NCBI GenBank assembly: GCA_040882465.1
Contig: JBBEBG010000009.1
Location: 1 to 64,000 of the forward strand
DNA from: Gemmatimonadota bacterium
Lineage (GTDB): Bacteria; Gemmatimonadota; Gemmatimonadetes; Longimicrobiales; Gaopeijiaceae
Direction of reading: 5' to 3'
Length of the DNA: 64,000 nucleotides
The position numbers and the translations under genes are program-made. The notes below the pieces were generated by a model. It had not been told where the DNA came from. It did not search any database and was given only the letters and a program-made list of their open reading frames with translations. Numbering within the stretch: the stretch's first letter is position 1; every line of letters starts with the position of its first letter. Positions 1 through 64,000 of the stretch are shown here, piece by piece.

Positions 1-154
1 CATCGTCATCAACGCCCTGATGCTCATGCTCACCGCCGCGATCGTGGACGCGCTCTCCGTCAGCGGATTCGGAGCGGCGATCCTCGGGAGCCTCATCATC
101 TCCCTCGTCAGCCTTCTCTTTTCCGTCATCCTCCCGGACGACAAGGCGGGCTGA
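1..154 (+). CDS. Phage-holin-4-like small membrane protein (3' end only)
   Basis: The window opens inside this gene. The readable frame starts at base 2 and ends with TGA at 152-154, giving about 50 C-terminal residues. Two hydrophobic stretches (NALMLMLTAAIVDAL, then AAILGSLIISLVSLLFSVIL) are separated by a short polar turn and followed by a charged tail. The NALML and LGSLIISLVS pattern resembles the last two membrane helices of the small four-helix 'mycobacterial phage holin superfamily IV' proteins (PF04020-like). These are common chromosomal membrane proteins of unknown function. The N-terminus lies outside the window, so the assignment rests on the C-terminal half only. Confidence 0.6.
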   Translation, partial: IVINALMLMLTAAIVDALSVSGFGAAILGSLIISLVSLLFSVILPDDKAG

Positions 155-200
155 GGGGCGCGGGACCGCGGCACCTCAGGCCTTAAATCGACGTCAGCCC

Positions 201-1541
201 TCAGGCGCCCGCGGTCGCGGGCGCCTCCCCTTCGGCCGACCCGGTGGCCTGGCGACTCTGCTCCCGCCCCAGCCAAACGCCTAGCCCCATACCGACGACC
301 GCGAGGGGCACCGCCACCGAGGCGAGCGCCGAGAAACCCATTCCAGCGCGGACGATCACGCCATCCAGCCAGGCCGTCACCGAGTCCCCGCCCCGATAGA
401 CCGCCGTGTCGATAAAGGCTTTCGATTTGTACTTGTCCTCTCGGCTCACGATGGTGAACAGCGTTTCGCGAGCCGGCCGCATGATCCCGCGCTGAGCCGC
501 TCGGAAGCTCGAGTCGAAAGCGATGAGCGCCGCGAGCGAACCGAATACGGCGAGACCGACGAAGCCAAAAAGGGCAACCGCCGGAAGGACCGCGAGCGTG
601 ATCGCGACGCCCAGCCTCTTCATCAGGTGGCCCGTAATGAGCACCTGCGCGACGAGCGTCGCCGTCTGCGCGATGGTGTCGATATTCGCGAAAATCGTCG
701 TCTGTTCATCCACGTCCGTGGTCAGTGCCTCGACCATCCGGAGGCGCGTGAAATAGATAAAGGTCGCCATGACGGAAGCGAGCAGGGCGAAGACCGCGAT
801 CCCGAACAGATACTTCGACTGGAAGACGGCCCGGAACCCTTCCCATGCGCTTCCTCCGATCACCGTCCCCTCGGGCCTCGAAGGCGGCGCCCCAGGCGAC
901 GCGGCGGCGACCTGGCTCCCAGAGACGGGCTGGAGCTTGGCCACGACGAAGGCTTGAGAGAGCGCGGCGAGGAGGAATCCGGCGGAGATGAGGAGGAGGC
1001 TCGGCGTCCCGAGCGGCTCAGCCAGACGGCCCGCGAGCCAGGGTCCGAAAATCGCGCCTAGCGTCCCGCCCACCGCGATCACCGCAAAAAAGCGCTTGCT
1101 CTGCTCGAGAGAAAACCGGTCCGCCATCAGCGCCCAGAAGACGGCCGTCGCGAAGAGGTTGAAGACACTGAACCAGACATAAAAGACCTGTCCAGTCCTC
1201 TCCCCGATCGCCTCGGGCGCACCCACGAGAATCGCGTAAAAGACAACGAGGCTCGCGGAGAAGAAGATGTACGTTGCGGCAATGAAGGCCATCCGGCGGA
1301 ACCGGCTCACTAGGAAGCTGAAAACCGGATTCACGAAAAGAGTGACGATGAGCGTTCCCTGAAAGAGCCAGCGGATTTCCTCGATCCCTCGCTGCATCCC
1401 CAGCGCATCTCGCGCTGGCCGGATCACCTGAAGTGCGGTGAGCACGCAAAAGAAAAAGAGACCGGCCGCGATGATGGAAGGAACCTCCTCACGGCGGACA
1501 TTCGCGAAGCGTTGAAAGAACGAAGGGGTGCTTTCGGGCAT
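201..1541 (-). CDS. ATP/ADP-translocase-like (Npt-type) MFS membrane transporter
   Basis: A polytopic inner-membrane protein of 446 residues with about 12 hydrophobic segments. The N-terminal motif VIRPARDALGMQRG, followed by NPVFSFLVSRFRR after a helix, resembles the nucleotide carriers of the Npt/TLC family and related MFS proteins of free-living bacteria. Nucleotide specificity cannot be read from the sequence. The first 77 codons and about 240 bp upstream are duplicated at 3289-3764, so this is the complete copy of a partly duplicated gene. The ATG at 1541 has no convincing ribosome-binding site. It is placed by the start of the hydrophobic core and by its conservation in both copies. Confidence 0.6.
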   Translation of the reverse strand: MPESTPSFFQRFANVRREEVPSIIAAGLFFFCVLTALQVIRPARDALGMQRGIEEIRWLFQGTLIVTLFVNPVFSFLVSRFRRMAFIAATYIFFSASLVVFYAILVGAPEAIGERTGQVFYVWFSVFNLFATAVFWALMADRFSLEQSKRFFAVIAVGGTLGAIFGPWLAGRLAEPLGTPSLLLISAGFLLAALSQAFVVAKLQPVSGSQVAAASPGAPPSRPEGTVIGGSAWEGFRAVFQSKYLFGIAVFALLASVMATFIYFTRLRMVEALTTDVDEQTTIFANIDTIAQTATLVAQVLITGHLMKRLGVAITLAVLPAVALFGFVGLAVFGSLAALIAFDSSFRAAQRGIMRPARETLFTIVSREDKYKSKAFIDTAVYRGGDSVTAWLDGVIVRAGMGFSALASVAVPLAVVGMGLGVWLGREQSRQATGSAEGEAPATAGA

Positions 1542-1785
1542 CGGGCGCCTGCGTTGGGCGTGGGAAAAGGTCGGGGCTACTCGGTCGCCCGGAGGAGGCG
1601 AGGGCGCGGGTCAGCCTCTTCACGCCCTCCCGTTCGATTTTCGGGGACGAATCTAGGGCGGGCCGGAAGCGCAAGAAAGGCGCGGACGCGTTTCACGCTG
1701 GAAGATGTGCGCGACCCGCCCGCTCAATCCACTCGAGTGCCGAGCGCTTCCTCGCACTCGACGCCCCGCACCCGCCCAATTCCGG
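1310..1785. repeat. 476-bp direct repeat, copy 1
   Basis: The sequence matches 3289-3764 base for base over 476 bp, with an offset of 1979 bp and only three mismatches noticed (one near 1714, two near 1763-1764). It spans the first 77 codons of the transporter (up to base 1310) and its upstream region. Identity stops abruptly at both ends, so this is a recent duplication and not conserved regulatory DNA. Confidence 0.95.
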
Positions 1786-1957
1786 GCCCGCTTGGTCGCG
1801 GCAGCGAGCGAACGATGGAATGTCGGAGAATCAACTTCATGACGCGTGAGCCTGCGGATCCCTCGAGGAGCTGCTCCCGAATACCCGCTGCTCTCCAGCG
1901 AGTCCTCGCCGCGTTCCGAGCCATGGCCCGACGTCGCTCTGGGTAGAGCTTAGCCAT
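1724..1957 (-). CDS. Candidate small basic protein running into the repeat junction
   Basis: A 77-codon ORF whose ATG at 1957 is preceded by a strong purine-rich site (GGAAGAGGGG directly before ATG). The N-terminus reads MAKLYPERRRAMARNAART. This resembles the 'TPEERxxIARKAAxARW' motif at the start of many short bacterial proteins of unknown role. The last third lies inside the 476-bp repeat, past the junction at 1785/1786, so the original 3' end was probably lost when the repeat formed and the present stop is fortuitous. It could also be non-coding. Confidence 0.3.
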   Translation of the reverse strand: MAKLYPERRRAMARNAARTRWRAAGIREQLLEGSAGSRVMKLILRHSIVRSLPRPSGPGIGRVRGVECEEALGTRVD

Positions 1958-2230
1958 CCCCTCTTCCACCCCTCGATCACGCCCCACTGCCTCGCGGTCA
2001 TTCTCGTCGCTCGAGCGTTCGGCAGGGATCAGAGTGCGCTCGGCATGGGGCGTCGCTTCACGCATTCCACGATGCGCGATCTCGTTCCTGTCCTAGCGGA
2101 GTTTCTTGGTGGGCCTATCGCTTGGCCGTACGACTCCACTAGTCCTATCCATGTGACCTTCTTACCATGCGTTGGTCGTCCAGATGATTGCCGCGCTACA
2201 CCGCCCAAGAAAGTTCGGTGGTCGCATGGC
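1958..2230. other. Intergenic DNA of the insert, no gene recognised
   Basis: About 270 bp between the candidate small ORF and the stop of the secreted protein gene. Both strands hold open frames, but none has a recognisable motif, a ribosome-binding site and a sensible codon pattern together. Base composition is visibly less GC-rich here than in the flanking genes, in keeping with the whole insert having a separate origin. Confidence 0.5.
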
Positions 2231-3037
2231 CTAGCCACGCGGACCGTCCAGCAAGTCCTGCGGGAGCTCGTCGTAGTCACGGTAGACCTCGATGGCGCGC
2301 ACAGCCCTCACGGGAAGCGCCATGTCCAGGGAGAGGCCGTCCATAATCGTCCGAACTCCACCGGCGCTACCAAATCCCTGAACGCCCGGAGTCATGAGGG
2401 TTCGACCTCTGGAGAACGCGATCGGAATCGGATTGAAGTCCAAGAAGATCGCAAGGCACCCTGAACCAATTCGGTGCACTTGCGTGGGGCCTCCCATGAT
2501 TCCCCGCATTGGATCGCCGGGCACAACAATCAGTCCGGGGACGGTCCTAAAGACGTCCGTTGTTTCTATAGGCTCGAGAAGGGCTATGTGGACCGGATCG
2601 AAGCACGTCCCATCGTACTGCGCGCACCGATTCGCAAACTCGTCCCGTCCGAGCCGGCTGCGCGAACGAAAATCGACCGACAGTGGGGCAAGCAATACGG
2701 CTTCGGCACTGATTCGAAACGTGACCTCAATGGTTTCAGAGGGCCGTAGATCGAAAGGTGGGGAATCCGTGGCCGGGTAGCCGATTCTGGAGACGCGAAG
2801 AAAGTAATCGCCCGGCTCTGCCACCTGAAACTCGAATGTCCCGAGCGAATCCGCGAACGCGGTGCCGACGGCTCCGCCCCGTGACTGCCGGAGGACGATC
2901 TGAGCTGCGGGCACGGGTTCACCCGTCGCATCGTCCAAGACTGTACCGCGGACCATCTGACTGTCTTGGGAATAGGACACCCTCGGGACGAGGGAGCCCA
3001 TCAGAGCGAGACCAACGAGGGCCAAGTGTCCGCGCAT
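2231..3037 (-). CDS. Secreted carboxypeptidase-regulatory-like protein with TonB-plug-like C-terminus
   Basis: 268 residues. A signal peptide (MRGHLALVGLALMGSLVPRVSYSQ) is followed by a beta-sandwich domain of the carboxypeptidase-regulatory/CnaB type at about residues 30-110 (VRGTVLDDATGEPVPAAQI). After a linker comes a plug-like segment with LLEPIETTDVFRTVPGL and, near the end, AIEVYRDYDELP. The order of peptidase-regulatory domain then plug resembles the N-terminus of TonB-dependent receptors, but there is no barrel. Such barrel-less proteins occur in Gemmatimonadota. The start at 3037 is chosen over upstream in-frame codons because GAGG lies 7 nt before it and the signal peptide follows. 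The gene fills most of the unique DNA between the two direct repeats. Confidence 0.65.
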   Translation of the reverse strand: MRGHLALVGLALMGSLVPRVSYSQDSQMVRGTVLDDATGEPVPAAQIVLRQSRGGAVGTAFADSLGTFEFQVAEPGDYFLRVSRIGYPATDSPPFDLRPSETIEVTFRISAEAVLLAPLSVDFRSRSRLGRDEFANRCAQYDGTCFDPVHIALLEPIETTDVFRTVPGLIVVPGDPMRGIMGGPTQVHRIGSGCLAIFLDFNPIPIAFSRGRTLMTPGVQGFGSAGGVRTIMDGLSLDMALPVRAVRAIEVYRDYDELPQDLLDGPRG

Positions 3038-3281
3038 GATATATCCTCGTGGGGGATTCCGCGGCGCACGATTAGACTTGAACGTGCCTGTTGAATGTAA
3101 CTCTGGCCGTCCCATCCGCGCGGACGCCCGATCGAAATCCCGCCGCATCGAGCCGAGCACCTCGTCCGCCCGCGCCTTCACCGCACGAAGCGGATGATCC
3201 ACGATGAAGGCCACGAGAAAGGACCTCCAAATTTACCTTCCCGGCCCTCCATCCGGCACCGCCGGATCAGGACTTTTTCAG

Positions 3282-3520
3282 CGACCTGCTAGGAAGCTGA
3301 AAACCGGATTCACGAAAAGAGTGACGATGAGCGTTCCCTGAAAGAGCCAGCGGATTTCCTCGATCCCTCGCTGCATCCCCAGCGCATCTCGCGCTGGCCG
3401 GATCACCTGAAGTGCGGTGAGCACGCAAAAGAAAAAGAGACCGGCCGCGATGATGGAAGGAACCTCCTCACGGCGGACATTCGCGAAGCGTTGAAAGAAC
3501 GAAGGGGTGCTTTCGGGCAT
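3282..3520 (-). pseudogene. Truncated duplicate of the transporter 5' end
   Basis: Residues 1-77 of the transporter at 201-1541 are repeated exactly, ending in VNPVFSFL. At the repeat boundary (3289) the frame passes into unrelated sequence and stops after a few codons. It holds only the first two membrane helices, so a functional product is unlikely. Confidence 0.85.
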
Positions 3521-3764
3521 CGGGCGCCTGCGTTGGGCGTGGGAAAAGGTCGGGGCTACTCGGTCGCCCGGAGGAGGCGAGGGCGCGGGTCAGCCTCTTC
3601 ACGCCCTCCCGTTCGATTTTCGGGGACGAATCTAGGGCGGGCCGGAAGCGCAAGAAAGGCGCGGACGCGTTTCACGCTGGAAGATGTGCGCGACCCACCC
3701 GCTCAATCCACTCGAGTGCCGAGCGCTTCCTCGCACTCGACCTCCCGCACCCGCCCAATTCCGG
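3289..3764. repeat. 476-bp direct repeat, copy 2
   Basis: Second copy of the 1310-1785 repeat, in the same orientation. It carries the start of the transporter gene on the minus strand and the DNA upstream of it, and it joins directly to the region before amtB. The 1503 bp between the copies (1786-3288) are unique and hold one secreted-protein gene. The arrangement fits integration of a small circle by a single crossover, or an assembly join between strain variants. Confidence 0.95.
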
Positions 3765-3900
3765 CGCCTGCTGGACCTCTCCGGACCCCCACCGTATCTT
3801 CGCTCCCGTTTCCGGGACGGGTTTTGAGTTTCCTGGTCCTGATCCGGATCCTTTCGAGCCTCAGTCCATCTCGGTCTCCTAACCGGAGAGGAAGACGCCC
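3521..3900. promoter_or_regulatory. Intergenic region upstream of amtB, partly duplicated
   Basis: 380 bp without a gene between the transporter remnant and amtB. Bases 3521-3764 duplicate the upstream region of the intact transporter. The ancestral locus was therefore probably a divergent transporter/amtB pair sharing this region. Bases 3765-3900 are unique and should hold the amtB promoter. I see no convincing sigma-70 or sigma-54 boxes. Confidence 0.4.
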
Positions 3901-5208
3901 GTGCAACGGAGAGCCCTCGTTTCCTGTCTCGCGGCGGCCTGGACCTTGGGCGTCGCACCCCCTCTCCTCGGCCAGATGAATGGGGAGGTCGATGCCGGTA
4001 CGACGGCGTGGATGCTGGTCTCCACTGCACTCGTCCTCCTGATGATTCCGGGGTTGGCCATGTTCTATGGTGGGCTGGTTCGCACCAAGAACGTCCTCGG
4101 GACGATGATGCACTCCTTCGTGCCCCTCGCCATCATCGGGGTGCTCTGGCCGGTCGTCGGGTACGCCCTCACCTTCGGGGAAGGCATTCTCGGCGGGGTC
4201 ATCGGGTGGAATTCCGACTACTTCCTCCTGATGGGGATCGATACGACGGTCACGAATGGGGTGCCGGAGTACGTGCTCGCGATGTTCCAGGGAAAATTTG
4301 CGATCATCACTCCCGCGCTCATCAGTGGTGCCATCGCCGAGCGGGTGTATCTGCGCGGCTACTCCCTCTTCATCGTCCTCTGGTTCCTCTTCGTCTATGC
4401 TCCCCTCTGCCACTGGGTATGGGGACCTGGGGGGTGGCTCCTCGAACGCGGCCTCATCGATCTGGCGGGGGGTACCGTGATCCACGTATCAGCGGGCTTC
4501 AGCGCGCTCGCTGCGGCCCTTTTCCTGGGACGCCGCAAAGGGTACCCCGACACCGCCATGCTCCCCAACAATCTCGTCATGACCATGATGGGGGCGGGGC
4601 TTCTCTGGGTGGGTTGGTTCGGATTCAACGCCGGATCGACGGTGCAGAGCGGAATGGATACGGCGCGCGCGCTCACGATGACGCAGATTTCCGCGGCCTC
4701 CGGCGCTCTCACCTGGCTGATCATCGAGGCCCTCGAGTTTCGGCGGGCGACCGCCCTCGGTTTCGTCTCTGGGATCCTGGCCGGTCTCGTCGCGATCACA
4801 CCGGCGGCAGGAGTCGTGCACCCGGCCGGGGCGCTCGTCCTTGGCGCGATCTCCTCCGGCGCGTGTTACCTGGCACTCAAGGCGAAGGCCCGGCTCGGGT
4901 ATGACGACAGCCTGGACTGCTTCGGCATCCATGGAGTCGGAAGTGGCCTCGGCGTCCTCCTCTTGGTCTTCTTCATCCGATCGGAGTGGCGGGCCGCAGC
5001 CGGCACCGACTGGACCGTCACCGGTCAGCTCGTGACCCAGATCATCGGTGTGGCCACGACGATCGTCCTCGCCACCGTCGGCACGCTCCTGATCTGTCTG
5101 TTGGTCGAGAAGACGGTCGGGTTCCGTCTCAGTGACCGTGAGGAGAAAGCCGGCCTCGACCACGTGGTCCATGGAGAGACCGGCTACGGTCTGATGAACC
5201 TCAACTAG
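3901..5208 (+). CDS. amtB: Ammonium transporter AmtB
   Basis: 435 residues: a cleavable signal sequence (about residues 1-25) followed by 11 membrane helices of the Amt/Mep/Rh family. Family signatures visible include GLAMFYGGLVRTKN near residue 50, DLAGGTVIHVSAGFSALA near 190 with a pore histidine, WVGWFGFNAGS near 240, and CFGIHGVGSGLG near 340 with the second pore histidine. The protein is a trimeric channel for ammonium uptake across the inner membrane. It starts with GTG at 3901, with GAGAGGAAG about 6 nt upstream. A PII gene follows 30 bp downstream, the usual amtB-glnK pairing, so nitrogen-status control of the channel by PII is expected. Confidence 0.95.
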   Translation: MQRRALVSCLAAAWTLGVAPPLLGQMNGEVDAGTTAWMLVSTALVLLMIPGLAMFYGGLVRTKNVLGTMMHSFVPLAIIGVLWPVVGYALTFGEGILGGVIGWNSDYFLLMGIDTTVTNGVPEYVLAMFQGKFAIITPALISGAIAERVYLRGYSLFIVLWFLFVYAPLCHWVWGPGGWLLERGLIDLAGGTVIHVSAGFSALAAALFLGRRKGYPDTAMLPNNLVMTMMGAGLLWVGWFGFNAGSTVQSGMDTARALTMTQISAASGALTWLIIEALEFRRATALGFVSGILAGLVAITPAAGVVHPAGALVLGAISSGACYLALKAKARLGYDDSLDCFGIHGVGSGLGVLLLVFFIRSEWRAAAGTDWTVTGQLVTQIIGVATTIVLATVGTLLICLLVEKTVGFRLSDREEKAGLDHVVHGETGYGLMNLN

Positions 5209-5209
5209 T

Positions 5210-5226
5210 CCGGGGCGCCGCCCCGG
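5210..5226 (+). other. GC hairpin between amtB and glnK
   Basis: CCGGGGC and GCCCCGG form a perfect 7-bp stem with a 3-nt loop, 1 nt after the amtB stop and 12 nt before the glnK start. There is no T-run, so it is not an intrinsic terminator. It may protect the upstream message or adjust glnK expression. Confidence 0.5.
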
Positions 5227-5238
5227 GAGAGCCGACCT

Positions 5239-5583
5239 ATGAAAATGATCACCGCCATCATCCGCGGCGAGCGGCTGGATGAGGTCCGCGAGGCGCTCGT
5301 TGCCGCCGGAATCAGCCGGATCACGGTGAGCCGCTGCACCGGCCACGGACGCGCCGTCGAGGCCGGCCTCTACCGAGGGCAGGAGACCGTGCCAAACCTG
5401 ACCCCGCGAGTGAGGCTGGACATCGCCGTCAACGACGAGTTCATGGAGATCACAATCGATACCGTCCAGCGAGCGGCGAGGACGACCGAAGCCGGCTCGA
5501 TCGGGGACGGGAAGATCTTCGTCACCGAGTTGCTCCTCTGCGTCCGGATCTCGGATGGGGAACGGGGAGGCGGGGCGATCTGA
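5239..5583 (+). CDS. glnK: PII-family nitrogen regulator, lacking the uridylylation tyrosine
   Basis: 114 residues, the usual PII length. The start MKMITAIIRGERLDEVREAL and the B-loop GSIGDGKIFV are clear PII features. In the T-loop, where GlnB/GlnK read YRGAEY, this protein reads YRGQET, so the uridylylated Tyr51 is replaced by Thr while the AmtB-binding Arg of YRG is kept. The B-loop region carries a two-residue insertion before GSIGDG. PII proteins bind 2-oxoglutarate and ATP/ADP and plug AmtB under nitrogen excess. Here covalent control by GlnD at the usual site seems impossible, so sensing would be by ligands alone. It is coupled to amtB and lies 20 bp from the convergent NHL gene. Confidence 0.9.
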   Translation: MKMITAIIRGERLDEVREALVAAGISRITVSRCTGHGRAVEAGLYRGQETVPNLTPRVRLDIAVNDEFMEITIDTVQRAARTTEAGSIGDGKIFVTELLLCVRISDGERGGGAI

Positions 5584-5603
5584 ATCGCCCTCCTCATCCG
5601 TCG

Positions 5604-6620
5604 TTACGGCCTGACGTGTTTCCTCAGGGCGCGAGGGCCGACCTCCGCTCCGTAGACGTTCCCCTCGTTGTCGACCGCGACCCCTTCGGCGGCGGTCGTG
5701 CCCGCTTCGTCCTGATTGAGCTCGGGATCGGGGATGAACTCGAGAACCTGCGAGGTGGCGATGTCCATCACCCGGATGCCTCGCTTGAAGCCGGGGTTGC
5801 TCTCCGAGTCGGACTCGGAGTCGGCCACGTATAGGCGGCCGTTCCAGATCGCGAGACCGCTGGCGCGTCCGAGGTGGAGATAGTCCCGGATGAAATTGCC
5901 GTCCTGGTCGAAGACCTGGACCCGGCGATTGCTCCGATCCCCCACATAGAGCAGCCCCTCGTCGTCCATGGCGAGGGCGTGCGGGGTGCGAAACTGTCCC
6001 TCCTCGGCCCCCGTCTCGCCCCATTCCATCAGATAGGTGCCGTCCGGCGCGTACTTCACGATGCGATTGTTGCCGCTCGAGGGGTGACCGTCCGCGACGA
6101 AGATGTTGCCGTTCGGGGCGACCAGGACGTCGTTCGGCTGGTCGAGCGTGGTCTCCGTGCGGCCGGCGACACCGGCCGTTCCCAGGCGCAGGAGGACCTC
6201 GCCGTCCGGACTGAATTTGATGACCTGATGGCCGCGGCCGTTCGCTCCTCGGGCATCCGCGATCCAGACATTTCCCTGTTGGTCGACGTCGATCCCGTGC
6301 GGCCACTCGATCATTCCGCCGCCCCACTGTCGAAGGATCCGGCCCTCCTTGTCGAACTGGAAGACGATGTGCGCGGTGAACTCGGCAGGGCAGGCGTTGG
6401 CCCCGCAGCGGTCCACCGCCCAGATCGTCTCACCGTCGGGGGAGACGGCCACGGCGCTCGTGGCGCCCCAGGATCGCCCGTCCGGGAGGGCGGCCCAAAC
6501 GTCGGGGACGGTCCGATAGGGGTTGGGGAAGCTGTTCTGGGCGTGGGCCGGCGCGACGCCCGCAGCCAGCGAGAGGCCGACGGCGGTCATCACGACTCCC
6601 GCCCGCATGGTTCGCAACAT
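5604..6620 (-). CDS. Secreted NHL-repeat beta-propeller protein
   Basis: 338 residues after start choice: a signal peptide (LRTMRAGVVMTAVGLSLAA, ending in AHAQ) and a six-bladed propeller built of NHL repeats, for example GIDVDQQGNVWIADARGANG, NDVLVAPNGNIFVADGHP, ALAMDDEGLLYVGDRSNRRV and GVAVDNEGNVYGAEVG. The repeats resemble peptidyl-alpha-hydroxyglycine alpha-amidating lyase-like proteins, but no catalytic assignment is justified. Position 6620 is preferred because GGAGGT lies 4 nt upstream and the signal peptide follows. A second ATG four codons later (6608) is possible. The gene converges on glnK. Confidence 0.8.
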   Translation of the reverse strand: MLRTMRAGVVMTAVGLSLAAGVAPAHAQNSFPNPYRTVPDVWAALPDGRSWGATSAVAVSPDGETIWAVDRCGANACPAEFTAHIVFQFDKEGRILRQWGGGMIEWPHGIDVDQQGNVWIADARGANGRGHQVIKFSPDGEVLLRLGTAGVAGRTETTLDQPNDVLVAPNGNIFVADGHPSSGNNRIVKYAPDGTYLMEWGETGAEEGQFRTPHALAMDDEGLLYVGDRSNRRVQVFDQDGNFIRDYLHLGRASGLAIWNGRLYVADSESDSESNPGFKRGIRVMDIATSQVLEFIPDPELNQDEAGTTAAEGVAVDNEGNVYGAEVGPRALRKHVRP

Positions 6621-6746
6621 GGACACCTCCGGTGACGGGTTCATGGTAGGACGGTACGTTCCGAATCGACCTTCCACAACCGAGCGGTTCAGTCCTTGGA
6701 GGCGGTCCAGTTTTGAATTCGAAGTGCAGCCGCAAGGGAGCGATTC

Positions 6747-6890
6747 ATGAGCAGAGGACGTCGTAAGCCGGGAGGGCGGCAACCGGGGCCCTCGAAAAGA
6801 GAGAATCCCACGAAGCGCCCGGTGGCGCCCCCTCGTCCGCCGCCTCGCACACGCCCGTCCTCGCCCTCGCCCGCGCGTCGCGAGAATTAA
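6747..6890 (+). CDS. Candidate Pro/Arg-rich small protein (47 aa)
   Basis: ATG at 6747 is preceded by AAGGGAG with 6-nt spacing. The product is 47 residues, very basic and proline-rich, beginning MSRGRRKPGGRQPG and ending PSPARREN. It has no membrane segment and would be disordered and nucleic-acid-binding in character. The frame, ribosome-binding site and TAA stop are consistent. The sequence is short and low in complexity, so it may be spurious. Confidence 0.35.
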   Translation: MSRGRRKPGGRQPGPSKRENPTKRPVAPPRPPPRTRPSSPSPARREN

Positions 6891-6946
6891 AGCGCGACTC
6901 CCTCTGAGGTTCGGGACGAGGGCGGGGAAACCCGCGGATTGGTCAG

Positions 6947-7156
6947 GTGGCCCCGGTCCGCTTCCGCGAAACCGACGGAGACGACTACCTCGCGTTCCGC
7001 GTGAACGATCGCGGGACGGTCACCCACCGCTTCACCCGCACTTGGCGAGGCCGTTGGCGAATTTCATCCAGGCTGCACTACACCGCGATCACGCTCAGCG
7101 GACTCGCTCTCGTCATCCTCCTGGCCCGCCACGGCCTTATCCCGCCCGTCTGGTAA
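6947..7156 (+). CDS. Hypothetical single-pass membrane protein
   Basis: A 69-codon ORF starting with GTG and ending TAA at 7156. The N-terminal half is polar and basic (RFTRTWRGRWRISSRLHY). A single hydrophobic helix follows (ITLSGLALVILLARHGL), then a short tail. The positive-inside pattern suggests a membrane anchor with a cytoplasmic N-terminus. There is no strong ribosome-binding site and no family was recognised. It converges on the peroxidase gene, 27 bp away. Confidence 0.35.
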   Translation: MAPVRFRETDGDDYLAFRVNDRGTVTHRFTRTWRGRWRISSRLHYTAITLSGLALVILLARHGLIPPVW

Positions 7157-7183
7157 CGCAACGCGTGTCGCTTCGGCTGCACC

Positions 7184-8407
7184 TCAAGGAGCTTGGAGCG
7201 ACCCTCCTGGCGGAAGTCCACTCGGCACCCGGTCGGGAACGGTTCGATCGAACTCCGTGTCGGTCAGGGCGTCGAAGAAGGCGAGCATGTCCCGGATGTC
7301 CGCCTCGGTGAAGTCGTTCAGGAACCGGAGGTCCCAGTCGAGCGAGGCGGACGGGGCGCCGCTCACGATGTCGGTTGGGCGGCGCGGCTGGTCGGAGACG
7401 TGAGGATTCTCGGAGCTACGCCGATCGTAGAAGCGAAGCACATCTTCGAGCGTTTCGATCGTCCCGTTGTGCATGTAAGGCGAGGTCAGCGCGACGTTGC
7501 GCAGCGATGGAGTTCGGAACCGAAAATACCCAGCCCCTTCGTCCGGAGTCGGGACCAGGGGATGCTCCGGCACTCCCTCGGCATGGAGCCGGAAGTCCGA
7601 GAGAAGTGGACCGTTGTGACAGAAATTGCAGCTCGCGGCATCGAAGGCCCACATACCGCGGACCTGCTCGGGAGTCATCGCATCGCGCTCCCCCGCCTGA
7701 TAACGATCGAAGGGCGAGTTCACGGCGACGAGACTTCGTTGGAAGGCGGCCATCGCTTCGGCCAGCCGCTCGGCGGTGATGTCGGCGTCCCCGCCGAAGG
7801 CTCCCGCGAACAACTCGACGTACTCCGGGATCGCGCGGAGTCGCGCGACGATGGAGTCGACCGCCACTTCCTCGGGAAAAGCGTCTCCCCGCATCTCCTC
7901 GCGCACCTTGAGCGGCTCGAGCGCCTGCAACTCGAGACCCGAGGTCCGGTTGTCCCAGAACATTGGCGCCCGGACCACCTCGTAGTCCCGCGCCGCGTCC
8001 TGGAGCACACCGGCATTCACGACGGAGGCGCCCCGGGTTCCGCTCACGCCATTAAAGGCGGTGTTCAGAACCGTCTGTGAGTTTCGTGCGGCGAGCGACT
8101 CATCGCCGCCGGCCACAAATCGCCGGTCGGGGCCCAGGCCCACGGCTCCGATGCCGAGGGAAAGGGCCCGGCCATCCGCGTACGCGAAGTCGGGGTGGTG
8201 ACAGGTCGCGCACGCCACGTCCATCGGGCCGGAGAGGATCGGATCCCAGAAGAGGAGGCGCCCGAGCTCTTCGGGGGTGATCGCCTGCGCGTCTCCAACG
8301 GACGCGGCCAGGCTCCCGGCCGGAGCGGCGTCGAGCACCGCGAACATACCGGTGCTGCCAAGAAGGGCGGTCAGAACGACCACTGGGATGGCGAGGTCTC
8401 GCTTCAT
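7184..8407 (-). CDS. MauG/CcpA-like dihaem cytochrome c peroxidase
   Basis: 407 residues with an N-terminal signal/anchor (residues 5-28). Two haem-c motifs, CATCH at 66-70 and CNFCH at 259-263, are spaced as in bacterial dihaem peroxidases. RNSQTVLN, MFWDNRT, AFQRSL, RFRTPSLRNV and TSPYMHNGTIETLEDVL are typical of the cytochrome c peroxidase/MauG family. It would act in the periplasm, reducing hydrogen peroxide or oxidising a protein partner. The start at 8407 is chosen because the signal sequence follows it and GAGAG lies about 6 nt upstream. It is divergent from padR and shares the 184-bp region containing the inverted repeat. Confidence 0.85.
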   Translation of the reverse strand: MKRDLAIPVVVLTALLGSTGMFAVLDAAPAGSLAASVGDAQAITPEELGRLLFWDPILSGPMDVACATCHHPDFAYADGRALSLGIGAVGLGPDRRFVAGGDESLAARNSQTVLNTAFNGVSGTRGASVVNAGVLQDAARDYEVVRAPMFWDNRTSGLELQALEPLKVREEMRGDAFPEEVAVDSIVARLRAIPEYVELFAGAFGGDADITAERLAEAMAAFQRSLVAVNSPFDRYQAGERDAMTPEQVRGMWAFDAASCNFCHNGPLLSDFRLHAEGVPEHPLVPTPDEGAGYFRFRTPSLRNVALTSPYMHNGTIETLEDVLRFYDRRSSENPHVSDQPRRPTDIVSGAPSASLDWDLRFLNDFTEADIRDMLAFFDALTDTEFDRTVPDRVPSGLPPGGSLQAP

Positions 8408-8527
8408 CGACCGCTCTCGCAGGGGACCGGGTCGGCCGACTCTCGGCCGACCGAGGAAAGTTACTCGGGGGTGCGCCGCCGAGGGAGGCCCAGGCCGCGA
8501 AATGCCGCACGGCCTCGGACTTTCCCC

Positions 8528-8533
8528 TTGACA
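8528..8533 (+). promoter_or_regulatory. Candidate -35 box of padR
   Basis: TTGACA, a perfect consensus hexamer. At 17-bp spacing the -10 position is CATCGT (8551-8556), a poor match, which may indicate an activator or an off-consensus promoter. The box directly abuts the left arm of an 11-bp inverted repeat. Confidence 0.45.
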
Positions 8534-8569
8534 TTCGACAGGAGTACTCCCATCGTGGCTCCTGTCGAA
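8534..8569 (+). promoter_or_regulatory. Perfect 11-bp inverted repeat, probable PadR operator
   Basis: TTCGACAGGAG at 8534-8544 and its exact reverse complement CTCCTGTCGAA at 8559-8569 are separated by 14 bp. The repeat starts immediately after the -35 box, encloses the -10 position and ends 22 bp before the padR start. PadR-type repressors often autoregulate through such palindromes. An RNA hairpin is the alternative, but no T-run follows. Confidence 0.6.
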
Positions 8570-8591
8570 CATCTAGGAAAGGGAGATCGCT

Positions 8592-8924
8592 TTGACCCAG
8601 TCGCAAATGGATGTCCTCCAGGGAACCCTGGACATGTTGATCCTCAAGTCGCTGAGCCTCGGCCCCATGCACGGCTGGGGCGTGTCGCAGCGAATCCAGC
8701 AAATCTCGGAAGACGCGCTCCGCGTGAACCAGGGCTCGCTCTACCCGGCGCTTCACCGGCTGGAGCATCGGGGTTGGATTCGCGCGGAATGGGGAACATC
8801 CGAGAACAATCGGCGAGCCAAATTCTACCGTCTCACCGTGGTCGGTCGCCGCCAGCTGGAGATGGAAGAGCGGGCATGGCGGCGATTCTCGCAGGGAGTC
8901 GATCTGATCCTGGCGGCCGGATGA
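8592..8924 (+). CDS. PadR-family transcriptional regulator
   Basis: 110 residues: a winged-helix domain with the PadR pattern LQGTLDMLILKSLSLGPMHGWGVSQRI, NQGSLYPALHRLEHRGWI and AKFYRLTVVGRRQLE. The short C-terminal helix is typical of the small PadR-s2 group that precedes MacB-like permeases in Acidobacteria and Gemmatimonadota. It starts with TTG at 8592. GGGAG 6 nt upstream supports this over the first ATG at 8607. The permease gene follows 25 bp downstream, so the two are probably cotranscribed and the regulator probably represses both through the inverted repeat at 8534-8569. Confidence 0.9.
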   Translation: MTQSQMDVLQGTLDMLILKSLSLGPMHGWGVSQRIQQISEDALRVNQGSLYPALHRLEHRGWIRAEWGTSENNRRAKFYRLTVVGRRQLEMEERAWRRFSQGVDLILAAG

Positions 8925-8949
8925 ACGCCTTCGCGGAAGGAGCCCCGAC

Positions 8950-11640
8950 ATGAGCCGCTGGCAAGGAATCGGGCTTCGCCTCCGGGCGCTTTTCTCGAGG
9001 CGTGCCATCGAACGCGACCTCGAGGATGAGCTCCAATTCCATCTGGAGATGGAAATCGAGAAGGGAATTCGCCAGGGCCTCACGGTCGCCGAGGCGCGAC
9101 GCCGGGCGAAGCTCAGCTTCGGTGGTGTGGAACGTTTTCGGGAGGAGACCAGGCGGGCACGCGGACTCGCTCCGCTCGACGACCTCGTTCGTGACGCACG
9201 GGTTTCGCTCCGGCTGCTCCGGCGGAGCCCGGTCTTCACAATCGCCGCCGTCGGGACGCTCGCGCTCGGAATCGGTGCGAACACGGCGATTTTCAGCGTG
9301 GTGAGCTCCGTTCTCCTCAGGCCCTCGCCCTTCCCCGACCCCGAACGCCTCGTCATGGTCTGGGAGACGGACAGCGCCAGCGGGACCCGGCACGAGCCGG
9401 CCTCCTGGCCGGACGTCGAGGACTTTTCGCGGGAAAGCCGTACCCTCTCCAGCATCGGTGCGTTCAGAGGTTTCCCCACCAGTGTTACGCGCTCGGGGGA
9501 AGTCCGCCGCGTAACCGGTCTCGCTGTGACTCCCGGACTTCTCGAAACGCTGCGAGTGGAGACGATCGCCGGCAGGACCCTTCGCGAAGGGGACGCGCCG
9601 GGCGGGACGCCGACAGTCGCCCTGCTCGGGGAGGAATATTGGAGGGCTGAATTCGACTCGGACCCGGGCGTCGTCGGCCGGAGCCTTACGATCAACGACA
9701 ACACCGTGCAGGTGATCGGCGTCCTGCCGCGAGAAGCGGACCTGGGGATCCGCCAGGTTCACTCCCGCGCTGACTACTCCGCGGACTTCGCCGGAGGGAA
9801 TGTCGCGATTTGGCTCCCCCTCCTCCCCTCCGCCGACGCCTATCCTCGCGCCACGCATCCCTTCCTGACTCTGGCGCGACTTGCCCCTGGGATCGGAATC
9901 GAGGCGGCCCAGGAGGAGCTCGGCCGGATCGCCGCCGCCCTCGAAGAGGCGTATCCGGAAAACGCCAATCGGAGCGTCAACCTCGAGGCTTACTCCGAAG
10001 TCGTGTTCGGTCCGGTCCGCGCCGCCCTCGTCGTCCTCCTCGGCGCGGTATTCGTCGTCCTCCTCATCGCCTGTGCCAACGTGGCGAACCTCCTCCTCGC
10101 CCGAAGCGTGACCCGCGGCCGAGAGGTTTCGGTGCGCCGCGCCCTCGGGGCGAGCGCCGGCCAGCTCGGCCGGCAGTTCGGGGTCGAGGCCGCCGTGCTC
10201 GCGGGACTCGGAACGCTCCTCGGCGTGGCGCTCGCTTTCGCGGGCCTCGAGGGGCTCCTCGCCATCGCCCCTACCGAGATCCCCCGCCTCCAGGAGACCG
10301 GTCTCGATGCCGGGGTCCTCGCCGCGGTCGCGCTGGTCGGCGTCGGGGTCGCACTCGTCTTCGGGATGATCCCGGTATGGCACGCGAGGACTCTCGACCT
10401 CCACGAGAGTCTCACCGAGCGACCCGGACGGCGGACCACCGAGGGACGCCGGGCTCGCGGCTTTCGATCCGCCCTCATGGTGACCCAGGTCGCGCTCGCC
10501 GTGACGCTCGTCATCGGCGCTGGCGTACTTCTCCGGAGCTTCTGGCAGCTTCGCTCCGTGGATCCCGGATTCGACGCAGCCGGCATCCTCACGGCAGAGT
10601 ATCAGCTGCCGGAAAGCAAATATTCGACAGCGACGGGGCCGGGATGGCCGGACATCCCGCAGACCAATGGCTTTCACGCGGCGCTCCTCGAGCGCTTGCG
10701 CGCCCTCCCCGGGGTGGAATCGGCCACGATCTCCGCGAATCACCCGCTCGACCCCGGCTTCACGAATTCCTTCACGATCGTCGGGAGGGAGGCGGAGTTC
10801 GGAAGTTATCCCGAGATTCGAATTCGCTTCGTGTCTCCGGGATACATCGAGACGCTTGGGGTGCCGCTCTTGAGCGGCCGTCCGGTAACCGAAGGCGACG
10901 TGGCCGCCTCCCCATCGGTCGCGATGATCAATCGGGCGGCCGCCGAGGCGTACTTCGGGGCGGCCGACCCCGTGGGCCAGGAACTCAGCTGGTGGGGAAT
11001 CACCCGCCAAGTCATCGGCGTCATCGGCGACGAGCGATTCCTGGGGCTGGAGCTCGCGTCGGGCCCCGCGGCGTACATCCCCCTCGCGCAGGGGGCGAGG
11101 GGCCAGGCGACGCTGATCGTCCGCGGCTCCGGCGACCCTCTCGCTCTGATGCCGACGATTCGAAGCGCGATTGGAGAGATGGATCCCGGCGTCCCCCTCT
11201 TCGGCGAAGGGCTCCTCGGCGACGCGGTGTCGGAGAGCATCTCGAGTCCCCGTTTCACGGCCGTGCTGATCGCTCTCTTCGCCGGGGTCGCCCTGCTCCT
11301 CGCGCTCATCGGGGTGCACGGCGTGCTCAGCTATACCGTGGCGCAACGCACCCCGGAGGTGGGAATCCGAATGGCCCTCGGCGCGGCGCGCGGCGGACTC
11401 GTTCGGGGAATCGTGGCGGAAGGACTGAAGCTGGCCGGTGTGGGCGTCCTGATCGGGATCCTCGGGGCGCTTGCCGCCTCGCGGCTCCTCGGAACCCTGG
11501 TCTACGGGGTGGCACCGACCGATCCGGCGACGTACGTCGTCGTCGTAGTGTCCGTTCTCGCCGCCGCGGGCCTCGCAAGCCTCATCCCCGCGCTCAGAGC
11601 CTCCGGCGCGAACCCGAGCACCGCCCTCCGCGCCGACTAA
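8950..11640 (+). CDS. Large duplicated MacB-type ABC permease (ADOP family)
   Basis: 896 residues. The N-terminus (RRAIERDLEDELQFHLEMEIEKGIRQGL) is the soluble helical extension typical of 'acidobacterial duplicated orphan permeases'. Two MacB units follow: helix LLRRSPVFTIAAVGTLALGIGANTAIFS, a periplasmic core domain, then three helices ending near residue 480; and a second copy with ALMVTQVALAVTLVIG, a periplasmic domain and three C-terminal helices (SYTVAQRTPEVGIRMALGAA). No ATPase gene is adjacent, which is normal for this family. Such proteins probably pair with a MacB ATPase encoded elsewhere to drive periplasmic work or export; the substrate is unknown. It directly follows padR. Confidence 0.9.
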   Translation: MSRWQGIGLRLRALFSRRAIERDLEDELQFHLEMEIEKGIRQGLTVAEARRRAKLSFGGVERFREETRRARGLAPLDDLVRDARVSLRLLRRSPVFTIAAVGTLALGIGANTAIFSVVSSVLLRPSPFPDPERLVMVWETDSASGTRHEPASWPDVEDFSRESRTLSSIGAFRGFPTSVTRSGEVRRVTGLAVTPGLLETLRVETIAGRTLREGDAPGGTPTVALLGEEYWRAEFDSDPGVVGRSLTINDNTVQVIGVLPREADLGIRQVHSRADYSADFAGGNVAIWLPLLPSADAYPRATHPFLTLARLAPGIGIEAAQEELGRIAAALEEAYPENANRSVNLEAYSEVVFGPVRAALVVLLGAVFVVLLIACANVANLLLARSVTRGREVSVRRALGASAGQLGRQFGVEAAVLAGLGTLLGVALAFAGLEGLLAIAPTEIPRLQETGLDAGVLAAVALVGVGVALVFGMIPVWHARTLDLHESLTERPGRRTTEGRRARGFRSALMVTQVALAVTLVIGAGVLLRSFWQLRSVDPGFDAAGILTAEYQLPESKYSTATGPGWPDIPQTNGFHAALLERLRALPGVESATISANHPLDPGFTNSFTIVGREAEFGSYPEIRIRFVSPGYIETLGVPLLSGRPVTEGDVAASPSVAMINRAAAEAYFGAADPVGQELSWWGITRQVIGVIGDERFLGLELASGPAAYIPLAQGARGQATLIVRGSGDPLALMPTIRSAIGEMDPGVPLFGEGLLGDAVSESISSPRFTAVLIALFAGVALLLALIGVHGVLSYTVAQRTPEVGIRMALGAARGGLVRGIVAEGLKLAGVGVLIGILGALAASRLLGTLVYGVAPTDPATYVVVVVSVLAAAGLASLIPALRASGANPSTALRAD

Positions 11641-11778
11641 GCCGCTTCCCCACACGCCCGTCGGGCCTTTCCGTGATGGAGCCCCGGTCCGGTGGTGAGC
11701 GAGATCCTCGGTTCCTGCACCGGAATGACGAGGAGAGCGGGCGTCAATCGACGGGAGACCGCGGGCGCGGGGAGCCGC

Positions 11779-13065
11779 CTACGCCCCCGCCATCCGCTTC
11801 TCCATCCCCGCCGCCCTCCCGAGAAGCAGACCCCGCTCCTTCGCGTTCTCGGTCATCGCGGCCGCACGCTCCAACTCCGTCTTGGCTTCGGCGAACCGTC
11901 CCAGCTTCGCGAGAATGTCCGCTCGCACCGCGGGAAGAAGGTGATAGCCCGCGAGCATCGGTTCCCCGAGGAGCGGGTCCGCGATCTCAAGTCCGGCCGC
12001 GGGCCCGAAGGCCATGGAATAAGCGACGGCCCGGTTCAACTCCACGACGGGCGAAGGGGTAAGCTGGGCGAGCGCGTCGTAGAGTGCGGTGATTCGAGTC
12101 CAGTCGGTCTCCTCGGGAGTTCGGGCCCGAGCGTGGCAGGCGGCGATCGCCGCCTGGAGCGCGAATGGTCCGAGACCACCCCGGGAGACCGCGCGGTCGA
12201 GCGCGGCGAGGCCTCGTTGAACGAGCACCCAGTCCCAACGAGACCTGTCCTGGTCGTTCAGGAGGATCGGTTCTCCCCCGGGACCCGTGCGCGCGCGAAG
12301 GCGGGAGGCCTGGATTTCCATGAGGGCCACGAGTCCATGAACCTCGGCCTCGTTTTCCATGAGACCCGCGAGAATCCGGCCCAGCCGGAGCGCGTCCTCG
12401 CAGAGTGCGGGGCGCAGCCAGTCGGCGCCGGCCGTCGCCGAGTACCCTTCGTTGAAGACGAGATAGACGACCTCGAGCACGGACTGGAGCCGGGCCGGAA
12501 GGTCCGTCGCCGGAGGGGGCTCGATCGGAATGCGGGCTTCCCGAAGGGTGCGCTTCGCTCGGACGATCCGCTGCTGGATCGTCGATGTCGACGTGAGGAA
12601 CGCGCGAGCGATCTCCTCCGTGGTGAGCCCGCTCAGGAGACGAAGGGTGAGCGCGACCCGCGCCTCCGTGGCGAGAACCGGGTGACAGGTGGTGAAAATG
12701 AGGCCGAGGAGCTCATCTCCGACCGGATCGACCAATGCGGCCAGGATCTCCGCCTCGGGGTCCGCGCGGTCCTCACGGCTTCCGCGAGCGATCTCCAGGT
12801 GCCTGCGGTCCAGCATCCGATCGCGACGCAAATGGTCGATCGCCCGGCGCTTGGCGGCGGCCATGAGCCAGGCGCCCGGGTTGTCCGGGACGCCCGACTC
12901 CGGCCACCGCTCCAGCGCCACGACCAACGCGTCCTGCGCGAGATCCTCCGCGAGGCCCACGTCGCCCACCATTCGGGCGAGGCGGGCGATCAGCCTGGCG
13001 GATTCGATCCGCCAGACGGCATCGATGGCGCCGTGGACCGCCCCCTGGGCCGCGGGGTCGCTCAT
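11779..13065 (-). CDS. ECF42-type RNA polymerase sigma factor with C-terminal extension
   Basis: 428 residues. The sigma region spans about 1-180: region 2 with LARMVGDVGLAEDLAQDALVVALERWP and NPGAWLMAAAKRRAIDHLRRD, and region 4 with LTLRLLSGLTTEEIARAFLTST. A long helical C-terminus follows (YLVFNEGYSATAG, LCEDALRLGRIL, ALYDALAQLTPSPVVELNRAVA), the DUF6596-type extension characteristic of ECF42. ECF42 factors are encoded beside DGPF/YCII proteins instead of anti-sigma factors. Here the start ATG overlaps the stop of such a gene (ATGA), indicating translational coupling. The start is set by that overlap. Confidence 0.9.
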   Translation of the reverse strand: MSDPAAQGAVHGAIDAVWRIESARLIARLARMVGDVGLAEDLAQDALVVALERWPESGVPDNPGAWLMAAAKRRAIDHLRRDRMLDRRHLEIARGSREDRADPEAEILAALVDPVGDELLGLIFTTCHPVLATEARVALTLRLLSGLTTEEIARAFLTSTSTIQQRIVRAKRTLREARIPIEPPPATDLPARLQSVLEVVYLVFNEGYSATAGADWLRPALCEDALRLGRILAGLMENEAEVHGLVALMEIQASRLRARTGPGGEPILLNDQDRSRWDWVLVQRGLAALDRAVSRGGLGPFALQAAIAACHARARTPEETDWTRITALYDALAQLTPSPVVELNRAVAYSMAFGPAAGLEIADPLLGEPMLAGYHLLPAVRADILAKLGRFAEAKTELERAAAMTENAKERGLLLGRAAGMEKRMAGA

Positions 13066-13490
13066 GCCTTCTTCGCTTTGCGGGCGATTTCTTCGCGAAG
13101 CCCCTCCTCCTGCGCCCGGAGCTCCGGCGTGAACTCGTCGCCGAAGTCCCCGGCCTCGAAGATCCTGCGAATCTCCACTTCGGCTCCGCCATCGAAGGGC
13201 GCCCGCTTCAGCCACTCGACGGCTTCGTCCATGGACTTCACCTGCCAGAGCCAGTAGCCCGCGATGAGCTCCTTCGTCTCGGCGAAGGGTCCGTCGATCA
13301 CGGTCCTACGCTTGCCGTCGAACCGGACGCGCTTCCCCTGGGAGCTCGGGCCGAGCCCTTCTCCCGCGAGCATCAATCCGGCCTTCACCAGCTCCTCGTT
13401 GTACTTCCCCATCGCCGCGAAAAGCTCCGTCTCAGGCATGACGCCCCCTTCCGACTCCTCGCTGGCCTTTACGATCACCATGACGCGCAT
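13062..13490 (-). CDS. YCII/DGPF-domain protein coupled to the ECF42 sigma gene
   Basis: 142 residues with the YCII-related fold. MRVMVIVKASEESE opens the first strand, and the namesake VIDGPFAETKELIAGYWL is central. A charged helical tail (ELRAQEEGLREEIARKAKKA) extends past the usual domain. DGPF proteins accompany ECF42 sigma factors and are thought to act in the same response, possibly as a sensor or effector, but the mechanism is not established. It overlaps the sigma gene by 4 bp. GAGAG lies 7 nt upstream of the ATG. Confidence 0.85.
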   Translation of the reverse strand: MRVMVIVKASEESEGGVMPETELFAAMGKYNEELVKAGLMLAGEGLGPSSQGKRVRFDGKRRTVIDGPFAETKELIAGYWLWQVKSMDEAVEWLKRAPFDGGAEVEIRRIFEAGDFGDEFTPELRAQEEGLREEIARKAKKA

Positions 13491-13696
13491 CGTTGAACTC
13501 TCTTTTCATCGGGAACCGCGGTCGCCTCCCCTCGTGGGATGGCCCCCGCTATCTCTACGTCGAACACGGGACCCGGAAATCGACATACCCCGAGGCGTCG
13601 ATCCCGGAGCGCCTCGATCGTCGAGTCATTGGAGGACAAGAGAAGAGGACGCGCGGCCCTAGAACCGCGCACGACCACAAGCCACAGGAGTGAACC

Positions 13697-14062
13697 ATGC
13701 GATTCATGACCTTGATCAAGCACCCGAAGGATTACGAAGGCCAGCAGGTGCCGCCGGCCCTCTATGAAGCCATGGGGAAGTTCGTCGAGGAGTACGCGAA
13801 GAAGGGGGCCTTCCTCGACGGCGCCGGGCTCAAGCCCCTGACCCAGGCCACGCGGGTGCGGCTCGCCGGCGGGAAGATCCAAGTCGTGGACGGCCCCTTC
13901 GCCGAGGCGAAGGAGGTCGTGGGGGGCTACGCCCTCTGTGAACTGGAGACGCGCGAGGAGGCTGTGGAACTGGCCACCAGGTTCATGGAGTTGCACCGGA
14001 CGCACTGGCCCGAGTTCGAGGGCGAATGCGAGCTGCGTCCCCTGGAGGATGGCGAAGACTGA
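13697..14062 (+). CDS. Second YCII/DGPF-domain protein, divergent
   Basis: 121 residues: MRFMTLIKHPKDYE, then VVDGPFAEAKEVVGGYALCE, then a C-terminal strand-helix. It lacks the charged tail of the neighbouring DGPF protein at 13062-13490. The start has an excellent AGGAG 6 nt upstream. It is transcribed away from the DGPF-sigma pair, with about 206 bp between them. A shared, possibly sigma-dependent control region is likely, and the protein may be a target of the sigma factor. Some YCII proteins are small enzymes with a His-Asp pair; no such pair is obvious here. Confidence 0.85.
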   Translation: MRFMTLIKHPKDYEGQQVPPALYEAMGKFVEEYAKKGAFLDGAGLKPLTQATRVRLAGGKIQVVDGPFAEAKEVVGGYALCELETREEAVELATRFMELHRTHWPEFEGECELRPLEDGED

Positions 14063-14127
14063 TGCGGGGGCGCATGCAGGAATCCCGAGGGAAACTGGAA
14101 GGCCCGCACCGATCGCCCAGTCCCCGC

Positions 14128-14646
14128 TCAGTGCGCCGATTCCGCGACCGCTTCGGGCGCCGACACCAATCGGAGACAGCCAACCAGGATCAGCGCCGCC
14201 AGGAGGTTCATCCCGATCACGAGCACCCATCCGACCGACCCCAGTGCAATCATCGAGCTGGACACCGCGACGCTGAGCCCGAATGCGACGGTACACATGA
14301 GCGCGACCGTCACGAGGCGCCCCGCGTCGAGGGGCTCGGACCAGTCGAAGAGTAGGGCGGCGAGCGCGCCGACCGAGCCGAAGGCGATCAGGTGCACCGC
14401 CGTGAGGACGAGGACTTGGTAAGCCGCATACAGAAAGGCGAGCGCGCCGGATACACTCGCGAGGTCCTGGAAGATCGCCCCTGGGGCGAGTCCTTCATCG
14501 GTCGGGGAGACCGCTCCCGAGAGGGCGAGCGGGGTGGCGAGCGGCGTGAAGCGCACCGCATCCAGTAGGAAGAACGAGAGTTCGAGGGCGACGGCGGCGA
14601 TGGCTCCCGCCTCGGCTCCGTGAACTGCACGATCGTAAGCACTCAT
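14128..14646 (-). CDS. Hypothetical four-helix membrane protein
   Basis: 172 residues beginning MSAYDRAVHGAEAGAIAAVALE. Four hydrophobic helices are visible, roughly residues 15-35, 65-95, 110-130 and 140-162. No family was recognised. GGAGG lies 5 nt upstream of the ATG at 14646, so this start is preferred over one five codons earlier. It converges on the DGPF gene at 13697-14062. Confidence 0.7.
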   Translation of the reverse strand: MSAYDRAVHGAEAGAIAAVALELSFFLLDAVRFTPLATPLALSGAVSPTDEGLAPGAIFQDLASVSGALAFLYAAYQVLVLTAVHLIAFGSVGALAALLFDWSEPLDAGRLVTVALMCTVAFGLSVAVSSSMIALGSVGWVLVIGMNLLAALILVGCLRLVSAPEAVAESAH

Positions 14647-14801
14647 GAAGTCCTCCCCCAAACGGGTTCGCCCTCAGGCGCTCACGGACTCGCGATCACA
14701 CCGTCCGGCCTGCGTCGGTGCGGCAACTCCCCTCTTCAAGTATCCCTTACCGGCTGGAATCGCAAGTTGGACCATCCACTTTGGACGGTGGCGCGAATCC
14801 G

Positions 14802-16028
14802 TCAGTAGATCGGGATGTCCGGATCCACATCCGTGTGCCAGGCCCGGATCCCGCCGCGCAAGTTCGCGAGCTTTCGAAATCCCGCCACCTCGAGCTGTCG
14901 TAGAGCCTTTGCGCTCCGTGCCCCGGTCTGACAATACAACACGATCTCTTCGGCGGTGTCGAGCTCGGAGACCCTCTCCATCAAGTCAGCCAGCGGGAAG
15001 AGTTCCGCGCCCTGAGGACCGAGGTTCACGATCTCCCACTCATGGGGCTGGCGCACGTCCAAGAGACGGATCCGGTCGCCGCGCACCAGCCGCTCGCTCA
15101 GCTCCTTCGCGGTGATCAGGGGAACGCCCTCATCCTCTGGAGTCGCCTCCTCGTATCCCGGGACGCCGCAGAACTCGAGGTAGTCGATGAGCTCTGTGAT
15201 CGTCGGCTCGTCGCCGCACGCGGGGCAGCCCGGATTCTTCCGGACGTTGAGCGTCCGCCACTGCAGCGTCAGCGCGTCAAGGAGAAGAAGGCGTCCGACT
15301 AGAGGCTCTCCCGTCCCCAGGATCAGCTTGATGGCCTCGAGCGCCTGGAGGGAGCCGATGATCCCTGGAAGAACGCCGAGGACGCCCCCTTCCGCACAAC
15401 TCGGCACCATCCCGGGCGGCGGCGGCTCCCGGAAGAGACAGCGGTAACAGGGGCCGCGGCTCGCGTCGAAGACGGAGACCTGGCCCTCGAAACGGAAGAT
15501 GGAGCCGTAGACGTTCGGCTTTCCGAGGAGGACGCAGGCGTCGCTCGTGAGGTATCGGGTCGGGAAGTTGTCGGTCCCGTCCACGACGACATCGTAAGGG
15601 GCGATCACTTCCATCGCGTTGTCACTGGTAAGCCGAACCGCGTGCGGCACGACTTCGACGTGCGGGTTCACATCTTCGAGGCGTTCGCGGGCCGAGTCGA
15701 GCTTCGAACGTCCGACGTCCTTCGTCCCGTGCAGGATCTGCCGCTGCAGGTTTGTCGCGTCCACGGTGTCGAAGTCCACGATCCCGATTCGGCCAACGCC
15801 CGCGGCCGCGAGATACAACGCGACCGGAGAACCGAGCCCGCCTGCCCCGACGACGAGGACGCTCGCTCCCTTGAGGCGGCGCTGACCGGACATCCCCACC
15901 TCGGGCATGATGAGGTGGCGGGAGTACCGGAGGATCTCTTCGGGTATGAGCCCGGGAAGGGTGTCCATGGGTTGGCCTGTGGAGCCCTCGTCACGCGTGC
16001 GATCCGCCGCGGAAGGGCGGTCGTTCAT
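14802..16028 (-). CDS. moeZ: MoeB/MoeZ-like adenylyltransferase fused to rhodanese
   Basis: 408 residues. The E1-like domain covers about 25-285: ATP loop VLVVGAGGLGSPVALYLAAAGVG, ligand DFDTVDATNLQRQILH, CYRCLF, and zinc cysteines in CPACGDE. The catalytic Cys region lies near PSCAEGGVLGVLPG. The C-terminal rhodanese domain (about 305-408) has active-site loop YCQTGARSAKAL. Such proteins adenylate and thiolate ubiquitin-like sulfur carriers for molybdopterin, thiamine or cysteine synthesis. Its place at the end of a sulfite reductase operon favours a sulfur-carrier role, but no ThiS/MoaD-like gene is in the window. Its ATG shares one base with the preceding stop (TGATG). Confidence 0.9.
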   Translation of the reverse strand: MNDRPSAADRTRDEGSTGQPMDTLPGLIPEEILRYSRHLIMPEVGMSGQRRLKGASVLVVGAGGLGSPVALYLAAAGVGRIGIVDFDTVDATNLQRQILHGTKDVGRSKLDSARERLEDVNPHVEVVPHAVRLTSDNAMEVIAPYDVVVDGTDNFPTRYLTSDACVLLGKPNVYGSIFRFEGQVSVFDASRGPCYRCLFREPPPPGMVPSCAEGGVLGVLPGIIGSLQALEAIKLILGTGEPLVGRLLLLDALTLQWRTLNVRKNPGCPACGDEPTITELIDYLEFCGVPGYEEATPEDEGVPLITAKELSERLVRGDRIRLLDVRQPHEWEIVNLGPQGAELFPLADLMERVSELDTAEEIVLYCQTGARSAKALRQLEVAGFRKLANLRGGIRAWHTDVDPDIPIY

Positions 16029-16627
16029 CAGGCGGCGACGAGCTCCTGGACGTCCGATGACCCCTCGAGGCGGACCTCCAGAGCGAGCCGGTCGCGCGGA
16101 TCGTTCGCAACCCGTGATACCGCCACCGCATGCCGCCCGGGAAACGCCGCTGCAAGCGCATCGCGAACGAGCGGCTCGAAGTCGCGGTACCCGGTCTCGT
16201 CATTCGGCAGCCGGAGCCGGTCGTTCGACTCCAGGCGAATCCTGGTCGCGTCGAACTTGATCTTTCCCGCCACGCGGGGATCCTGCTCGAGCTTCGCCGC
16301 GAATTCGAGCACCTGACGAATCGTCGCGGCGATCGCCCCGGATGCGCTTCCGTCGAAGCGCACTCGCCTCTGTGCCAGAATTCCGAAGTGTCCATCGGAC
16401 CGGTCCATCGCGAAGTGGGCCTCGTGGCTCACGAGCACGATCCCTGGGCTGTCCGGCGCATGTGCGTAATCCGCCACGTCGAAGAGGACCAGATCGAAGA
16501 CCCGATCGCGGATCCACTCGTGAAAGATCGGCACGAAGAGGTCGGCGTCGTCGGTCCCCTCCGGCTCGTTCGCGTAGACCTTCACGCACACCTTGAAGAA
16601 GCCGTCCACCGTCTCCGATCCGGTCAC
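16028..16627 (-). CDS. Unknown protein coupled to sulfite reductase and MoeZ-like genes
   Basis: 199 residues starting with GTG at 16627, which overlaps the sulfite reductase stop (GTGA). The TGA overlaps the next ATG. The protein is soluble, without signal or membrane segment. Recognisable stretches are FFKVCVKVYANEPEG, VPIFHEWIRDRVFDLVLFDVADYAHAP, IVLVSHEAHFAMD, and a tail rich in charged residues. The central histidines (FHEW, SHEAHF) are notable, but no family was recognised with confidence. The tight overlap on both sides says it is made in step with sulfite reductase, suggesting an accessory or regulatory role in sulfur assimilation. Confidence 0.75.
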   Translation of the reverse strand: MTGSETVDGFFKVCVKVYANEPEGTDDADLFVPIFHEWIRDRVFDLVLFDVADYAHAPDSPGIVLVSHEAHFAMDRSDGHFGILAQRRVRFDGSASGAIAATIRQVLEFAAKLEQDPRVAGKIKFDATRIRLESNDRLRLPNDETGYRDFEPLVRDALAAAFPGRHAVAVSRVANDPRDRLALEVRLEGSSDVQELVAA

Positions 16628-18933
16628 GGGACTTTCACTCCCGCACCGATTCCGGCGGCTTTGGCGGCCTGTGCTTCGAGGATTCTCGAGTAGCAGCCGT
16701 GCGCCGCTTCGATGAAGAGCTGGGCCTCTTCGACTCGCCGCCGAGCCTCGTCGCGATCCCGCGCCTTTCCGCCCGCCTCGTGTGCCACCTGGAGATACCC
16801 CCACTCCTTGGCCCCGACGAATCGATCGAAGAAGACCTCCGTGTCCACGAACTCCTGCTGAAAGGCGGGGAATACGATCGCGGGATCCCCCTTCGCGTCG
16901 GGATTGTCCACCTTGAGAAGCCCCTGTGCCGCCTGGATCATCGCGAGATATGCAAGCCTGGCTGCCTCCTGGAACCCGGCGTCCCCCTTCGCAAGATCGT
17001 CCAGAAGGACCGACGCGTCGAAGACCCGGCTCTCCGCATTGGCGAGGGAGAACTGGGTGAGCGTGACCACCTCTCCCGCGCACTCTCCCACCCCGATGTC
17101 GCCGATGGTGTATTCACGGGCATCGTGCCAGTCCACATAGAAGCTCGGATCGGCCTCGTATGGCGGCACCTCGAGCATGTCCTTCATCTTCTCCTTGATC
17201 GTCTTCTTCCCGACCCGCATCACCCAGTCACGGAACTTCTCCGCCCCCTCGCGCTCCGCGGAGTAGAGATCGAGGAGCCGGTCCACCGCCTCCGGGATCC
17301 GCTTCGAGGGAATCGCGCCCATTGCTAGCCCGTAACTCCCCGCGTTGTCGTCGAGCGCACCCCCCAGGAAGAGCTGGAAATGCGGGACCTTGTAGGAGCC
17401 GATGTTTCGGCTCGATCCGTAGAAACCGATGTCCGCGATGTGGTGCATCCCGCACGAGTTCGGGCACCCGCTCACCTTCACATGGATGTCCTTCAGAAGC
17501 GGATCGTATTGGAGTCCGCGGTCCTCGAACCGGTTTCGGAGCTCCGCGCTGAGCCCACGCGAGCTGGCGACTCCGAGCTTGCAGGTATCCGTTCCCGGGC
17601 AGGAGGTGACGTCCGCGATCGTCGCCGCTCCCGGAAGGACGAGCTTCGCGGCGTGAAGGTCGTTGTAGGCCGCCACGAGGTCCCGCTCGTGCACCCAGCG
17701 GAGGAAGAAGTTCTGGTCCACCGTCGTGCGAAGCGCGTCGGGCGCGTACTTCCTCATGATGTCGGCCAGCTTCCGCGACTGCCTCGCCGTGATGTCGCCG
17801 AGGGGAAGGTTCAGCGTGACCCCGACGAACCCCTGCTGGCGCTGGCGATAGACGTTTGTCTTGGCCCAGTTCTCGAAGCCCTCCGCCGGTCGGGCAGACC
17901 CGTCCGTCGCCGGTTCGGGAAGCCCTTCGATGACAGGTAGCTGGGCCTCGTCGAGCCATTCGTTCCAACGCGGGTCGTGCTCGAGGGTAGCCAGCTCCTC
18001 TTCGACGAGGCGCTTGAACTCCTCGATCCCGAGCTGCGCCACGAGGAACTTGATCCGCGCCTTGTTGCGGTTCCGCTTCTCCCCGAGGCGGGCATAGACG
18101 CGCGCGATCGCCTGCGAGACCGGAAGCATCCGCGCCTCCGGCATGAAGTCGAAGAGCTCCTTCGCGACGTGGGGCACGGGACCGAGTCCGCCCCCGACCA
18201 CTACTCTGAAGCCCCTCTCCTCGCCGTCCGGTCCCTGACGCACCGCCGCGATGAACCCGAGGTCGTGCATCATCACCCGGGCGCACCCTTCGTGGGCGCA
18301 TCCGGAGTAAGCGATCTTGAACTTCCGCCCGAAGTCCTGAACGTCGCGGTGGCCGAGAAGGAACCAGGTCTCCGCCTTCGCGTAGCGCGAGATGTCGAAC
18401 ACCTCGTCCGTGCAGATTCCGGCCTGGGGGCACCCGGTCACGTTCCGGACCGAGTTGCCGCATGCTTCCCGCGTCGTGATTCCCACCGCGGCGAGGCGGC
18501 GGTTCATGTCCGGAGTGTCCTCGATATCAATGAAGTGCAGCTGGATGTCCTGGCGAGTCGTGATGTGGAGGACGCCGTTCGAGTACTCTTCCGCGCATTC
18601 GGCCAGAACTTCCAGCTGCTCCGCACTCATCCTCCCGTAAGGAATCTTGATGCGCTGCATCCCGGGAGCGTCGAACTCGGTCTCCGGGCCCTTCGTGAGG
18701 CCCCGCCTGGGAAAGGGAATTTCTTGCGTTTTCGTTCCGTCGTAGCGCTGGCCGTTGTCGTAACGCTGGCCGTAGGCGCCTCTGCGGAGCCGGAGCTCCG
18801 CGAAGACCTTCTCCTCCAGCTTCCCCTGCTTGCGAAGCTCCATCTGCGCTTCGTAGAGATCGATCTCTTCTCCCATCTGGGGAGGGATTCGGTCGCCGAG
18901 GACCTCTTTCCAAGTACGCTTTCGTTCAATCAT
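16624..18933 (-). CDS. Ferredoxin-type sulfite/nitrite reductase with C-terminal extension
   Basis: 769 residues. The core (about 1-600) is the duplicated ferredoxin-type sulfite/nitrite reductase fold. Sirohaem/Fe4S4 ligands are C445 and C451 (TSCPGTDTCKLG) with C490 and C494 (SGCPNSCGMHH). ITTRQDIQLHF and NVTGCPQAG match substrate and sirohaem contacts. The last roughly 170 residues form a helical extension, beginning with a GECAGE linker, that is not part of canonical reductases. Context (cysH upstream, sirohaem chelatase and uroporphyrinogen methyltransferase nearby) favours sulfite over nitrite as substrate. It catalyses six-electron reduction to sulfide in the cytoplasm, probably fed by a ferredoxin such as the one at 22380-22622. 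Confidence 0.92.
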   Translation of the reverse strand: MIERKRTWKEVLGDRIPPQMGEEIDLYEAQMELRKQGKLEEKVFAELRLRRGAYGQRYDNGQRYDGTKTQEIPFPRRGLTKGPETEFDAPGMQRIKIPYGRMSAEQLEVLAECAEEYSNGVLHITTRQDIQLHFIDIEDTPDMNRRLAAVGITTREACGNSVRNVTGCPQAGICTDEVFDISRYAKAETWFLLGHRDVQDFGRKFKIAYSGCAHEGCARVMMHDLGFIAAVRQGPDGEERGFRVVVGGGLGPVPHVAKELFDFMPEARMLPVSQAIARVYARLGEKRNRNKARIKFLVAQLGIEEFKRLVEEELATLEHDPRWNEWLDEAQLPVIEGLPEPATDGSARPAEGFENWAKTNVYRQRQQGFVGVTLNLPLGDITARQSRKLADIMRKYAPDALRTTVDQNFFLRWVHERDLVAAYNDLHAAKLVLPGAATIADVTSCPGTDTCKLGVASSRGLSAELRNRFEDRGLQYDPLLKDIHVKVSGCPNSCGMHHIADIGFYGSSRNIGSYKVPHFQLFLGGALDDNAGSYGLAMGAIPSKRIPEAVDRLLDLYSAEREGAEKFRDWVMRVGKKTIKEKMKDMLEVPPYEADPSFYVDWHDAREYTIGDIGVGECAGEVVTLTQFSLANAESRVFDASVLLDDLAKGDAGFQEAARLAYLAMIQAAQGLLKVDNPDAKGDPAIVFPAFQQEFVDTEVFFDRFVGAKEWGYLQVAHEAGGKARDRDEARRRVEEAQLFIEAAHGCYSRILEAQAAKAAGIGAGVKVP

Positions 18934-19083
18934 CGGGTTGGGCTCGGAGTGCGAATCATCTCAGTGGACCTTCCGGGAACGTGCGCGACCGCCCATGGCA
19001 GCCGCCGGAGGCTCCGCGGCGATGAGGCAAGTATCGTTTGAGGGTCCCGGCTCCGCAAACGGCGCCGGGGGGGAATTTTTCGC

Positions 19084-19803
19084 TCAAATTCCGTGGAGGC
19101 CGCACTCCAACCGGCCCCCTCCGCGCCAGCGGCCGGCGCGTTCGTGCTCCCCGTCGGCGACCGGAGTCGTGAGGGGCTCGTCGCCGATGCTCGCGTACCC
19201 CTGGTCGTGAAGGGGATGATAGGGCACTTCGTGGACCCGGACGTAAGTCCAGACGTCGTCGATCGACCACGCCGCGATGGGGTTCACCTTGATCCGGCTC
19301 GCGCGTTCGACGATCGGGAGCTCGGCCCGCGTGGGGGACTGGCCCCGGCGCCGCCCCGTGATCCAGGCGTCGAATCCCTCCAACGCCTCCCGCATCGGTT
19401 CCACTTTCGTGAGCTGGTGGAAGCGCTCGACGTCCACCGCCCAGAGTCGGGGACCGTGTTCCGCCTCGAAGGCGTCCCGGGAAGGCGCGGCCCGATAGGT
19501 GCGAAGATCGAGGCCATACCGCTCCGCGACCCGCTCGGCGTGCTCGAGCGTCTCGGGAAAGTGGTGGAGGGTGTCCACGAAGAGGACGGGAAGCCTGATC
19601 CCCTTTTCCGCGAGAAGGTGGATGAGGACCATCCCCCCGACTCCGAAAGTGGACGAAAGGGCGACCCGCCCCTGCGGGAAAGCCTCCGCCGCCCATTGGA
19701 GAATCTCCCCGGGGGCGGCGCCCTCGAACCTGCGATTCAGCTCCGCCACTTCTTCCACGGAAAATGGATGGGTCTCGACCGTTCCGCGAATCGTTGTGCT
19801 CAT
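19084..19803 (-). CDS. cysH: Phosphoadenosine phosphosulfate reductase
   Basis: 239 residues. LSSTFGVGGMVLIHLL is the PP-loop, TLHHFPET and WITGRRRGQSPTRAELP are substrate loops, and the C-terminal RLECGLHGI carries the catalytic cysteine C234. Outside this one there are no cysteines, so the CC and CxxC ligands of the Fe4S4 form are missing (SIGDEPLTTPV where APS reductases carry CC). This points to the thioredoxin-dependent PAPS class, producing sulfite in the cytoplasm. The start at 19803 has GAAGG just upstream. Transcription must pass a Cys-codon leader and an intrinsic terminator, indicating attenuation by cysteine supply. Sulfite reductase follows 150 bp downstream. Confidence 0.92.
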   Translation of the reverse strand: MSTTIRGTVETHPFSVEEVAELNRRFEGAAPGEILQWAAEAFPQGRVALSSTFGVGGMVLIHLLAEKGIRLPVLFVDTLHHFPETLEHAERVAERYGLDLRTYRAAPSRDAFEAEHGPRLWAVDVERFHQLTKVEPMREALEGFDAWITGRRRGQSPTRAELPIVERASRIKVNPIAAWSIDDVWTYVRVHEVPYHPLHDQGYASIGDEPLTTPVADGEHERAGRWRGGGRLECGLHGI

Positions 19804-19825
19804 GCCTTCGATCTCCCTATCAACG

Positions 19826-19858
19826 AAAAAGGCCCCGACCTCATCAGAGGTCAGGGCC
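19826..19858 (-). terminator. Intrinsic terminator of the cysH leader (attenuator stem 3:4)
   Basis: On the minus strand GGCCCTGACCTC pairs with GAGGTCGGGGCC: a 12-bp stem with one G-T pair around the 4-nt loop TGAT, followed directly by TTTTT at 19830-19826. It lies in the leader, 22 nt before the cysH start codon and after a Cys-rich short ORF. A terminator in front of its own gene is the mark of attenuation. Confidence 0.9.
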
Positions 19859-19883
19859 GAGGATCTCAGCGCTTCGGTTCTTG

Positions 19884-19967
19884 TTACGCCGCGCGCCTCC
19901 CGGACCGTCCCTCCGAAGGGATGGTCTGACAACAACACAGGGCGCAACAACAAGCGGTCCGAATCAT
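19884..19967 (-). CDS. Cysteine-rich leader peptide of cysH
   Basis: A 27-codon ORF, ATG 19967 to TAA 19884. The product starts MIRTACCCALCCCQTIPSEG and ends in a basic tail. Six of residues 6-13 are Cys (TGT TGT TGC, two codons, TGT TGT TGT), and Ala-Leu separate the two runs. The Cys codons lie immediately upstream of a hairpin (19926-19903) whose 3' arm can instead pair with the terminator's 5' arm. A ribosome stalled for want of Cys-tRNA would therefore free the antiterminator. The ATG has a modest GGA site about 6 nt upstream. This is too short for normal gene calling and probably has no function beyond translation itself. Confidence 0.85.
   Translation of the reverse strand: MIRTACCCALCCCQTIPSEGRSGRRAA
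19899..19926 (-). promoter_or_regulatory. Protector hairpin and antiterminator segment of the cysH leader
   Basis: On the minus strand GACC-A-TCCCT (19926-19917) pairs with AGGGA-C-GGTC (19912-19903): nine pairs, one internal mismatch, loop TCGG. GGTCCGGG (19906-19899), overlapping its 3' arm, can alternatively pair with CCCTGACC (19856-19849) in the terminator's 5' arm, 7 of 8 positions. The two structures exclude each other. Confidence 0.7.
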
Positions 19968-20013
19968 CTTTTCCAGTCTGGCCCTCTTGGGCGGCGGACA
20001 TTCCGACTTCAAG

Positions 20014-20042
20014 AGTTTACCGAGGCTCGGGGGGCCCGTCAA
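20014..20042 (-). promoter_or_regulatory. Promoter for the cysH leader transcript
   Basis: On the minus strand, -35 TTGACG (20042-20037), a 17-nt spacer and -10 TAAACT (20019-20014). The expected transcription start is near 20007, giving a leader of about 200 nt before cysH. The -35 box includes the TGA stop of the upstream chelatase gene. Confidence 0.65.
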
Positions 20043-21445
20043 CCCTCGGAAGAGGCCGCGGGGCGGCCCTTCCGCACCCTCGAAAGGAGCGCCGGACAGG
20101 CCTCCGGGCAGGGGACGGACCCCGCCCGCTCTGGCCGAACGTACGCCGATGCCGGCTCCCAGAAAGGGGTGCGAAGGCATCGATCGCCGCATCGGTCGCG
20201 GACCGCGGTCTCGATCTCCCCCTCTGGGAGCCCCTCGAGCCCCGCATAGATCCCCGTTTGGCGGGTCGCCGTCTCCCAAAAGGGAGTGACCGCCAGCTCC
20301 CCCCGACCCGCTAGCTCCCGGTGGATCGCGGCGCCCGGATAGAGTTGCCCCAGCGCCTCCCAGACCCCTTCCCCGTCGAGCCCGGCGATCCGCCATCCAC
20401 GGGCGAGGCCGGGGGCGGTGCGGAGGGGACGGTGCTCCCCCGCGGCCGTCCGTCCGCCGAGCCCCTCGGCCGCATTCGCGTCCGCATAGGTTGCGAGCTC
20501 CGGCGAGGGCCGGTGCAGGTCCTCCCGGTGGCGTAGCTCGAACCGGTCGTCATCGGAAGCCGTAATCCCCACCTGGAGAAAGGTTCGCGGGCCTGCCCCG
20601 CCGCCCCGTAGCCCCTGGAGAAAGGTCTCCCGTGCGACCCGAGCGGGGGGATCCGCCGGGCCGAGGCCAGCGCGGGTGTATGCCTCGCCGACCCCCGCCA
20701 CCGCCTCGGAGAAGATGGCGCGGACGACTTCGAGGATCCCCGGATGCGTGCCCACGGGCTTCGAGTACCAGACGGTCGCCTCGCCGAGGGTCGTCCGGGT
20801 CTCCCCGAGTCCGAGCTCCTCCGGAATCGTGGTCCCCACGTGCCACCCTTCGCCGATGAAGAAGGGAACGACGATGCGGTCAGGGGCATCGAGACCCCCG
20901 AGGACGCCGGCGATCCCGGGGGATTGATCCAGGAATGCGGAGACGACGTCGCGATAAATCGCCCGCCGCCGAAGGGCTTCGACTACGGCACGAGTCGTCG
21001 CCCCCGATCCGGGGTGTGTCTCCGTCCCGTGCCCGAGGACGACCAGAGCGGCGTCGCGCTCGGCTCCGGTCGAAAGGCGCACCGCCTCCCGGGCTCGCGC
21101 CAGGACGAGATCGGCCATCGCGGGGTGGGTCCCCACGGGGGGGCACCGACGAACGCACATCCAGGGTCGAAGGCACGGTGGGTCCATCCCGAGCTCGCGC
21201 GGAAGGACACCCTCGGTGAAGTATCCCTCGCTCGTGAAGAGGGGCACCACGAAGACGTCCCGGCTCTCGAAGAGGTCGAGCGCGTGGTGGAGGTAGGGTT
21301 CCTCCTTCCAGAAGGCAACGTGCACTTCGCCTGCGGCATGCGCGCCGCGGAGTCGCCGCGCGAGCTCCCTCACTGGGCTCGACGAATCCGCGCTCAGCTC
21401 GGAGCCGTGCCCGACGAGAAGCACCCCCGCGGTCAGCGGATCCAC
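20039..21445 (-). CDS. Sirohydrochlorin chelatase (double CbiX/SirB) with DR2241-like Fe-S C-terminal domain
   Basis: 468 residues. Two CbiX/SirB units stand in tandem: unit 1 starts AGVLLVGHGSELSADS and has VVPLFTSEGYF and VGTHPAMADLVL; unit 2 has ALVVLGHGTETHPGS, VPFFIGEGWHVGTTIPEELG and KPVGTHPGILEV. The metal-binding His sits in each GHG. The C-terminal 200 residues resemble the DR2241 type and end with two C-x3-C pairs (CGDRC, CPEAC), probable Fe4S4 ligands. It likely inserts iron into sirohydrochlorin to make sirohaem for the sulfite reductase; cobalt is the alternative. It starts with GTG at 21445, with a G-rich site upstream, divergent from cobA. Confidence 0.85.
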   Translation of the reverse strand: MDPLTAGVLLVGHGSELSADSSSPVRELARRLRGAHAAGEVHVAFWKEEPYLHHALDLFESRDVFVVPLFTSEGYFTEGVLPRELGMDPPCLRPWMCVRRCPPVGTHPAMADLVLARAREAVRLSTGAERDAALVVLGHGTETHPGSGATTRAVVEALRRRAIYRDVVSAFLDQSPGIAGVLGGLDAPDRIVVPFFIGEGWHVGTTIPEELGLGETRTTLGEATVWYSKPVGTHPGILEVVRAIFSEAVAGVGEAYTRAGLGPADPPARVARETFLQGLRGGGAGPRTFLQVGITASDDDRFELRHREDLHRPSPELATYADANAAEGLGGRTAAGEHRPLRTAPGLARGWRIAGLDGEGVWEALGQLYPGAAIHRELAGRGELAVTPFWETATRQTGIYAGLEGLPEGEIETAVRDRCGDRCLRTPFWEPASAYVRPERAGSVPCPEACPALLSRVRKGRPAASSEG

Positions 21446-21580
21446 GCCGGCGCCCCCCCGAAGGAAACCTCTTGCCGAACAGGGGCAGAGACGCGGAAGC
21501 ACCGGACCCGAGCCGGGGTTGCGGGGTCTCTCTCGAGGCCGAAACAGTCCCCTGCCTCTGAAACGATCCAAGATCCACGC

Positions 21581-22348
21581 ATGAGCCAATCCTCGCCGTT
21601 CGGGACGGTCTATCTGGTCGGGGCCGGTCCCGGCGACCCCGAGCTCCTGACGGTGCGGGGCGCAAAGCTCCTCGCCCGGGCCGGAGTCGTCGTCCACGAT
21701 GCCCTGGTGAATCCGAAACTCCTGGAGCTGGCTCCCCCGGCAGCCCCTCGCCACGACGTGGGGCGCCGCGCCGGCGAGCGGCTCCTCCCCCTCGAAGAGG
21801 TGAGTGCCTTACTCGTTCGTTTGGCGCGCGAACACCAGGTCATCGTTCGCCTCAAAGGGGGGGACCCGTTCGTCTTTGGACGAGGCGGCGAAGAGGCGCT
21901 TGCGTTGCGGGACGCGGGCATTCCATTCGAGATCGTCCCCGGTGTAACCTCGGGGATCGCGGCGCTGGCATACGCGGGGATCCCCCTCACCCATCGCGGC
22001 CTCGCGTCGTCGGCCACCTTCGTAACCGGCCATCGAGTCTCGCCTGAAAACCTGCGGCAGACACGAGGCGACCCCTTCACACGCGGGGATGGAACCCTGG
22101 TCGTCTACATGGGGCTCGGGCGGCTCGAAGCGATCGCGGCGGAGCTGATCCGCGGTGGTCGTTCACCCGAAACGCCTGCGGCCGTCGTGGAGTGGGGAAC
22201 CTATCCCCAGCAACGGACCGTGACCGGAACCCTCGAGTCCATCGCGGCCCTCACCCGCGCCGCCGAAGTATCGGGCCCTTCCCTCCTCGTCGTGGGAGAC
22301 GTGGTCGCGCTCCGAGGGGACCTCGCGTGGCGTCCCGAGGAGGGGTAG
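21581..22348 (+). CDS. cobA: Uroporphyrinogen-III C-methyltransferase
   Basis: 255 residues, one SUMT domain without the CysG oxidase/chelatase part. VYLVGAGPGDPELLTVRGAKLL, VHDALVNPKLLEL, RLKGGDPFVFGRGGEEA, VPGVTSGIAALAYAGIPLTHRG and VVYMGLGRLEAIA are the SAM and substrate signatures. It dimethylates uroporphyrinogen III to precorrin-2, the first step towards sirohaem. Oxidation to sirohydrochlorin must come from a gene elsewhere, while the divergent neighbour supplies the chelatase. The ribosome-binding site is weak (AAGATC), so the start at 21581 rests on alignment with the family N-terminus. Confidence 0.93.
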   Translation: MSQSSPFGTVYLVGAGPGDPELLTVRGAKLLARAGVVVHDALVNPKLLELAPPAAPRHDVGRRAGERLLPLEEVSALLVRLAREHQVIVRLKGGDPFVFGRGGEEALALRDAGIPFEIVPGVTSGIAALAYAGIPLTHRGLASSATFVTGHRVSPENLRQTRGDPFTRGDGTLVVYMGLGRLEAIAAELIRGGRSPETPAAVVEWGTYPQQRTVTGTLESIAALTRAAEVSGPSLLVVGDVVALRGDLAWRPEEG

Positions 22349-22379
22349 CCCGCCGCCCTTCAGGCCCCGCGCACGGAGC

Positions 22380-22622
22380 TCAGGGGCTGAGCCCGAAGTG
22401 CGTGTAGTTCTTCGCGATGTAGGAAGTCCACTCCGCGGGCACGTCCGTGTCCGGAAAGATCGCCTGAACCGGGCACTCGGGTTCGCAGGCGCCGCAGTCG
22501 ATGCATTCTTCCGGGTGGATGTAGAACTGATCGTCGGCTTCGTAGATGCAATCCACCGGGCACACGTCGACGCAGCTCGCGTCCTTCGTGTTGATGCACG
22601 GCTCGGCGATGATGTAGGTCAT
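22380..22622 (-). CDS. fdxA: 7Fe-type ferredoxin (FdxA-like)
   Basis: 80 residues with eight cysteines: C9-x7-C17-x3-C21-x3-C25 and C40-x2-C43-x2-C46-x3-C50. The first set lacks the second cysteine of a full 4Fe motif ([17 protein letters not shown]), which fits a 3Fe-4S cluster next to a 4Fe-4S cluster as in Azotobacter FdxA. EEWTSY-like tail residues ([13 protein letters not shown]) are typical of that family. It is a cytoplasmic electron carrier and, by position, a candidate donor for the ferredoxin-type sulfite reductase, though no operon link exists. Confidence 0.9.
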
Positions 22623-22806
22623 GGGCTTCGTTTGTCCTCGCGCTTCCGCTGTCCCCTGGTTGATTCCTGGGCGGGCCGCCCTTCGGCAGCGTCATAACCT
22701 CCCCGATTCCGGTGGAGAGAAGTTCTATTCTTCCGCCGGACGCCGCAACGGGCCCGAGAGGAAGATCGGTCGCACCCTCATCCCGATCCCCAGGCCCCAA
22801 TAAACA

Positions 22807-22836
22807 AGCCCCGGCCTCCCGAGGGAGGCCGGGGCT
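22807..22836 (-). terminator. Intrinsic terminator after the three-paralogue operon
   Basis: On the minus strand AGCCCCGGCCTCCC pairs perfectly with GGGAGGCCGGGGCT around a 2-nt turn and is followed by TGTTTATT. It lies 20 bp after the stop of the last paralogue. Confidence 0.85.
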
Positions 22837-22855
22837 CAGGGACGCCGAACCGCCC

Positions 22856-23278
22856 TTACTGGATCTTCGTGCCGAGTCCGCTCGCCACGAAGGCTCCCGC
22901 CATGGCGGAGACGTTCGCCCGGAGGTTTTCCCCCTCGCGCACGAGATTGATCAGGACATCGATCGCCTGTCCCTGACCGTCCGCCATGAAGTTGAGTACG
23001 AGCGCATCACCCGTTCTGGCGACGTTTTCCACGTTCTGGGTTCCCTGCTCGGATCCGAACTGGACCGCGACTTTTCCGGCCGCGTCCTGAATGTTCAGGG
23101 TGAGCGGGAGGGGTCCCATCTCACTCTCGAGCGTGAGAGTCCAGTTTCCCAGGAACTGCTGGGCCTGCGCCACGTCGAGTTGCGACGCCTGCGCCGACGC
23201 CCCGGAAGGGACGAGGCTCCCGGCCACCAGCAGGATCGCCGCGAGGGCACTGCCGGGCCTTCCGATCTTCGTATTCAT
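22856..23278 (-). CDS. Secreted beta-rich protein of unknown function, paralogue 1
   Basis: 140 residues with a signal peptide (ALAAILLVAGSLVPSG, ending near ASAQA). The mature part begins QLDVAQAQQFLGNWTLTLES. Alternating hydrophobic stretches such as LPLTLNIQDAAGKVAVQF and DALVLNFMADGQGQAIDVLI suggest an all-beta fold of about eight strands. The GxW-like start (LGNW) recalls lipocalin or avidin-type calycins, but no family can be named. It shares its layout with the next two genes and is last in the unit, followed by a strong terminator. GAGG lies 9 nt upstream of the ATG. Confidence 0.75.
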   Translation of the reverse strand: MNTKIGRPGSALAAILLVAGSLVPSGASAQASQLDVAQAQQFLGNWTLTLESEMGPLPLTLNIQDAAGKVAVQFGSEQGTQNVENVARTGDALVLNFMADGQGQAIDVLINLVREGENLRANVSAMAGAFVASGLGTKIQ

Positions 23279-23373
23279 TTTTCTTGACCTCGTTTCTCCT
23301 TCGGATCCCTGCGCCCCGACGTTCGCCGTAGCCGAGAGGACCCTCGTTGATCCCGCAGTCGCGAGAAAAGTGG

Positions 23374-23796
23374 CTAGTTCACCGCCTTGGCCGCCGTACC
23401 GTTCACCATAAAGGCGCCTCCCGCGAAGTTCATCGAAGCCTGGAGCTGCTCCCCGTCCGGCTTGAGGCTCATCGAAACCGGAAGCGACTGCCCCTGGGCT
23501 TCCATCGTGTAGCTCAGAACGAGGCTGTCTTCCGACCGGGTGATCGTCGTGATCTCCACGTTCCCCATCTCCGAAACGACCTGCGCCGCCACCTTCCCCT
23601 CCGCATCGCGGATGTTCAGCCCCACCTGGAAGGGGCCCATCTCCGACTGGAACGCAAGGGTCCAATTCCCTAGGAAGGCCTGGGCCTGCGACGTATCGAG
23701 TTGCGACTGAGCCGAAGCCGGCGACGGCGCCGCGAGGATCGCGACGGCCGTGAGGATCGAGAGGAGCTTGAGGGACGTCCGAATCGCATTTTTCAT
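23374..23796 (-). CDS. Secreted beta-rich protein of unknown function, paralogue 2
   Basis: 140 residues: signal peptide to PASAQ, then SQLDTSQAQAFLGNWTLAFQ. The order of blocks matches paralogue 1: GNWTL, EMGPF-VGLNIRDAEGKVAAQ, a serine-rich DSLVLSYTM strand, and a C-terminal GGAFMVNGTA. It starts 4 bp after the end of paralogue 3, with GGGAGG as ribosome-binding site. The signal and the lack of cysteines point to a soluble periplasmic or secreted product. Confidence 0.75.
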   Translation of the reverse strand: MKNAIRTSLKLLSILTAVAILAAPSPASAQSQLDTSQAQAFLGNWTLAFQSEMGPFQVGLNIRDAEGKVAAQVVSEMGNVEITTITRSEDSLVLSYTMEAQGQSLPVSMSLKPDGEQLQASMNFAGGAFMVNGTAAKAVN

Positions 23797-23800
23797 GAAG

Positions 23801-24220
23801 TCATCCTCCCGCGGCGGCGCGCGTCGCGGTTCCGTTCAGGGTGAATTGGCCATCCGCGAAGCTCATGACTGCGCCCAGATTCTCACCCGCCGGCGTGAGC
23901 GTAATGGATACGGGCGCGGACTGTCCGCCGAAGTCGATCGCATACGCGAGCACGAGGCTGTCTCCGGACTTCGAGACGGTCTGGATCGCTTGAGGCCCCA
24001 TCGGCGCTTCCGCCTCGAGCCGGGCCGCGACATTTCCTTCGCGATCCTCCACGTGGATCGTCATGCTCAACGCTCCCTGCGGAGTCTCGAGCGGGAGCGT
24101 CCACTGGCCCATGAACGCCTGAGCGTCCGCTACCGCAACCTGAGCCGAACCCGCTACGGGCCCGGCCAGGAGAGCCGCTGCCGCGGCGGCGACCCCCGCA
24201 ATCTGCTTGAACGTCTTCAT
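23801..24220 (-). CDS. Secreted beta-rich protein of unknown function, paralogue 3
   Basis: 139 residues and the first gene of the unit. The signal peptide ends PVAGSAQ. The mature part reads AVADAQAFMGQWTLPLET, then MTIHVEDREGNVAARLEAE, DSLVLAYAID, and MSFADGQFTLNGTATRA. It is about as divergent from the other two as they are from each other, so the array is an old tandem triplication under purifying selection. GAGGAG precedes the ATG at 24220. Confidence 0.75.
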   Translation of the reverse strand: MKTFKQIAGVAAAAAALLAGPVAGSAQVAVADAQAFMGQWTLPLETPQGALSMTIHVEDREGNVAARLEAEAPMGPQAIQTVSKSGDSLVLAYAIDFGGQSAPVSITLTPAGENLGAVMSFADGQFTLNGTATRAAAGG

Positions 24221-24400
24221 CGCACTCCTCACACGGTTGATGGAACTTCCCGGCCCGAACAAACAACTACCGATACACAACGATCCCTACCCTACGCAGG
24301 CTCCAAGGGTAGTGTTTCAGCGGACCGCCGCAACAACCCGACCTTCGGTTCGAATACCCCCGACGGCGACGAAGGGGCCACCCTCTCGGAGAACGACGAC

Positions 24401-24970
24401 ATGCCCAACCCACGCACCCGCGCTTTCACCGCTTTCTGCGCCACCGCGATCTTCGCCGCGTCCGCAGCCCCGGTCCTCGGCCAGGTGGCCGAGTTCACCG
24501 TGACCAGCCCGGCTTTTGCGGACACTCAGCCGATTCCCCTCCGGAACTCGCCGTATGGCGAAAATGTGTCCCCTGCGATTTCCTGGAGCGGCGCCCCCGC
24601 CGGCACGCAGTCCTTCGTCCTCACCGTCGTGGACACTTCCGTCCCGATGCCCGGCGGTTTCGTGCACTGGCTGGTCTACAACATCCCCGGAACGGCGACG
24701 GGACTTCCCGAGGGTCTCCCCGCCGACGTCACGGTGACCGCGCCCGCGGAGATCGCGGGTACGACGCAGGGGCTCCGTGGGATGAACCAGGCCGGTTATT
24801 TCGGCCCGCGTCCGCCGGCCGGGCCCGCGCACGACTACGTCTTCACCGTTTATGCCCTGGACGCCGACCTGGACCTCCCCGTGGGACAGAACCGGAACCA
24901 GGTGTTGGAGGCGATCGAAGGCCACGTCATCGGCCAAGGAAGCATCACGGGCACCTACCAGGGCAGCTAA
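24401..24970 (+). CDS. Secreted PEBP-family (YbhB/YbcL-like) protein
   Basis: 189 residues. After a signal peptide (residues 1-27, ending VLGQ) the phosphatidylethanolamine-binding-protein fold is clear: FTVTSPAFADTQPIP, NVSPAISWSGAPAGTQSFVLTVVD, MPGGFVHWLVYNIP, GYFGPRPPAGPAHDYVFTVYALD and the final GSITGTYQ. The pocket residues (D, H of VHW, GP..P..H) are kept. Bacterial homologues are periplasmic or cytoplasmic with unclear ligands. The ATG at 24401 has GGAG 10 nt upstream. The gene is divergent from the paralogue triplet. Confidence 0.9.
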   Translation: MPNPRTRAFTAFCATAIFAASAAPVLGQVAEFTVTSPAFADTQPIPLRNSPYGENVSPAISWSGAPAGTQSFVLTVVDTSVPMPGGFVHWLVYNIPGTATGLPEGLPADVTVTAPAEIAGTTQGLRGMNQAGYFGPRPPAGPAHDYVFTVYALDADLDLPVGQNRNQVLEAIEGHVIGQGSITGTYQGS

Positions 24971-25061
24971 CGAGAGAGGAGCGGACCGGACAACCGGGCC
25001 TGCCCCGACTTCGACGCTCCGGATCGCCGGGGCGTTAGGATGGTTCCGCACGGGTGTCGCT

Positions 25062-25982
25062 CTAAGAGCAACTGGCGCCGGTCCGCTCTCCCCGAATCCA
25101 TTCCGCGAGCATCCGCCACTCGGGGTCCTCCTGCGACGTCCAGCGGCGGCCGCCGTTGTGCATGTAGCTCCCGCCCCCTTCCGGATGCAGGGGATGCATG
25201 AGGAAGCGGCTCCCGAGCGGATCCCCCGGCGCGATGAATCGTTGGAGGACGGTGAAGTTCTGGCGCGACTCCTCTTCGGTCCAGTCGTTTCGCCCCTCGG
25301 GAATGGGTCGAGCGAACCCCCGGACGCCACTTCCGTGACAACTCGTGCAGGGAAGCGCACCCTCGATCGGATTCACGAAGATCGGCTGGACACAACTCCG
25401 GAAGAATTCGAAGTCGAGTGAGACGGGTGGCGGGGGCTCCGCGCCTTCGGGACGCTCATCTCCGGACCGGACCCAATCCGCGATGGCCTGCCACTCCGGA
25501 TCCTCCCGCGATGCCCAAAAAGTCCCTCCGGTGTGGAACTCTGCTCCTCCGGCATCTTCGTCGAGCGGCTTGTTGAGGAGCCGGCTTTGCTCGGGGAACC
25601 CCGGGACCACGAGCCGCGCGGCGGCGAGGAAGTTCATTCGGGACTGCTCCTCGGTCCAGAACACCCTCCCGTTCGCGTCCTCTTCGAGGGGCTGTAGACG
25701 AAAGGGCGTCCCGGTCTGCCAGGTGTGGCAGGTCACGCAGGCCCCACCCACACCCCACACCCCGCCCCGTTCGTTGATGAAGATCGGCTCGACGCGCTCC
25801 CGGTAGAGCGCGAAGTCGAGGGGCGCGGCCCCCGGGGCCGGCTCCCTTCCGCCCTGGTTCGCGCCTGAATTCAAGAGACCCGGTCCACCGGCGAGCCCGT
25901 AAAGCGAGAGGAGCCCGGCGATCCCCGGAATCATGAGGACCGCGCCCGCCTGCCGCCCCCCCCCGATCACTCGCCTGATCAT
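25062..25982 (-). CDS. Dihaem cytochrome c-like secreted protein with duplicated domain
   Basis: 306 residues: an N-terminal signal/anchor, then two related halves, each with one haem-c site, CVTCH (82-86) and CTSCH (212-216). Each half continues with a W-TEE-SR-NF stretch and a DPEW...W-RSG or W-RGE ending (FWTEEQSRMNF / DWTEEESRQNF; REDPEWQAIADW / QEDPEWRMLAEW). The internal duplication is therefore certain. Such cytochromes carry electrons in the periplasm. The ATG overlaps the stop of the upstream beta-propeller gene (ATGA), so the two are co-translated and probably act together. Confidence 0.85.
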   Translation of the reverse strand: MIRRVIGGGRQAGAVLMIPGIAGLLSLYGLAGGPGLLNSGANQGGREPAPGAAPLDFALYRERVEPIFINERGGVWGVGGACVTCHTWQTGTPFRLQPLEEDANGRVFWTEEQSRMNFLAAARLVVPGFPEQSRLLNKPLDEDAGGAEFHTGGTFWASREDPEWQAIADWVRSGDERPEGAEPPPPVSLDFEFFRSCVQPIFVNPIEGALPCTSCHGSGVRGFARPIPEGRNDWTEEESRQNFTVLQRFIAPGDPLGSRFLMHPLHPEGGGSYMHNGGRRWTSQEDPEWRMLAEWIRGERTGASCS

Positions 25983-27070
25983 CGTCCGCCCTCCGCCACC
26001 TCTAGGGCCTGGACCCGTTTCGGCACCTGGCCGACCGGGATCTCGGCCGCGACCGTGCGAGTCCGTAGATCCACGGCCACCGTCTCATTCTCCCCGGCCA
26101 CGCTCACGAACAGGGTGCGGGAATCCGGGGTCACGGTAAGCCAATCGGGGCTCCCCGTCTCCACCCCACCGAGAAACTCGAGATCCGGAAGCGACCAGCC
26201 GTATACGTGCCCGGTCGCCCGGCTCGCCGCCCAGAGGCTCGTCATGTCCGGAGTCACCGCGGCTCCGTGCACCGGGGCCCCCTGGATTCCATCACTCGTT
26301 CGTTGAGAGAGGGGAGGCGGAGGAATTTCGATGGTCTGCACAAGAGCCCGCGTCTCCCAATCCACCACGTAGAACCCGTGGAAGCCCGATACCTGAACGA
26401 AGATCCGCTTGCTCGTGCCGTCGGGGTTGGCCTCGATGGTCATCGGGCGAACGCCACCGTCATCGAGACTTCCCAGCCCCCGCAGAGCGGGGAAGGCGAT
26501 GGACCAGAGGATCTGGTCCGTTTCGGTGTCGATGACCGACATCGTGCGGGAGCCGATCATCCCCGCGACTACGTGTCGCTGGTCCGGTGTCACGAAGATG
26601 TTATGCACTCCACCCGCGGTCGGAATCTGCCCCACGATCTCCTCGGTCCGGAGGTCGAGGACCTGGATGAAGGGGCGGTCGATCAGGGCGATGTACGCCT
26701 TCATGGCCCGCGCGCTGAGCGCCGGGTTATGGGGCGTTCCTTCCAGCGGGATCCGCTTGACCTGCTGGAGCGTCCGGGAGTCCACGACTTCCACCGAACG
26801 ATGGCCCTCGCTCGTGAAGTAGTACCGCGTCCCGTCGGGGTGGGCCATAACGCCGTGGGGCTTTCCGAGACCGCCGATCACTCCCACGACGCGATGGGTA
26901 ACCGGGTCGATGATGTGGGCGTCGTCTCCAGCCGAGTTGGTCTGGATGACCCGGACCTCCCGGCCGTTTTGTGCGGAGATGGGCGTGGCGAGAAGCCCCG
27001 AAGCGAACACGAGTCCGGCGACCGTGACGGCCGGCCCAAAGAACCGGGGGAACAGGGTGAGGGGCCGCAT
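25979..27070 (-). CDS. Secreted YncE-like seven-bladed beta-propeller protein
   Basis: 363 residues after start choice: a signal peptide (MRPLTLFPRFFGPAVTVAG, ending PISAQ) and YVTN-type repeats, for example DAHIIDPVTHRVVGVIGGLGKP, SVEVVDSRTLQQVKRIPL, IQVLDLRTEEIVGQIPT and TVAVDLRTRTVAAEIPVGQVP. Members of this family act as surface or periplasmic scaffolds, sometimes next to cytochromes. GGAG 7 nt before 27070 and the signal peptide decide the start. It is coupled to the dihaem cytochrome gene downstream. Confidence 0.85.
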   Translation of the reverse strand: MRPLTLFPRFFGPAVTVAGLVFASGLLATPISAQNGREVRVIQTNSAGDDAHIIDPVTHRVVGVIGGLGKPHGVMAHPDGTRYYFTSEGHRSVEVVDSRTLQQVKRIPLEGTPHNPALSARAMKAYIALIDRPFIQVLDLRTEEIVGQIPTAGGVHNIFVTPDQRHVVAGMIGSRTMSVIDTETDQILWSIAFPALRGLGSLDDGGVRPMTIEANPDGTSKRIFVQVSGFHGFYVVDWETRALVQTIEIPPPPLSQRTSDGIQGAPVHGAAVTPDMTSLWAASRATGHVYGWSLPDLEFLGGVETGSPDWLTVTPDSRTLFVSVAGENETVAVDLRTRTVAAEIPVGQVPKRVQALEVAEGGR

Positions 27071-27294
27071 GGGAACGCTCCGAAGTGGGAAACCGAACGG
27101 TGCGATCGGGGCCAATGTACGCGGGGGCCGGAGCAGCCGCCACAAGATCCCCGAGGGTTTCAACAGTGCCTGAAGGGGCGGCGTCGCGCAGGGGTCCGGG
27201 TAGCGTTTCGCGAATGAGGGCTTCCGGGATCCGGAAGGCGCCCGCGAAAACCCCCAGCGAAACATGCAGCGAACTTTCGTCAGTCTATTTTGTC

Positions 27295-27332
27295 TTGACA
27301 GTGCTTCTGGTCGGAGGCATCTTTGCGACCAG
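27295..27332 (+). promoter_or_regulatory. Promoter with overlapping inverted repeat for the regulator at 27373
   Basis: TTGACA (27295-27300), a 17-bp spacer and CATCTT (27318-27323) form a plausible sigma-70 promoter. CTGGTCG (27307-27313) and its exact reverse complement CGACCAG (27326-27332) flank the -10 box with a 12-bp spacer. This is a suitable site for autoregulation by the winged-helix protein encoded 40 bp downstream. Confidence 0.5.
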
Positions 27333-27372
27333 CCGGGACCCGGTTCCCCACCTCAGCGGACCCCTAAACCAC

Positions 27373-28050
27373 ATGTCCGACAACGAGATGCCCGTGGAGA
27401 AGGCGCTGAGCGACCTCGGCTTCGTTCGGGACGCCGACGCGGCGCGCTCGCTCCTCGATCCCCTCCGCCGCACGATCCTCGCGCGACTCGAGGAACCCGG
27501 GTCCTCCTCCACGGTGGCGAACGCGCTGGATCTTCCCCGCCAGCGGGTCAACTATCATGTGCGCGAGCTGGAAGGAGGCGGGCTCCTCCGACACGTCGAG
27601 GACCGTCGGCGGGGGAACTGTTTGGAGCGGGTGGTTCAGGCCACGGCCCGGCGATATGTCGTGGACCCGGGCGTCCTCGGCACGCTCGCCCCCTTCGAGG
27701 GGTGGCGGGGCGGGAGGGCGGACTCTTACTCGAGCGTGGCGCTCCTCAGGTCGGCCGCCCTGACCCTGGCGAAAGTCGGAACCCTACACGAAGAGGCCGC
27801 AACGACGGGGAAACGCCTTCCCGCCCTTTGCCTCGAGGCGCGCATCCGGTTCCGCACGGCTCGTGACGAGGTCGAATTCGCCGAAACGGTGGAGCGGGTG
27901 TTCCGTCGGCTCGTCTCGCGATATCACGAGCCCGAGGCCGAAGGCGGCCGCACCTTTCGCGTGACCCTCCACGGACACCCCGACCCCGAGGGATCCGCCG
28001 AGTCCTCGCCCGACGCGCCGAAGTCCGGGTCCGCGGAGATTGCCCGATGA
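27373..28050 (+). CDS. Winged-helix (ArsR-like) transcriptional regulator
   Basis: 225 residues. The DNA-binding domain covers about 18-90: SLLDPLRRTILARLEEPGSS, TVANALDLPRQRVNYHVREL and GGGLLRHVEDRRRGN, the ArsR/HTH-20 pattern with recognition helix RQRVNYHVRELE. The C-terminal 130 residues (VLRSAALTLAKVGTLHEEA-like helices, RTARDEVEFAETVERVFRRL) look like an effector or dimerisation domain of the kind seen in regulators fused to a START-like sensor, but no metal site is visible. Its stop overlaps the ATG of the dehydrogenase gene (ATGA). Confidence 0.8.
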   Translation: MSDNEMPVEKALSDLGFVRDADAARSLLDPLRRTILARLEEPGSSSTVANALDLPRQRVNYHVRELEGGGLLRHVEDRRRGNCLERVVQATARRYVVDPGVLGTLAPFEGWRGGRADSYSSVALLRSAALTLAKVGTLHEEAATTGKRLPALCLEARIRFRTARDEVEFAETVERVFRRLVSRYHEPEAEGGRTFRVTLHGHPDPEGSAESSPDAPKSGSAEIAR

Positions 28051-28946
28051 CCCCCAACGGCACGGCCCTGGGATTCATCGGGCTCGGGATCATGGGCCAG
28101 GGAATGGCGAAGAACCTCCTCGCCGCCGGATTTCCCGTCACGGTCTGGAACCGAACTCCCGAACGGCTGGCCCTCCTCGTCGACGCCGGCGCGAAGAGTG
28201 CGAAGGATCCGGCCGCGGTGGCACGGGCATCCGAGATCGTTTTCACATGCGTCAGCGACACTCCCGACGTCGAAGAGGTGCTCCTCCGGAGAGGCGGCGT
28301 CTTGGAGGGCGCCCGTCGGGGCGCGCTCGTCGTGGACATGAGCACGATCAGCCCCCGGGCGACGCGGGAGCTCGCCTCCCGCCTCGGTGAAGCGGGGATC
28401 CACATGCTCGACGCCCCGGTCAGCGGGGGAAGCGAGGGAGCGGCGCGCGGGACGCTCAGCATCATGGTGGGAGGGGAGGCGGAACAGCTCGAGCGCGCCC
28501 TTCCGGCGCTCCGGGCGATGGGGAAGACGATCACCCATGTGGGTGGCACGGGCGCCGGTCAGACGGTGAAGCTCGTAAATCAGATCGTGGTGGTCGTGAA
28601 CATGCTCGCCGCCGCCGAAGGGCTTCTCTTCGCGCAGGCCGCCGGCGTGGACCTCGGGAAGGCCCTCGAAGCGATCACGGGTGGCGCCGCGGGAAGCTGG
28701 ATGCTCGCGAACCGGGGACCCCAGGTCGTATCGCGCGATTGGCGCCCGGGCTTCACGATCGACCTCCAGCAGAAGGACCTGCGCCTCGCGCTCGAGGCCG
28801 CGGACGAGATGGGTGTGCCGCTCCTCGCGACGGCCGAGGTCTTCCAGCTTTACCGGACGCTCCAGCGGGCGGGGTTGGGAAACGAGGGAAACCACGCCCT
28901 CGTGAAGGCGCTGGAGAGACTCGCGGGATTCGAGATCCGAGGGTGA
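28047..28946 (+). CDS. NAD(P)-dependent 3-hydroxyisobutyrate dehydrogenase-family oxidoreductase
   Basis: 299 residues. The Rossmann motif GFIGLGIMGQGMAKNLLAAGF is followed by VWNRTPERL. The substrate loop reads MLDAPVSGGSEGAARGTLSIMVGG, and the catalytic lysine sits in GAGQTVKLVNQIVVV. These are all hallmarks of beta-hydroxyacid dehydrogenases such as MmsB, GarR and glyoxylate/succinic-semialdehyde reductases. The exact substrate cannot be read from the sequence. It is translationally coupled to the regulator, which may respond to the substrate or pathway intermediate. Confidence 0.9.
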   Translation: MTPNGTALGFIGLGIMGQGMAKNLLAAGFPVTVWNRTPERLALLVDAGAKSAKDPAAVARASEIVFTCVSDTPDVEEVLLRRGGVLEGARRGALVVDMSTISPRATRELASRLGEAGIHMLDAPVSGGSEGAARGTLSIMVGGEAEQLERALPALRAMGKTITHVGGTGAGQTVKLVNQIVVVVNMLAAAEGLLFAQAAGVDLGKALEAITGGAAGSWMLANRGPQVVSRDWRPGFTIDLQQKDLRLALEAADEMGVPLLATAEVFQLYRTLQRAGLGNEGNHALVKALERLAGFEIRG

Positions 28947-28983
28947 CCACCAGGCGGCCACCTCCGGCGGGAAGCTTGCCGCC

Positions 28984-30288
28984 TCAACGCTCCCCGAGGA
29001 CGACCCGCATCCTGATCTCTTCCCCCTCGCGGAGATACGTCACCTCGACCTCGGTTCCGGGCGCGAGGGCGCGGAGCGCATCGGTCAGGGCATAAAGATC
29101 CGAGATCTCGTATTCACCCAACCGGACGAGAATGTCCCCCGCCCGCATTCCCGCCCTCTCCGCGGGAGACTCCCCGGACACACCGCTGAGCTTGACCCCG
29201 TATTCCACGGGCGCGAAGTCCGGGACGGTCCCCAGGTAAGCTCCATAACCTCCCGGGACATCCCCGGGCGGCGAACCCGCTCCCGCGACGTGAGTGATGG
29301 AGGCGGGGCGGTTCGCGACCGCCAGAACGAGGCCCTGGAGGAAGGTCACGACGCGCTCCAATCCCACCCTGTCCACCAGCTCCCAGTCGTCGCTCGGGCG
29401 ATGGTATTCGCCGTGTACATTCGTGAAGAGGTGGAGGGCTGGGATGTCCCTGGCATAAAAGGAGGTCTGATCGCTCGGCCCGAATCCGTCGGGCGAGCGG
29501 GCGAGCGGAATCCCCGCGGCCGCCTCGAGCGAGTCGAGGATCGCGCCCCACTCCACCGCCGTTCCGGTCCCATTCACGATCAGGGGACCCTCTCCGAGCC
29601 GTCCCACCATGTCGAGGTTGACCATCGCGATTGTCCGGTCGAGCGGAATCGGGGGCGCCTGGACGAACTGCGACGACCCGAGAAGCCCGAACTCCTCCCC
29701 ACTGAAGGTCACGAAGACGACGGACCGCGCCGGCGGCGTGCCGGCGGCCAGCCTTTCGGCGAGCGCGAGAACGGCGCCGACGCCGGAAGCGTTGTCGTCG
29801 GCGCCGTTATGGATCGCCGGAGGCTCGCTCGGATCCGCCAGCGATCCGAAGAACTCCCCCGTCCCCAGGTGGTCGTGGTGAGCCCCGACAACCACCGCCT
29901 CCGACCGGAGCACCGGATCGGAGCCCGGGAGAACGCCGATCACATTCATCCCCTTCCCGACCGGCGCGTGCGGATTGATCACGCTCTGAAGGGGGACCGC
30001 CTGGAGGAACCCGCCCCCGGTTCCCCCCGGAGCCAGCCCGATCCTCGCGAATTCGCGCGCGACATACTCGGCGGTGCAGCGTTCTTCGACGGTGCCGGAA
30101 AGCCGGCCTGCCAGAAGGTCGTCGGAGAGATAACGCACGGCGGCGAACGGGTGCACGAGGTCTCCGACGATCCCCTCCGGAGCCGGGCAGGTGATCCTCT
30201 GTTGGGCCATGGCCGCGGCGGGCGAACCAAGCCCCGTTGCGACGCTCCCTACGACGAGAGCCCGGAAGACGCGGCCCTTCGCGGTCAT
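28984..30288 (-). CDS. Secreted M28-family zinc aminopeptidase with C-terminal PDZ domain
   Basis: 434 residues: signal peptide to about 28, a PA-like/N-terminal segment, then the M28 catalytic domain with metal ligands in GAHHDHLG, GADDNASG, FSGEEFGLLGS and NLDMVGR, and a final histidine in NVHGEYHRPSDDWE. A PDZ domain closes the protein (about 340-434; VKLSGVSGESPAERAGMRAGDILVRLG). It is a periplasmic or secreted peptidase that trims peptides from the N-terminus. Its ATG overlaps the stop of the TolB-like lipoprotein gene (ATGA), so the two are cotranslated. Confidence 0.9.
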   Translation of the reverse strand: MTAKGRVFRALVVGSVATGLGSPAAAMAQQRITCPAPEGIVGDLVHPFAAVRYLSDDLLAGRLSGTVEERCTAEYVAREFARIGLAPGGTGGGFLQAVPLQSVINPHAPVGKGMNVIGVLPGSDPVLRSEAVVVGAHHDHLGTGEFFGSLADPSEPPAIHNGADDNASGVGAVLALAERLAAGTPPARSVVFVTFSGEEFGLLGSSQFVQAPPIPLDRTIAMVNLDMVGRLGEGPLIVNGTGTAVEWGAILDSLEAAAGIPLARSPDGFGPSDQTSFYARDIPALHLFTNVHGEYHRPSDDWELVDRVGLERVVTFLQGLVLAVANRPASITHVAGAGSPPGDVPGGYGAYLGTVPDFAPVEYGVKLSGVSGESPAERAGMRAGDILVRLGEYEISDLYALTDALRALAPGTEVEVTYLREGEEIRMRVVLGER

Positions 30289-31484
30289 GGTGCGTTCGTC
30301 GCCGCGGGGAGGGCCTCACTCCATTCCGCGAGGAAGACGTTGATCTCCCCGGGGCCCGCCGCCCCCCTGTCCGAGGAGAAGGCGATGTGCCGGCCGTCCG
30401 GAGAGAACATCGGGAAGGAGTTGAATCCCGTTCCTCCGGTGACCCTTTCCAGCCCCGTTCCGTCCACATTCACGAGGTAGATGGCGAAGGAGCGCCCGGA
30501 GGGATCGCCGATGTTCGAGCTGAAGACGACCCTGGTCCCGTCGGGATGGAAATACGGAGCGAAGTTCGCCGCCCCGTTGTCGGTGATCTGACGCACGTTC
30601 CCGCCGCTTGCGTCCATGATGAAGAGCTCGAGGCTCGCGCCCCGGACGAGCCCCTCGGCCAGGAGGCCTTCGTAGTCGGCGCGCTCCTCGTCGGTTTGCG
30701 GGTGGTGAGCGCGATAAACGATGCGCTGGCCGTCGTGTGAGAAAAACGCACCCCCCTCGTACCCGAGGCTCGAGGTGAGTTGGCGTGGATTGGACCCGTC
30801 CGCGCCCATGGCCCAAAGGTCGAGATCGCCGCTCCGCATCGAGGTGAAGATGATCGTCCTTCCGTCGGGGGAGATCGTGGCCTCCGCATCGTATCCGGGC
30901 GTGCTCGTGAGCGAACGGACCTCACCGGTCACGAGGTCCCGGGTGAAGATGTCGTACTCGAACAGGCCCCAGACATAGCCCCTGGACCGGTCGGGAGCCG
31001 GGGGGCACATCGCGCCGGCGGGGTGCGTGGAACTGAACAGGACGAGGTCTCCCCCGGGGAAGAAATAACCACAGGTGGTGCGCCCTTCCCCGGTCGAGAT
31101 TTGCTGAAGGTTCGATCCATCGAGCCGCATCGTGAAGATCTGGTCGCACTCGCTCACCCCGGGCCAGGTGGACTGGAAGATCAGCCGGTCGCCTTCGGCG
31201 GAGAAATAGGCCTCCGCGTTGGTCCCGCCGTGCGTGAGCTGCTGGAGAGATGCGAATCGCGCCTCTTCGGGAAGGGGCTCCACCAGGACCGCGCGCGTCC
31301 AATCCCCGGCCGGCGTCGGCCCCATCCATTCGACCGCAAGGGTTTCCCCCTCGGCCCTCGCGCCCTCCGTCGCGTCCTCGGATGGCGGTTGGCATCCCGC
31401 CAAGAGCGCCAGAGCGGCGACGAGGGCCAACGCCGGGAACTGAACCTTCATCGCTCGAGGGGTTCGAGGCTCCGCGCGAGTCAT
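30285..31484 (-). CDS. TolB-like PD40-repeat lipoprotein
   Basis: 399 residues. The start at 31484 has GGAG 7 nt upstream, although an internal ATG at 31451 is also possible. A lipoprotein signal with lipobox LLAGC sits near residue 30. The body consists of WD40-like PD40 repeats: AEAYFSAEGDRLIFQSTWPG, AEATISPDGRTIIFTSMRSGDLDLW, GGAFFSHDGQRIVYRAHHP, FAPYFHPDGTRVVFSSNIGDP and SFPMFSPDGRHIAFSSDRG. Such propellers bind partner proteins or peptides at the membrane. Coupling with an M28 peptidase suggests a joint role in peptide or protein turnover. Confidence 0.88.
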   Translation of the reverse strand: MTRAEPRTPRAMKVQFPALALVAALALLAGCQPPSEDATEGARAEGETLAVEWMGPTPAGDWTRAVLVEPLPEEARFASLQQLTHGGTNAEAYFSAEGDRLIFQSTWPGVSECDQIFTMRLDGSNLQQISTGEGRTTCGYFFPGGDLVLFSSTHPAGAMCPPAPDRSRGYVWGLFEYDIFTRDLVTGEVRSLTSTPGYDAEATISPDGRTIIFTSMRSGDLDLWAMGADGSNPRQLTSSLGYEGGAFFSHDGQRIVYRAHHPQTDEERADYEGLLAEGLVRGASLELFIMDASGGNVRQITDNGAANFAPYFHPDGTRVVFSSNIGDPSGRSFAIYLVNVDGTGLERVTGGTGFNSFPMFSPDGRHIAFSSDRGAAGPGEINVFLAEWSEALPAATNAP

Positions 31485-31723
31485 GGGTGGTCTCCATCCG
31501 GATCGGGTGAAGTGGTGAAGTCAGGGTGGTTCCAGGATCCTCAGATAGGCCCGGATTGCAATTGGGTTCCACGGCCGGGCACCGCGTGCCACGAACTTCC
31601 GCGTTCCCGGCCTCGCCGCCCATCATCCCAGCCTGCCGCCAAAGCTTGCCCGCCGGGGGGGAAGGCCCGCACTTTGAGCTACCGTTTTTCCGCCGCAGGA
31701 TCCCCACGCAAGGAGACCCAACG

Positions 31724-32380
31724 ATGCGTGCAATTCTATCCATTTCCGGCTCGGCGGCGCTCGCCGCGGCGCTCGCCTTTTCCCCGTCGCACATCGCCGC
31801 TCAAGCAAATCCGGTCCACACCCATATCGGGCACGTCCGGACGGCATTCGCTCAGACGCCCGGGGAGGAAGGACTGCTCCCCACCGCGCTCGCGGAAGCT
31901 CAGGTGGCGATCCAACACGCGGGCCTCGCGGCGTCTAGCCCGTCGAATCTGGACGCGATGAAGCTTCACACCACCCACGTCGTGAACGCGGTGGACCCGA
32001 GCCGCGTCGCTCAGGGTCCCGGGCGGGGCTTCGGGGTGAAACGCGCCGCCGAGGGGATCGTCCAGCACATCGGCTTCGCGGCGGGCGCCGAGGGCGCTTC
32101 CCAGAACGTGGCCACGCATTCGGCGCACATCACCGCCGCGGCCCAGACGGTGGTTGGTCGCGCCGACGAGATTCTGGCCCTCGCCGACCGGATCGCCGCC
32201 GCCGGCACCGCGGCGGAGGCGGCTGCGCTGGTGCAGGAGCTCCAGACCGCGGCGGGCCAGCTCGTGGCCGGGGAAGATGCGAACGGAGACGGGCGGATCA
32301 CCTGGGAGGCCGGCGAAGGCGGTCTCCAGCACGTCGAGCAGCACGTCGGACTCCTGGCCACCGGCGAGGGGTTGGACTGA
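31724..32380 (+). CDS. Secreted His-rich protein with an EF-hand-like loop
   Basis: 218 residues: signal peptide to about 27, then a helical, alanine-rich body with regularly placed histidines (VHTHIGHVRTAF, IQHAGLAA, KLHTTHVVNAVD, IVQHIGFAAG, THSAHITAAA, LQHVEQHVGLL). Near the end EDANGDGRITWEAGE resembles a calcium-binding EF-hand or dockerin loop, although the acidic residue sits one place early. Repeated H-x2-6-H spacing suggests haem or metal ligation. No family was recognised. AAGGAG precedes the ATG. The stop shares one base with the start of the PQQ-dehydrogenase gene, so the two products are probably partners. Confidence 0.7.
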   Translation: MRAILSISGSAALAAALAFSPSHIAAQANPVHTHIGHVRTAFAQTPGEEGLLPTALAEAQVAIQHAGLAASSPSNLDAMKLHTTHVVNAVDPSRVAQGPGRGFGVKRAAEGIVQHIGFAAGAEGASQNVATHSAHITAAAQTVVGRADEILALADRIAAAGTAAEAAALVQELQTAAGQLVAGEDANGDGRITWEAGEGGLQHVEQHVGLLATGEGLD

Positions 32381-33561
32381 TGGCCGGTTCACGACTCCGT
32401 CCGGCGCTTGCGGCCGCCTTTGCGGCCGTTGGCGCGCTCGCCCTGATGCCCACGGTCGGGCGGAGCCAGGTCATGCCGTCCGAAACGCATGCCTTCCGGG
32501 TGGTCACCGTCGCGGACGGCCTCCTGAATCCCTGGTCCATCGCCTTCCTCCCGGGAGGTGACATGCTCGTGACGGAAAAGGCCGGAGCGCTCCGGATCGT
32601 GCGAAACGGCGTCCTCCTTCCGGAGCCGGTGCCGGGGGTCCCGACCGTGCGCTCCAATGGACAGGGTGGGCTTCTGGATGTGGCCCCCCACCCGGATTTC
32701 GAATCGAACCGGCTGATCTACCTGAGTTTCTCGAAGCCGAACGCCGATGGGTCCGAGGGGACGACGGCGGTCGTACGGGGGCGCTTCGAAAACGACCGCC
32801 TGGCCGACGTGGAAGAGATCTTCGAAGCGAGAGCCTGGTCCACGCGTGGCGGGCATTACGGCTCCCGCCTCGTCTTCGACGACGATGGTTTCCTCTTCAT
32901 CACCGTCGGTGACCGCCAGGCCCCATCCACGGGGAACCTGGAAGCACACCCCGCGCAGGACCTTTCCAGCCACCAGGGATCCATGATCCGCCTGCACGAC
33001 GACGGACGGGTCCCGTCCGACAATCCGTTCGTGGGGCAAGCGGGAGCCCTTCCTGAGATCTGGAGCTACGGTCACCGGAGCCCCCAGGGGCTCGCGATTC
33101 ATCCCCAAACGGGTGAGTTGTGGGAGACGGAGCACGGGCCGCAGGGCGGCGACGAGCTCAATCTCATCCGAAGGGGAGCGAATTTCGGGTGGCCCGTCAT
33201 CGGGTACGGGGTCAACTACGGGTCGGGCTCGCCCATCCACGCCAGCGCGTCGCGCGAGGGAATGGAGATCCCCGTTCACTACTGGGTTCCCTCCATCGCC
33301 ACGTCGGGGCTGATGATTTACGACGGAGACGCCTTCCCGGGGTGGAGGGGAAGCATGTTCGTGGGCGGGCTGGCTGGTGAGCAGTTGGCCCGCGTGAAGA
33401 TGGAGGGCGCGCGCGCCGTAGGTGAAGAGACCCTTCTTGATGGTTACGGACGGATTCGCGATATCGTCCAGGGCCCGGATGGGTTCATCTACATCGCGGT
33501 GAATCGCGACGGGAACGCCCCCGCTCCGATCGTCCGACTGGAGCCCGCCGGCGAAGACTGA
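32380..33561 (+). CDS. Secreted PQQ-dependent sugar (aldose) dehydrogenase-like protein
   Basis: 393 residues with a signal peptide (residues 1-30). The six-bladed propeller of soluble aldose/glucose dehydrogenases (YliI/Asd-like) is marked by LNPWSIAFLPGGDMLVTEKAG, GLLDVAPHPDFESNRLIYLSF, the catalytic-His region GGHYGSRLVFDDDGFLFITVGDR, SYGHRSPQGLAIHPQTGELWETEHGPQGGDELNLI and a PQQ-contact arginine near GYGRIRDIV. It would oxidise sugars in the periplasm and pass electrons to an acceptor. The acceptor might be the His-rich upstream protein, but that is inference. A strong terminator follows. Confidence 0.9.
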   Translation: MAGSRLRPALAAAFAAVGALALMPTVGRSQVMPSETHAFRVVTVADGLLNPWSIAFLPGGDMLVTEKAGALRIVRNGVLLPEPVPGVPTVRSNGQGGLLDVAPHPDFESNRLIYLSFSKPNADGSEGTTAVVRGRFENDRLADVEEIFEARAWSTRGGHYGSRLVFDDDGFLFITVGDRQAPSTGNLEAHPAQDLSSHQGSMIRLHDDGRVPSDNPFVGQAGALPEIWSYGHRSPQGLAIHPQTGELWETEHGPQGGDELNLIRRGANFGWPVIGYGVNYGSGSPIHASASREGMEIPVHYWVPSIATSGLMIYDGDAFPGWRGSMFVGGLAGEQLARVKMEGARAVGEETLLDGYGRIRDIVQGPDGFIYIAVNRDGNAPAPIVRLEPAGED

Positions 33562-33593
33562 GCCCGGCGATCATTCCAACGGACGGGTGAGGT

Positions 33594-33635
33594 GGGCCGG
33601 CCCCGTCGCCCCGGGCGGCGGGGCTGGCCCTTTTT
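33594..33635 (+). terminator. Intrinsic terminator after the sugar dehydrogenase gene
   Basis: A 17-bp stem (GGGCCGGCCCCGTCGCC with GGCGGCGGGGCTGGCCC, two G-T pairs) closes a 3-nt loop and is followed by TTTTT. It ends the two-gene unit before lemA. Confidence 0.9.
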
Positions 33636-33729
33636 GGGTTCCCCGCCCGGAGAGGGGCGAATCGCCGCGGTGGCCGCGCCCGACCGGGCGCGGGAGTCGA
33701 ACCGCTCGCGCACATAGGAGGAGGAAGGA

Positions 33730-34320
33730 ATGGCCCTGCTCGTCATCGTGGTCGTGGCTGCCGTGGCCATTTTCGGGCTCGGCATCGGGATGTACAACCG
33801 GCTCGTGGCCCTGCGTGAACGCTTTCGCAATGCCTTCGCGCAGATCGACGTCCAGCTCAAGCGCCGCTACGACCTCATCCCGAACCTGGTCGAGACCGCG
33901 AAGGGGTACATGCGACACGAGCGCGAGACGCTCGAGGCCGTCATCCAGGCGCGGAACCAGGCTGTGAGCGCCGAAAGGGCCGCGGCGGCCAACCCGGGAA
34001 GCCCGTCCGCAATGGAAGGGCTCGTCGGAGCGGAGCAGCAACTCGGCGGCCTCCTCACGCGCTTCTTCGCCCTCGCGGAGGGTTATCCCGACCTGAAAGC
34101 CAGCACGAACATGCAGGGCCTTCAGGAAGAGCTCGCTTCGACCGAGAACCGCATCGCCTTCGCCCGGCAGGCGTACAACGATGCCGTGATGCGGTACAAC
34201 CAAACGCGGGCCGCAGTCCCGACCAATCTCGTGGCAACCGCCTTCCGCTTCGAGCAGGCGGACTTCTTCGAGTTGGAGGTCGCGGGCGAGCGGGAAACGC
34301 CGCGAGTCTCCTTCGGCTGA
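33730..34320 (+). CDS. lemA: LemA family protein
   Basis: 196 residues: an N-terminal membrane anchor (residues 2-22, N-out/short cytoplasmic form) followed by a long helical bundle with the family signature NAFAQIDVQLKRRYDLIPNLVETAKGYM and SENRIAFARQAYNDAVMRYNQ-like ending. LemA proteins are of uncertain function and are regularly encoded beside M48 proteases, as here. AGGAGG precedes the ATG. The protease gene starts 8 bp after the stop. Confidence 0.92.
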   Translation: MALLVIVVVAAVAIFGLGIGMYNRLVALRERFRNAFAQIDVQLKRRYDLIPNLVETAKGYMRHERETLEAVIQARNQAVSAERAAAANPGSPSAMEGLVGAEQQLGGLLTRFFALAEGYPDLKASTNMQGLQEELASTENRIAFARQAYNDAVMRYNQTRAAVPTNLVATAFRFEQADFFELEVAGERETPRVSFG

Positions 34321-34328
34321 GGACCGCT

Positions 34329-36314
34329 GTGGACTTCTTCGAGGCCCAGTCGAACGCCCTCCGGCTCTCGCGCCGGCTGATCGTCCTCTTCGCGCTCGCG
34401 GTCGCCGCCATGATCGCGGTCGTGTACCTGGTGGCCCTCATCACCTTCAATTTCTCGGGTGTAGGGATCGCGGGAGGCGGGACAGCCGCCTGGCTTCAGC
34501 CGGAGCTGCTCGGGGGAGTCGCGCTCGGGATGGGGGCGATCATCGGAGCGGGAAGCGTTTTCCGGACCGCGCAGCTGCGAAAGGGGGGCACCGCGGTCGC
34601 GGAGCTACTCGGTGGACGCGAAGTCCCCGCCGGCACGGGCGACCCGCTTGAGCGCCGCCTGCGCAACGTCGTCGAAGAGATGTCCATCGCGTCAGGAATA
34701 CCCGTGCCCGCGGTATACGTCCTCGAACGCGAGTCCGGCATCAACGCCTTCGCGGCCGGAAACTCCATCCACGACGCCGCAGTCGCCGTGACCAGAGGAT
34801 CTCTCGAGGCACTGAGCCGGGACGAGCTCCAGGGGGTGATCGCACACGAATTCAGCCACATCCTTAACGGGGACATGCGGCTGAACCTTCGGCTCATCGG
34901 CCTCCTCTTCGGGATCCTTCTCCTCACCGTCGTGGGGCGGGGAATTCTCCGCGGCTCGGGAGGCCGGCGCGGCGGCAAGGGGGGCGGGCAAGTCGCGCTC
35001 GTCGGGTTGGTCCTCGTCCTCCTCGGGTACCTCGGGGTCCTTTTCGGGCGCATGATCCAGGCAGCGGTTTCACGCCAGAGGGAATTTCTCGCCGACGCGT
35101 CGGCCGTGCAGTTCACACGAAATCCCGACGGGATCGCGGGCGCGCTCCGGAAGATCGGGGCCGGCCAGGGATCGCGAGTCCAGAACCACCATGCGGACGA
35201 GGTCGGTCACCTATTTTTCGCCAACGGCTTGCGGGGTGCACTGTCGCAGGTGATGTCCACGCACCCCCCGCTGGAGGAACGCATCCGTCGTCTCGATCCG
35301 CGGTGGGACGGGCGCCTGGATGTCGGGAAGGAGAAGGAGCCGACCGGAGCCCCGACGAGGAAGGGCAAAGTGGCCGTCGGCCCGGGATCAGGCCGGGGCG
35401 CGGGATCGTCCCAACTTCCCCTTCCACTCCCCTTTCCGATCCCGGGCTTGCCGGGGAGTGGAGGCTCCGGGATCGGAGTCCAAGCTTCCGGGCTCGTTGG
35501 GTCGGTGGGGACGCTGGCCCCTAGGCATCTGGCTTACGCCCAGGAATTCCTATCGCGGATTCCGACCGAGGTGCGCGAGGTAGCGCATGAGCCCGAGGGC
35601 GCTGTGGCGCTGGTGGTCGCGCTCCTCCTCTCGAGCTCGGGCGAAGTCCACGGACGCCAACTCGATCTCGTGCGCGCCGCGCTCGGGGAGAAGGTCGAGA
35701 GAACGGCGGTCGGGCTCGCCCCTCTGGTGGAACGAGTGGGGCCGGCCGGCCGGCTCCCCTTGCTCGACCTCGCCCTCCCCGCGCTCCGCGCACTTTCACC
35801 CGAGCGGGGAGCGGAATTCGAGTCGACCGTGTCCGCTCTGATCCGTGCGGATGGGCGCGTGCATCCATTCGAATTCGCGCTCTTCCACGTCGTACGGCGG
35901 AATCTCGAAGGGCCGCGAGGCGACAGGGGCCGGCCACCCAAGCGCCGGCTCGCGCCGATCTCCAGGCTCCGGGTCGAGGCGGAAACCGTTCTCTCGGCTC
36001 TGGCCCGAAGCGGTGCGCGCGATGAAGAAGAGATCCAACACGCCTTCGCTGCGGGCGCCACCCTGCTTTTCCCCGACACGATCGGAGTCGGAGAGGCTCA
36101 GCCGGCGGGAGCGGTCCAGCTCGATCGCGTGGACGAGGCGCTCGGGCGTCTCGCGGACCTTCGTCCCTCCGACCTCCGGAGACTTCTCGACGCGGCGGTC
36201 GCGACGATCCACGCCGACCGCCATTTCGCCGTTCCGGAGCTCGAAATGCTGCGTGCGGTCGCGGAGGCGCTGGATGCCCCCATGCCGCCAATCGTGGCAG
36301 TCGCGACGGCGTGA
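34329..36314 (+). CDS. HtpX-like M48 membrane metalloprotease with long C-terminal extension
   Basis: 661 residues starting with GTG. Two N-terminal membrane helices (about 18-40 and 58-78), the zinc motif GVIAHEFSHILNGD near residue 175, another pair of helices, and the third ligand region QREFLADASAVQFTRNPDG form the M48 core (1-320). The remaining 340 residues are unlike HtpX: a low-complexity linker, then helical repeats (VVALLLSSSGEVHGRQLDLV, VSALIRADGRVHPFEFALFHVV) resembling TerB-like tellurite-resistance domains. It probably performs quality control of membrane proteins. LemA is encoded immediately upstream. Confidence 0.9.
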   Translation: MDFFEAQSNALRLSRRLIVLFALAVAAMIAVVYLVALITFNFSGVGIAGGGTAAWLQPELLGGVALGMGAIIGAGSVFRTAQLRKGGTAVAELLGGREVPAGTGDPLERRLRNVVEEMSIASGIPVPAVYVLERESGINAFAAGNSIHDAAVAVTRGSLEALSRDELQGVIAHEFSHILNGDMRLNLRLIGLLFGILLLTVVGRGILRGSGGRRGGKGGGQVALVGLVLVLLGYLGVLFGRMIQAAVSRQREFLADASAVQFTRNPDGIAGALRKIGAGQGSRVQNHHADEVGHLFFANGLRGALSQVMSTHPPLEERIRRLDPRWDGRLDVGKEKEPTGAPTRKGKVAVGPGSGRGAGSSQLPLPLPFPIPGLPGSGGSGIGVQASGLVGSVGTLAPRHLAYAQEFLSRIPTEVREVAHEPEGAVALVVALLLSSSGEVHGRQLDLVRAALGEKVERTAVGLAPLVERVGPAGRLPLLDLALPALRALSPERGAEFESTVSALIRADGRVHPFEFALFHVVRRNLEGPRGDRGRPPKRRLAPISRLRVEAETVLSALARSGARDEEEIQHAFAAGATLLFPDTIGVGEAQPAGAVQLDRVDEALGRLADLRPSDLRRLLDAAVATIHADRHFAVPELEMLRAVAEALDAPMPPIVAVATA

Positions 36315-36436
36315 TCGGGGTCACAGAGTCCGCTGCGGCCCGATTGGGAGGCCTCAGCGGGGCATTCCGCGAGGCGCGTCCGATGAAGCGTGCCGAGCAC
36401 CCAGGAACCATCCCGTGACCGCCCGCGAGGAGGGGG

Positions 36437-37639
36437 TCACTGCACCGTACCCACCATGTCGAAAATCGGCAGGTACATCGCGACGATCATCCCACCGACG
36501 ACCACGCCTAGCACGACGATCATGAGGGGCTCGAGCGCGGAAAGGAGCGCGCTGACCGCTGCGTCCACCTCTTCGTCGTAGAAGTCCGCGATCTTCCCGA
36601 GCATCTCGTCGAGTCCGCCGGTCTGTTCCCCCACGTTGATCATCTGCACGACCATCGGCGGGAATACGCCCGATTCCTTGAGCGGTCCGGAGATCGTTTC
36701 CCCTCCCGCGATCGAGGCGCGCGAACCCATCACCGCGTCGTGAATGACGCGGTTTCCCGCCGTCTTCGCCGTGATCTCGAGTCCTTCGAGGATGGAGACG
36801 CCGGACGAAACGAGAGTCCCGAGGGTGCGGGTGAACCGCGCGACCGCGGCCTTTCTCTGCATGTCCCCGAGAATCGGAAGATGGAGGAGGAGATTGTCGA
36901 TCAGGAGCTGCCCCTGGTCGGTCTTGTAATATTGGATGATGCCCACGACCACCCCGATGGCACCGATCGCCAGCGCCCACCAATACGATTGGAGGAGCTG
37001 CGAAGTCATGATCACCATCTGGGTCGGCATAGGAAGGGGCACCCCCGCGGACTCGAACATGTTCTGGAAGGTCGGGATCACAAAAATCAGCAGGACCAGG
37101 ACGGCCGCTCCCGCGACGCCGAAGATCACGGCCGGGTAAATCATCGCGCCTTTGATCTTTCGGATGAGTGCGTCGTTTTTTTCCAGGAAGGTGGCCAAAC
37201 GGAGGAGAATCGTGTCCAAGATCCCCCCGGCCTCCCCCGCCGCCACCATGTTTACGTAGAGCTTCGTGAAGACCTTGGGATGTTTGTCGAGCGAATCGGC
37301 AAGCGTGTTTCCGGACTCGACGTCGTACAGAACTTCCTTGATTACGACGCGGAGCTTCTCGTTTTCGGTCTGCTCCGCCAGGATGTCGAGGCTCTGCACG
37401 AGCGGAAGCCCCGAGTTGATCATCGTCGCGAACTGGCGGGTGAAGATGACGATGTCTCGGGTCTTCACGCCGGTCCCGAAGGAGATCGAAATCTGCTTCG
37501 GTTTTTCCCGGACGGAGACCGGGATCAGCTTCTGACGGTGGAGGTACGAGACGACCTCATCCTTGGTGGTGAGGTCGATGTCTCCGGTCCGGATGTCCCC
37601 GCCCGCGAGCGGACGCGCACTGTAGGTGAAAGTCGGCAC
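36437..37639 (-). CDS. pilC: Type IV pilus inner-membrane platform protein
   Basis: 400 residues with two GspF/T2SSF domains, each a cytoplasmic helical bundle. FTRQFATMINSGLPLVQSLDIL opens the first and FTRTLGTLVSSGVSILEGLEI the second. Three membrane helices lie near 170-195, 220-240 and 370-395. It is the platform on which the PilB and PilT motors act during pilus assembly and retraction. Gene order pilB-pilT-pilC on the minus strand, with gaps of 16 and 3 bp, is the conserved type IVa motor unit. Confidence 0.95.
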   Translation of the reverse strand: MPTFTYSARPLAGGDIRTGDIDLTTKDEVVSYLHRQKLIPVSVREKPKQISISFGTGVKTRDIVIFTRQFATMINSGLPLVQSLDILAEQTENEKLRVVIKEVLYDVESGNTLADSLDKHPKVFTKLYVNMVAAGEAGGILDTILLRLATFLEKNDALIRKIKGAMIYPAVIFGVAGAAVLVLLIFVIPTFQNMFESAGVPLPMPTQMVIMTSQLLQSYWWALAIGAIGVVVGIIQYYKTDQGQLLIDNLLLHLPILGDMQRKAAVARFTRTLGTLVSSGVSILEGLEITAKTAGNRVIHDAVMGSRASIAGGETISGPLKESGVFPPMVVQMINVGEQTGGLDEMLGKIADFYDEEVDAAVSALLSALEPLMIVVLGVVVGGMIVAMYLPIFDMVGTVQ

Positions 37640-37642
37640 CGG

Positions 37643-38764
37643 TTAGGCGCTCCCGGGAACGGGCTCGCCCACCGACCGGAGGAATTCGGCCGGGTCGCCG
37701 GAGCGCTTCACCGCCTCCTCCAGGGTTACGAGCCGCTGCATGTAGAGCTGCTGGAGCGAGTCGTTCATCGTTTGCATTCCATGCTTCTTTCCGGCCTGCA
37801 TGAGCGAATAAATCTGATGGATCTTTTCGTCGCGAATGAGGGCGCGAATCGCCGGCGTGCAGATCATGATCTCGGTCGCGCATACGCGCCCCTTTCCCGT
37901 GGCCTTCGGGAGAAGGGTCTGCGTGACGACTCCCTCGAGCACGAAGGCGAGCTGGGCGCGGATCTGCGACTGCTGGTGCGAGGGGAAGGCGTCGATGATT
38001 CGGTTGATCGCCTCGGCGGCGGAGTTCGTGTGCAAGGTCGCGAAGACGAGGTGGCCGGTCTCCGCGATCGTCAATGCGGCACCGATCGTCTCCAAGTCCC
38101 GCATTTCTCCGATCAGGATGACGTCGGGATCCTGGCGGAGCGCATACTTGAGCGCTGCGGCGAACGTCTTTGTGTCGGCCCCGACCTCACGTTGGTTCAC
38201 CGTGCAACTCTTGTGCGCGTGAATGAACTCGATCGGATCTTCCACCGTGATGATGTGGGAGCGCCGCTCGGTGTTCACTTTGTCGAGCATTGCTGCCAAA
38301 GTGGTGGACTTCCCCGAACCCGTCGGTCCCGTTACGAGCACGAGACCGCGCGGACGCTCGGCCAGCTTCTTGATCACGGCGGGAAGCCCGAGCTGCTCCA
38401 GTGAAAGGATCTGATAGGGGATCTGGCGGAGAGCCAGCGCTACGCATCCACGTTGCTTGAAAAGATTTCCCCGGAATCTCGAGAGGTTCTGGACACCAAA
38501 GGAGAAGTCCAACTCGTCATCGGTTTCGAAGCGCTTCTTCTGCTGCTCCGTAAGGATCGAGTATGCGAGGGTGAGCGTGTCTTTGGGCGTGAGCACGCGA
38601 TCGACGGAGGAGTTCATGAGGTCACCGTCGATGCGGAGCTTCGGACGCTCGCCTACCGTGAGATGGAGGTCGGACGCGCCCTTCTGGATCATCTCCTCGA
38701 GCAGGGCCCGAACGCTCACCTCTTTCTCGGTTTTATCGGCGGCAGGCTTTTGTGTGGCGTCCAC
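37643..38764 (-). CDS. pilT: Type IV pilus retraction ATPase
   Basis: 373 residues. The N-terminal PAS-like domain (MIQKGASDLHLTVGERPKLRIDGDL) is followed by the RecA-like motor with Walker A GPTGSGKSTTLAAML, the Asp box, Walker B region VILIGEMRDLETI and the His box HLVFATLHTNSAAEAINR. The family's AIRALIRDEKIHQIYS is present near the C-terminus. The hexameric ATPase disassembles the pilus and drives twitching and DNA uptake. It is cotranscribed with pilB and pilC. Confidence 0.96.
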   Translation of the reverse strand: MDATQKPAADKTEKEVSVRALLEEMIQKGASDLHLTVGERPKLRIDGDLMNSSVDRVLTPKDTLTLAYSILTEQQKKRFETDDELDFSFGVQNLSRFRGNLFKQRGCVALALRQIPYQILSLEQLGLPAVIKKLAERPRGLVLVTGPTGSGKSTTLAAMLDKVNTERRSHIITVEDPIEFIHAHKSCTVNQREVGADTKTFAAALKYALRQDPDVILIGEMRDLETIGAALTIAETGHLVFATLHTNSAAEAINRIIDAFPSHQQSQIRAQLAFVLEGVVTQTLLPKATGKGRVCATEIMICTPAIRALIRDEKIHQIYSLMQAGKKHGMQTMNDSLQQLYMQRLVTLEEAVKRSGDPAEFLRSVGEPVPGSA

Positions 38765-38780
38765 GATTCGACCCTCGGGT

Positions 38781-40499
38781 TCAGATGACCGCAGCGGTTT
38801 CCTTCACGATTTCTTCCATGGTCGTCGTCCCCCGCCCGACCTTGAGCAGGCCGTCGTCCCGGAGCGTCAACATCCCCTCGCTAATCGCGCAGTCACGGAT
38901 CTCGTCGGTTCCGGCGCCCTTCATGACGAGCTTCCGAAGACCGGAAGTCATCGGCATGACTTCGTAAATCCCCTGGCGACCCCGATACCCCGAGCCGTTG
39001 CACTCCTCACATCCTTGGCCTTTGTAAAAAGTCGTCTTCCGGGCGAAGTTATCCGGAATCCTGGCCGCCCGGAAATATTCCTCCGGATATGTCGTCTCGA
39101 CCCGACAGTCTTGGCAAATCGTGCGCACCAGGCGTTGCGCCGAGACCAGGTTCAGGGCCGAGGCCACGTTGAAGGGCTCGAGCCCCATGTCGATCAGTCT
39201 CGTCACCGTGGAAGGTGCGTCGTTCGTGTGGAGCGTCGAGAGGACGAGATGGCCGGTCAGAGCCGCCTTGATCGCGATTCCGCCGGTTTCCAGGTCCCGG
39301 ACCTCCCCCACCATGATGATGTTCGGGTCCTGACGCAAAAAGGCCCGGAGTGCGGCCGCGAAGCTCATCCCCACCTGCGTCTTCACCAGAACCTGGTTGA
39401 TCCCGTGAAGGTTGTACTCGACGGGGTCCTCCGCCGTCATGATGTTGACATCCTCGGTATTCACCTTGGAGAGCGCGGAATACAGGGTGGTCGTCTTCCC
39501 GGACCCGGTCGGACCCGTGACGAGGACCATCCCGTAGGGCTTCGCGATTGCCTCCATGAAGTCCTTCGACGCCCGCGGTTCGAAGCCGAAAGAGCCGAGA
39601 TCGAAGGTCAAGTTCCCCTTGTCGAGGATTCGGAGCACGATCTTTTCACCGAAGATCACCGGCAACGTGGAAACGCGGAAATCCACCACCCGGTTCTTCA
39701 GCCGGAGCTTGATGCGCCCGTCCTGCGGGACGCGCCGCTCGGCGATGTTCAAGTCCGCCAGGATCTTGATGCGCGAGGTGAGCGCGGCTTTCATCTTCAT
39801 CGGCGGCTTCATGACTTCCCGGAGCGCGCCGTCGATGCGGTACCTTACCCGCACCTCCTTTTCGAACGGCTCGATGTGGATGTCCGAGACACCCTTCATG
39901 ACCGCATCGGTCAGGAGGCCGTTGATGAATTTCACGACCGGGGCCGCGTCCACTTGCTCTTGGAGCGCGGCGATGGAAACCTCTTCCTCGACATCCTCGA
40001 CGAACTCGACGTCCTCTCCAACGATGAAGTCCGAGAGGATCTCGGCCATCCGCTCGTCGGCGGTGTCGTAATACGTCTCCAGGTGCTTGCGGAGCGAGGA
40101 CTCCCCGACGATCACCGGCTCGATATCGTAGCGGGTGATGAATTTGAGGTCGTCGATCGCCCCCATGTCCGTGGGATTCGCCATCGCCACGGTGAGGGTT
40201 CGCCCGACGCGCCGGAGGGGGAGAACGAGGTGCTTTAAGGCGACTTCCCCCGTGATGAGCTTCAGGATCTTCGGATCCACCGTGACCTTGTCGAGATCCA
40301 CGGCGGGGACCCGATACTGCTTCCCCAGCATCCGGGTGAGCTCATCTTCCTGCACAATGCCCAACTTCACGAGGGCCTGACCGAGACGCGTCTTGGACTC
40401 GCGCGACTCGGCCAGGGCATCCTGAAGTTGTTTCTCGGTAATGAGGCCCTCTTGGACGAAGAGGTCACCGAGCCGTTCCTGGGCTACTTTAGTCGCCAT
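38781..40499 (-). CDS. pilB: Type IV pilus extension ATPase
   Basis: 572 residues: an N-terminal MshEN-type domain (GDLFVQEGLITEKQLQDALAES, LVKLGIVQEDELTRMLGKQY), which in relatives binds cyclic di-GMP, then the GspE-like motor with Walker A GPTGSGKTTTLYSAL, Walker B NIIMVGEVRDLETG and His box HLVLSTLHTNDAPSTVTR. The zinc-binding cysteine pairs CQDC and CEECNGSGYRG are intact. It powers pilus polymerisation. It is first gene of the pilB-pilT-pilC unit. The 147-bp upstream region holds no other gene. Confidence 0.96.
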   Translation of the reverse strand: MATKVAQERLGDLFVQEGLITEKQLQDALAESRESKTRLGQALVKLGIVQEDELTRMLGKQYRVPAVDLDKVTVDPKILKLITGEVALKHLVLPLRRVGRTLTVAMANPTDMGAIDDLKFITRYDIEPVIVGESSLRKHLETYYDTADERMAEILSDFIVGEDVEFVEDVEEEVSIAALQEQVDAAPVVKFINGLLTDAVMKGVSDIHIEPFEKEVRVRYRIDGALREVMKPPMKMKAALTSRIKILADLNIAERRVPQDGRIKLRLKNRVVDFRVSTLPVIFGEKIVLRILDKGNLTFDLGSFGFEPRASKDFMEAIAKPYGMVLVTGPTGSGKTTTLYSALSKVNTEDVNIMTAEDPVEYNLHGINQVLVKTQVGMSFAAALRAFLRQDPNIIMVGEVRDLETGGIAIKAALTGHLVLSTLHTNDAPSTVTRLIDMGLEPFNVASALNLVSAQRLVRTICQDCRVETTYPEEYFRAARIPDNFARKTTFYKGQGCEECNGSGYRGRQGIYEVMPMTSGLRKLVMKGAGTDEIRDCAISEGMLTLRDDGLLKVGRGTTTMEEIVKETAAVI

Positions 40500-40646
40500 C
40501 TAAGATTCGTGATCCGTAAAGTGCCGGCTGTCGGGTTCATGGACGATTCGGTCCCGGAAAATGGCGAAATAACACCGAATCCGGTTCGAATACTGGAACT
40601 TTTTTCCTAATCCGTCCCCTCAAGACACTAGTTCACTGTGGGCGGC

Positions 40647-41300
40647 TCATCCGCCCGCACGCACGAGGGGCAGGAGTCGTGCCAGGGTCGCCGGGCCGAT
40701 CCCCGGGACTTCCAGGAGCTCCTCGATCGCGGTGAAGCGCCCCACGCGGGCCCGTTCCTCGAGAATGCGAGCGGCGAGGGCCGGGCCAATTCCCGGCAGC
40801 GCCTGGAGCTCCTCCGACCCCGCCGAATTCAGATCGAGGGTGGGAGCGGCAGCCGCCCTTGCGGCTCCTGGCGCTCTTTCCAAGGCGGTCCTCCCCAACG
40901 CGGCGGGTGGATCCGACAGATCCAGAAGTGCCTCGATTCTGGCCAGGGTGGCCGGGCCGATCCCCGGCACGCGGAGAAGGTCGGAAGTGGCCTGGAATGC
41001 TCCGCTCGCATCTCGCGTGTCGACGATCCGGCGCGCGAGCGCGGGACCGACTCCGGGAAGGCGCGCGAGCTCCACCTCGGGAGCCCGGTTTGGGTCGATA
41101 CGCTCTCCAGGGGCGAGCGGTGTGGCCATGCGCTCCTCACGCTCGACCTCCCGCCGCGTCGCTTCGAGAAGCGCCTCCGGGACAGGCGCCGGTGGGAGGA
41201 TCGGTGGGACGGGCCGTACCTCCCACCCCAGTCGGACCATGCTCGCGACGAGGAGGACTCCCGTCGTCGCCACGACCGTTCGGCGCTCCTCGGTGGACAT
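40647..41300 (-). CDS. Membrane-anchored protein with two ComEA-type helix-hairpin-helix domains
   Basis: 217 residues: an N-terminal membrane anchor (about 9-25), a proline-rich linker, and two DNA-binding helix-hairpin-helix units, at about 70-130 (DPNRAPEVELARLPGVGPALARRIV) and about 150-215 (DLNSAGSEELQALPGIGPALAARIL). ComEA proteins bind incoming DNA in the periplasm during transformation. A single unit is usual, so the doubled arrangement is unusual. The gene lies upstream of pilB, which supports a link to pilus-driven DNA uptake. Confidence 0.85.
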   Translation of the reverse strand: MSTEERRTVVATTGVLLVASMVRLGWEVRPVPPILPPAPVPEALLEATRREVEREERMATPLAPGERIDPNRAPEVELARLPGVGPALARRIVDTRDASGAFQATSDLLRVPGIGPATLARIEALLDLSDPPAALGRTALERAPGAARAAAAPTLDLNSAGSEELQALPGIGPALAARILEERARVGRFTAIEELLEVPGIGPATLARLLPLVRAGG

Positions 41301-41345
41301 GGTACCGGAGCATCGCGTCGCACGTGGGGCGATCCCATGGCGAGA

Positions 41346-44300
41346 TCAGAACCGATTGAGCCCTTCCCCGAGCCGCGCGATCGGCCCCGACTCGAAGACC
41401 ATCCGGCCCCAGACACCGACCTGAAACTGGGTGAACCCGGTCCTGAGTCCGGTGAAGGATCGTCGGTCCACGAGACTCGCGTGGCCGCCCACCTCCACGC
41501 CGGAGACCCAGGTGTCCACGGCCAGCGAGACCCCCCGGCCGATCTGGTCAATGAAGTCCACGCAGCTGTCCCGGCCGGTCACGATCCGGCACTCGACCAC
41601 GCTCGTGTACTCGAGGAGGAGAGAGAGACGAAGGGGCTCCTCTACCTGATTCCCCACTCCGCCCCGCGGCATTACCCGTGTCTCGATGGAGAGACCGTGA
41701 TCGGCCGTTTCCCGCTCGGTGATTCCCGTCGGGTCGGTCCCAGAGCCCCATCCGACCTGGCCGCGGTACTGGGTCACTAGCCCATCCATCCACTCGATGG
41801 AAAGCTCCATGGGAACGCGGCGGTCCACCCGGGTGCGTCCCTGAACCACGCCCGCACCATAGCGGAGCGCCTCGCGGGTCCGTTGGAAGCCGGCGTTGAG
41901 AGAGACACGACCCAATAGGGGTCGCAATGTTCCTGGAAGGGGAAGGCTCTCGATCCCGGCTCGCAGGTCGGGCCAGGTGTGCAGCCGGCTCTGCCTGTCC
42001 GAGCGGCGATCCACCGTGGCGGCTCGCACCGTCAGGTAGTTTACGTTGATGAAGAGGGACCCGGGGAGGCGGAGCCCCGAGCCGGATGAGAGGCTGTTCC
42101 TTTCCATGAGAGCGGTGGCGGGGACCCCACCCAGCTCCTCAAAGCTATCCGTCCCACTCCACCCGAGTTGAAAGTTCGATCCCGGACGCACCGCCTCCCT
42201 CTGGAAACGGGCCGTGATCCCGCTCTGAACGCTAAAGGTCAGGGGACTGAGGACACTCCCCAGAGCACGGCCCACCCCGTCCAATCCCGTTCCGGTCTCG
42301 GGAGTCTCGGGCAACGGAAAGAGGGACTCGGCCAGGATTTCGGGATCGAGGCTCACGCTCGCCCGGATATCGCGCTCGGCCCCGGCGTTCCGGAGCAGTT
42401 CCGGGAGCGAATCCGCCGCCGCGTCGAATCGCACGAGTGCCGGATCGAGATCGTGGCGGTATCGGGTTTGGATCCCGAGATCCGCTTGCATCCACGGGGG
42501 GAGGCTCGGCCGAAAAGTGAGGCGCCCGACAATCTCACGCCGCGTCTCCCAGCCGATTTCCCGACCAAAGAGGGTCCGCCGGGCGTCTTCTACCGCGGGT
42601 CGCACACGTGGATCGCGAACGCCCTCCACGGGATCGAGGAGGTCCCGGATCGTGATCATCTCCAGCGACATGCCGAGGCCCGCAAAAGGACGGAGAGCGG
42701 CACCCACGCGGTTTTCGAACCAGGCCTCGGGAGCCGACCCCGTCCCCGCGGGCTCCCCCCCGGGGCCGAGACGGATCTCTTCGAACCGGTCCACCTCGAG
42801 CGTGCGCCTACGGATTCCGCTCCTGGCCGTGACCTCTTCGGGCGTCCACCGGATTTCGGTTTCCAGAAGATGCCGGAGAAGCGCTCCGGGAATCAGGACC
42901 CGCGCCACGGGTTCGAGGAATTCCGGGACGAGAGGGAGGGTGCGTGCCTCCGGTCTCCAGGAATAACCGACGACTCCGGAAATCTCCGATGCGCGGCTTT
43001 CGGTGGTCAACGACGTTCCCGTGGAGGAGATCCAGGAGAGGCGCGCATCGAGCCCGGAGAGAAAGACGTCCGCCACCCCTTGCCCCGTTTCGCCGATCGG
43101 GCGAAAGGAGAGCGACAACCGCGTCTCTCGGTAACCCGACGTCCGAAGCCCCGGGAGACCGGTGGCTCGGAGGTCCGTCCCCTCGAGGTAGAAGGGATCG
43201 CGGTCGGAGCGTCGGTAGGAGACGGAGAGCGGCAGCTCCCACCCCCACGAGTCCGGAACGAAGTCTCCCAGCTGAAACGTCCCTGCGAGAGCGAGCTCCC
43301 CGTCGGTCTGATATGTCGGACTCTCGTGAAGCTGTTGGAAGTGCGATCCCTGTCCGCTGTAGTCCAGCCTTCCCTGGAAGAAGTCCCCTCCATCCAGCTC
43401 GACGCTCAGGATGCGCGCGATAGCGGGTGTGAGAACTCCCGCGCCCAGGCGCAGCTCGTTCACCCACACCTCGCCTCCGGCCGGGAGCTCCCCCCGGTTC
43501 CAGACGCCGAGAGAGATCTCGCGGACCGCCGCGAGGTTGGGGGCACGGGCGCGGTCGCTCAGGACCACGGCGTAGGTGGAATCGGCGCTCCAAACGATGA
43601 CCGGCGGATCTCCCGGCCCCGGTGGATCGTCCAGGAGGCGCTCCTCCGCCACCCGTCGGAGTGCCGTCCACTCGTCGAATCGAAGGATGCGCTCGGGAAG
43701 CCAGTCCTGGGGCCGGACGGCCGCGGGGTTGGAGATGGCCTCCAGCCGCGCCCGATAGAGATAGAAGTTCTCCGGATCGTTCCCCACCTTCACGAAAAAC
43801 TCCGTGGATTCTTCGGGTCCCCAGTCACCTGCGCGGCCCACGGCCCAAAGGCGCAGCTCGCCGTATGCGAGGAAGTTCCGGGGCCGCTGGAGGAATCGGA
43901 AATAGGCCTCGGCTCGGTCGCCCCCTGGAAGTCCCTCGTATCGGAGCCTGAGCGACCGCTCGTTGAATTCGACGCCCCGGCCTGAGACCACCGTCGTGGG
44001 GTCGTCGAGCCGTTCGAGGACGCCCGGCGGGGCCGAATAGGCGCCGCCATCCGTGACCGCGCTGACTGCAGAGACCTCCAGTCGCCCCCCCGGCGAGGCC
44101 ATGTCGCCGGCGATTCCCTCGAGGACCCCTTCGACTCCTCGCTTGACCCAACGAGATCCGACGAGCCTCATCCGCGCCAGAGTCAGCGATGACGCGCGGG
44201 GTCCTGCGATCGTCACACGGAGAACCTGGATGGCCCGCCAATCGGCGTCGGTGAAGGTCCCCGAAGGATCGATGGCATTGGGTCCGCGGAGGGGAACCCG

Positions 44301-47177
44301 GAAGAGACGAAAGGCGGTTCCCGTGGTCGTCCGGCTTCGGATGAGAAAGGGAGAATTCCCATCCAACCGGACCACGTACCGCATCTGTCTTTCGGTCGTG
44401 TCGAGCACTCCGGTGCCATTGAGGTCCTCGGTGTCGCGGCGCCCATTCCCCGCCGTGCAGTTCGCCGCCGGGTCCCCCGGGGAATAGACCCGACCGGGAT
44501 CGGCCTCGCAGCTCTCCGCCCAGACCCCGAGCCGGTCAGCGATCGGATCCCAGATCTCGCCCCGGAGCGGATCGGCCTCCTGGTCGAGGACCCCGAGCCC
44601 CCACGGATCCCCGGTCTCTGGATGGAACCCTCCGCTCTCCCCCTCGCCGTTGAGGAAAAATGCGTCTTCGCTCACGAGTCCCAGGTCAACGATCAGAGTG
44701 AGCGAGTCCCCCTCCGCGACGTAGAAGTCGAGGTATTCGGCGTAGGTGAGATCCACCCCGGACGGGGAGAGGAGCGTCGTGAACGAGCGCCAACGCGGCC
44801 CGGGAAAGGGTGCGCCGCTCCCCGATCCGAAGGTGATCCGGAGCCCCGGCTCTCGGGTCGGCGTTCCGGAAACATTGATCTGGCGATCGATCTCCGCGGG
44901 GAAAAAACCCTCGAAGGTGCCGATCGAGTCCCCCTGGGCGTCGCGCTCCACCCAAGTGTGTTGCCAGACGAGGGAGGCGGCCGAGAACTCGTCGAGTTCC
45001 ATTGGGAGGCCCTCCTCCGCCCCGGTCCTCCGCTCCGCCGCGCTTCCGAGCTGCCACCCTTGGCTCAGCAGCGAGATGACTCGTTCGTCCCCCGCGTCGA
45101 AGTCGTCGAGGAAGGCGTCCCCGGAGCGGTTCGGATCGGGGAGGGAGGCCGCGAGCTCCCCGTCCACTCTCAGTTCGGAGGCGGTGCGGTCCCCGTCCCC
45201 GAACAGGCGGTCCAGTGCCCGATCCAACACGGGCAGGGCGAAGCTCGTCGTGGACCGCGCGCCGACGAGCGCCAGGGAGGAGGGCTCCGCGCCGAAGCGG
45301 GGACGGTTCACGAGCTCTCGCTCGATCTGGTATAGTCCGATGAGATCGAGCCCCCCGCTTTCCCCGAAGGGGATGCGGGCGCTCACTCCGATCATCGAGG
45401 TCGGAGCGATGCGAAATACCGCGGCCTCTTCCCAGCTCACCCGAAGCACGTTCGAGCTGCTGCGGAGGAGCAGGGCCTCGGGTTGGAGAAGGGTGACGAC
45501 TCCCGACTGATATTCGATGACGTAGTCTACGAAGGGACGGAGAAGGCGGTCTCCGAGAAAGATCCGCTCGCTTCCCTCGCGGAGCCCGAACGCCCCGAGC
45601 GAGACGACCGAGGTCACGCCCGAGCTTCGGATCTCCGCGGTCAGGTTGAGCCGGTACAACCCTCCCGCATCGCGCTCGAAGGGATCCTCCGCCAGGTAGA
45701 TCTGCTCGTTCACGTCGTCCGCGAGAATCGCTTGGGTCTCGTCGGCGCTCAGCCCTTCGGAGGGAACGGAGGGTGGATCGAGAAAGGGGCGAAGCGTCGG
45801 AAAAAACAGAAAGGTCCCCTGGAGTCCCGCCCCGGCGACCTCCTCCTCCGCGGGACGAAAGATGGCCGCGCGGTCCACCCGCTCCGCGGGCGATTGCTCA
45901 TCGAGACCGAACAGGCGGAGGAAGGAAATCGGACGCCCGTCCGCCATGAGGCCGAAGGTCTGGCCTGCGCTGGTCTCGCCGAGCGAAATCGAGAGCTCCA
46001 GGGAGAAGGGATCCACTTCGCCGGAGCCCGAGACCCGGTAGACCTGCTTCATCTCGAAGTCCCAGGTAGGGCGTCCTGGCTGGTGGTGCGGCACCGTCGC
46101 GCGCAAGAGCCGCAGGGTCGGAATCTCCCCCTGGTTGTGCAGGATCTCCGGGTTGTAGTCCCCGATGGTCGTCCCGTTTTCCGCGATGTAGGCAACGGCG
46201 AGCGCATCCCCGGGCCGGAGGGGAACGCGCAGCCCCAGCCAGAGCCCGGAGGAGTGGAGGTAGTAGTCCTCCCCCGGCTCGAGATACCGAAACCAGCCGG
46301 ATTCGCGCGCCACCTGGCCGTCGCCCTCCGCGACCGCATCCGCCTGGATATAGCCCTCGACCTGCTGTTGGAGGAGGGGATCGCGCTCCATCCGGTAGAG
46401 CTGGATCGGGGCGCCCCCGGGAGCCAGCTCCGAAGGGGCGTCTCCGGGACGGAGTGAGAGCACGTCCACGTGCGGCGAGCCGCGAATGAACTCCGGATCC
46501 ACCAGAAAGTAGAACTGCCCCTCCACGTAGTCCGCATCGTCGAGGACGAGGGTGTCGCGGTAGATCACTCCGGCCCCGGATCCGATCCCACCGAGCCGGA
46601 ATTCACGCGAGCGCCGCGCACCCTGTTGCTGCGCGAAGACGGTCTGGACCTCGACCCCGCCGACCTCTCCCGTCATGAGGACGCCGAAATTTCCGACCGG
46701 AATCCCCCGCGTGAGAAATCGCGTCTCGGGGAGCGCAAAGCTGACGTCTCCGAGCTCGAGGCGCTGGAGGATCTCCCCCGGGCGTCCCTGATAGTAGAGC
46801 TGGAAGACGTTTGAACCCGCAAACTCTCTGGCCTGATCGTAATTCACGTTCACGAAGAGGCGATCGGCCACCGACCCCTCCGCCCGGAGGTCGAACTGGA
46901 TCTCCGGCTGGAGCTGTGGGATCAGCCCCGGGCGGCAGGTGAGCTGGAAGGAGGCGTCGCAGGGGCGAAAGAGGGCCCAATCCCCCCCGAACTCTCCTCT
47001 CGCCCCGAAGCGGACCGCGAGATCGGAGAGGGGAGAATCGCCGCCCGCCTGGGTCGTGTCGGGCGCGGTAACCTGTTGGAGCGGAGCGGCGGCCCCGGAA
47101 GAGGGAACCAGGATCGCCCCCAAGAGGAGTGCCACCTTCCCAAGGGGGCGGAAGAGGCGAAGGTTCGAGCGCATCAT
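41346..47177 (-). CDS. SprA-like giant outer-membrane beta-barrel protein
   Basis: 1943 residues with a signal peptide (ending SSGAAAPLQQ). The N-terminal block, with FVNVNYDQAREFAGSN, RLELGDVSFALPETRFLTRG and NFGVLMTGEVGGVEVQTVF, closely resembles the start of SprA (Sov), the outer-membrane translocon of the type IX secretion system. Later stretches fit its repeated strands and the ELRL segment WVNELRLGAG. The rest is strand-rich, ending LTQYRGQVGW-like aromatic strands and a final FESG...RLGEGLNRF. SprA forms a 36-strand barrel in Bacteroidota; this protein is shorter (about 1950 versus 2400 residues). No other T9SS gene is in the window. The start at 47177 has only a weak ribosome-binding site. 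Confidence 0.75.
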   Translation of the reverse strand: MMRSNLRLFRPLGKVALLLGAILVPSSGAAAPLQQVTAPDTTQAGGDSPLSDLAVRFGARGEFGGDWALFRPCDASFQLTCRPGLIPQLQPEIQFDLRAEGSVADRLFVNVNYDQAREFAGSNVFQLYYQGRPGEILQRLELGDVSFALPETRFLTRGIPVGNFGVLMTGEVGGVEVQTVFAQQQGARRSREFRLGGIGSGAGVIYRDTLVLDDADYVEGQFYFLVDPEFIRGSPHVDVLSLRPGDAPSELAPGGAPIQLYRMERDPLLQQQVEGYIQADAVAEGDGQVARESGWFRYLEPGEDYYLHSSGLWLGLRVPLRPGDALAVAYIAENGTTIGDYNPEILHNQGEIPTLRLLRATVPHHQPGRPTWDFEMKQVYRVSGSGEVDPFSLELSISLGETSAGQTFGLMADGRPISFLRLFGLDEQSPAERVDRAAIFRPAEEEVAGAGLQGTFLFFPTLRPFLDPPSVPSEGLSADETQAILADDVNEQIYLAEDPFERDAGGLYRLNLTAEIRSSGVTSVVSLGAFGLREGSERIFLGDRLLRPFVDYVIEYQSGVVTLLQPEALLLRSSSNVLRVSWEEAAVFRIAPTSMIGVSARIPFGESGGLDLIGLYQIERELVNRPRFGAEPSSLALVGARSTTSFALPVLDRALDRLFGDGDRTASELRVDGELAASLPDPNRSGDAFLDDFDAGDERVISLLSQGWQLGSAAERRTGAEEGLPMELDEFSAASLVWQHTWVERDAQGDSIGTFEGFFPAEIDRQINVSGTPTREPGLRITFGSGSGAPFPGPRWRSFTTLLSPSGVDLTYAEYLDFYVAEGDSLTLIVDLGLVSEDAFFLNGEGESGGFHPETGDPWGLGVLDQEADPLRGEIWDPIADRLGVWAESCEADPGRVYSPGDPAANCTAGNGRRDTEDLNGTGVLDTTERQMRYVVRLDGNSPFLIRSRTTTGTAFRLFRVPLRGPNAIDPSGTFTDADWRAIQVLRVTIAGPRASSLTLARMRLVGSRWVKRGVEGVLEGIAGDMASPGGRLEVSAVSAVTDGGAYSAPPGVLERLDDPTTVVSGRGVEFNERSLRLRYEGLPGGDRAEAYFRFLQRPRNFLAYGELRLWAVGRAGDWGPEESTEFFVKVGNDPENFYLYRARLEAISNPAAVRPQDWLPERILRFDEWTALRRVAEERLLDDPPGPGDPPVIVWSADSTYAVVLSDRARAPNLAAVREISLGVWNRGELPAGGEVWVNELRLGAGVLTPAIARILSVELDGGDFFQGRLDYSGQGSHFQQLHESPTYQTDGELALAGTFQLGDFVPDSWGWELPLSVSYRRSDRDPFYLEGTDLRATGLPGLRTSGYRETRLSLSFRPIGETGQGVADVFLSGLDARLSWISSTGTSLTTESRASEISGVVGYSWRPEARTLPLVPEFLEPVARVLIPGALLRHLLETEIRWTPEEVTARSGIRRRTLEVDRFEEIRLGPGGEPAGTGSAPEAWFENRVGAALRPFAGLGMSLEMITIRDLLDPVEGVRDPRVRPAVEDARRTLFGREIGWETRREIVGRLTFRPSLPPWMQADLGIQTRYRHDLDPALVRFDAAADSLPELLRNAGAERDIRASVSLDPEILAESLFPLPETPETGTGLDGVGRALGSVLSPLTFSVQSGITARFQREAVRPGSNFQLGWSGTDSFEELGGVPATALMERNSLSSGSGLRLPGSLFINVNYLTVRAATVDRRSDRQSRLHTWPDLRAGIESLPLPGTLRPLLGRVSLNAGFQRTREALRYGAGVVQGRTRVDRRVPMELSIEWMDGLVTQYRGQVGWGSGTDPTGITERETADHGLSIETRVMPRGGVGNQVEEPLRLSLLLEYTSVVECRIVTGRDSCVDFIDQIGRGVSLAVDTWVSGVEVGGHASLVDRRSFTGLRTGFTQFQVGVWGRMVFESGPIARLGEGLNRF

Positions 47178-47282
47178 CGCTGCGGGACTTCGCCTGTTTC
47201 CCGCTGGACCGCGAGGCCGGGATCCGGGTAGGAAGCCGCGATCGGAGCGAAGGGCCACGACGGCCGAGAAACCCAGGCGCAC

Positions 47283-48794
47283 ATGTCCATTCTGACCCGC
47301 CACGTGCTTCGAGCCCATTTGGGCCCCTTCCTGTTCGCCTTCACTACGGTGACGGGGCTGATCTTCCTGAACGCCGTCGCCCAGCGGCTCGAGACCTTGC
47401 TCGGAAGGGGCTTGGAGCCGGCCACTTTTGGCGAGTTCATGCTCCTCTCCCTTCCCCACGTGGTCGCGCTCACCTTCCCGATGTCGATACTGGTCGCTGT
47501 CCTCTACGCCTTCTCGGAGCTCACGGGGCACAATGAAGTCGCCGCCATGGCCGGAGGCGGGATCCACCCCGTGCGGCTGATGGTCCCCGTGATTCTCGTG
47601 GGAATCGCCCTCACCTTTCTCATGTTGATCTTTAACGACCGCGTTCTGCCGGAGGCGAACCACCGCCTAAACTCCCTGATGGCGGACGTCGGAAGCAAGA
47701 GCCCGACCTTCGAGCTCCGGGAAGAGATCGTCAACGAGATCCACACCGGTGACCAATCTCAGTACTTCCTGCGGGCGCGGGAGATCGACCGGACGACCAA
47801 CGAACTCACCGACGTCACGATCTTCGACCTCACGGACCCCTCGACGCTTCGCACGATCGTGGCCGAAAGCGGGAGAATGACGTTTACCCCGGACATGCGC
47901 GACCTGCACCTCACCCTCTCGAATGGGGTGGTGTACGGGCTCTCGGACGACCGGCCCGGGACCTTCCAGTGGCTCGAGTACGACACCCAGATCCTCCCCT
48001 TCCGGGGAGTGGGGGAAGAGCTTGAACGGCGCACGGGTGGAACGCGAGGGGACCGGGAGATGCCGATCGCGATGCTCGAGGAGGAAATCGCGCGCGCGTA
48101 CGGCGACATGAGCCGGGTCGCCGAAGACAGCCGGCAGGCCTCGCTTTCCCTCGTCCAGCGGGCGCTGGGATTCGATCAGTTCCAGCGGGTGGACGAAACC
48201 GCACCCGGGAACGGCGGAGTCCGCGGGGAAGGTAGCCCCGTCCGGGAGACCGATCTGTCTCAGGCGCTCGGGGCGGATTGGGAAGCCGGGCTCCGCGCTG
48301 CGGGACTGGAGCCGCGGGAGGACCAGGAGGTGCATAACGTGGCGCAGCTCCACCGCACGAACCTCATCCGTTTCGAAGTTCACCAAGGGGAAGCCTTCGG
48401 AAAGGAAGTGGAAGTCCACAAGAAATACGCGATCGCCTTCGCATGCCTGATCTTCGTCCTCCTCGGGCCGCCTCTGGCGATGCGCTATCCGGGGGGCGGA
48501 GTGGGAATGGTGATCGCAGCCTCGGTAAGCATCTTCTTTTTTTACTGGATGGGACTCATCGGGGGGGAGCGTCTCGCCGAACGCGGCCTGATGGATCCCG
48601 CGTTGGCCATGTGGGCACCCTCGGCGATCCTCCTCGTGCCGGCGATTTTTCTCCTTTCCACGACCGCCCGCCAGATTTCGACGAATCGCGGGAGCAGCTG
48701 GGACGAGCTTCGATACCGGCTGGGTCGGATCTTCCGCATCGGGCGTGGAGGAGGAGAGGTGGCCGATCGAACGCCGAGGGAAGGGACGGCTTGA
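47283..48794 (+). CDS. lptF: LptF-type lipopolysaccharide export permease
   Basis: 503 residues with the YjgP/YjgQ pattern: three N-terminal helices with LTRHVLRAHLGPFLFAFTTVTGL, the coupling region VAAMAGGGIHPVRLMVPVILVG, a periplasmic beta-jellyroll (about 130-380, longer than usual because of an extra charged helical insert at 260-350), and three C-terminal helices (LIFVLLGPPLAMRYPGGGVGMVI). With LptG it forms the membrane part of the ABC exporter that lifts LPS from the inner membrane. Its TGA shares one base with the ATG of lptG. Confidence 0.92.
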   Translation: MSILTRHVLRAHLGPFLFAFTTVTGLIFLNAVAQRLETLLGRGLEPATFGEFMLLSLPHVVALTFPMSILVAVLYAFSELTGHNEVAAMAGGGIHPVRLMVPVILVGIALTFLMLIFNDRVLPEANHRLNSLMADVGSKSPTFELREEIVNEIHTGDQSQYFLRAREIDRTTNELTDVTIFDLTDPSTLRTIVAESGRMTFTPDMRDLHLTLSNGVVYGLSDDRPGTFQWLEYDTQILPFRGVGEELERRTGGTRGDREMPIAMLEEEIARAYGDMSRVAEDSRQASLSLVQRALGFDQFQRVDETAPGNGGVRGEGSPVRETDLSQALGADWEAGLRAAGLEPREDQEVHNVAQLHRTNLIRFEVHQGEAFGKEVEVHKKYAIAFACLIFVLLGPPLAMRYPGGGVGMVIAASVSIFFFYWMGLIGGERLAERGLMDPALAMWAPSAILLVPAIFLLSTTARQISTNRGSSWDELRYRLGRIFRIGRGGGEVADRTPREGTA

Positions 48795-49867
48795 TGCCGC
48801 GGATCCTGGACCGGCTCATCCTGGGAACCTTCATTCGGCTCTTCCTGGGATTCGCCGTCGGGGCGCCGGTTCTCTTCATCCTCGGGGACGCCACGGAAAA
48901 CCTGGATGGGTACCTCGACCGCGGGATCCCACTCGGCGACGTGGCGCTCTCTTACGTTTACCTGTACCCTCAGTTTCTCTCCTGGACCTTTCCCATCGCG
49001 GCGCTCCTCGCGACCGTGTTCACGATCCACCCGCTGACGACGCATCGTGAGATCATGGCGATGAAGTCGGGAGGCATCTCGTTCCACCGCCTTGTTTTCC
49101 CCCTCCTCGCGATGGGCGTCGTCCTGACCGGGGTCGGGCTCGCATTGGCCGAGGCGGCGCCCCGAGCCAACCAGGTCGCGGTGGAGATTCGGGGAGAGAG
49201 GGCGCGGGCGACGGCCTTTCGGAGCAATTTCGTTTACGTGACGGACACGGGGGAGTCACTCACCGGCCGGCGCCTCAACGTCGGAGACGGAAGAATCCTC
49301 GGGGTGACGCTCCAGGAACTTTCGGGCGGTCCGGCTGGCCTGGTTCGGCATGTGGATGCGGAGGACGCCGTCTGGGAGGAGGGGCGTGGCTGGACCTTTC
49401 GAAACGGCTTCACCCGTGAGATTTACCCGGACAGGACCGAGGTCACCTTCCAGTTCTCGTCGGCCCGATTCCCGGGCATCGGAGAACGTCCCGAGGAGTT
49501 GCTCGAGTCCTACCGGGACGAGGACGAGATGACTTACGCGGAGCTCACCCAATTCGGCAACCGACTTCTCCGCTCGGGCGGGGACGTGGGGAGGACTTTC
49601 ACGAAGCGGGCACAGCGGTTGGCCATCCCGGCGGCGGCCTTGGTGATTATCCTCTTCGGGGCGCCGCTCGCCACCTCGTCGAAGCGCGGGGGCGCGGCCT
49701 TCGGAATCGGGCTTTCCCTCGCGACGACCATCCTCTACATCATGCTTTTCCGGGTCTCGGGCGCCCTCGGATACACGGGGACGCTCGATCCGCGAGTCGC
49801 CGCTTGGCTACCGAACGCGCTTTTCCTGGCCGCAGGGCTCGTCCTCATGCAGCGGGTGCGGACCTGA
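48794..49867 (+). CDS. lptG: LptG-type lipopolysaccharide export permease
   Basis: 357 residues, six helices and a jellyroll. Signatures are MPRILDRLILGTFIRLFL, DYLDRGIPL-like loop DGYLDRGIPLGDV, IMAMKSGGISFHRLVFP, and the C-terminal GAPLATSSKRGGAAFGIGLSLA. It partners the preceding LptF; LptB and LptC genes are not in the window. The start overlaps the lptF stop (TGATG). The gene ends 6 bp from the convergent dapF-like gene. Confidence 0.92.
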   Translation: MPRILDRLILGTFIRLFLGFAVGAPVLFILGDATENLDGYLDRGIPLGDVALSYVYLYPQFLSWTFPIAALLATVFTIHPLTTHREIMAMKSGGISFHRLVFPLLAMGVVLTGVGLALAEAAPRANQVAVEIRGERARATAFRSNFVYVTDTGESLTGRRLNVGDGRILGVTLQELSGGPAGLVRHVDAEDAVWEEGRGWTFRNGFTREIYPDRTEVTFQFSSARFPGIGERPEELLESYRDEDEMTYAELTQFGNRLLRSGGDVGRTFTKRAQRLAIPAAALVIILFGAPLATSSKRGGAAFGIGLSLATTILYIMLFRVSGALGYTGTLDPRVAAWLPNALFLAAGLVLMQRVRT

Positions 49868-49873
49868 AGCGCT

Positions 49874-50791
49874 TCAGGAGTCCAGCGCCTCACAAAATCC
49901 TTCCGTCAACGTCCCTTCCGCGACCTCGGTCACCGGACCTCTGAGGACGAGGTTTAGGTCGGGGCCGACCTGGACCTGCAGCGCACCGCCCCGCATTTCC
50001 ACTTCGATCGTTCCCGGTTCGAGGCGTCCGGTCAGGACGGCCGCGGCCGCGGCCGCGCAGGAGCTGGTGCCGGATGCGGAGGTCTCCCCGACACCTCGCT
50101 CCCAGATGAGGATTCGAAGCCGGCCGGGCGCGACGACCGACGCGAGTTGGACGTTGGTCCCGTCGGGGAAGGCCGGGTGGGTCGCGATGAAGGGTCCGAG
50201 CGTCCTCAGGAGGGCTTCCGAGGGCACTTCCGGAAAGACGACCGCGTGTGGATTCCCGACGGAGATCGGAACGAAGGCCAACGGCCCATGCGTCGGATGC
50301 ACGACCCGCCCCTCCCCATCGAGTTGGCCGGCAACCACACCGGCATCCGCACCTACGCGCGCCCGTCCCATGTCGACCGACACGTCGTAGTGGCCGCGAG
50401 CGTCCCGTCCATGAACGATCATCGGGATCTCGTCACCCCCGCTTCGGACCCGAAAGGACTCGGCACCCGCGAGTCCGCTCCGGAAGAGGGCCGCCGCAAG
50501 GACCCGGAGCCCGTTCCCGCTCCTTTCGAACTCGGAGCCGTCCGGATTGAACATGCGCAGGGGAAAGACTCCATCCCCCGGAGCTCGATCGAGGAGAACC
50601 ACCATCCCGTCGCCGCCCACACCTTCTTGGCGGTGACAGACCCGGCGCACGGTCTCCGCGGTGATGGGCCACCCGACCGCACGCGCACCGGCGCGCTCGA
50701 AAACGAGATAGTCGTTTCCGAGTCCGTGTGCCTTGAAGAAGTCGCGTCCGGCGAGAAGGGGGAGCGCGTTCCCGCCCTCACCCTCGGACAT
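49874..50791 (-). CDS. dapF: Diaminopimelate epimerase homologue with Ser at both catalytic Cys positions
   Basis: 305 residues with the DapF fold: FFKAHGLGNDYLVFE, FNPDGSEFERSGNGLR, SVGNPHAVVF and ERGVGETSASGTSSCAAAA. In DapF the two catalytic residues are the Cys in xCGNG and the Cys in ACGTG. Here they are Ser91 and Ser240. The neighbouring substrate-binding motifs (NPDGSE, ERGxGET) are otherwise kept. It could be an epimerase with altered catalysis, a related racemase, or an inactive protein; a second DapF elsewhere would help decide. The start at 50791 has GAGAGG about 6 nt upstream and overlaps the pepP end by 14 bp. Confidence 0.8.
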   Translation of the reverse strand: MSEGEGGNALPLLAGRDFFKAHGLGNDYLVFERAGARAVGWPITAETVRRVCHRQEGVGGDGMVVLLDRAPGDGVFPLRMFNPDGSEFERSGNGLRVLAAALFRSGLAGAESFRVRSGGDEIPMIVHGRDARGHYDVSVDMGRARVGADAGVVAGQLDGEGRVVHPTHGPLAFVPISVGNPHAVVFPEVPSEALLRTLGPFIATHPAFPDGTNVQLASVVAPGRLRILIWERGVGETSASGTSSCAAAAAAVLTGRLEPGTIEVEMRGGALQVQVGPDLNLVLRGPVTEVAEGTLTEGFCEALDS

Positions 50792-52130
50792 GGACCGCCT
50801 CTCCCTCCAGCGCACCCACCAGCGCCTCGACGGCGGCCGGCTCGGTCGGGAGGCTCTCGGTCAGGTTCTCTCCGCCGTTCGGCGTGACAAGGACATCGTC
50901 CTCGATCCGAATTCCAATTCCGGCGTAGGGGGAGTCCCCGTCGGGAGGGAAGTAGAGCCCCGGCTCCACCGTGAGGACCATTCCGGGCTCCAGCGGACGC
51001 GGGGTCCCTCCCCGTGCGTAGTCACCGGGGTCGTGTGTGTTCAGCCCCAGCCAGTGCGAGGTCCGGTGGGGGAAATACGCCTCGTGAGCCTTTGCTTCCA
51101 GCAGCTCGTCGAAGGAGCCGGAGAGGACGCCCAGGTCAAGGAGGCCCCGCACGATTGCGCCGAGGGCGGCGAGGTGGAGCTCATCGGTCCGCAGGCCCGG
51201 CGCGACTGCGTCCACCGCCGCCCGCCGCGCCGACTCTATGACTTCGTAGATCTCCCGCTGCCGCGGGGAGAAACGCCCGGAGACGGGAACGGTGCGAGTG
51301 ATGTCGCCGGAGTACATCCGCCATTCCGCACCGGCGTCGAGCAGGACGAGCTCCCCCGATTCCATGCGCCGGTCGTTTTCCGTGTAATGGAGAACACAGG
51401 CATTTGCGCCCGAGCCGACGATGGTGCCGAAAGAGGGCCCGAGAGCGCCCCGCCTGCGAAATTCTCCCTCCACTTCGGCCTCGATTTCCCACTCCCCCGC
51501 GCCGGGCCGCACGTGTCCGAGCCCCTTTTCGAAACCCGCGACCGTGATCGCGGCGGCCGTGCGCATCGCTTCAATCTCCTGCGGGTCCTTCCGGAGCCGG
51601 AACTCGTCGAGGAGCTCCCCCGGATCCAAGACTGCGCGGGGACCGGAGCCCGTGCGCGATCCCTTGAGCCGGGCCTCGCGAAGGGCCGCGACCACGCTCC
51701 GTTCGATGCGAGGGTGAAGGCCAAGGCGGAGGTAGATCCGATCCGCTCCCTTCACCAGGCCCGGGAGGGCATCTTCGAGCTCGTCCAAGGGGCGTGCCTC
51801 GTCCACACCGACGAGCGCGACCGCGCCCTCCGGGCCCACGCGTGTTCCCGTCCAGAGCTCGGCGTCGCGGTCTCGGGGGCGTACGAAGAGGATGCTCCGC
51901 GCTTCGTCCGCGAAGCCCCGGAGGAGGAGCACCGATTCGGGCTCGCGAAAGCCGGTCAAATAAAAGAGCTCGGAGTCGGGGCGATAACGGAGCTCGGAGT
52001 CGCCGGCGCGGAAGAGCGGAGGCGCGGCCGGCAGGATCATGGCACCCCGGTCGAGGGCCCCAAGCACCTTGCTCCGCCGACCAGCGAAGAGTCCCGCCGG
52101 AAATCCACTCTGCCGCTCGATCGCGTCCAA
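50778..52130 (-). CDS. pepP: Xaa-Pro aminopeptidase (aminopeptidase P)
   Basis: 450 residues. The N-terminal creatinase-like domain (RAGDSELRYRPDSELFYLTGF) is typical of AMP_N. The catalytic pita-bread domain carries all metal ligands: VLLDAGAEWRMYSGDITRT (two Asp), SHWLGLNTHD (His), LTVEPGLYF (Glu) and GIRIEDDVLVT (Glu). It removes N-terminal residues before proline. A TTG start at 52130 is chosen because GGAGG lies 8 nt upstream and the family N-terminus is complete. Together with the DapF homologue it forms a two-gene unit. Confidence 0.92.
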   Translation of the reverse strand: MDAIERQSGFPAGLFAGRRSKVLGALDRGAMILPAAPPLFRAGDSELRYRPDSELFYLTGFREPESVLLLRGFADEARSILFVRPRDRDAELWTGTRVGPEGAVALVGVDEARPLDELEDALPGLVKGADRIYLRLGLHPRIERSVVAALREARLKGSRTGSGPRAVLDPGELLDEFRLRKDPQEIEAMRTAAAITVAGFEKGLGHVRPGAGEWEIEAEVEGEFRRRGALGPSFGTIVGSGANACVLHYTENDRRMESGELVLLDAGAEWRMYSGDITRTVPVSGRFSPRQREIYEVIESARRAAVDAVAPGLRTDELHLAALGAIVRGLLDLGVLSGSFDELLEAKAHEAYFPHRTSHWLGLNTHDPGDYARGGTPRPLEPGMVLTVEPGLYFPPDGDSPYAGIGIRIEDDVLVTPNGGENLTESLPTEPAAVEALVGALEGEAVHVRG

Positions 52131-52202
52131 ATCACCCGCCTCCGCGTGTCGTGAATCGCCAAAAATGCGCCCCGGCGCCCGGTCCGGGGAATCCCGCCGG
52201 GG

Positions 52203-53129
52203 TCAGTGCGCCCTACAGTACGCGGCGTCTCGCCGAAGGACCAGCGCATTCACGACGGGCCGCTCCCCCCACGGGACCGAGGGTCGATTCACGACCCCGC
52301 CTCGGACGACCATCACGGAGGAACCGCCTCCGTCGAGGTTGATCGCGTCCCCGACGCCGAGCGAACGGAAGAGGGCGGCCAGCTCGGGGAGAGTCATCCC
52401 CTCGGACCCCCCTTCCCTTCGGCCATCCACGACCACGATCCAGAGAACATCGTGCTCGGCGTCCAACCCGACCGCCGTCCGCGGATCGCGCGCCGCCGCG
52501 AACTCCGGCCGCTCCGCGAGCTCCAGGTCTCCGACCGGGAGCCCGTTGCGCAGGAGCGGAGGGAATCCGGCCACCACCTGGATCTCCGGTTCGGGATCGG
52601 CCCGGGAGAGGGACCATTCGCCGAATCGGATCCCGTCGTCTTCCCACGCGACCGGCCCCACCCAGGGAATCTCTCCCGGCCGCCAAGCGAAAACCGAGCG
52701 GGACGTCGTCCCTCGCAGCACGCCTCCCGACACCTCGACCCCGAGCGGACGGTCCTCGGGGGTGAAGAAGTCCCCGTTCACCGCGGCGATCGCTCCGGGC
52801 TCGCTCCGGCGGGCCATCTCGGTGACGGGGAGCCTCCCCTCCCCTTCTTCTGCCCGGACGACCCGAAAGCCGAGGTCGCATCGGGTGACGTCCACCTCGA
52901 GGAGGTGGACCGTCCACGGGAACTTCCCGCTCCGGACCGATCGGTAGGTGACGCCCTCTTCGAGCCGAAAGGTGGAGACGCGGTCGGGGACGAGATAGGC
53001 GACCGCCGTCTCGGGAAGCCCCGGGGCAAACGCGGGAGGGCGGTCCGGGGGCTCACACCCGGTCGTGAATGCGACGAGCGCGGCAGCCAGAGTGGCCGGC
53101 ATCAGGTGAGTCCTTGTCACTCCGGTCAT
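52203..53129 (-). CDS. Phosphodiester glycosidase (NAGPA-domain) lipoprotein
   Basis: 308 residues. A lipoprotein signal with lipobox FTTGC (Cys at residue 25) is followed by the NAGPA domain: GAIAAVNGDFFTPEDRPLGVEV, GLDAEHDVLWIVVVDGR, LPELAALFRSLGVGDAINLDGGGSS and a C-terminal ERPVVNALVL. This family includes the uncovering enzyme and the sporulation protein YoaJ-type phosphodiester glycosidases, which cleave sugar-phosphate diesters at the cell surface. The substrate here is unknown. The ATG has GGAAGGG 5 nt upstream. Confidence 0.88.
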   Translation of the reverse strand: MTGVTRTHLMPATLAAALVAFTTGCEPPDRPPAFAPGLPETAVAYLVPDRVSTFRLEEGVTYRSVRSGKFPWTVHLLEVDVTRCDLGFRVVRAEEGEGRLPVTEMARRSEPGAIAAVNGDFFTPEDRPLGVEVSGGVLRGTTSRSVFAWRPGEIPWVGPVAWEDDGIRFGEWSLSRADPEPEIQVVAGFPPLLRNGLPVGDLELAERPEFAAARDPRTAVGLDAEHDVLWIVVVDGRREGGSEGMTLPELAALFRSLGVGDAINLDGGGSSVMVVRGGVVNRPSVPWGERPVVNALVLRRDAAYCRAH

Positions 53130-53308
53130 TGCGCCCTTCCGTTCCGATCCGCCCGCACGCGCCGACCCGGGGGCCGCACCTCGCCAGCGGGGGATCAGAC
53201 CCCCCAGTGGACGCTCAGGATCCAGGCATTACCTTCCCGAGGGGCCGGATGGCCGGGCCCCCAGGCCAGCAGGTCCGCACTCCGATTCCATCCAGACCTT
53301 CCGGGTTC

Positions 53309-53836
53309 ATGCGTCCGCGCCTCACGAAACTTTCCGCCGGCCTCCTTCTCCTCGGACTCTCGTTTTGCCCCGCCCTTCAGGCGGCAGCGCAGGAAGTTCC
53401 GGCGGGCCCCACGGGGAATGACGAGCGCTTCCGGATCGGATTCACCCTCGGAGGCACCGCCTTCGTCGGTCTCGTGGGTGAGTACCAATGGGGGGACTGG
53501 TCGGCCGAGGTCCTCCTCGGCACCCTCTCCTTTAGGGACCTCTCGGTTGCCATCTCGGGGAAGCGGTACTTCGCCGACGGCAGGTTGCGCCCCGCCGTCG
53601 GCTTGGGGCTCTGGAACCTCTCGATCTGGTCCGGGGAGGGGAACGGATCCGCGCTACTCCTTCGGGCCCCACTCGCCGTGGATTGGGCGATTTCGGGCGG
53701 CCATTCCATGGGCGTCGAGATCGGGCTCAATCGCGCCCTCTGGATCCGAAGGTTGGACCCGGAAGACGACGCCTCGCCGCGTTCCAACATCGTACCCTTA
53801 CCGGGACTCTATTACCGCTACTCGAGCGAAAACTGA
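53309..53836 (+). CDS. Small secreted barrel-like outer-membrane protein
   Basis: 175 residues: a signal peptide (RLTKLSAGLLLLGLSFCPA, ending AAAQ) followed by alternating amphipathic strands (RIGFTLGGTAFVGLVGEYQW, WSAEVLLGTLSFRDLSVAIS, LRPAVGLGLWNLSIW, LLLRAPLAVDWAI, SMGVEIGLNRALWI) ending PLPGLYYRYSSEN. The layout of about eight strands with Gly/aromatic girdles fits a small outer-membrane barrel. No family can be named. Its last 19 bp overlap the end of the convergent CPBP protease gene. Confidence 0.65.
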   Translation: MRPRLTKLSAGLLLLGLSFCPALQAAAQEVPAGPTGNDERFRIGFTLGGTAFVGLVGEYQWGDWSAEVLLGTLSFRDLSVAISGKRYFADGRLRPAVGLGLWNLSIWSGEGNGSALLLRAPLAVDWAISGGHSMGVEIGLNRALWIRRLDPEDDASPRSNIVPLPGLYYRYSSEN

Positions 53837-54657
53837 GGTTCGTTCGAGAGTCCCGCGGGGCTCCGTGGCTCGCGTTGATGGAGAAGCCGGACCCCCCCGG
53901 CGAGGGCGAGCACGGCGATCGGCAGGAGAAGGAAGGGCGGCGCCTGGTCGGGCGCCGCGACCCGCTCGCTCGTCATCGGGAGTGCGGTGAGGGAAAGGAT
54001 CGCCGCATTGTTCACGAAGTGGAGGAGAGTGGCGAGGGGAAGTGATCCCGAAGCCACGACGACCCACGCCAGAAGCATCCCGAGCCACGCGGTCGGGAGG
54101 AATCGAAAAGCGGTCTGCGGCGTGAGGTGGAAGAGGCCGAAGACGATTCCGACGCAGACGATCGCCCAGAAGGTGGGGAGTCGGGACCGAAATCCGGAAA
54201 GCACGACCCCCCGAAAGAGAACCTCCTCGGCGACCGCCGGCAGCGCCGCGGCCATGAAGAGGAGTTGGATGAAACGCTCCGGGGAGTCCGCCGTCAGTGC
54301 CGCCGAGACCGCCTCCAAGTAGGCGGTCGGGACGGGAACGAAGAGGCTCTGGATCCAGGTGAGGAGCCATGCGATCTGGACTCCTCCCAGGAGGACGAGG
54401 AGCCCACCCACCAACTGCCGGGTCGTCGGCAGGCGCAAGGAAAGCGTACGCTCCGGATCGAATCGCCCCAACCGGACGAAGAGGAGAGTCGGGACGAAGA
54501 GAAACCCGAGCTGAGAGATGATCAGCCCGGCTTCCCCAAATGCGATCTGGAGAGGAACGCCCGCGAAGAGGAAGAGAACGGCAATCCCAAGGAGGAGCCA
54601 GATCGCTCCGCGCGGCCCCGGCGTCCGGGTGACGTCGTCGCCTTCGGCGCTCGTCAC
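53818..54657 (-). CDS. CPBP-family (Abi/CAAX) intramembrane metalloprotease
   Basis: 279 residues, eight predicted membrane helices. The catalytic motifs of the family are present: AVAEEVLFRGVVLSGF (EExxxR), FGLFHLTPQTAF (FxxxH) and LLHFVNNAAIL (HxxxN). It starts with GTG at 54657 overlapping the stop of the MacB-type permease (GTGA) and is last in the seven-gene minus-strand unit headed by the ECF sigma factor. Bacterial members process peptides or membrane proteins; a partner here could be an exported peptide. Confidence 0.9.
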   Translation of the reverse strand: MTSAEGDDVTRTPGPRGAIWLLLGIAVLFLFAGVPLQIAFGEAGLIISQLGFLFVPTLLFVRLGRFDPERTLSLRLPTTRQLVGGLLVLLGGVQIAWLLTWIQSLFVPVPTAYLEAVSAALTADSPERFIQLLFMAAALPAVAEEVLFRGVVLSGFRSRLPTFWAIVCVGIVFGLFHLTPQTAFRFLPTAWLGMLLAWVVVASGSLPLATLLHFVNNAAILSLTALPMTSERVAAPDQAPPFLLLPIAVLALAGGVRLLHQREPRSPAGLSNEPQFSLE

Positions 54658-55904
54658 TCGTAGCGGAGTGCCACGATCGGGTCGAGCTTTGCTGCCCTCT
54701 GCGCCGGCCAGATCCCGAAGAAGAGCCCGATTCCCGCGGAGAATGCGAGCGCGATGAGGACGGCGACGGGAGATACGACGGGCGCGGCGCCCGCACTGAC
54801 GGCCGCAGTCGCCCCGCCCAGCCCTTGGGTGGCGCGCGACACGATTTGTGCTCCGCCGACTCCGGCAAGGACGCCAAGGGCCCCTCCGAGCACGCAGAGA
54901 ACCAGGGCCTCCGCCATGAACTGGAAGAGGATGTTCGTCCGTGTGGCACCGAGCGCTTTCCGTACCCCGATCTCTCGCGTTCGCTCGGTCACACTGACGA
55001 GCATGATGTTCATGATTCCGATCCCGCCGACGAGGAGCGAGACCCCCGCGATTCCCGCCAGGAGATAGGTGAAGGTTCGGCTTGTCTCTTCCAGCGAGGA
55101 GAGGAGGTCGGTCGAGTTTCGGACCTGAAAGTCCAGGGCGGCTCCCGTGGGAATTCGATGCTCCCTTCGAAGGATCGGCTCGATCGCCGCGAAGGCCTGG
55201 GCCATTCCCGAGGGACCCGCGTTCACCTTCGTGAGGATGGAGCGAAGGCGGTCACGCCCCCCGAAAAGCCGGTACTGCGCGGTGTTCAGTGGGATGAAGA
55301 CGGTCGCGTCGGGTTGCGAAACCCCCATGTTTCCCTTTTCCGCCATCACGCCGATGACTTCGAACGACTCAGTCCCGATGCGGATCGTGCGTCCGACGAG
55401 GAGGGGCGCCGGAGTCCCGAGCTCACCCGGGATTTCCGACCCAACCACCGCGACTCTCTGGCGCCCCTGATTCTCCGCTTCTGTGAAGAAGCGGCCGTAC
55501 GCGACCTCGAGGCTGTAGATCTCCGTGTACGCGGGCCAGGTCCCGAGGACCTCGTGCGAAGAATTCCAGCGCTGATACGAGATTTGCATCCGCTGGGCCG
55601 TTTCGGGCGCAACCGTGAGGATGGCACCCGCCTCGTTTCGAAGCGCCTCGGCGTCAGTCGTGTAGAGCCGCGCCTCCCCTTGCGCGACCCCGCCCGACCG
55701 CGCCTGCTGCGGCCGGATGGTGAGGACGTCGGTCCCCATCCGCTGGATCTGTTCCTGGACCTGCCGCGATGCACCTTCGCCGAGCGCGACCATCGTGATG
55801 ACCGCCCCGACCCCGATGATGATTCCGAGAGTCGTGAGGAACGACCGCAGGACATTGGCCCGGATCGCGGCCAGCGAGACGAGGAAGAGCTCTTTGATGA
55901 TCAT
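54654..55904 (-). CDS. macB: MacB/FtsX-type ABC permease
   Basis: 416 residues: an N-terminal helix (FLTTLGIIIGVGAVITMVALGEGA), a MacB periplasmic core domain (about 45-260), and three C-terminal helices with FTYLLAGIAGVSLLVGGIGIMNIMLVSVTERTREIGVRKALGA. It is a separate permease, with the ATPase encoded two genes upstream. It starts 4 bp after the MacA stop. MacAB-type systems act with an outer-membrane TolC to move macrolides, peptides or lipids across the envelope. No TolC gene is in the window. Confidence 0.93.
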   Translation of the reverse strand: MIIKELFLVSLAAIRANVLRSFLTTLGIIIGVGAVITMVALGEGASRQVQEQIQRMGTDVLTIRPQQARSGGVAQGEARLYTTDAEALRNEAGAILTVAPETAQRMQISYQRWNSSHEVLGTWPAYTEIYSLEVAYGRFFTEAENQGRQRVAVVGSEIPGELGTPAPLLVGRTIRIGTESFEVIGVMAEKGNMGVSQPDATVFIPLNTAQYRLFGGRDRLRSILTKVNAGPSGMAQAFAAIEPILRREHRIPTGAALDFQVRNSTDLLSSLEETSRTFTYLLAGIAGVSLLVGGIGIMNIMLVSVTERTREIGVRKALGATRTNILFQFMAEALVLCVLGGALGVLAGVGGAQIVSRATQGLGGATAAVSAGAAPVVSPVAVLIALAFSAGIGLFFGIWPAQRAAKLDPIVALRYE

Positions 55905-55908
55905 CTGA

Positions 55909-57354
55909 CTAGAACCGAATGGGCACCGCGCCCCCCATCTGCCTGAACATCTGATTCATGTTCCCCTGCTGGGCCTGAACTTGGGTCCCGCCGAGGAGGG
56001 CGACCCGCTCGCCCTCTTCGAGCCCGGCCAGGATCTCGGAGTTGCTCCAGTCGGTCACGCCGACGAGAACCGCCCGCGCCGTGAGCGTACCGTCGGCACC
56101 CTGGACGAAGACCACCCCCTGGCGGGCATCGTCCGTGGCGCCGGAAACACTGCCTCGTCCGCCGTCGCCACGACCACCGCCGTTTCCACCGCGGCCTCCC
56201 CGCCCGCCGCCGCCGAACTGCTGTTGCATCTGCTGGAGCTGCTCTGGGGTCAGAGAACCGCTCTGCGCCCGCTCGCGAAGGGCCTGGAGGTCGGCCGGGA
56301 TCTGGCCGTTCGCTCCCGCCGCGCCCGCCGCCGCCGCACCGCCTGCGAGTCCGACTGTCTGCCGGAGCTCGGTGAAGGCGGTCTGGTCGGGGAGGAGGCG
56401 ACCGTCGGGCACGCCCAGGAAGTCGGCGGCGGTCACCATTTCCTCGAAGCTCACGATCGCTTCGTTCGGAAGGGCGAGTGCGTTCGGACGCTGTGCGATC
56501 AGGATCGTCACGTTCGCGCTCATCCCCGGCTTGAGCAGTCCCTCCGAGTTGTCGAGCTGAACGATGATCGGGAAGTTGACGACGCTCTGCTGGACGGTCG
56601 CCTGCGGCTCGATCTTCTCGACCTGGCCCTGGAAGCGTCGGTCCGGGAAGGCATCCACGAGGACCGTGGCCGTCATTCCCGGCTGGATCCGCCCGACGTC
56701 ACCCTCGTTCACCAGACTTCTCACCTGGATGACGCTCAGGTCGGCGATCGTCACGAGCACCGTCCCACCCGACACATTCCCCGAGGGCGAGGAGATCACC
56801 TGTCCATCCTCGACGCTTCTCGCGAGAACGGTTCCCGCCATGGGCGAACGGATCGTTACGTCCTCGAGACGGAGCCGCGAGAGATCGAGAGCCGTCTGCG
56901 ACCGGACCAGTGTCGCCTGAGCGTTCGCAAAGTCGAGGTTTCGGCTCTCGTGCTCCTGGTCCGTGATGACGCCGGCATCGAGCAGATTCTGGGAGCGGCG
57001 GAGCTGCGACTCGGCGATGTCGAATCGCTGCTGCGCCACCTCGTAGTCGGCCAGAAGCTGGTTGAAGTCGTTCTGGACGTCGCGAGGATCGATCCTGGCG
57101 ATGAGGGCTCCAGGCTCGACCCGGTCACCGGTGTCCACGAGGACCTCGACCACCTCTCCCGAAGCCTTGGACATGACCTGCACACTGCGGAGGGGCTCGA
57201 GCGTTCCGGCCGCCTCGGCGACGATCTCGAGGTTCCTCCGCACGACCTCGGTCACCGCGAGGGGCGGAGCCTCCACGGCCTCACCGACGCCGCACGCGGC
57301 GACGCCGAAAGAGGCGAAGGAGGCCAGGCCGATCCTGAGGAAAGTCCGTTGCAT
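55909..57354 (-). CDS. macA: MacA-like periplasmic adaptor lipoprotein with Gly/Arg-rich insert
   Basis: 481 residues. The lipoprotein signal has a likely acceptor Cys21 (VAAC). The adaptor fold is standard: barrel-hybrid VQVMSKASGEVVEVLVDTGDRVEPG, an alpha-hairpin (about 92-160), second lipoyl half VTIRSPMAGTVLARSVEDGQVIS, beta-barrel VNEGDVGRIQPGMTATVLVD. Between residues about 336 and 406 is a disordered insert rich in Ala, then Gln, then Gly-Arg repeats (GGGGRGGRGGNGGGRGDGG). This is unusual within an adaptor. The start at 57354 has GGAG 9 nt upstream. It links the permease to an outer-membrane duct. Confidence 0.9.
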   Translation of the reverse strand: MQRTFLRIGLASFASFGVAACGVGEAVEAPPLAVTEVVRRNLEIVAEAAGTLEPLRSVQVMSKASGEVVEVLVDTGDRVEPGALIARIDPRDVQNDFNQLLADYEVAQQRFDIAESQLRRSQNLLDAGVITDQEHESRNLDFANAQATLVRSQTALDLSRLRLEDVTIRSPMAGTVLARSVEDGQVISSPSGNVSGGTVLVTIADLSVIQVRSLVNEGDVGRIQPGMTATVLVDAFPDRRFQGQVEKIEPQATVQQSVVNFPIIVQLDNSEGLLKPGMSANVTILIAQRPNALALPNEAIVSFEEMVTAADFLGVPDGRLLPDQTAFTELRQTVGLAGGAAAAGAAGANGQIPADLQALRERAQSGSLTPEQLQQMQQQFGGGGRGGRGGNGGGRGDGGRGSVSGATDDARQGVVFVQGADGTLTARAVLVGVTDWSNSEILAGLEEGERVALLGGTQVQAQQGNMNQMFRQMGGAVPIRF

Positions 57355-57392
57355 GCCGATTGCTCCTGTCGTTGATCCTGAAACCGCAGTCT

Positions 57393-58208
57393 TTATCCAT
57401 CGCTCGCGGACAGGGCGCCCGCGACGCTGGGTTGCCTTCGTTCCGCCGTCTCGAAGTCCCGCTCGACCACCCCGTCCCTCAGGTGCACCTGACGTTTCGC
57501 GTGTTCCGCGATGTCGTGCTCGTGTGTGACGAGGATGATCGTCTGTCCGCGATCGCTCAGGCCCTCGAAGATCGCCATCACCTCTTCGCCCGTCTTCGAA
57601 TCGAGATTCCCAGTGGGCTCGTCCGCGAGCAAGATCGCGGGCTCGTTCACGAGCGCACGCGCGATCGCCACGCGCTGCCGCTGCCCTCCCGAGAGCTCCG
57701 GCGGCTTGTGATCCATCCGGTCGCCGAGCCCCACCTTCTCCAGGCTCTCCCTTGCCCGCGCCTTCCGCACCGAGGAGCTCACGCCGGCGTAGATGAGCGG
57801 GAGCTCGACGTTGGCGAGTGCGCTTGCCCTCGGGAGCAAGTTGAAGGTCTGGAAGACGAAGCCGATGTCCTTGTTCCGAATCCTCGCCAGCCGTGTCTCC
57901 GACAGCTGGCTTACATTCTGGCCGTTCAGCCAATACTCTCCCGCCGTCGGCGTGTCGAGGCATCCCAAGAGATTCATGAAGGTCGTCTTCCCGGATCCCG
58001 AAGGACCCATCAGCGCGACGAATTCGCCCCGCTCGACGATCATGTCCACGCCTCGCACCGCCCGGACGGTTTCCGCCCCGAGGACGTAGTCCTTCCTGAG
58101 TCCCCGGGTCTCGATCACTACGTCGCCCGATGCCTGCGGCATCCCCATTCGCTCTTCACTCACCGATGCATCCTCCGCGTTCGACATTGTCTGGCCCGGA
58201 CCGGCCAT
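57393..58208 (-). CDS. macB: MacB-type ABC transporter ATPase subunit
   Basis: 271 residues from the preferred start at 58208 (GAGG 5 nt upstream); later ATGs at 58187 and 58148 are possible. The nucleotide-binding domain has Walker [16 protein letters not shown], the Q-loop region [22 protein letters not shown], signature [18 protein letters not shown], Walker [14 protein letters not shown] and the H-loop [11 protein letters not shown]. These are typical of the LolD/MacB/FtsE group. It is the energy-coupling subunit for the permease two genes downstream, with the MacA gene between them. Confidence 0.93.
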
Positions 58209-58391
58209 GCAGTCCTCGAGTCCGTCCGCCGGCACCGCCCGAAGTCTTGGCTCTCGGATCCGCGCCCTCCCACACCGTGATTGCCACCGAGAGCAAGCGA
58301 CTTCCTCCGACGCGGATGCGAGCGACCTCGATCATCGGGGTCTCCGGAGGTACCGGACGACCTGTGAGCCGGGGACGTTAAAGACCGTACG

Positions 58392-58820
58392 TCATCGCGG
58401 CCCCGGCGGATTCCCGCGCATCCTCCGACTGCGGACCGCCGTCTGGAGGGAGTCGTACTGCGCGAGCTGTTCCGCCGTCAGCACATCCCGCACGGCGCGG
58501 TTCGCCGAGTCTACGACGGTCTGGAAACGAGGGCGGTATTCGCGCTGGAGCTCACCCATGTGTGATGCGAAGTGCGCGATGATCGAGTCCACGGCGACAC
58601 GCTGCGCGTCCGACATCCCCAGGCGATCGATGATCCAGCCGCTAGGGGGCGGCGCGAAGTCACCCCGTCGGTCGTCGGTGCGCGCGAGTTCACCCGGAGT
58701 TGCCTGAGCGACGCCCCGGTCGAGTCCATACCCGAGAGCCAGCCCGCCGAGGAAGGCCGCGCTGAGGATCGCGCCGGCGGCGAGGCGGACCCGCGTGGGC
58801 GTGGGTTGCATGAGGCTCAT
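58392..58820 (-). CDS. CnrX/Spy-like periplasmic heavy-metal-resistance-type protein
   Basis: 142 residues: one N-terminal membrane helix (about 11-33, LAAGAILSAAFLGGLALGYGL), then a periplasmic four-helix hairpin with LGMSDAQRVAVDSIIAHFASHMGELQREYRPRFQTVVDSANRAVRDVLTAEQLAQYDSLQ. The pattern of LxLsxxQ...I...R....VLTpEQ..qYd is that of the Heavy-metal-resist/Spy family (CnrX, ZraP, CpxP). In CnrYXH-type systems such a protein senses metal or stress in the periplasm and signals to an anti-sigma factor. Here it follows a sigma gene and a single-pass membrane protein gene, so the same logic is likely. Confidence 0.8.
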   Translation of the reverse strand: MSLMQPTPTRVRLAAGAILSAAFLGGLALGYGLDRGVAQATPGELARTDDRRGDFAPPPSGWIIDRLGMSDAQRVAVDSIIAHFASHMGELQREYRPRFQTVVDSANRAVRDVLTAEQLAQYDSLQTAVRSRRMRGNPPGPR

Positions 58821-58830
58821 CGAAAGTCCC

Positions 58831-59208
58831 TCAGAACTCCTCGAGCGCGAGGAGGATCATGTTCCGATCCACTTCCGCGTCCCGATAGAGGAACGAAGGG
58901 AGGGCCATCTCGCCGTCGTCCGGCTGGTGGAGGAGTTCCTCGAGCCCAGCCACGTCGGCCAGGTCGTCCACCTGCGGCGCACGCATGAGCAGCAGGGCTG
59001 CGACGGCGGCCGCCGTCGCAGCGAAGGGGAGGACGAGCCGGCTCCATGAGAGAAGTGTGTCGCCGACCGTGATCGGGGCGAGATGGCGAAGCGCGAAGTG
59101 AGGCCCCGTCGCTTCCATCACACGGGCGTGGAACCGGCTCCAATAACCGGAGTCGAGCCGCCCGGGATCGAGGTCTCCGAGCGGGACTTTCGGTTCGATG
59201 TCGCTCAT
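58831..59208 (-). CDS. Single-pass membrane protein, putative anti-sigma factor
   Basis: 125 residues: a cytoplasmic N-terminus (about 1-55, with LDSGYWSRFHARVMEATGP), a membrane helix near 58-76 (VLPFAATAAAVAALLLM), and an acidic periplasmic tail (DDLADVAGLEELLHQPDDGEM). No zinc-binding HxxxCxxC motif is seen, so it is not a ZAS-type anti-sigma. By topology and by its start overlapping the stop of the sigma gene (ATGA) it is the best anti-sigma candidate, comparable in position to CnrY. No family was recognised from sequence alone. Confidence 0.65.
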   Translation of the reverse strand: MSDIEPKVPLGDLDPGRLDSGYWSRFHARVMEATGPHFALRHLAPITVGDTLLSWSRLVLPFAATAAAVAALLLMRAPQVDDLADVAGLEELLHQPDDGEMALPSFLYRDAEVDRNMILLALEEF

Positions 59209-59783
59209 TCGTCTTCTCCCTCGTCCGGTTCCGATTCCGGGGACCCGCCTAGCGCCGCTCTCAACTTCTTCCGAGCATAGTGGAGGTGCGATCTCACCGT
59301 GCCGGGCGGCATCTCCAACACACCGGCAATCTCCCTGTGTTTCCACCCTTCGAGGTCGTGCAGAAGAACGACTTCCCTCTGGACCTCGGTCAACTCCGCG
59401 AGCGCCTCGGTGAGCCGTTCCCGCAGCTCCCCCCGCTCCGTGTCCCGATCCGGCCCGGGGCGGGCGGAAGCGAGGCTCGCCGGAAGGGCCTCGCCCGCGC
59501 GCAATGTCTCCCGCCGAACCAGATTTCGCGAGCGGTTCCTCACGATCGCCAGGAGCCACCCCCCGAACTTTTCCGGGTTTCTGCACTCGTCGAGGCGCTC
59601 AAGGGCAACCACGAACGACTCCTGCGCCGCGTCTTCGGCATCCTCGTGCCTTCGGGTGACCCCGAAGGCGAGTGCGTAAGCGGACCTCTGATAACGCGAG
59701 ACTAGCTCTCCGTATGCCTCGGGATCGCCGGCCCGGGTGCGGACCACCAACTCCGCATCCCCGAGATCCGTTCGCTCACCCAT
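59205..59783 (-). CDS. ECF RNA polymerase sigma factor (RpoE-like)
   Basis: 192 residues: region 2 with RYQRSAYALAFGVTRRHEDAEDAAQESFVVALERLDE and NPEKFGGWLLAIVRNRSRNLVRR, and region 4 with LTEVQREVVLLHDLEGWKHREIAGVLEMPPGTVRSHLHYARKKLR. It is a standard ECF sigma without extension. The start at 59783 has no good ribosome-binding site, but the alternative upstream codons add only low-complexity sequence. It heads a unit of seven tightly packed genes on the minus strand, presumably autoregulated. Confidence 0.92.
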   Translation of the reverse strand: MGERTDLGDAELVVRTRAGDPEAYGELVSRYQRSAYALAFGVTRRHEDAEDAAQESFVVALERLDECRNPEKFGGWLLAIVRNRSRNLVRRETLRAGEALPASLASARPGPDRDTERGELRERLTEALAELTEVQREVVLLHDLEGWKHREIAGVLEMPPGTVRSHLHYARKKLRAALGGSPESEPDEGEDE

Positions 59784-59864
59784 ATTAGACACCGAAGTGG
59801 AGTTGGCTGTTGAACCGTGCGGCGGGCGGACGCGCCGCTCCGTGGGGGGCGCCGGGTGGGGGGG

Positions 59865-59894
59865 GAAAAAAACGGGGCGCTCCTTAAGGAGCGC
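59865..59894 (-). terminator. Intrinsic terminator
   Basis: On the minus strand GGCGCTCC pairs with GGAGCGCC around the loop TTAA, followed by CCG and seven Ts (59871-59865). It closes a minus-strand transcript coming from the 59957-60157 region, before the sigma gene. Confidence 0.8.
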
Positions 59895-59956
59895 CGCGTG
59901 CATCTACGAGAAGTGAAGGAGAAAGGTTCCCGACGAAGGTCAGCGCCCTGTCAGGG

Positions 59957-60157
59957 TCATGAAGCTCTTTTCCACCGCCCGAACGGAAGGGTTGGAGACG
60001 CAGGGAGCTTTTCGCCGTATACAAAGGCGCGGAGACCCGCCTTCAGCGACTCCGTCTTCGGGGTCCACCCGCCGTGCGCGATCACGATTCCGGGGACCTC
60101 GTCCGTCCGCTCACCGCGCCCCCTGATTCCGGTCCCCAGGTTCTTCTCCATCGCCAT
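59957..60157 (-). CDS. Candidate small protein (66 aa) ahead of a terminator
   Basis: A 67-codon ORF with an exceptionally strong ribosome-binding site (GGAGGAGGGGAAG directly before ATG). The product starts MAMEKNLGTGIRGRGERTDE and contains VPGIVIAHGGWTPKTESLKAG and a basic C-terminus (FGRWKRAS). It has no membrane segment or known motif. A clean intrinsic terminator 62 bp after the stop supports a real transcript. Whether the peptide matters or the RNA does is not clear. Confidence 0.4.
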   Translation of the reverse strand: MAMEKNLGTGIRGRGERTDEVPGIVIAHGGWTPKTESLKAGLRAFVYGEKLPASPTLPFGRWKRAS

Positions 60158-60433
60158 CTTCCCCTCCTCCGTGGCCCCAGGTTTCGATCCGTCCTTCAAG
60201 GATCTCTCTGGCGGCTGCATCCTGCCGCCATGACCAGTGAGAAGTGCAGCATGTGTGCCACCGGAGTCCAAGCGTATAATCCATTGGCATTTTGTTATTT
60301 ACAACTTTCACATGGAGTCGCCTTTCTTCTTGTTCGTGTCTGATTGACTACGGAATGTGTGTACCTACGACACACCATCGGCCATGGCGAAGGGGGATGC
60401 GTCCGTGGGGAGGTGCCCGGCTCCCAGCTTCTC
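60158..60433. other. Gap with an AT-rich patch
   Basis: 276 bp between two minus-strand genes. Bases about 60273-60350 are markedly AT-rich for this genome and may hold the promoter of the small ORF at 59957-60157. A plus-strand mini-ORF (60230-60343, with a CSMC motif) has no ribosome-binding site. GTGTGT and ACACAC form a short inverted repeat near 60357-60375. Confidence 0.4.
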
Positions 60434-60790
60434 TCAGGAGGGACGAGTTTCCGGAGTGCGGACGGGGCGGGACCGCCGGAGGAGCTCGATCAGATCTTCG
60501 TCGTGCAACTCGTCGAGAGAGGTCGCCACGGTGAGCCCCTCCCTCGGCGCCACTTCGGGCCCTTCCACTCGGTCGAAGTGAACGAGGAGGAGGGGCGCCC
60601 CACGGTCGACGCCCGATCCACTGCGCGTCGCGCCGGCTTCGCGCACCGTCCAGCGCTCGGCTTCCGATTCGACGATGCGGGGCGGCGGTTCGGCCGGGAC
60701 TTCCGGAGGCGGTGCCGGCTCGGCCTGCATGAGGGAGCGGACCGGCGTCGGCCGCGGCGCTTGGCTGGGTTCGCCGGCGGGAAGTGTCAC
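60434..60790 (-). CDS. Small soluble protein of unknown function
   Basis: 118 residues starting with GTG at 60790; GAGGTGAT 3-5 nt upstream is a strong ribosome-binding site. A proline-rich N-terminus (about 1-38) is followed by a compact domain: IVESEAERWTVREAGATRSG, then GAPLLLVHFDRVEGPEVAPRE and SLDELHDEDLIELLRRSRP. The WxV-x-LLLVxF-x-(L/I)xxLxxELLxLLRRSRP type of ending appears conserved in my impression of related genomes, but no family name is known. It is divergent from the acyl-CoA synthetase homologue, with 198 bp between them. Confidence 0.6.
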   Translation of the reverse strand: MTLPAGEPSQAPRPTPVRSLMQAEPAPPPEVPAEPPPRIVESEAERWTVREAGATRSGSGVDRGAPLLLVHFDRVEGPEVAPREGLTVATSLDELHDEDLIELLRRSRPVRTPETRPS

Positions 60791-60988
60791 AGGATCACCT
60801 CTGGGGAGTCGGGGCCACCCCGAAAGATGAGGGGAAGGGGAAGGGCCTCCAACCCCGATCGTCTCGGCCCCGGGCCCGCCCCGCTCTGGAGATGCCTCGG
60901 AGGGGTGGTTACACTTTTTGCGCTTGGGGACCCCACGCCCCCCACCAATCCCTCCCTTCTGCCCCCGAAAGGTCACGACTCGGTCCCG

Positions 60989-63136
60989 ATGACTTCCTCG
61001 CTTCGCCCGCTCTTCGAGCCGCGCACTCTGGCGCTGATCGGCGCGAGCCGGACCCCCGGAACCATCGGATGGCAGATTCTCGACAATCTCGTGCGCCACG
61101 GTTTTCTGGGGACGGTCTATCCCGTGAATCCGGGTGCCCGCTCCGTGCATTCGTTTCCGGCGTGGCGATCCGTCCGGGAGATCCCGGTCGAGGTGGACCT
61201 CGCCATCGTCGTCGTTCCGGGTGAGTCGGTTCTCAAAGTCGTGGACGAGTGCGCGGCCAAGGGAATCACCTCCATCGTCGTAATCTCGGCCGGATTCCGG
61301 GAGGAGGGCGCCGAGGGTGCGCGCCGCGAGCGCGAGCTCGTGGATCTCACGCGCCGCTATGAGATGCGGATGGTGGGGCCCAACTGCATGGGGGTTCTGA
61401 ACACCGACCCGGGCGTCTCCATGAACGCGACCTTCGCGCCGACCATGCCGCCCCCCGGCCCCATCAGCTTCCTCTCGCAGTCCGGCGCGCTCGGGGTCAC
61501 GATCCTGGACTACGCGGCCGAATACGGAATCGGGATCCGCCAGTTCGTCTCCGTCGGCAACCGCCCGGACGTGAGTGGAAACGACCTTCTGGAGTACTGG
61601 GAATCCGATCCCGAGACGAGGGTCATCCTCATGTATCTCGAGACCTTCGGAAACCCCCGTCGGTTCACCCGCATCGCCCGGAGAGTCGCGCGGAAAAAGC
61701 CGATCGTGGTCGTGCGACCGGGGCGGCCGGCGGCTCGGGAGGGCCAGCGCGCCCGCTCCCAAACGGCGGCTCTCGCCGGGGCGGACGCCGCCGCCGGTGC
61801 CCTCCTCGCCCAGTGCGGCGTGCACCGCGCCTATTCGGTCGAGGAGCTCTTCGACCTCGCCATGGCCTTCGGAGCCCTCGCCCCTCCCCGCGGGAACCGC
61901 GTGGGGATCGTGACGAACGCGGGCGGTCCCGGGGCAATCATCGCAGACGGATGCGAGGCCGAGGGGCTCACGGTCGCCGAGCTCGGGCCCGCGAGCCGCC
62001 GAGAGATCGCCGCCCTCGTGCGAGGAGAGGGTCAGGTAGAGAATCCGGTTCACATGGGGCCGGCCACCTCCGCCGAGGACTATGGCGTCGCGCTGGACCA
62101 CGTCCTGGGCGACCCGGGCGTGGACGCGGCGATCGCGGCCTTCGTTCCGCCTCTCGGCGCGCGCCAGGAAAGCCTCGCCCAGAGCGTCGTGCGCGCCGCC
62201 CGGAACCACCCGGAGACGCCCGTGCTCGCAGTTCTCATGAGCCGCCACGGGCTGACCGAGAGGCGGGCGGAGCTCCAGGCGGCCGGCATTCCGGTCTACA
62301 TCTTTCCGGAGTCGGCCGCGCGCGCGCTCGCGGCACTCTGTCGCCACGGGCGATGGCTCGAACGGCCGGTCCAGGCTGCCGCGACCTTCGCGGTGGACGT
62401 CCAGGGCATCCAGGTCCTCCTCGACAAGGCTCTCGGGGCGGGGCGGACGGCCCTCCGCGCCTTGGAAACACTCGACGTTCTCGAGGCTTACGGGATCCCG
62501 ACCCGGAGGCCCATCCCCATCGCCTCGGCCGAGGAGGCCGTGGGGGCCGCGGAAAGGCTGGGTTACCCGGTGGTCCTCAAGGCCTTTTCCCCCCAAATTG
62601 GATATGGTGGAGACGCGGATCCCCCCCTTTCTCCGCTCCGGGATCCGGGGAGGGTTCGAGACGAGTATCAGAGGCTGGCGGGGCGCGCGGCGAGCGGGAA
62701 TGGCGAAGAGGCCGCCGAGCTTTTCATCGCGCCGGTCCCGGCCGGGGGGCGGGAGCTGTTCCTTGGAATGACGACGAACCCGGATTTCGGGCCGGTCCTT
62801 TCCTTCGGACTTGGCGGCGTTCATGCCGAAACGCTCCGGGACGTCGCATTCCGCATCCCCCCGGTCACGGAGAGGGACGCCGAGGAAATGATCGGCTCGA
62901 TCCGAAGCTTCCCCCTCCTGGATGGGTCCCGCGGGGAACCGCGCGTCCGGATTGACGCGATCGTCGAGGCGCTTCAGCGCCTCTCGCAGCTGGTGCAGGA
63001 TCATCCGTCCATCGCGGAGGTGGATGTGAATCCCCTCCTCGCGACCGCAGAGGGAGTGAGTGTGTTGGACGCCCGAATCGGAATCGCCGCTCCCGCGCCC
63101 GAACAATCCGTGAGAAGCGGTGTTTCGGAGCCCTGA
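60989..63136 (+). CDS. ADP-forming acyl-CoA synthetase homologue lacking both phosphohistidines
   Basis: 715 residues in the alpha-beta fused order of ADP-forming acetyl-CoA synthetases: CoA-binding domain (LFEPRTLALIGASRTPGTIGWQ), ligase domains (VGPNCMGVLNT, FLSQSGALGVTILDYAAE, FVSVGNRPDVSGNDLLEY) and an ATP-grasp C-terminus (about 480-715). The phosphohistidine loop of the alpha part, normally SHTG, reads RSQTAALAG (Gln258). In the ATP-grasp part the usual LHK-DVGG-type loop is replaced by PQIGYGGDADPP. Both His needed for phosphoryl transfer are thus missing. A regulatory or acyltransferase-type role, as for the degenerate synthetase domain of protein acetyltransferases, is possible. The start has no clear ribosome-binding site. 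Confidence 0.85.
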   Translation: MTSSLRPLFEPRTLALIGASRTPGTIGWQILDNLVRHGFLGTVYPVNPGARSVHSFPAWRSVREIPVEVDLAIVVVPGESVLKVVDECAAKGITSIVVISAGFREEGAEGARRERELVDLTRRYEMRMVGPNCMGVLNTDPGVSMNATFAPTMPPPGPISFLSQSGALGVTILDYAAEYGIGIRQFVSVGNRPDVSGNDLLEYWESDPETRVILMYLETFGNPRRFTRIARRVARKKPIVVVRPGRPAAREGQRARSQTAALAGADAAAGALLAQCGVHRAYSVEELFDLAMAFGALAPPRGNRVGIVTNAGGPGAIIADGCEAEGLTVAELGPASRREIAALVRGEGQVENPVHMGPATSAEDYGVALDHVLGDPGVDAAIAAFVPPLGARQESLAQSVVRAARNHPETPVLAVLMSRHGLTERRAELQAAGIPVYIFPESAARALAALCRHGRWLERPVQAAATFAVDVQGIQVLLDKALGAGRTALRALETLDVLEAYGIPTRRPIPIASAEEAVGAAERLGYPVVLKAFSPQIGYGGDADPPLSPLRDPGRVRDEYQRLAGRAASGNGEEAAELFIAPVPAGGRELFLGMTTNPDFGPVLSFGLGGVHAETLRDVAFRIPPVTERDAEEMIGSIRSFPLLDGSRGEPRVRIDAIVEALQRLSQLVQDHPSIAEVDVNPLLATAEGVSVLDARIGIAAPAPEQSVRSGVSEP

Positions 63137-63145
63137 GGGCCGCCC

Positions 63146-63508
63146 ATGGGAAAATACGACGATATCTCCGAGTCTCGACTTCGAGCGGATTTGGTGGCCT
63201 TTGCCCGGCTCATCCTTCGATTGGATTCAGAGGACGGGGTCCTCACCTCCCCTGCGGACCTCCAGCGCCTGCTCGGAGATCTTCGCCAGAAGCTCTTCGC
63301 CTACGAAGTGCGACGAAGCCGGCTGGCCACCGATCCGCCGGGGGAGTTTGAAGGAGCGGAGAGCCGGGGGTCCGCACGAGTTACGGAAGCCGAGGATCCC
63401 GTTCTCAAGGAATCGCTGAAGGTCGTGCGCGAGGCGCTCCGCAGGAGCGAGGAGATGGTGCGCGAATGGGATGGAGTCCCACCCGAGGAGGACGACGAGC
63501 GTGAGTGA
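63146..63508 (+). CDS. Hypothetical helical protein
   Basis: 120 residues, highly charged and helical (ISESRLRADLVAFARLILRLD, LQRLLGDLRQKLFAYEVRRSRL, LKESLKVVREALRRSEEMVREW), with an acidic tail. It has no signal, membrane segment or known motif. It starts 9 bp after the synthetase homologue and overlaps the next gene by 8 bp, so it forms a unit with both. No function can be assigned. Confidence 0.7.
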   Translation: MGKYDDISESRLRADLVAFARLILRLDSEDGVLTSPADLQRLLGDLRQKLFAYEVRRSRLATDPPGEFEGAESRGSARVTEAEDPVLKESLKVVREALRRSEEMVREWDGVPPEEDDERE

Positions 63509-63974
63509 CGTCTCCCTCCCCTCCGATCGGGCCGCCGTCTGCGTCCAGCTCCTCCGGCAACAGGATCGGGCACTTCAGCTCCTTCAGCAGGCCCGGATGG
63601 AAACCGATGCGCCGGTCACCCGGTCGCTCCTCGCCCGGATCCGTGGTCAGGCGTCGGACGAGGTGGAGGCAGGTTTGAATCAGGCCGCCGACACCCTCGG
63701 GACCGCGATCCAGGCCGTGCAGTACTGCCAATCCGAGCTCCGCCGCGAGCTCATCACCGCTCGCGGCAAGCCCTCGTCCGCAGTGCGAGACGAGCTCCCT
63801 GCCGCCCTCGCGAGATTCCTCGCCGAGCGGGCGAGCGCCCCTGGCTTCTCCTACGAGACCGCGCACGACCCCGTGCGCGGCTGGGTCGTCCACTGGAAGC
63901 AGGTCACGGCGGACGGAACCGTGCGGGGAGCGGGCCACCTCTGCGAGCGCCCCCACGCCTGGTTGGACGAATAA
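63501..63974 (+). CDS. Hypothetical helical protein
   Basis: 157 residues from a GTG at 63501, preceded by GGAGG; the start overlaps the stop of the upstream gene. It is helical and soluble (SDRAAVCVQLLRQQDRALQLLQQARME, EAGLNQAADTLGTAIQAVQYCQSELRRELI), followed by a short strand-rich end (GWVVHWKQVTADGTVRGAGHLCERPHAWLDE). The final CERPHAW is a recognisable but unnamed pattern. No function can be assigned. Confidence 0.7.
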   Translation: MSDVSLPSDRAAVCVQLLRQQDRALQLLQQARMETDAPVTRSLLARIRGQASDEVEAGLNQAADTLGTAIQAVQYCQSELRRELITARGKPSSAVRDELPAALARFLAERASAPGFSYETAHDPVRGWVVHWKQVTADGTVRGAGHLCERPHAWLDE

Positions 63975-64000
63975 CCGGCGGGCACGGCGAAGTGGCGTGA

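Follow-up and report, generated by a model that had tools for sequence, protein, structure and literature searches.

A short open reading frame (ORF) with two runs of Cys codons and an intrinsic terminator precede cysH in a Gemmatimonadota bacterium of the Longimicrobiales. The best explanation of this leader is, we are confident, ribosome-mediated transcription attenuation in response to the charging of tRNA(Cys). This reading draws on computed evidence: the parts of the leader, their class-wide conservation at operon heads, the co-variation of the antiterminator with the terminator arm, and folding that depends on the position of the ribosome. As nearly all relatives having sulfate-reduction genes carry a Cys leader and a stop signal before them, cysteine production is probably switched on when ribosomes run short of cysteine, both in the window's bacterium and in its relatives.

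Architecture of the cysH leader

The window is the whole stretch of DNA that was analysed (64,000 nt). On its minus strand, the parts of the leader run from 20042 down to 19803 in the expected order and with correct spacing. The parts and the flanking genes are listed below.

21754-20039, minus strand: CbiX-family ORF, upstream on the same strand and ending at the -35 hexamer, outside the attenuator
20042-20037, minus strand: -35-like hexamer TTGACG, read from the sequence
20019-20014, minus strand: -10-like hexamer TAAACT, read from the sequence
19967-19884, minus strand: leader ORF of 27 codons, MIRTACCCALCCCQTIPSEGRSGRRAA*
19952-19944, minus strand: first Cys run (TGT TGT TGC), codons 6-8
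19937-19929, minus strand: second Cys run (TGT TGT TGT), codons 11-13
19926-19903, minus strand: hairpin GACCATCCC/GGGACGGTC directly 3' of the Cys codons (putative protector or pause hairpin, 1:2), 8 of 9 positions paired
19906-19899, minus strand: candidate antiterminator segment GGTCCGGG, assigned by pairing capacity and conservation
19858-19831, minus strand: intrinsic terminator hairpin, 12 pairs and a 4-nt loop
19830-19826, minus strand: terminator T-run (T5)
19803-19084, minus strand: cysH, (phospho)adenosine phosphosulfate reductase (PF01507)
18933-16624, minus strand: sulfite reductase haemoprotein (NIR_SIR), the next gene, presumed to be in the same operon

The two hexamers are 17 nt apart, match the consensus at 9 of 12 positions taken together, and form a sigma-70-like promoter. 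The leader ORF has six Cys codons among its 27 and starts about 47 nt past the -10 hexamer, i.e., its start is not leaderless. An earlier note on this DNA had described the promoter, the ORF with two runs of three Cys codons, a segment that can pair with the 5' arm of the terminator at seven of eight positions, and a 12-bp terminator with a T-run 22 nt before cysH. All of these are present: GGTCCGGG forms seven of eight pairs with CCCTGACC of the 5' arm, and 22 nt separate the end of the terminator from the cysH ATG (19803). The hairpin that the note placed directly after the Cys codons is there as well, with eight pairs rather than the nine it had counted, the remaining position of GACCATCCC/GGGACGGTC being one A.C mismatch.

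The sulfite reductase gene is followed by a hypothetical ORF and then by a ThiF-rhodanese-like ORF, which was assigned by eye. An extended CysH N-terminus running through the leader (a 305-aa ORF from 20001) was rejected, because the similarity of homologous CysH proteins begins near MSTTIRG; the conserved terminator inside that region also rules it out. The CysH of the window (19084-19803) lacks the CC...CxxC iron-sulfur motif and belongs to the PAPS reductase type, and the CysH proteins of the f6 relatives (L025, L026, L031, and L032) have the motif and belong to the APS reductase type; the same kind of leader precedes both types. A strong 15-pair terminator-like hairpin lies elsewhere in the window (22838-22805, minus strand), ahead of a minus-strand ferredoxin ORF, and no Cys-run ORF was found to accompany it.

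The 3.53-Mb genome contains the pattern TGYTGYTGY-N(6-30)-TGYTGYTGY once and TGYTGYTGY itself at 68 sites. Because the leader of the window is the only one among these 68 sites in which a short ORF is followed by a terminator (no intrinsic terminator follows any other short CCC ORF there within 200 nt), the combination of leader and terminator before cysH is not due to chance. A second Cys-run ORF with a terminator was found on neither strand of the 64-kb window. Searching the whole window with the Rfam 15 covariance models returned no family at gathering score, and SAM-II (SAM_alpha, RF00521) is not present in it; a permissive Rfam scan of the leader gave sub-threshold matches only, none of them credible.

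Conservation at operon heads across the class

The named relatives in the window's family are Gemmatimonadetes MAGs, one of which is labelled Longimicrobiales. Among 121 genomes of this family, 15 (about one in eight) carry cysH, and 14 of these loci are informative; the fifteenth was left out because its contig ends too early. All 14 have a Cys-codon leader and a terminator upstream of cysH, with predicted peptides such as MCCCCQIPLRGGSGRCCA, MCCCRAALPGGGSGGRCA, MCCYQTFPLGGGSGRRSA, MCCCETPRGRGGSGRRRA, MLNSCCCRCSCPSPVGCRGGRRIA, and MPLRSNLSGCCCCHQTPGDRSALPSG, among others. Within the class, 42 cysH-bearing genomes from four families are informative, and in 39 of them leader and terminator head the sulfate-reduction operon (f1, 14/14; f3, 6/7; f6, 13/13; f7, 6/8). 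The earlier note had named the loss of the Cys codons or of the pairing in close relatives as the finding that would speak against its attenuator; codons and terminator are kept at the frequencies just given, and the proposal withstood this check. Of the three genomes lacking the leader, G069 and G148 have a SAM-II riboswitch in its place, and G324 has neither leader nor riboswitch. In the other families, the operon often starts with a gene other than cysH. The leader precedes the first gene in each case, be it cysH, cysC, sulfite reductase, cysD, a TauE-like gene, or a ferredoxin gene.

Some leaders are less regular. In the window's family, no obvious ATG goes with the Cys5 run of L121, L037 carries two Cys codons, and the close relative L006 has only two left (CCY). 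Several f3 leaders are weak, the weakest matches being those of L131, which starts with GTG, L133, and L134. In the long f3 and f7 regions, where up to about 9 kb was scanned in each genome, a low level of background matches is expected; Cys-ORF and terminator combinations number 0.87 per 100 kb of strand in the shuffled relatives, against 7.1 observed in the operon regions. Leaders were found at none of 30 cysK-like loci of the same genomes and at none of 28 Gemmatimonadota cysS loci, and cysK and cysS were hence rejected as further members of the regulon. The cysD-like locus of the window's own genome (L002) has no leader, and 72 cyanobacterial cysH upstream regions gave one weak case.

The terminator might serve only to end transcription of the upstream CbiX gene, which lies on the same strand, ends at the -35 box, and is found upstream in four of the five close-group loci; the Cys-rich ORF would then be a coincidence. 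Leader and terminator nevertheless persist where CbiX was not found just upstream, and also where cysC, sulfite reductase, cysD, or other genes come first downstream. Moreover, the distance from the Cys ORF to the terminator is narrow, mostly 19-45 nt, and the antiterminator co-varies. This comparative evidence from the relatives' loci led us to reject a terminator for CbiX only, which we regard as highly improbable. With an attenuator before cysH, read-through from CbiX would run into the terminator of the leader.

Cys is the sole residue conserved throughout the leader set. This would also fit a peptide that is itself the sensor or the product, either as a Cys-rich small protein binding metal, thiol, or persulfide, or as a nascent chain whose stalling of the ribosome does not depend on tRNA charging, and translation is needed either way. 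Yet the number, spacing, and context of the Cys residues vary freely (CC, CCC, CCCC, CCCRCSC), and the conserved tail residues GGSGR, where present, coincide with antiterminator nucleotides. We find such a role of the peptide scarcely credible.

Several loci show further arrangements. Two Cys leaders, each with a terminator, occur in the operon regions of L132 (2996-3392), L136 (5139-6085), and L008 (1021-1420; all in operon orientation), about 100 to 650 nt apart, and those of L136 may serve different genes. The leader ATG of L222, L225, and L037 lies only about 8-9 nt past a good -10 box, and these leaders, but not that of the window, are probably translated from leaderless mRNA as in mycobacteria. 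In L144, a tiny Cys ORF (MSPCCPT) and a terminator (1889-1955, plus strand) precede a gene that resembles those for sulfate-binding proteins of ABC transporters and may also belong to the regulon.

Antiterminator pairing and ribosome-dependent folding

The close group has five members, and the segment GGTCCGGG is identical in all of them. The terminator 5' arm was matched against the RNA downstream of the Cys codons in 35 leaders, and its best duplex falls mostly inside the ORF, commonly 12-27 nt past the last Cys pair. As a set, these duplexes beat dinucleotide shuffles (Fisher p = 2e-8 over the 35 leaders, not all of which are independent), whereas the window's own duplex is no better than its shuffles (p = 0.6). 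Across clades, antiterminator segment and terminator arm co-vary: when terminator arms were exchanged between leaders, using one leader for each of 20 clades, own pairs averaged -17.5 kcal/mol and swapped pairs -15.2 kcal/mol (permutation p <= 0.001). Both strands of the duplex change in concert, from GGTCCGGG/CCCTGACC in the window to CCGGTGG/CCACCGG in group B, CCCCGGGG/CCCCGGGG in group C, GGGGAGCGG/CCCGCTTCC in group E, and GCGGCCG/CGGCCGC in L141.

RNAalifold, applied to the RNA that a ribosome sitting on the Cys codons leaves uncovered, predicts for groups A, B, C, and E an antiterminator in which the terminator 5' arm is engaged. The consensus of group D was unconvincing and the antiterminator was not recovered; L031 of this group, folded alone as a single sequence, displays a clear switch. 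Within groups, RNAalifold finds few antiterminator pairs with a compensatory change, the kind of evidence by which the earlier note had proposed to check the stems; co-variation appears between groups.

The effect of ribosome position was modelled by setting a ribosome, with an assumed footprint of 30 nt, on each codon; the models are approximate and contain no kinetics. A ribosome on the Cys codons gives a mean terminator probability of 0.73, and one at the stop codon a mean of 0.91 (p = 3e-4). While the 3' arm of the terminator emerges, the 5' arm switches partner. In 25 leaders this happens later when the ribosome is stalled on the Cys codons than when it is stalled at the stop codon, and in five it happens earlier. 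The mean delay of this takeover is +1.86 nt, compared with -0.22 nt in leaders whose region between the Cys codons and the terminator was shuffled (twelve replicate means, -0.57 to +0.06). The ribosome-dependent folding expected of an attenuator is hence seen across the 35 leaders relative to shuffled controls and is marginal for the window leader, with a delay of 1 nt compared with 2 to 4 nt in its four closest relatives. The terminator of the window leader has a probability above 0.98 in every ribosome state and dominates at equilibrium, and equilibrium folding of this leader was rejected as proof of a switch, since no switch was shown. Taken alone, the window leader is weakly predicted to switch. 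What the earlier note had read as a Cys attenuator is upheld by conservation, co-variation, and folding across the set, and not by the window leader by itself, given its p of 0.6 and its always dominant terminator. The argument is carried by the comparative set, which is convincing, and the window leader would belong to it by homology.

The weak folding switch of the window leader is compatible with translational action, in which stalling or reinitiation alters the translation of cysH or Rho-dependent termination and the intrinsic terminator is secondary. Such action was proposed for mycobacterial polycysteine leaders, which have no conserved terminators (PMC1262725). The Gemmatimonadota leaders, however, are accompanied by intrinsic terminators with T-runs in nearly all genomes, and these terminators co-vary with a segment in the ORF. 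We judge translational action very unlikely and favour transcription attenuation.

Proposed mechanism and related systems

A ribosome would translate the 27-codon peptide while RNA polymerase transcribes the leader. With ample Cys-tRNA, it would pass both Cys runs and reach the stop codon, where GGTCCGGG would be covered or kept in the hairpin after the Cys codons; with this segment unavailable, the terminator would form and transcription would end before cysH. Under a shortage of Cys-tRNA, the ribosome would stall on the Cys codons and leave the downstream segment free for the terminator 5' arm. With the arm sequestered, cysH, the sulfite reductase gene, and probably the genes behind them would be transcribed.

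The leaders may be, on a reading that we favour slightly, a class-wide cis-encoded Cys attenuator of assimilatory sulfate reduction in Gemmatimonadota, which is kept, or arises anew, at the first gene of the operon whatever its identity, is sometimes doubled (L132, L136), is sometimes joined to a SAM-II riboswitch so that cysteine and methionine supply are read together (L141), and replaces a protein regulator of the CysB or CymR type. The type of sensor tracks the operon through rearrangements of gene order. This provides a testable account of how sulfur assimilation is regulated in a large, poorly studied phylum and adds a conserved case in which cysteine supply would be read via the ribosome with an intrinsic terminator. 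The set offers roughly 40 natural variants with joint changes in Cys codons, antiterminator, and terminator, which should be useful for studying the evolution of attenuators and their exchange with SAM-II riboswitches.

This kind of mechanism is already known from the trp/his attenuators, the mycobacterial polycysteine leaders, and uORFC-8-2. New are the phylum, the class-wide conservation, and, for attenuators that combine Cys codons with an intrinsic terminator, the target operon. In agreement with the earlier note, which considered such an attenuator undescribed in this lineage, a literature search, mostly outside subscription papers, found no earlier description of attenuators or leader peptides in Gemmatimonadota.

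In the trp/his attenuators of enteric bacteria, an ORF rich in codons for the pathway product, a protector, an antiterminator, and an intrinsic terminator precede the first biosynthetic gene. The cysH leader has the same codon-rich short ORF, putative protector hairpin, candidate antiterminator, and intrinsic terminator. Unlike trp/his, the Gemmatimonadota leaders use Cys codons and precede a sulfate-reduction operon; their peptides are short, and those of some relatives are apparently leaderless.

SAM-II (RF00521, "alpha-proteobacterial") precedes operons of this kind in some f7 relatives and differs from the cysH leader in being a metabolite-binding aptamer without Cys codons. It was found before Gemmatimonadota sulfate-reduction genes in L027 (2326-2399, minus strand), L029 (1144-1214), and L141 (3260-3331). 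In L141, it lies about 150 nt ahead of a Cys-codon leader, which suggests combined control by Met and Cys.

The mycobacterial polycysteine leaders were reportedly found to be cysteine-responsive by Canestrari in 2020. Like them, the cysH leader is a short ORF with Cys runs before a cys operon. The mycobacterial polycysteine leader is a leaderless ORF, whereas that of the window is not. Cys-run leaders lie upstream of actinobacterial cys operons, without conserved terminators in mycobacteria (Seliverstov 2005, PMC1262725); the Gemmatimonadota leaders, in contrast, have an intrinsic terminator and a co-varying antiterminator. A Cys-codon uORF with a terminator is shared with uORFC-8-2 of Rhodobacterales cysS, whose tandem Cys codons lie in a stem and whose U-run is consistent with an intrinsic terminator (PMC8632094). 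uORFC-8-2 is found only before cysS in alphaproteobacteria, and the window's leader precedes cysH, with Cys leaders at 0 of 28 Gemmatimonadota cysS loci. Its two tandem Cys codons are usually at positions 14 and 15 (PMC8632094), whereas those of the window, at positions 6-8 and 11-13, form longer runs nearer to the start.
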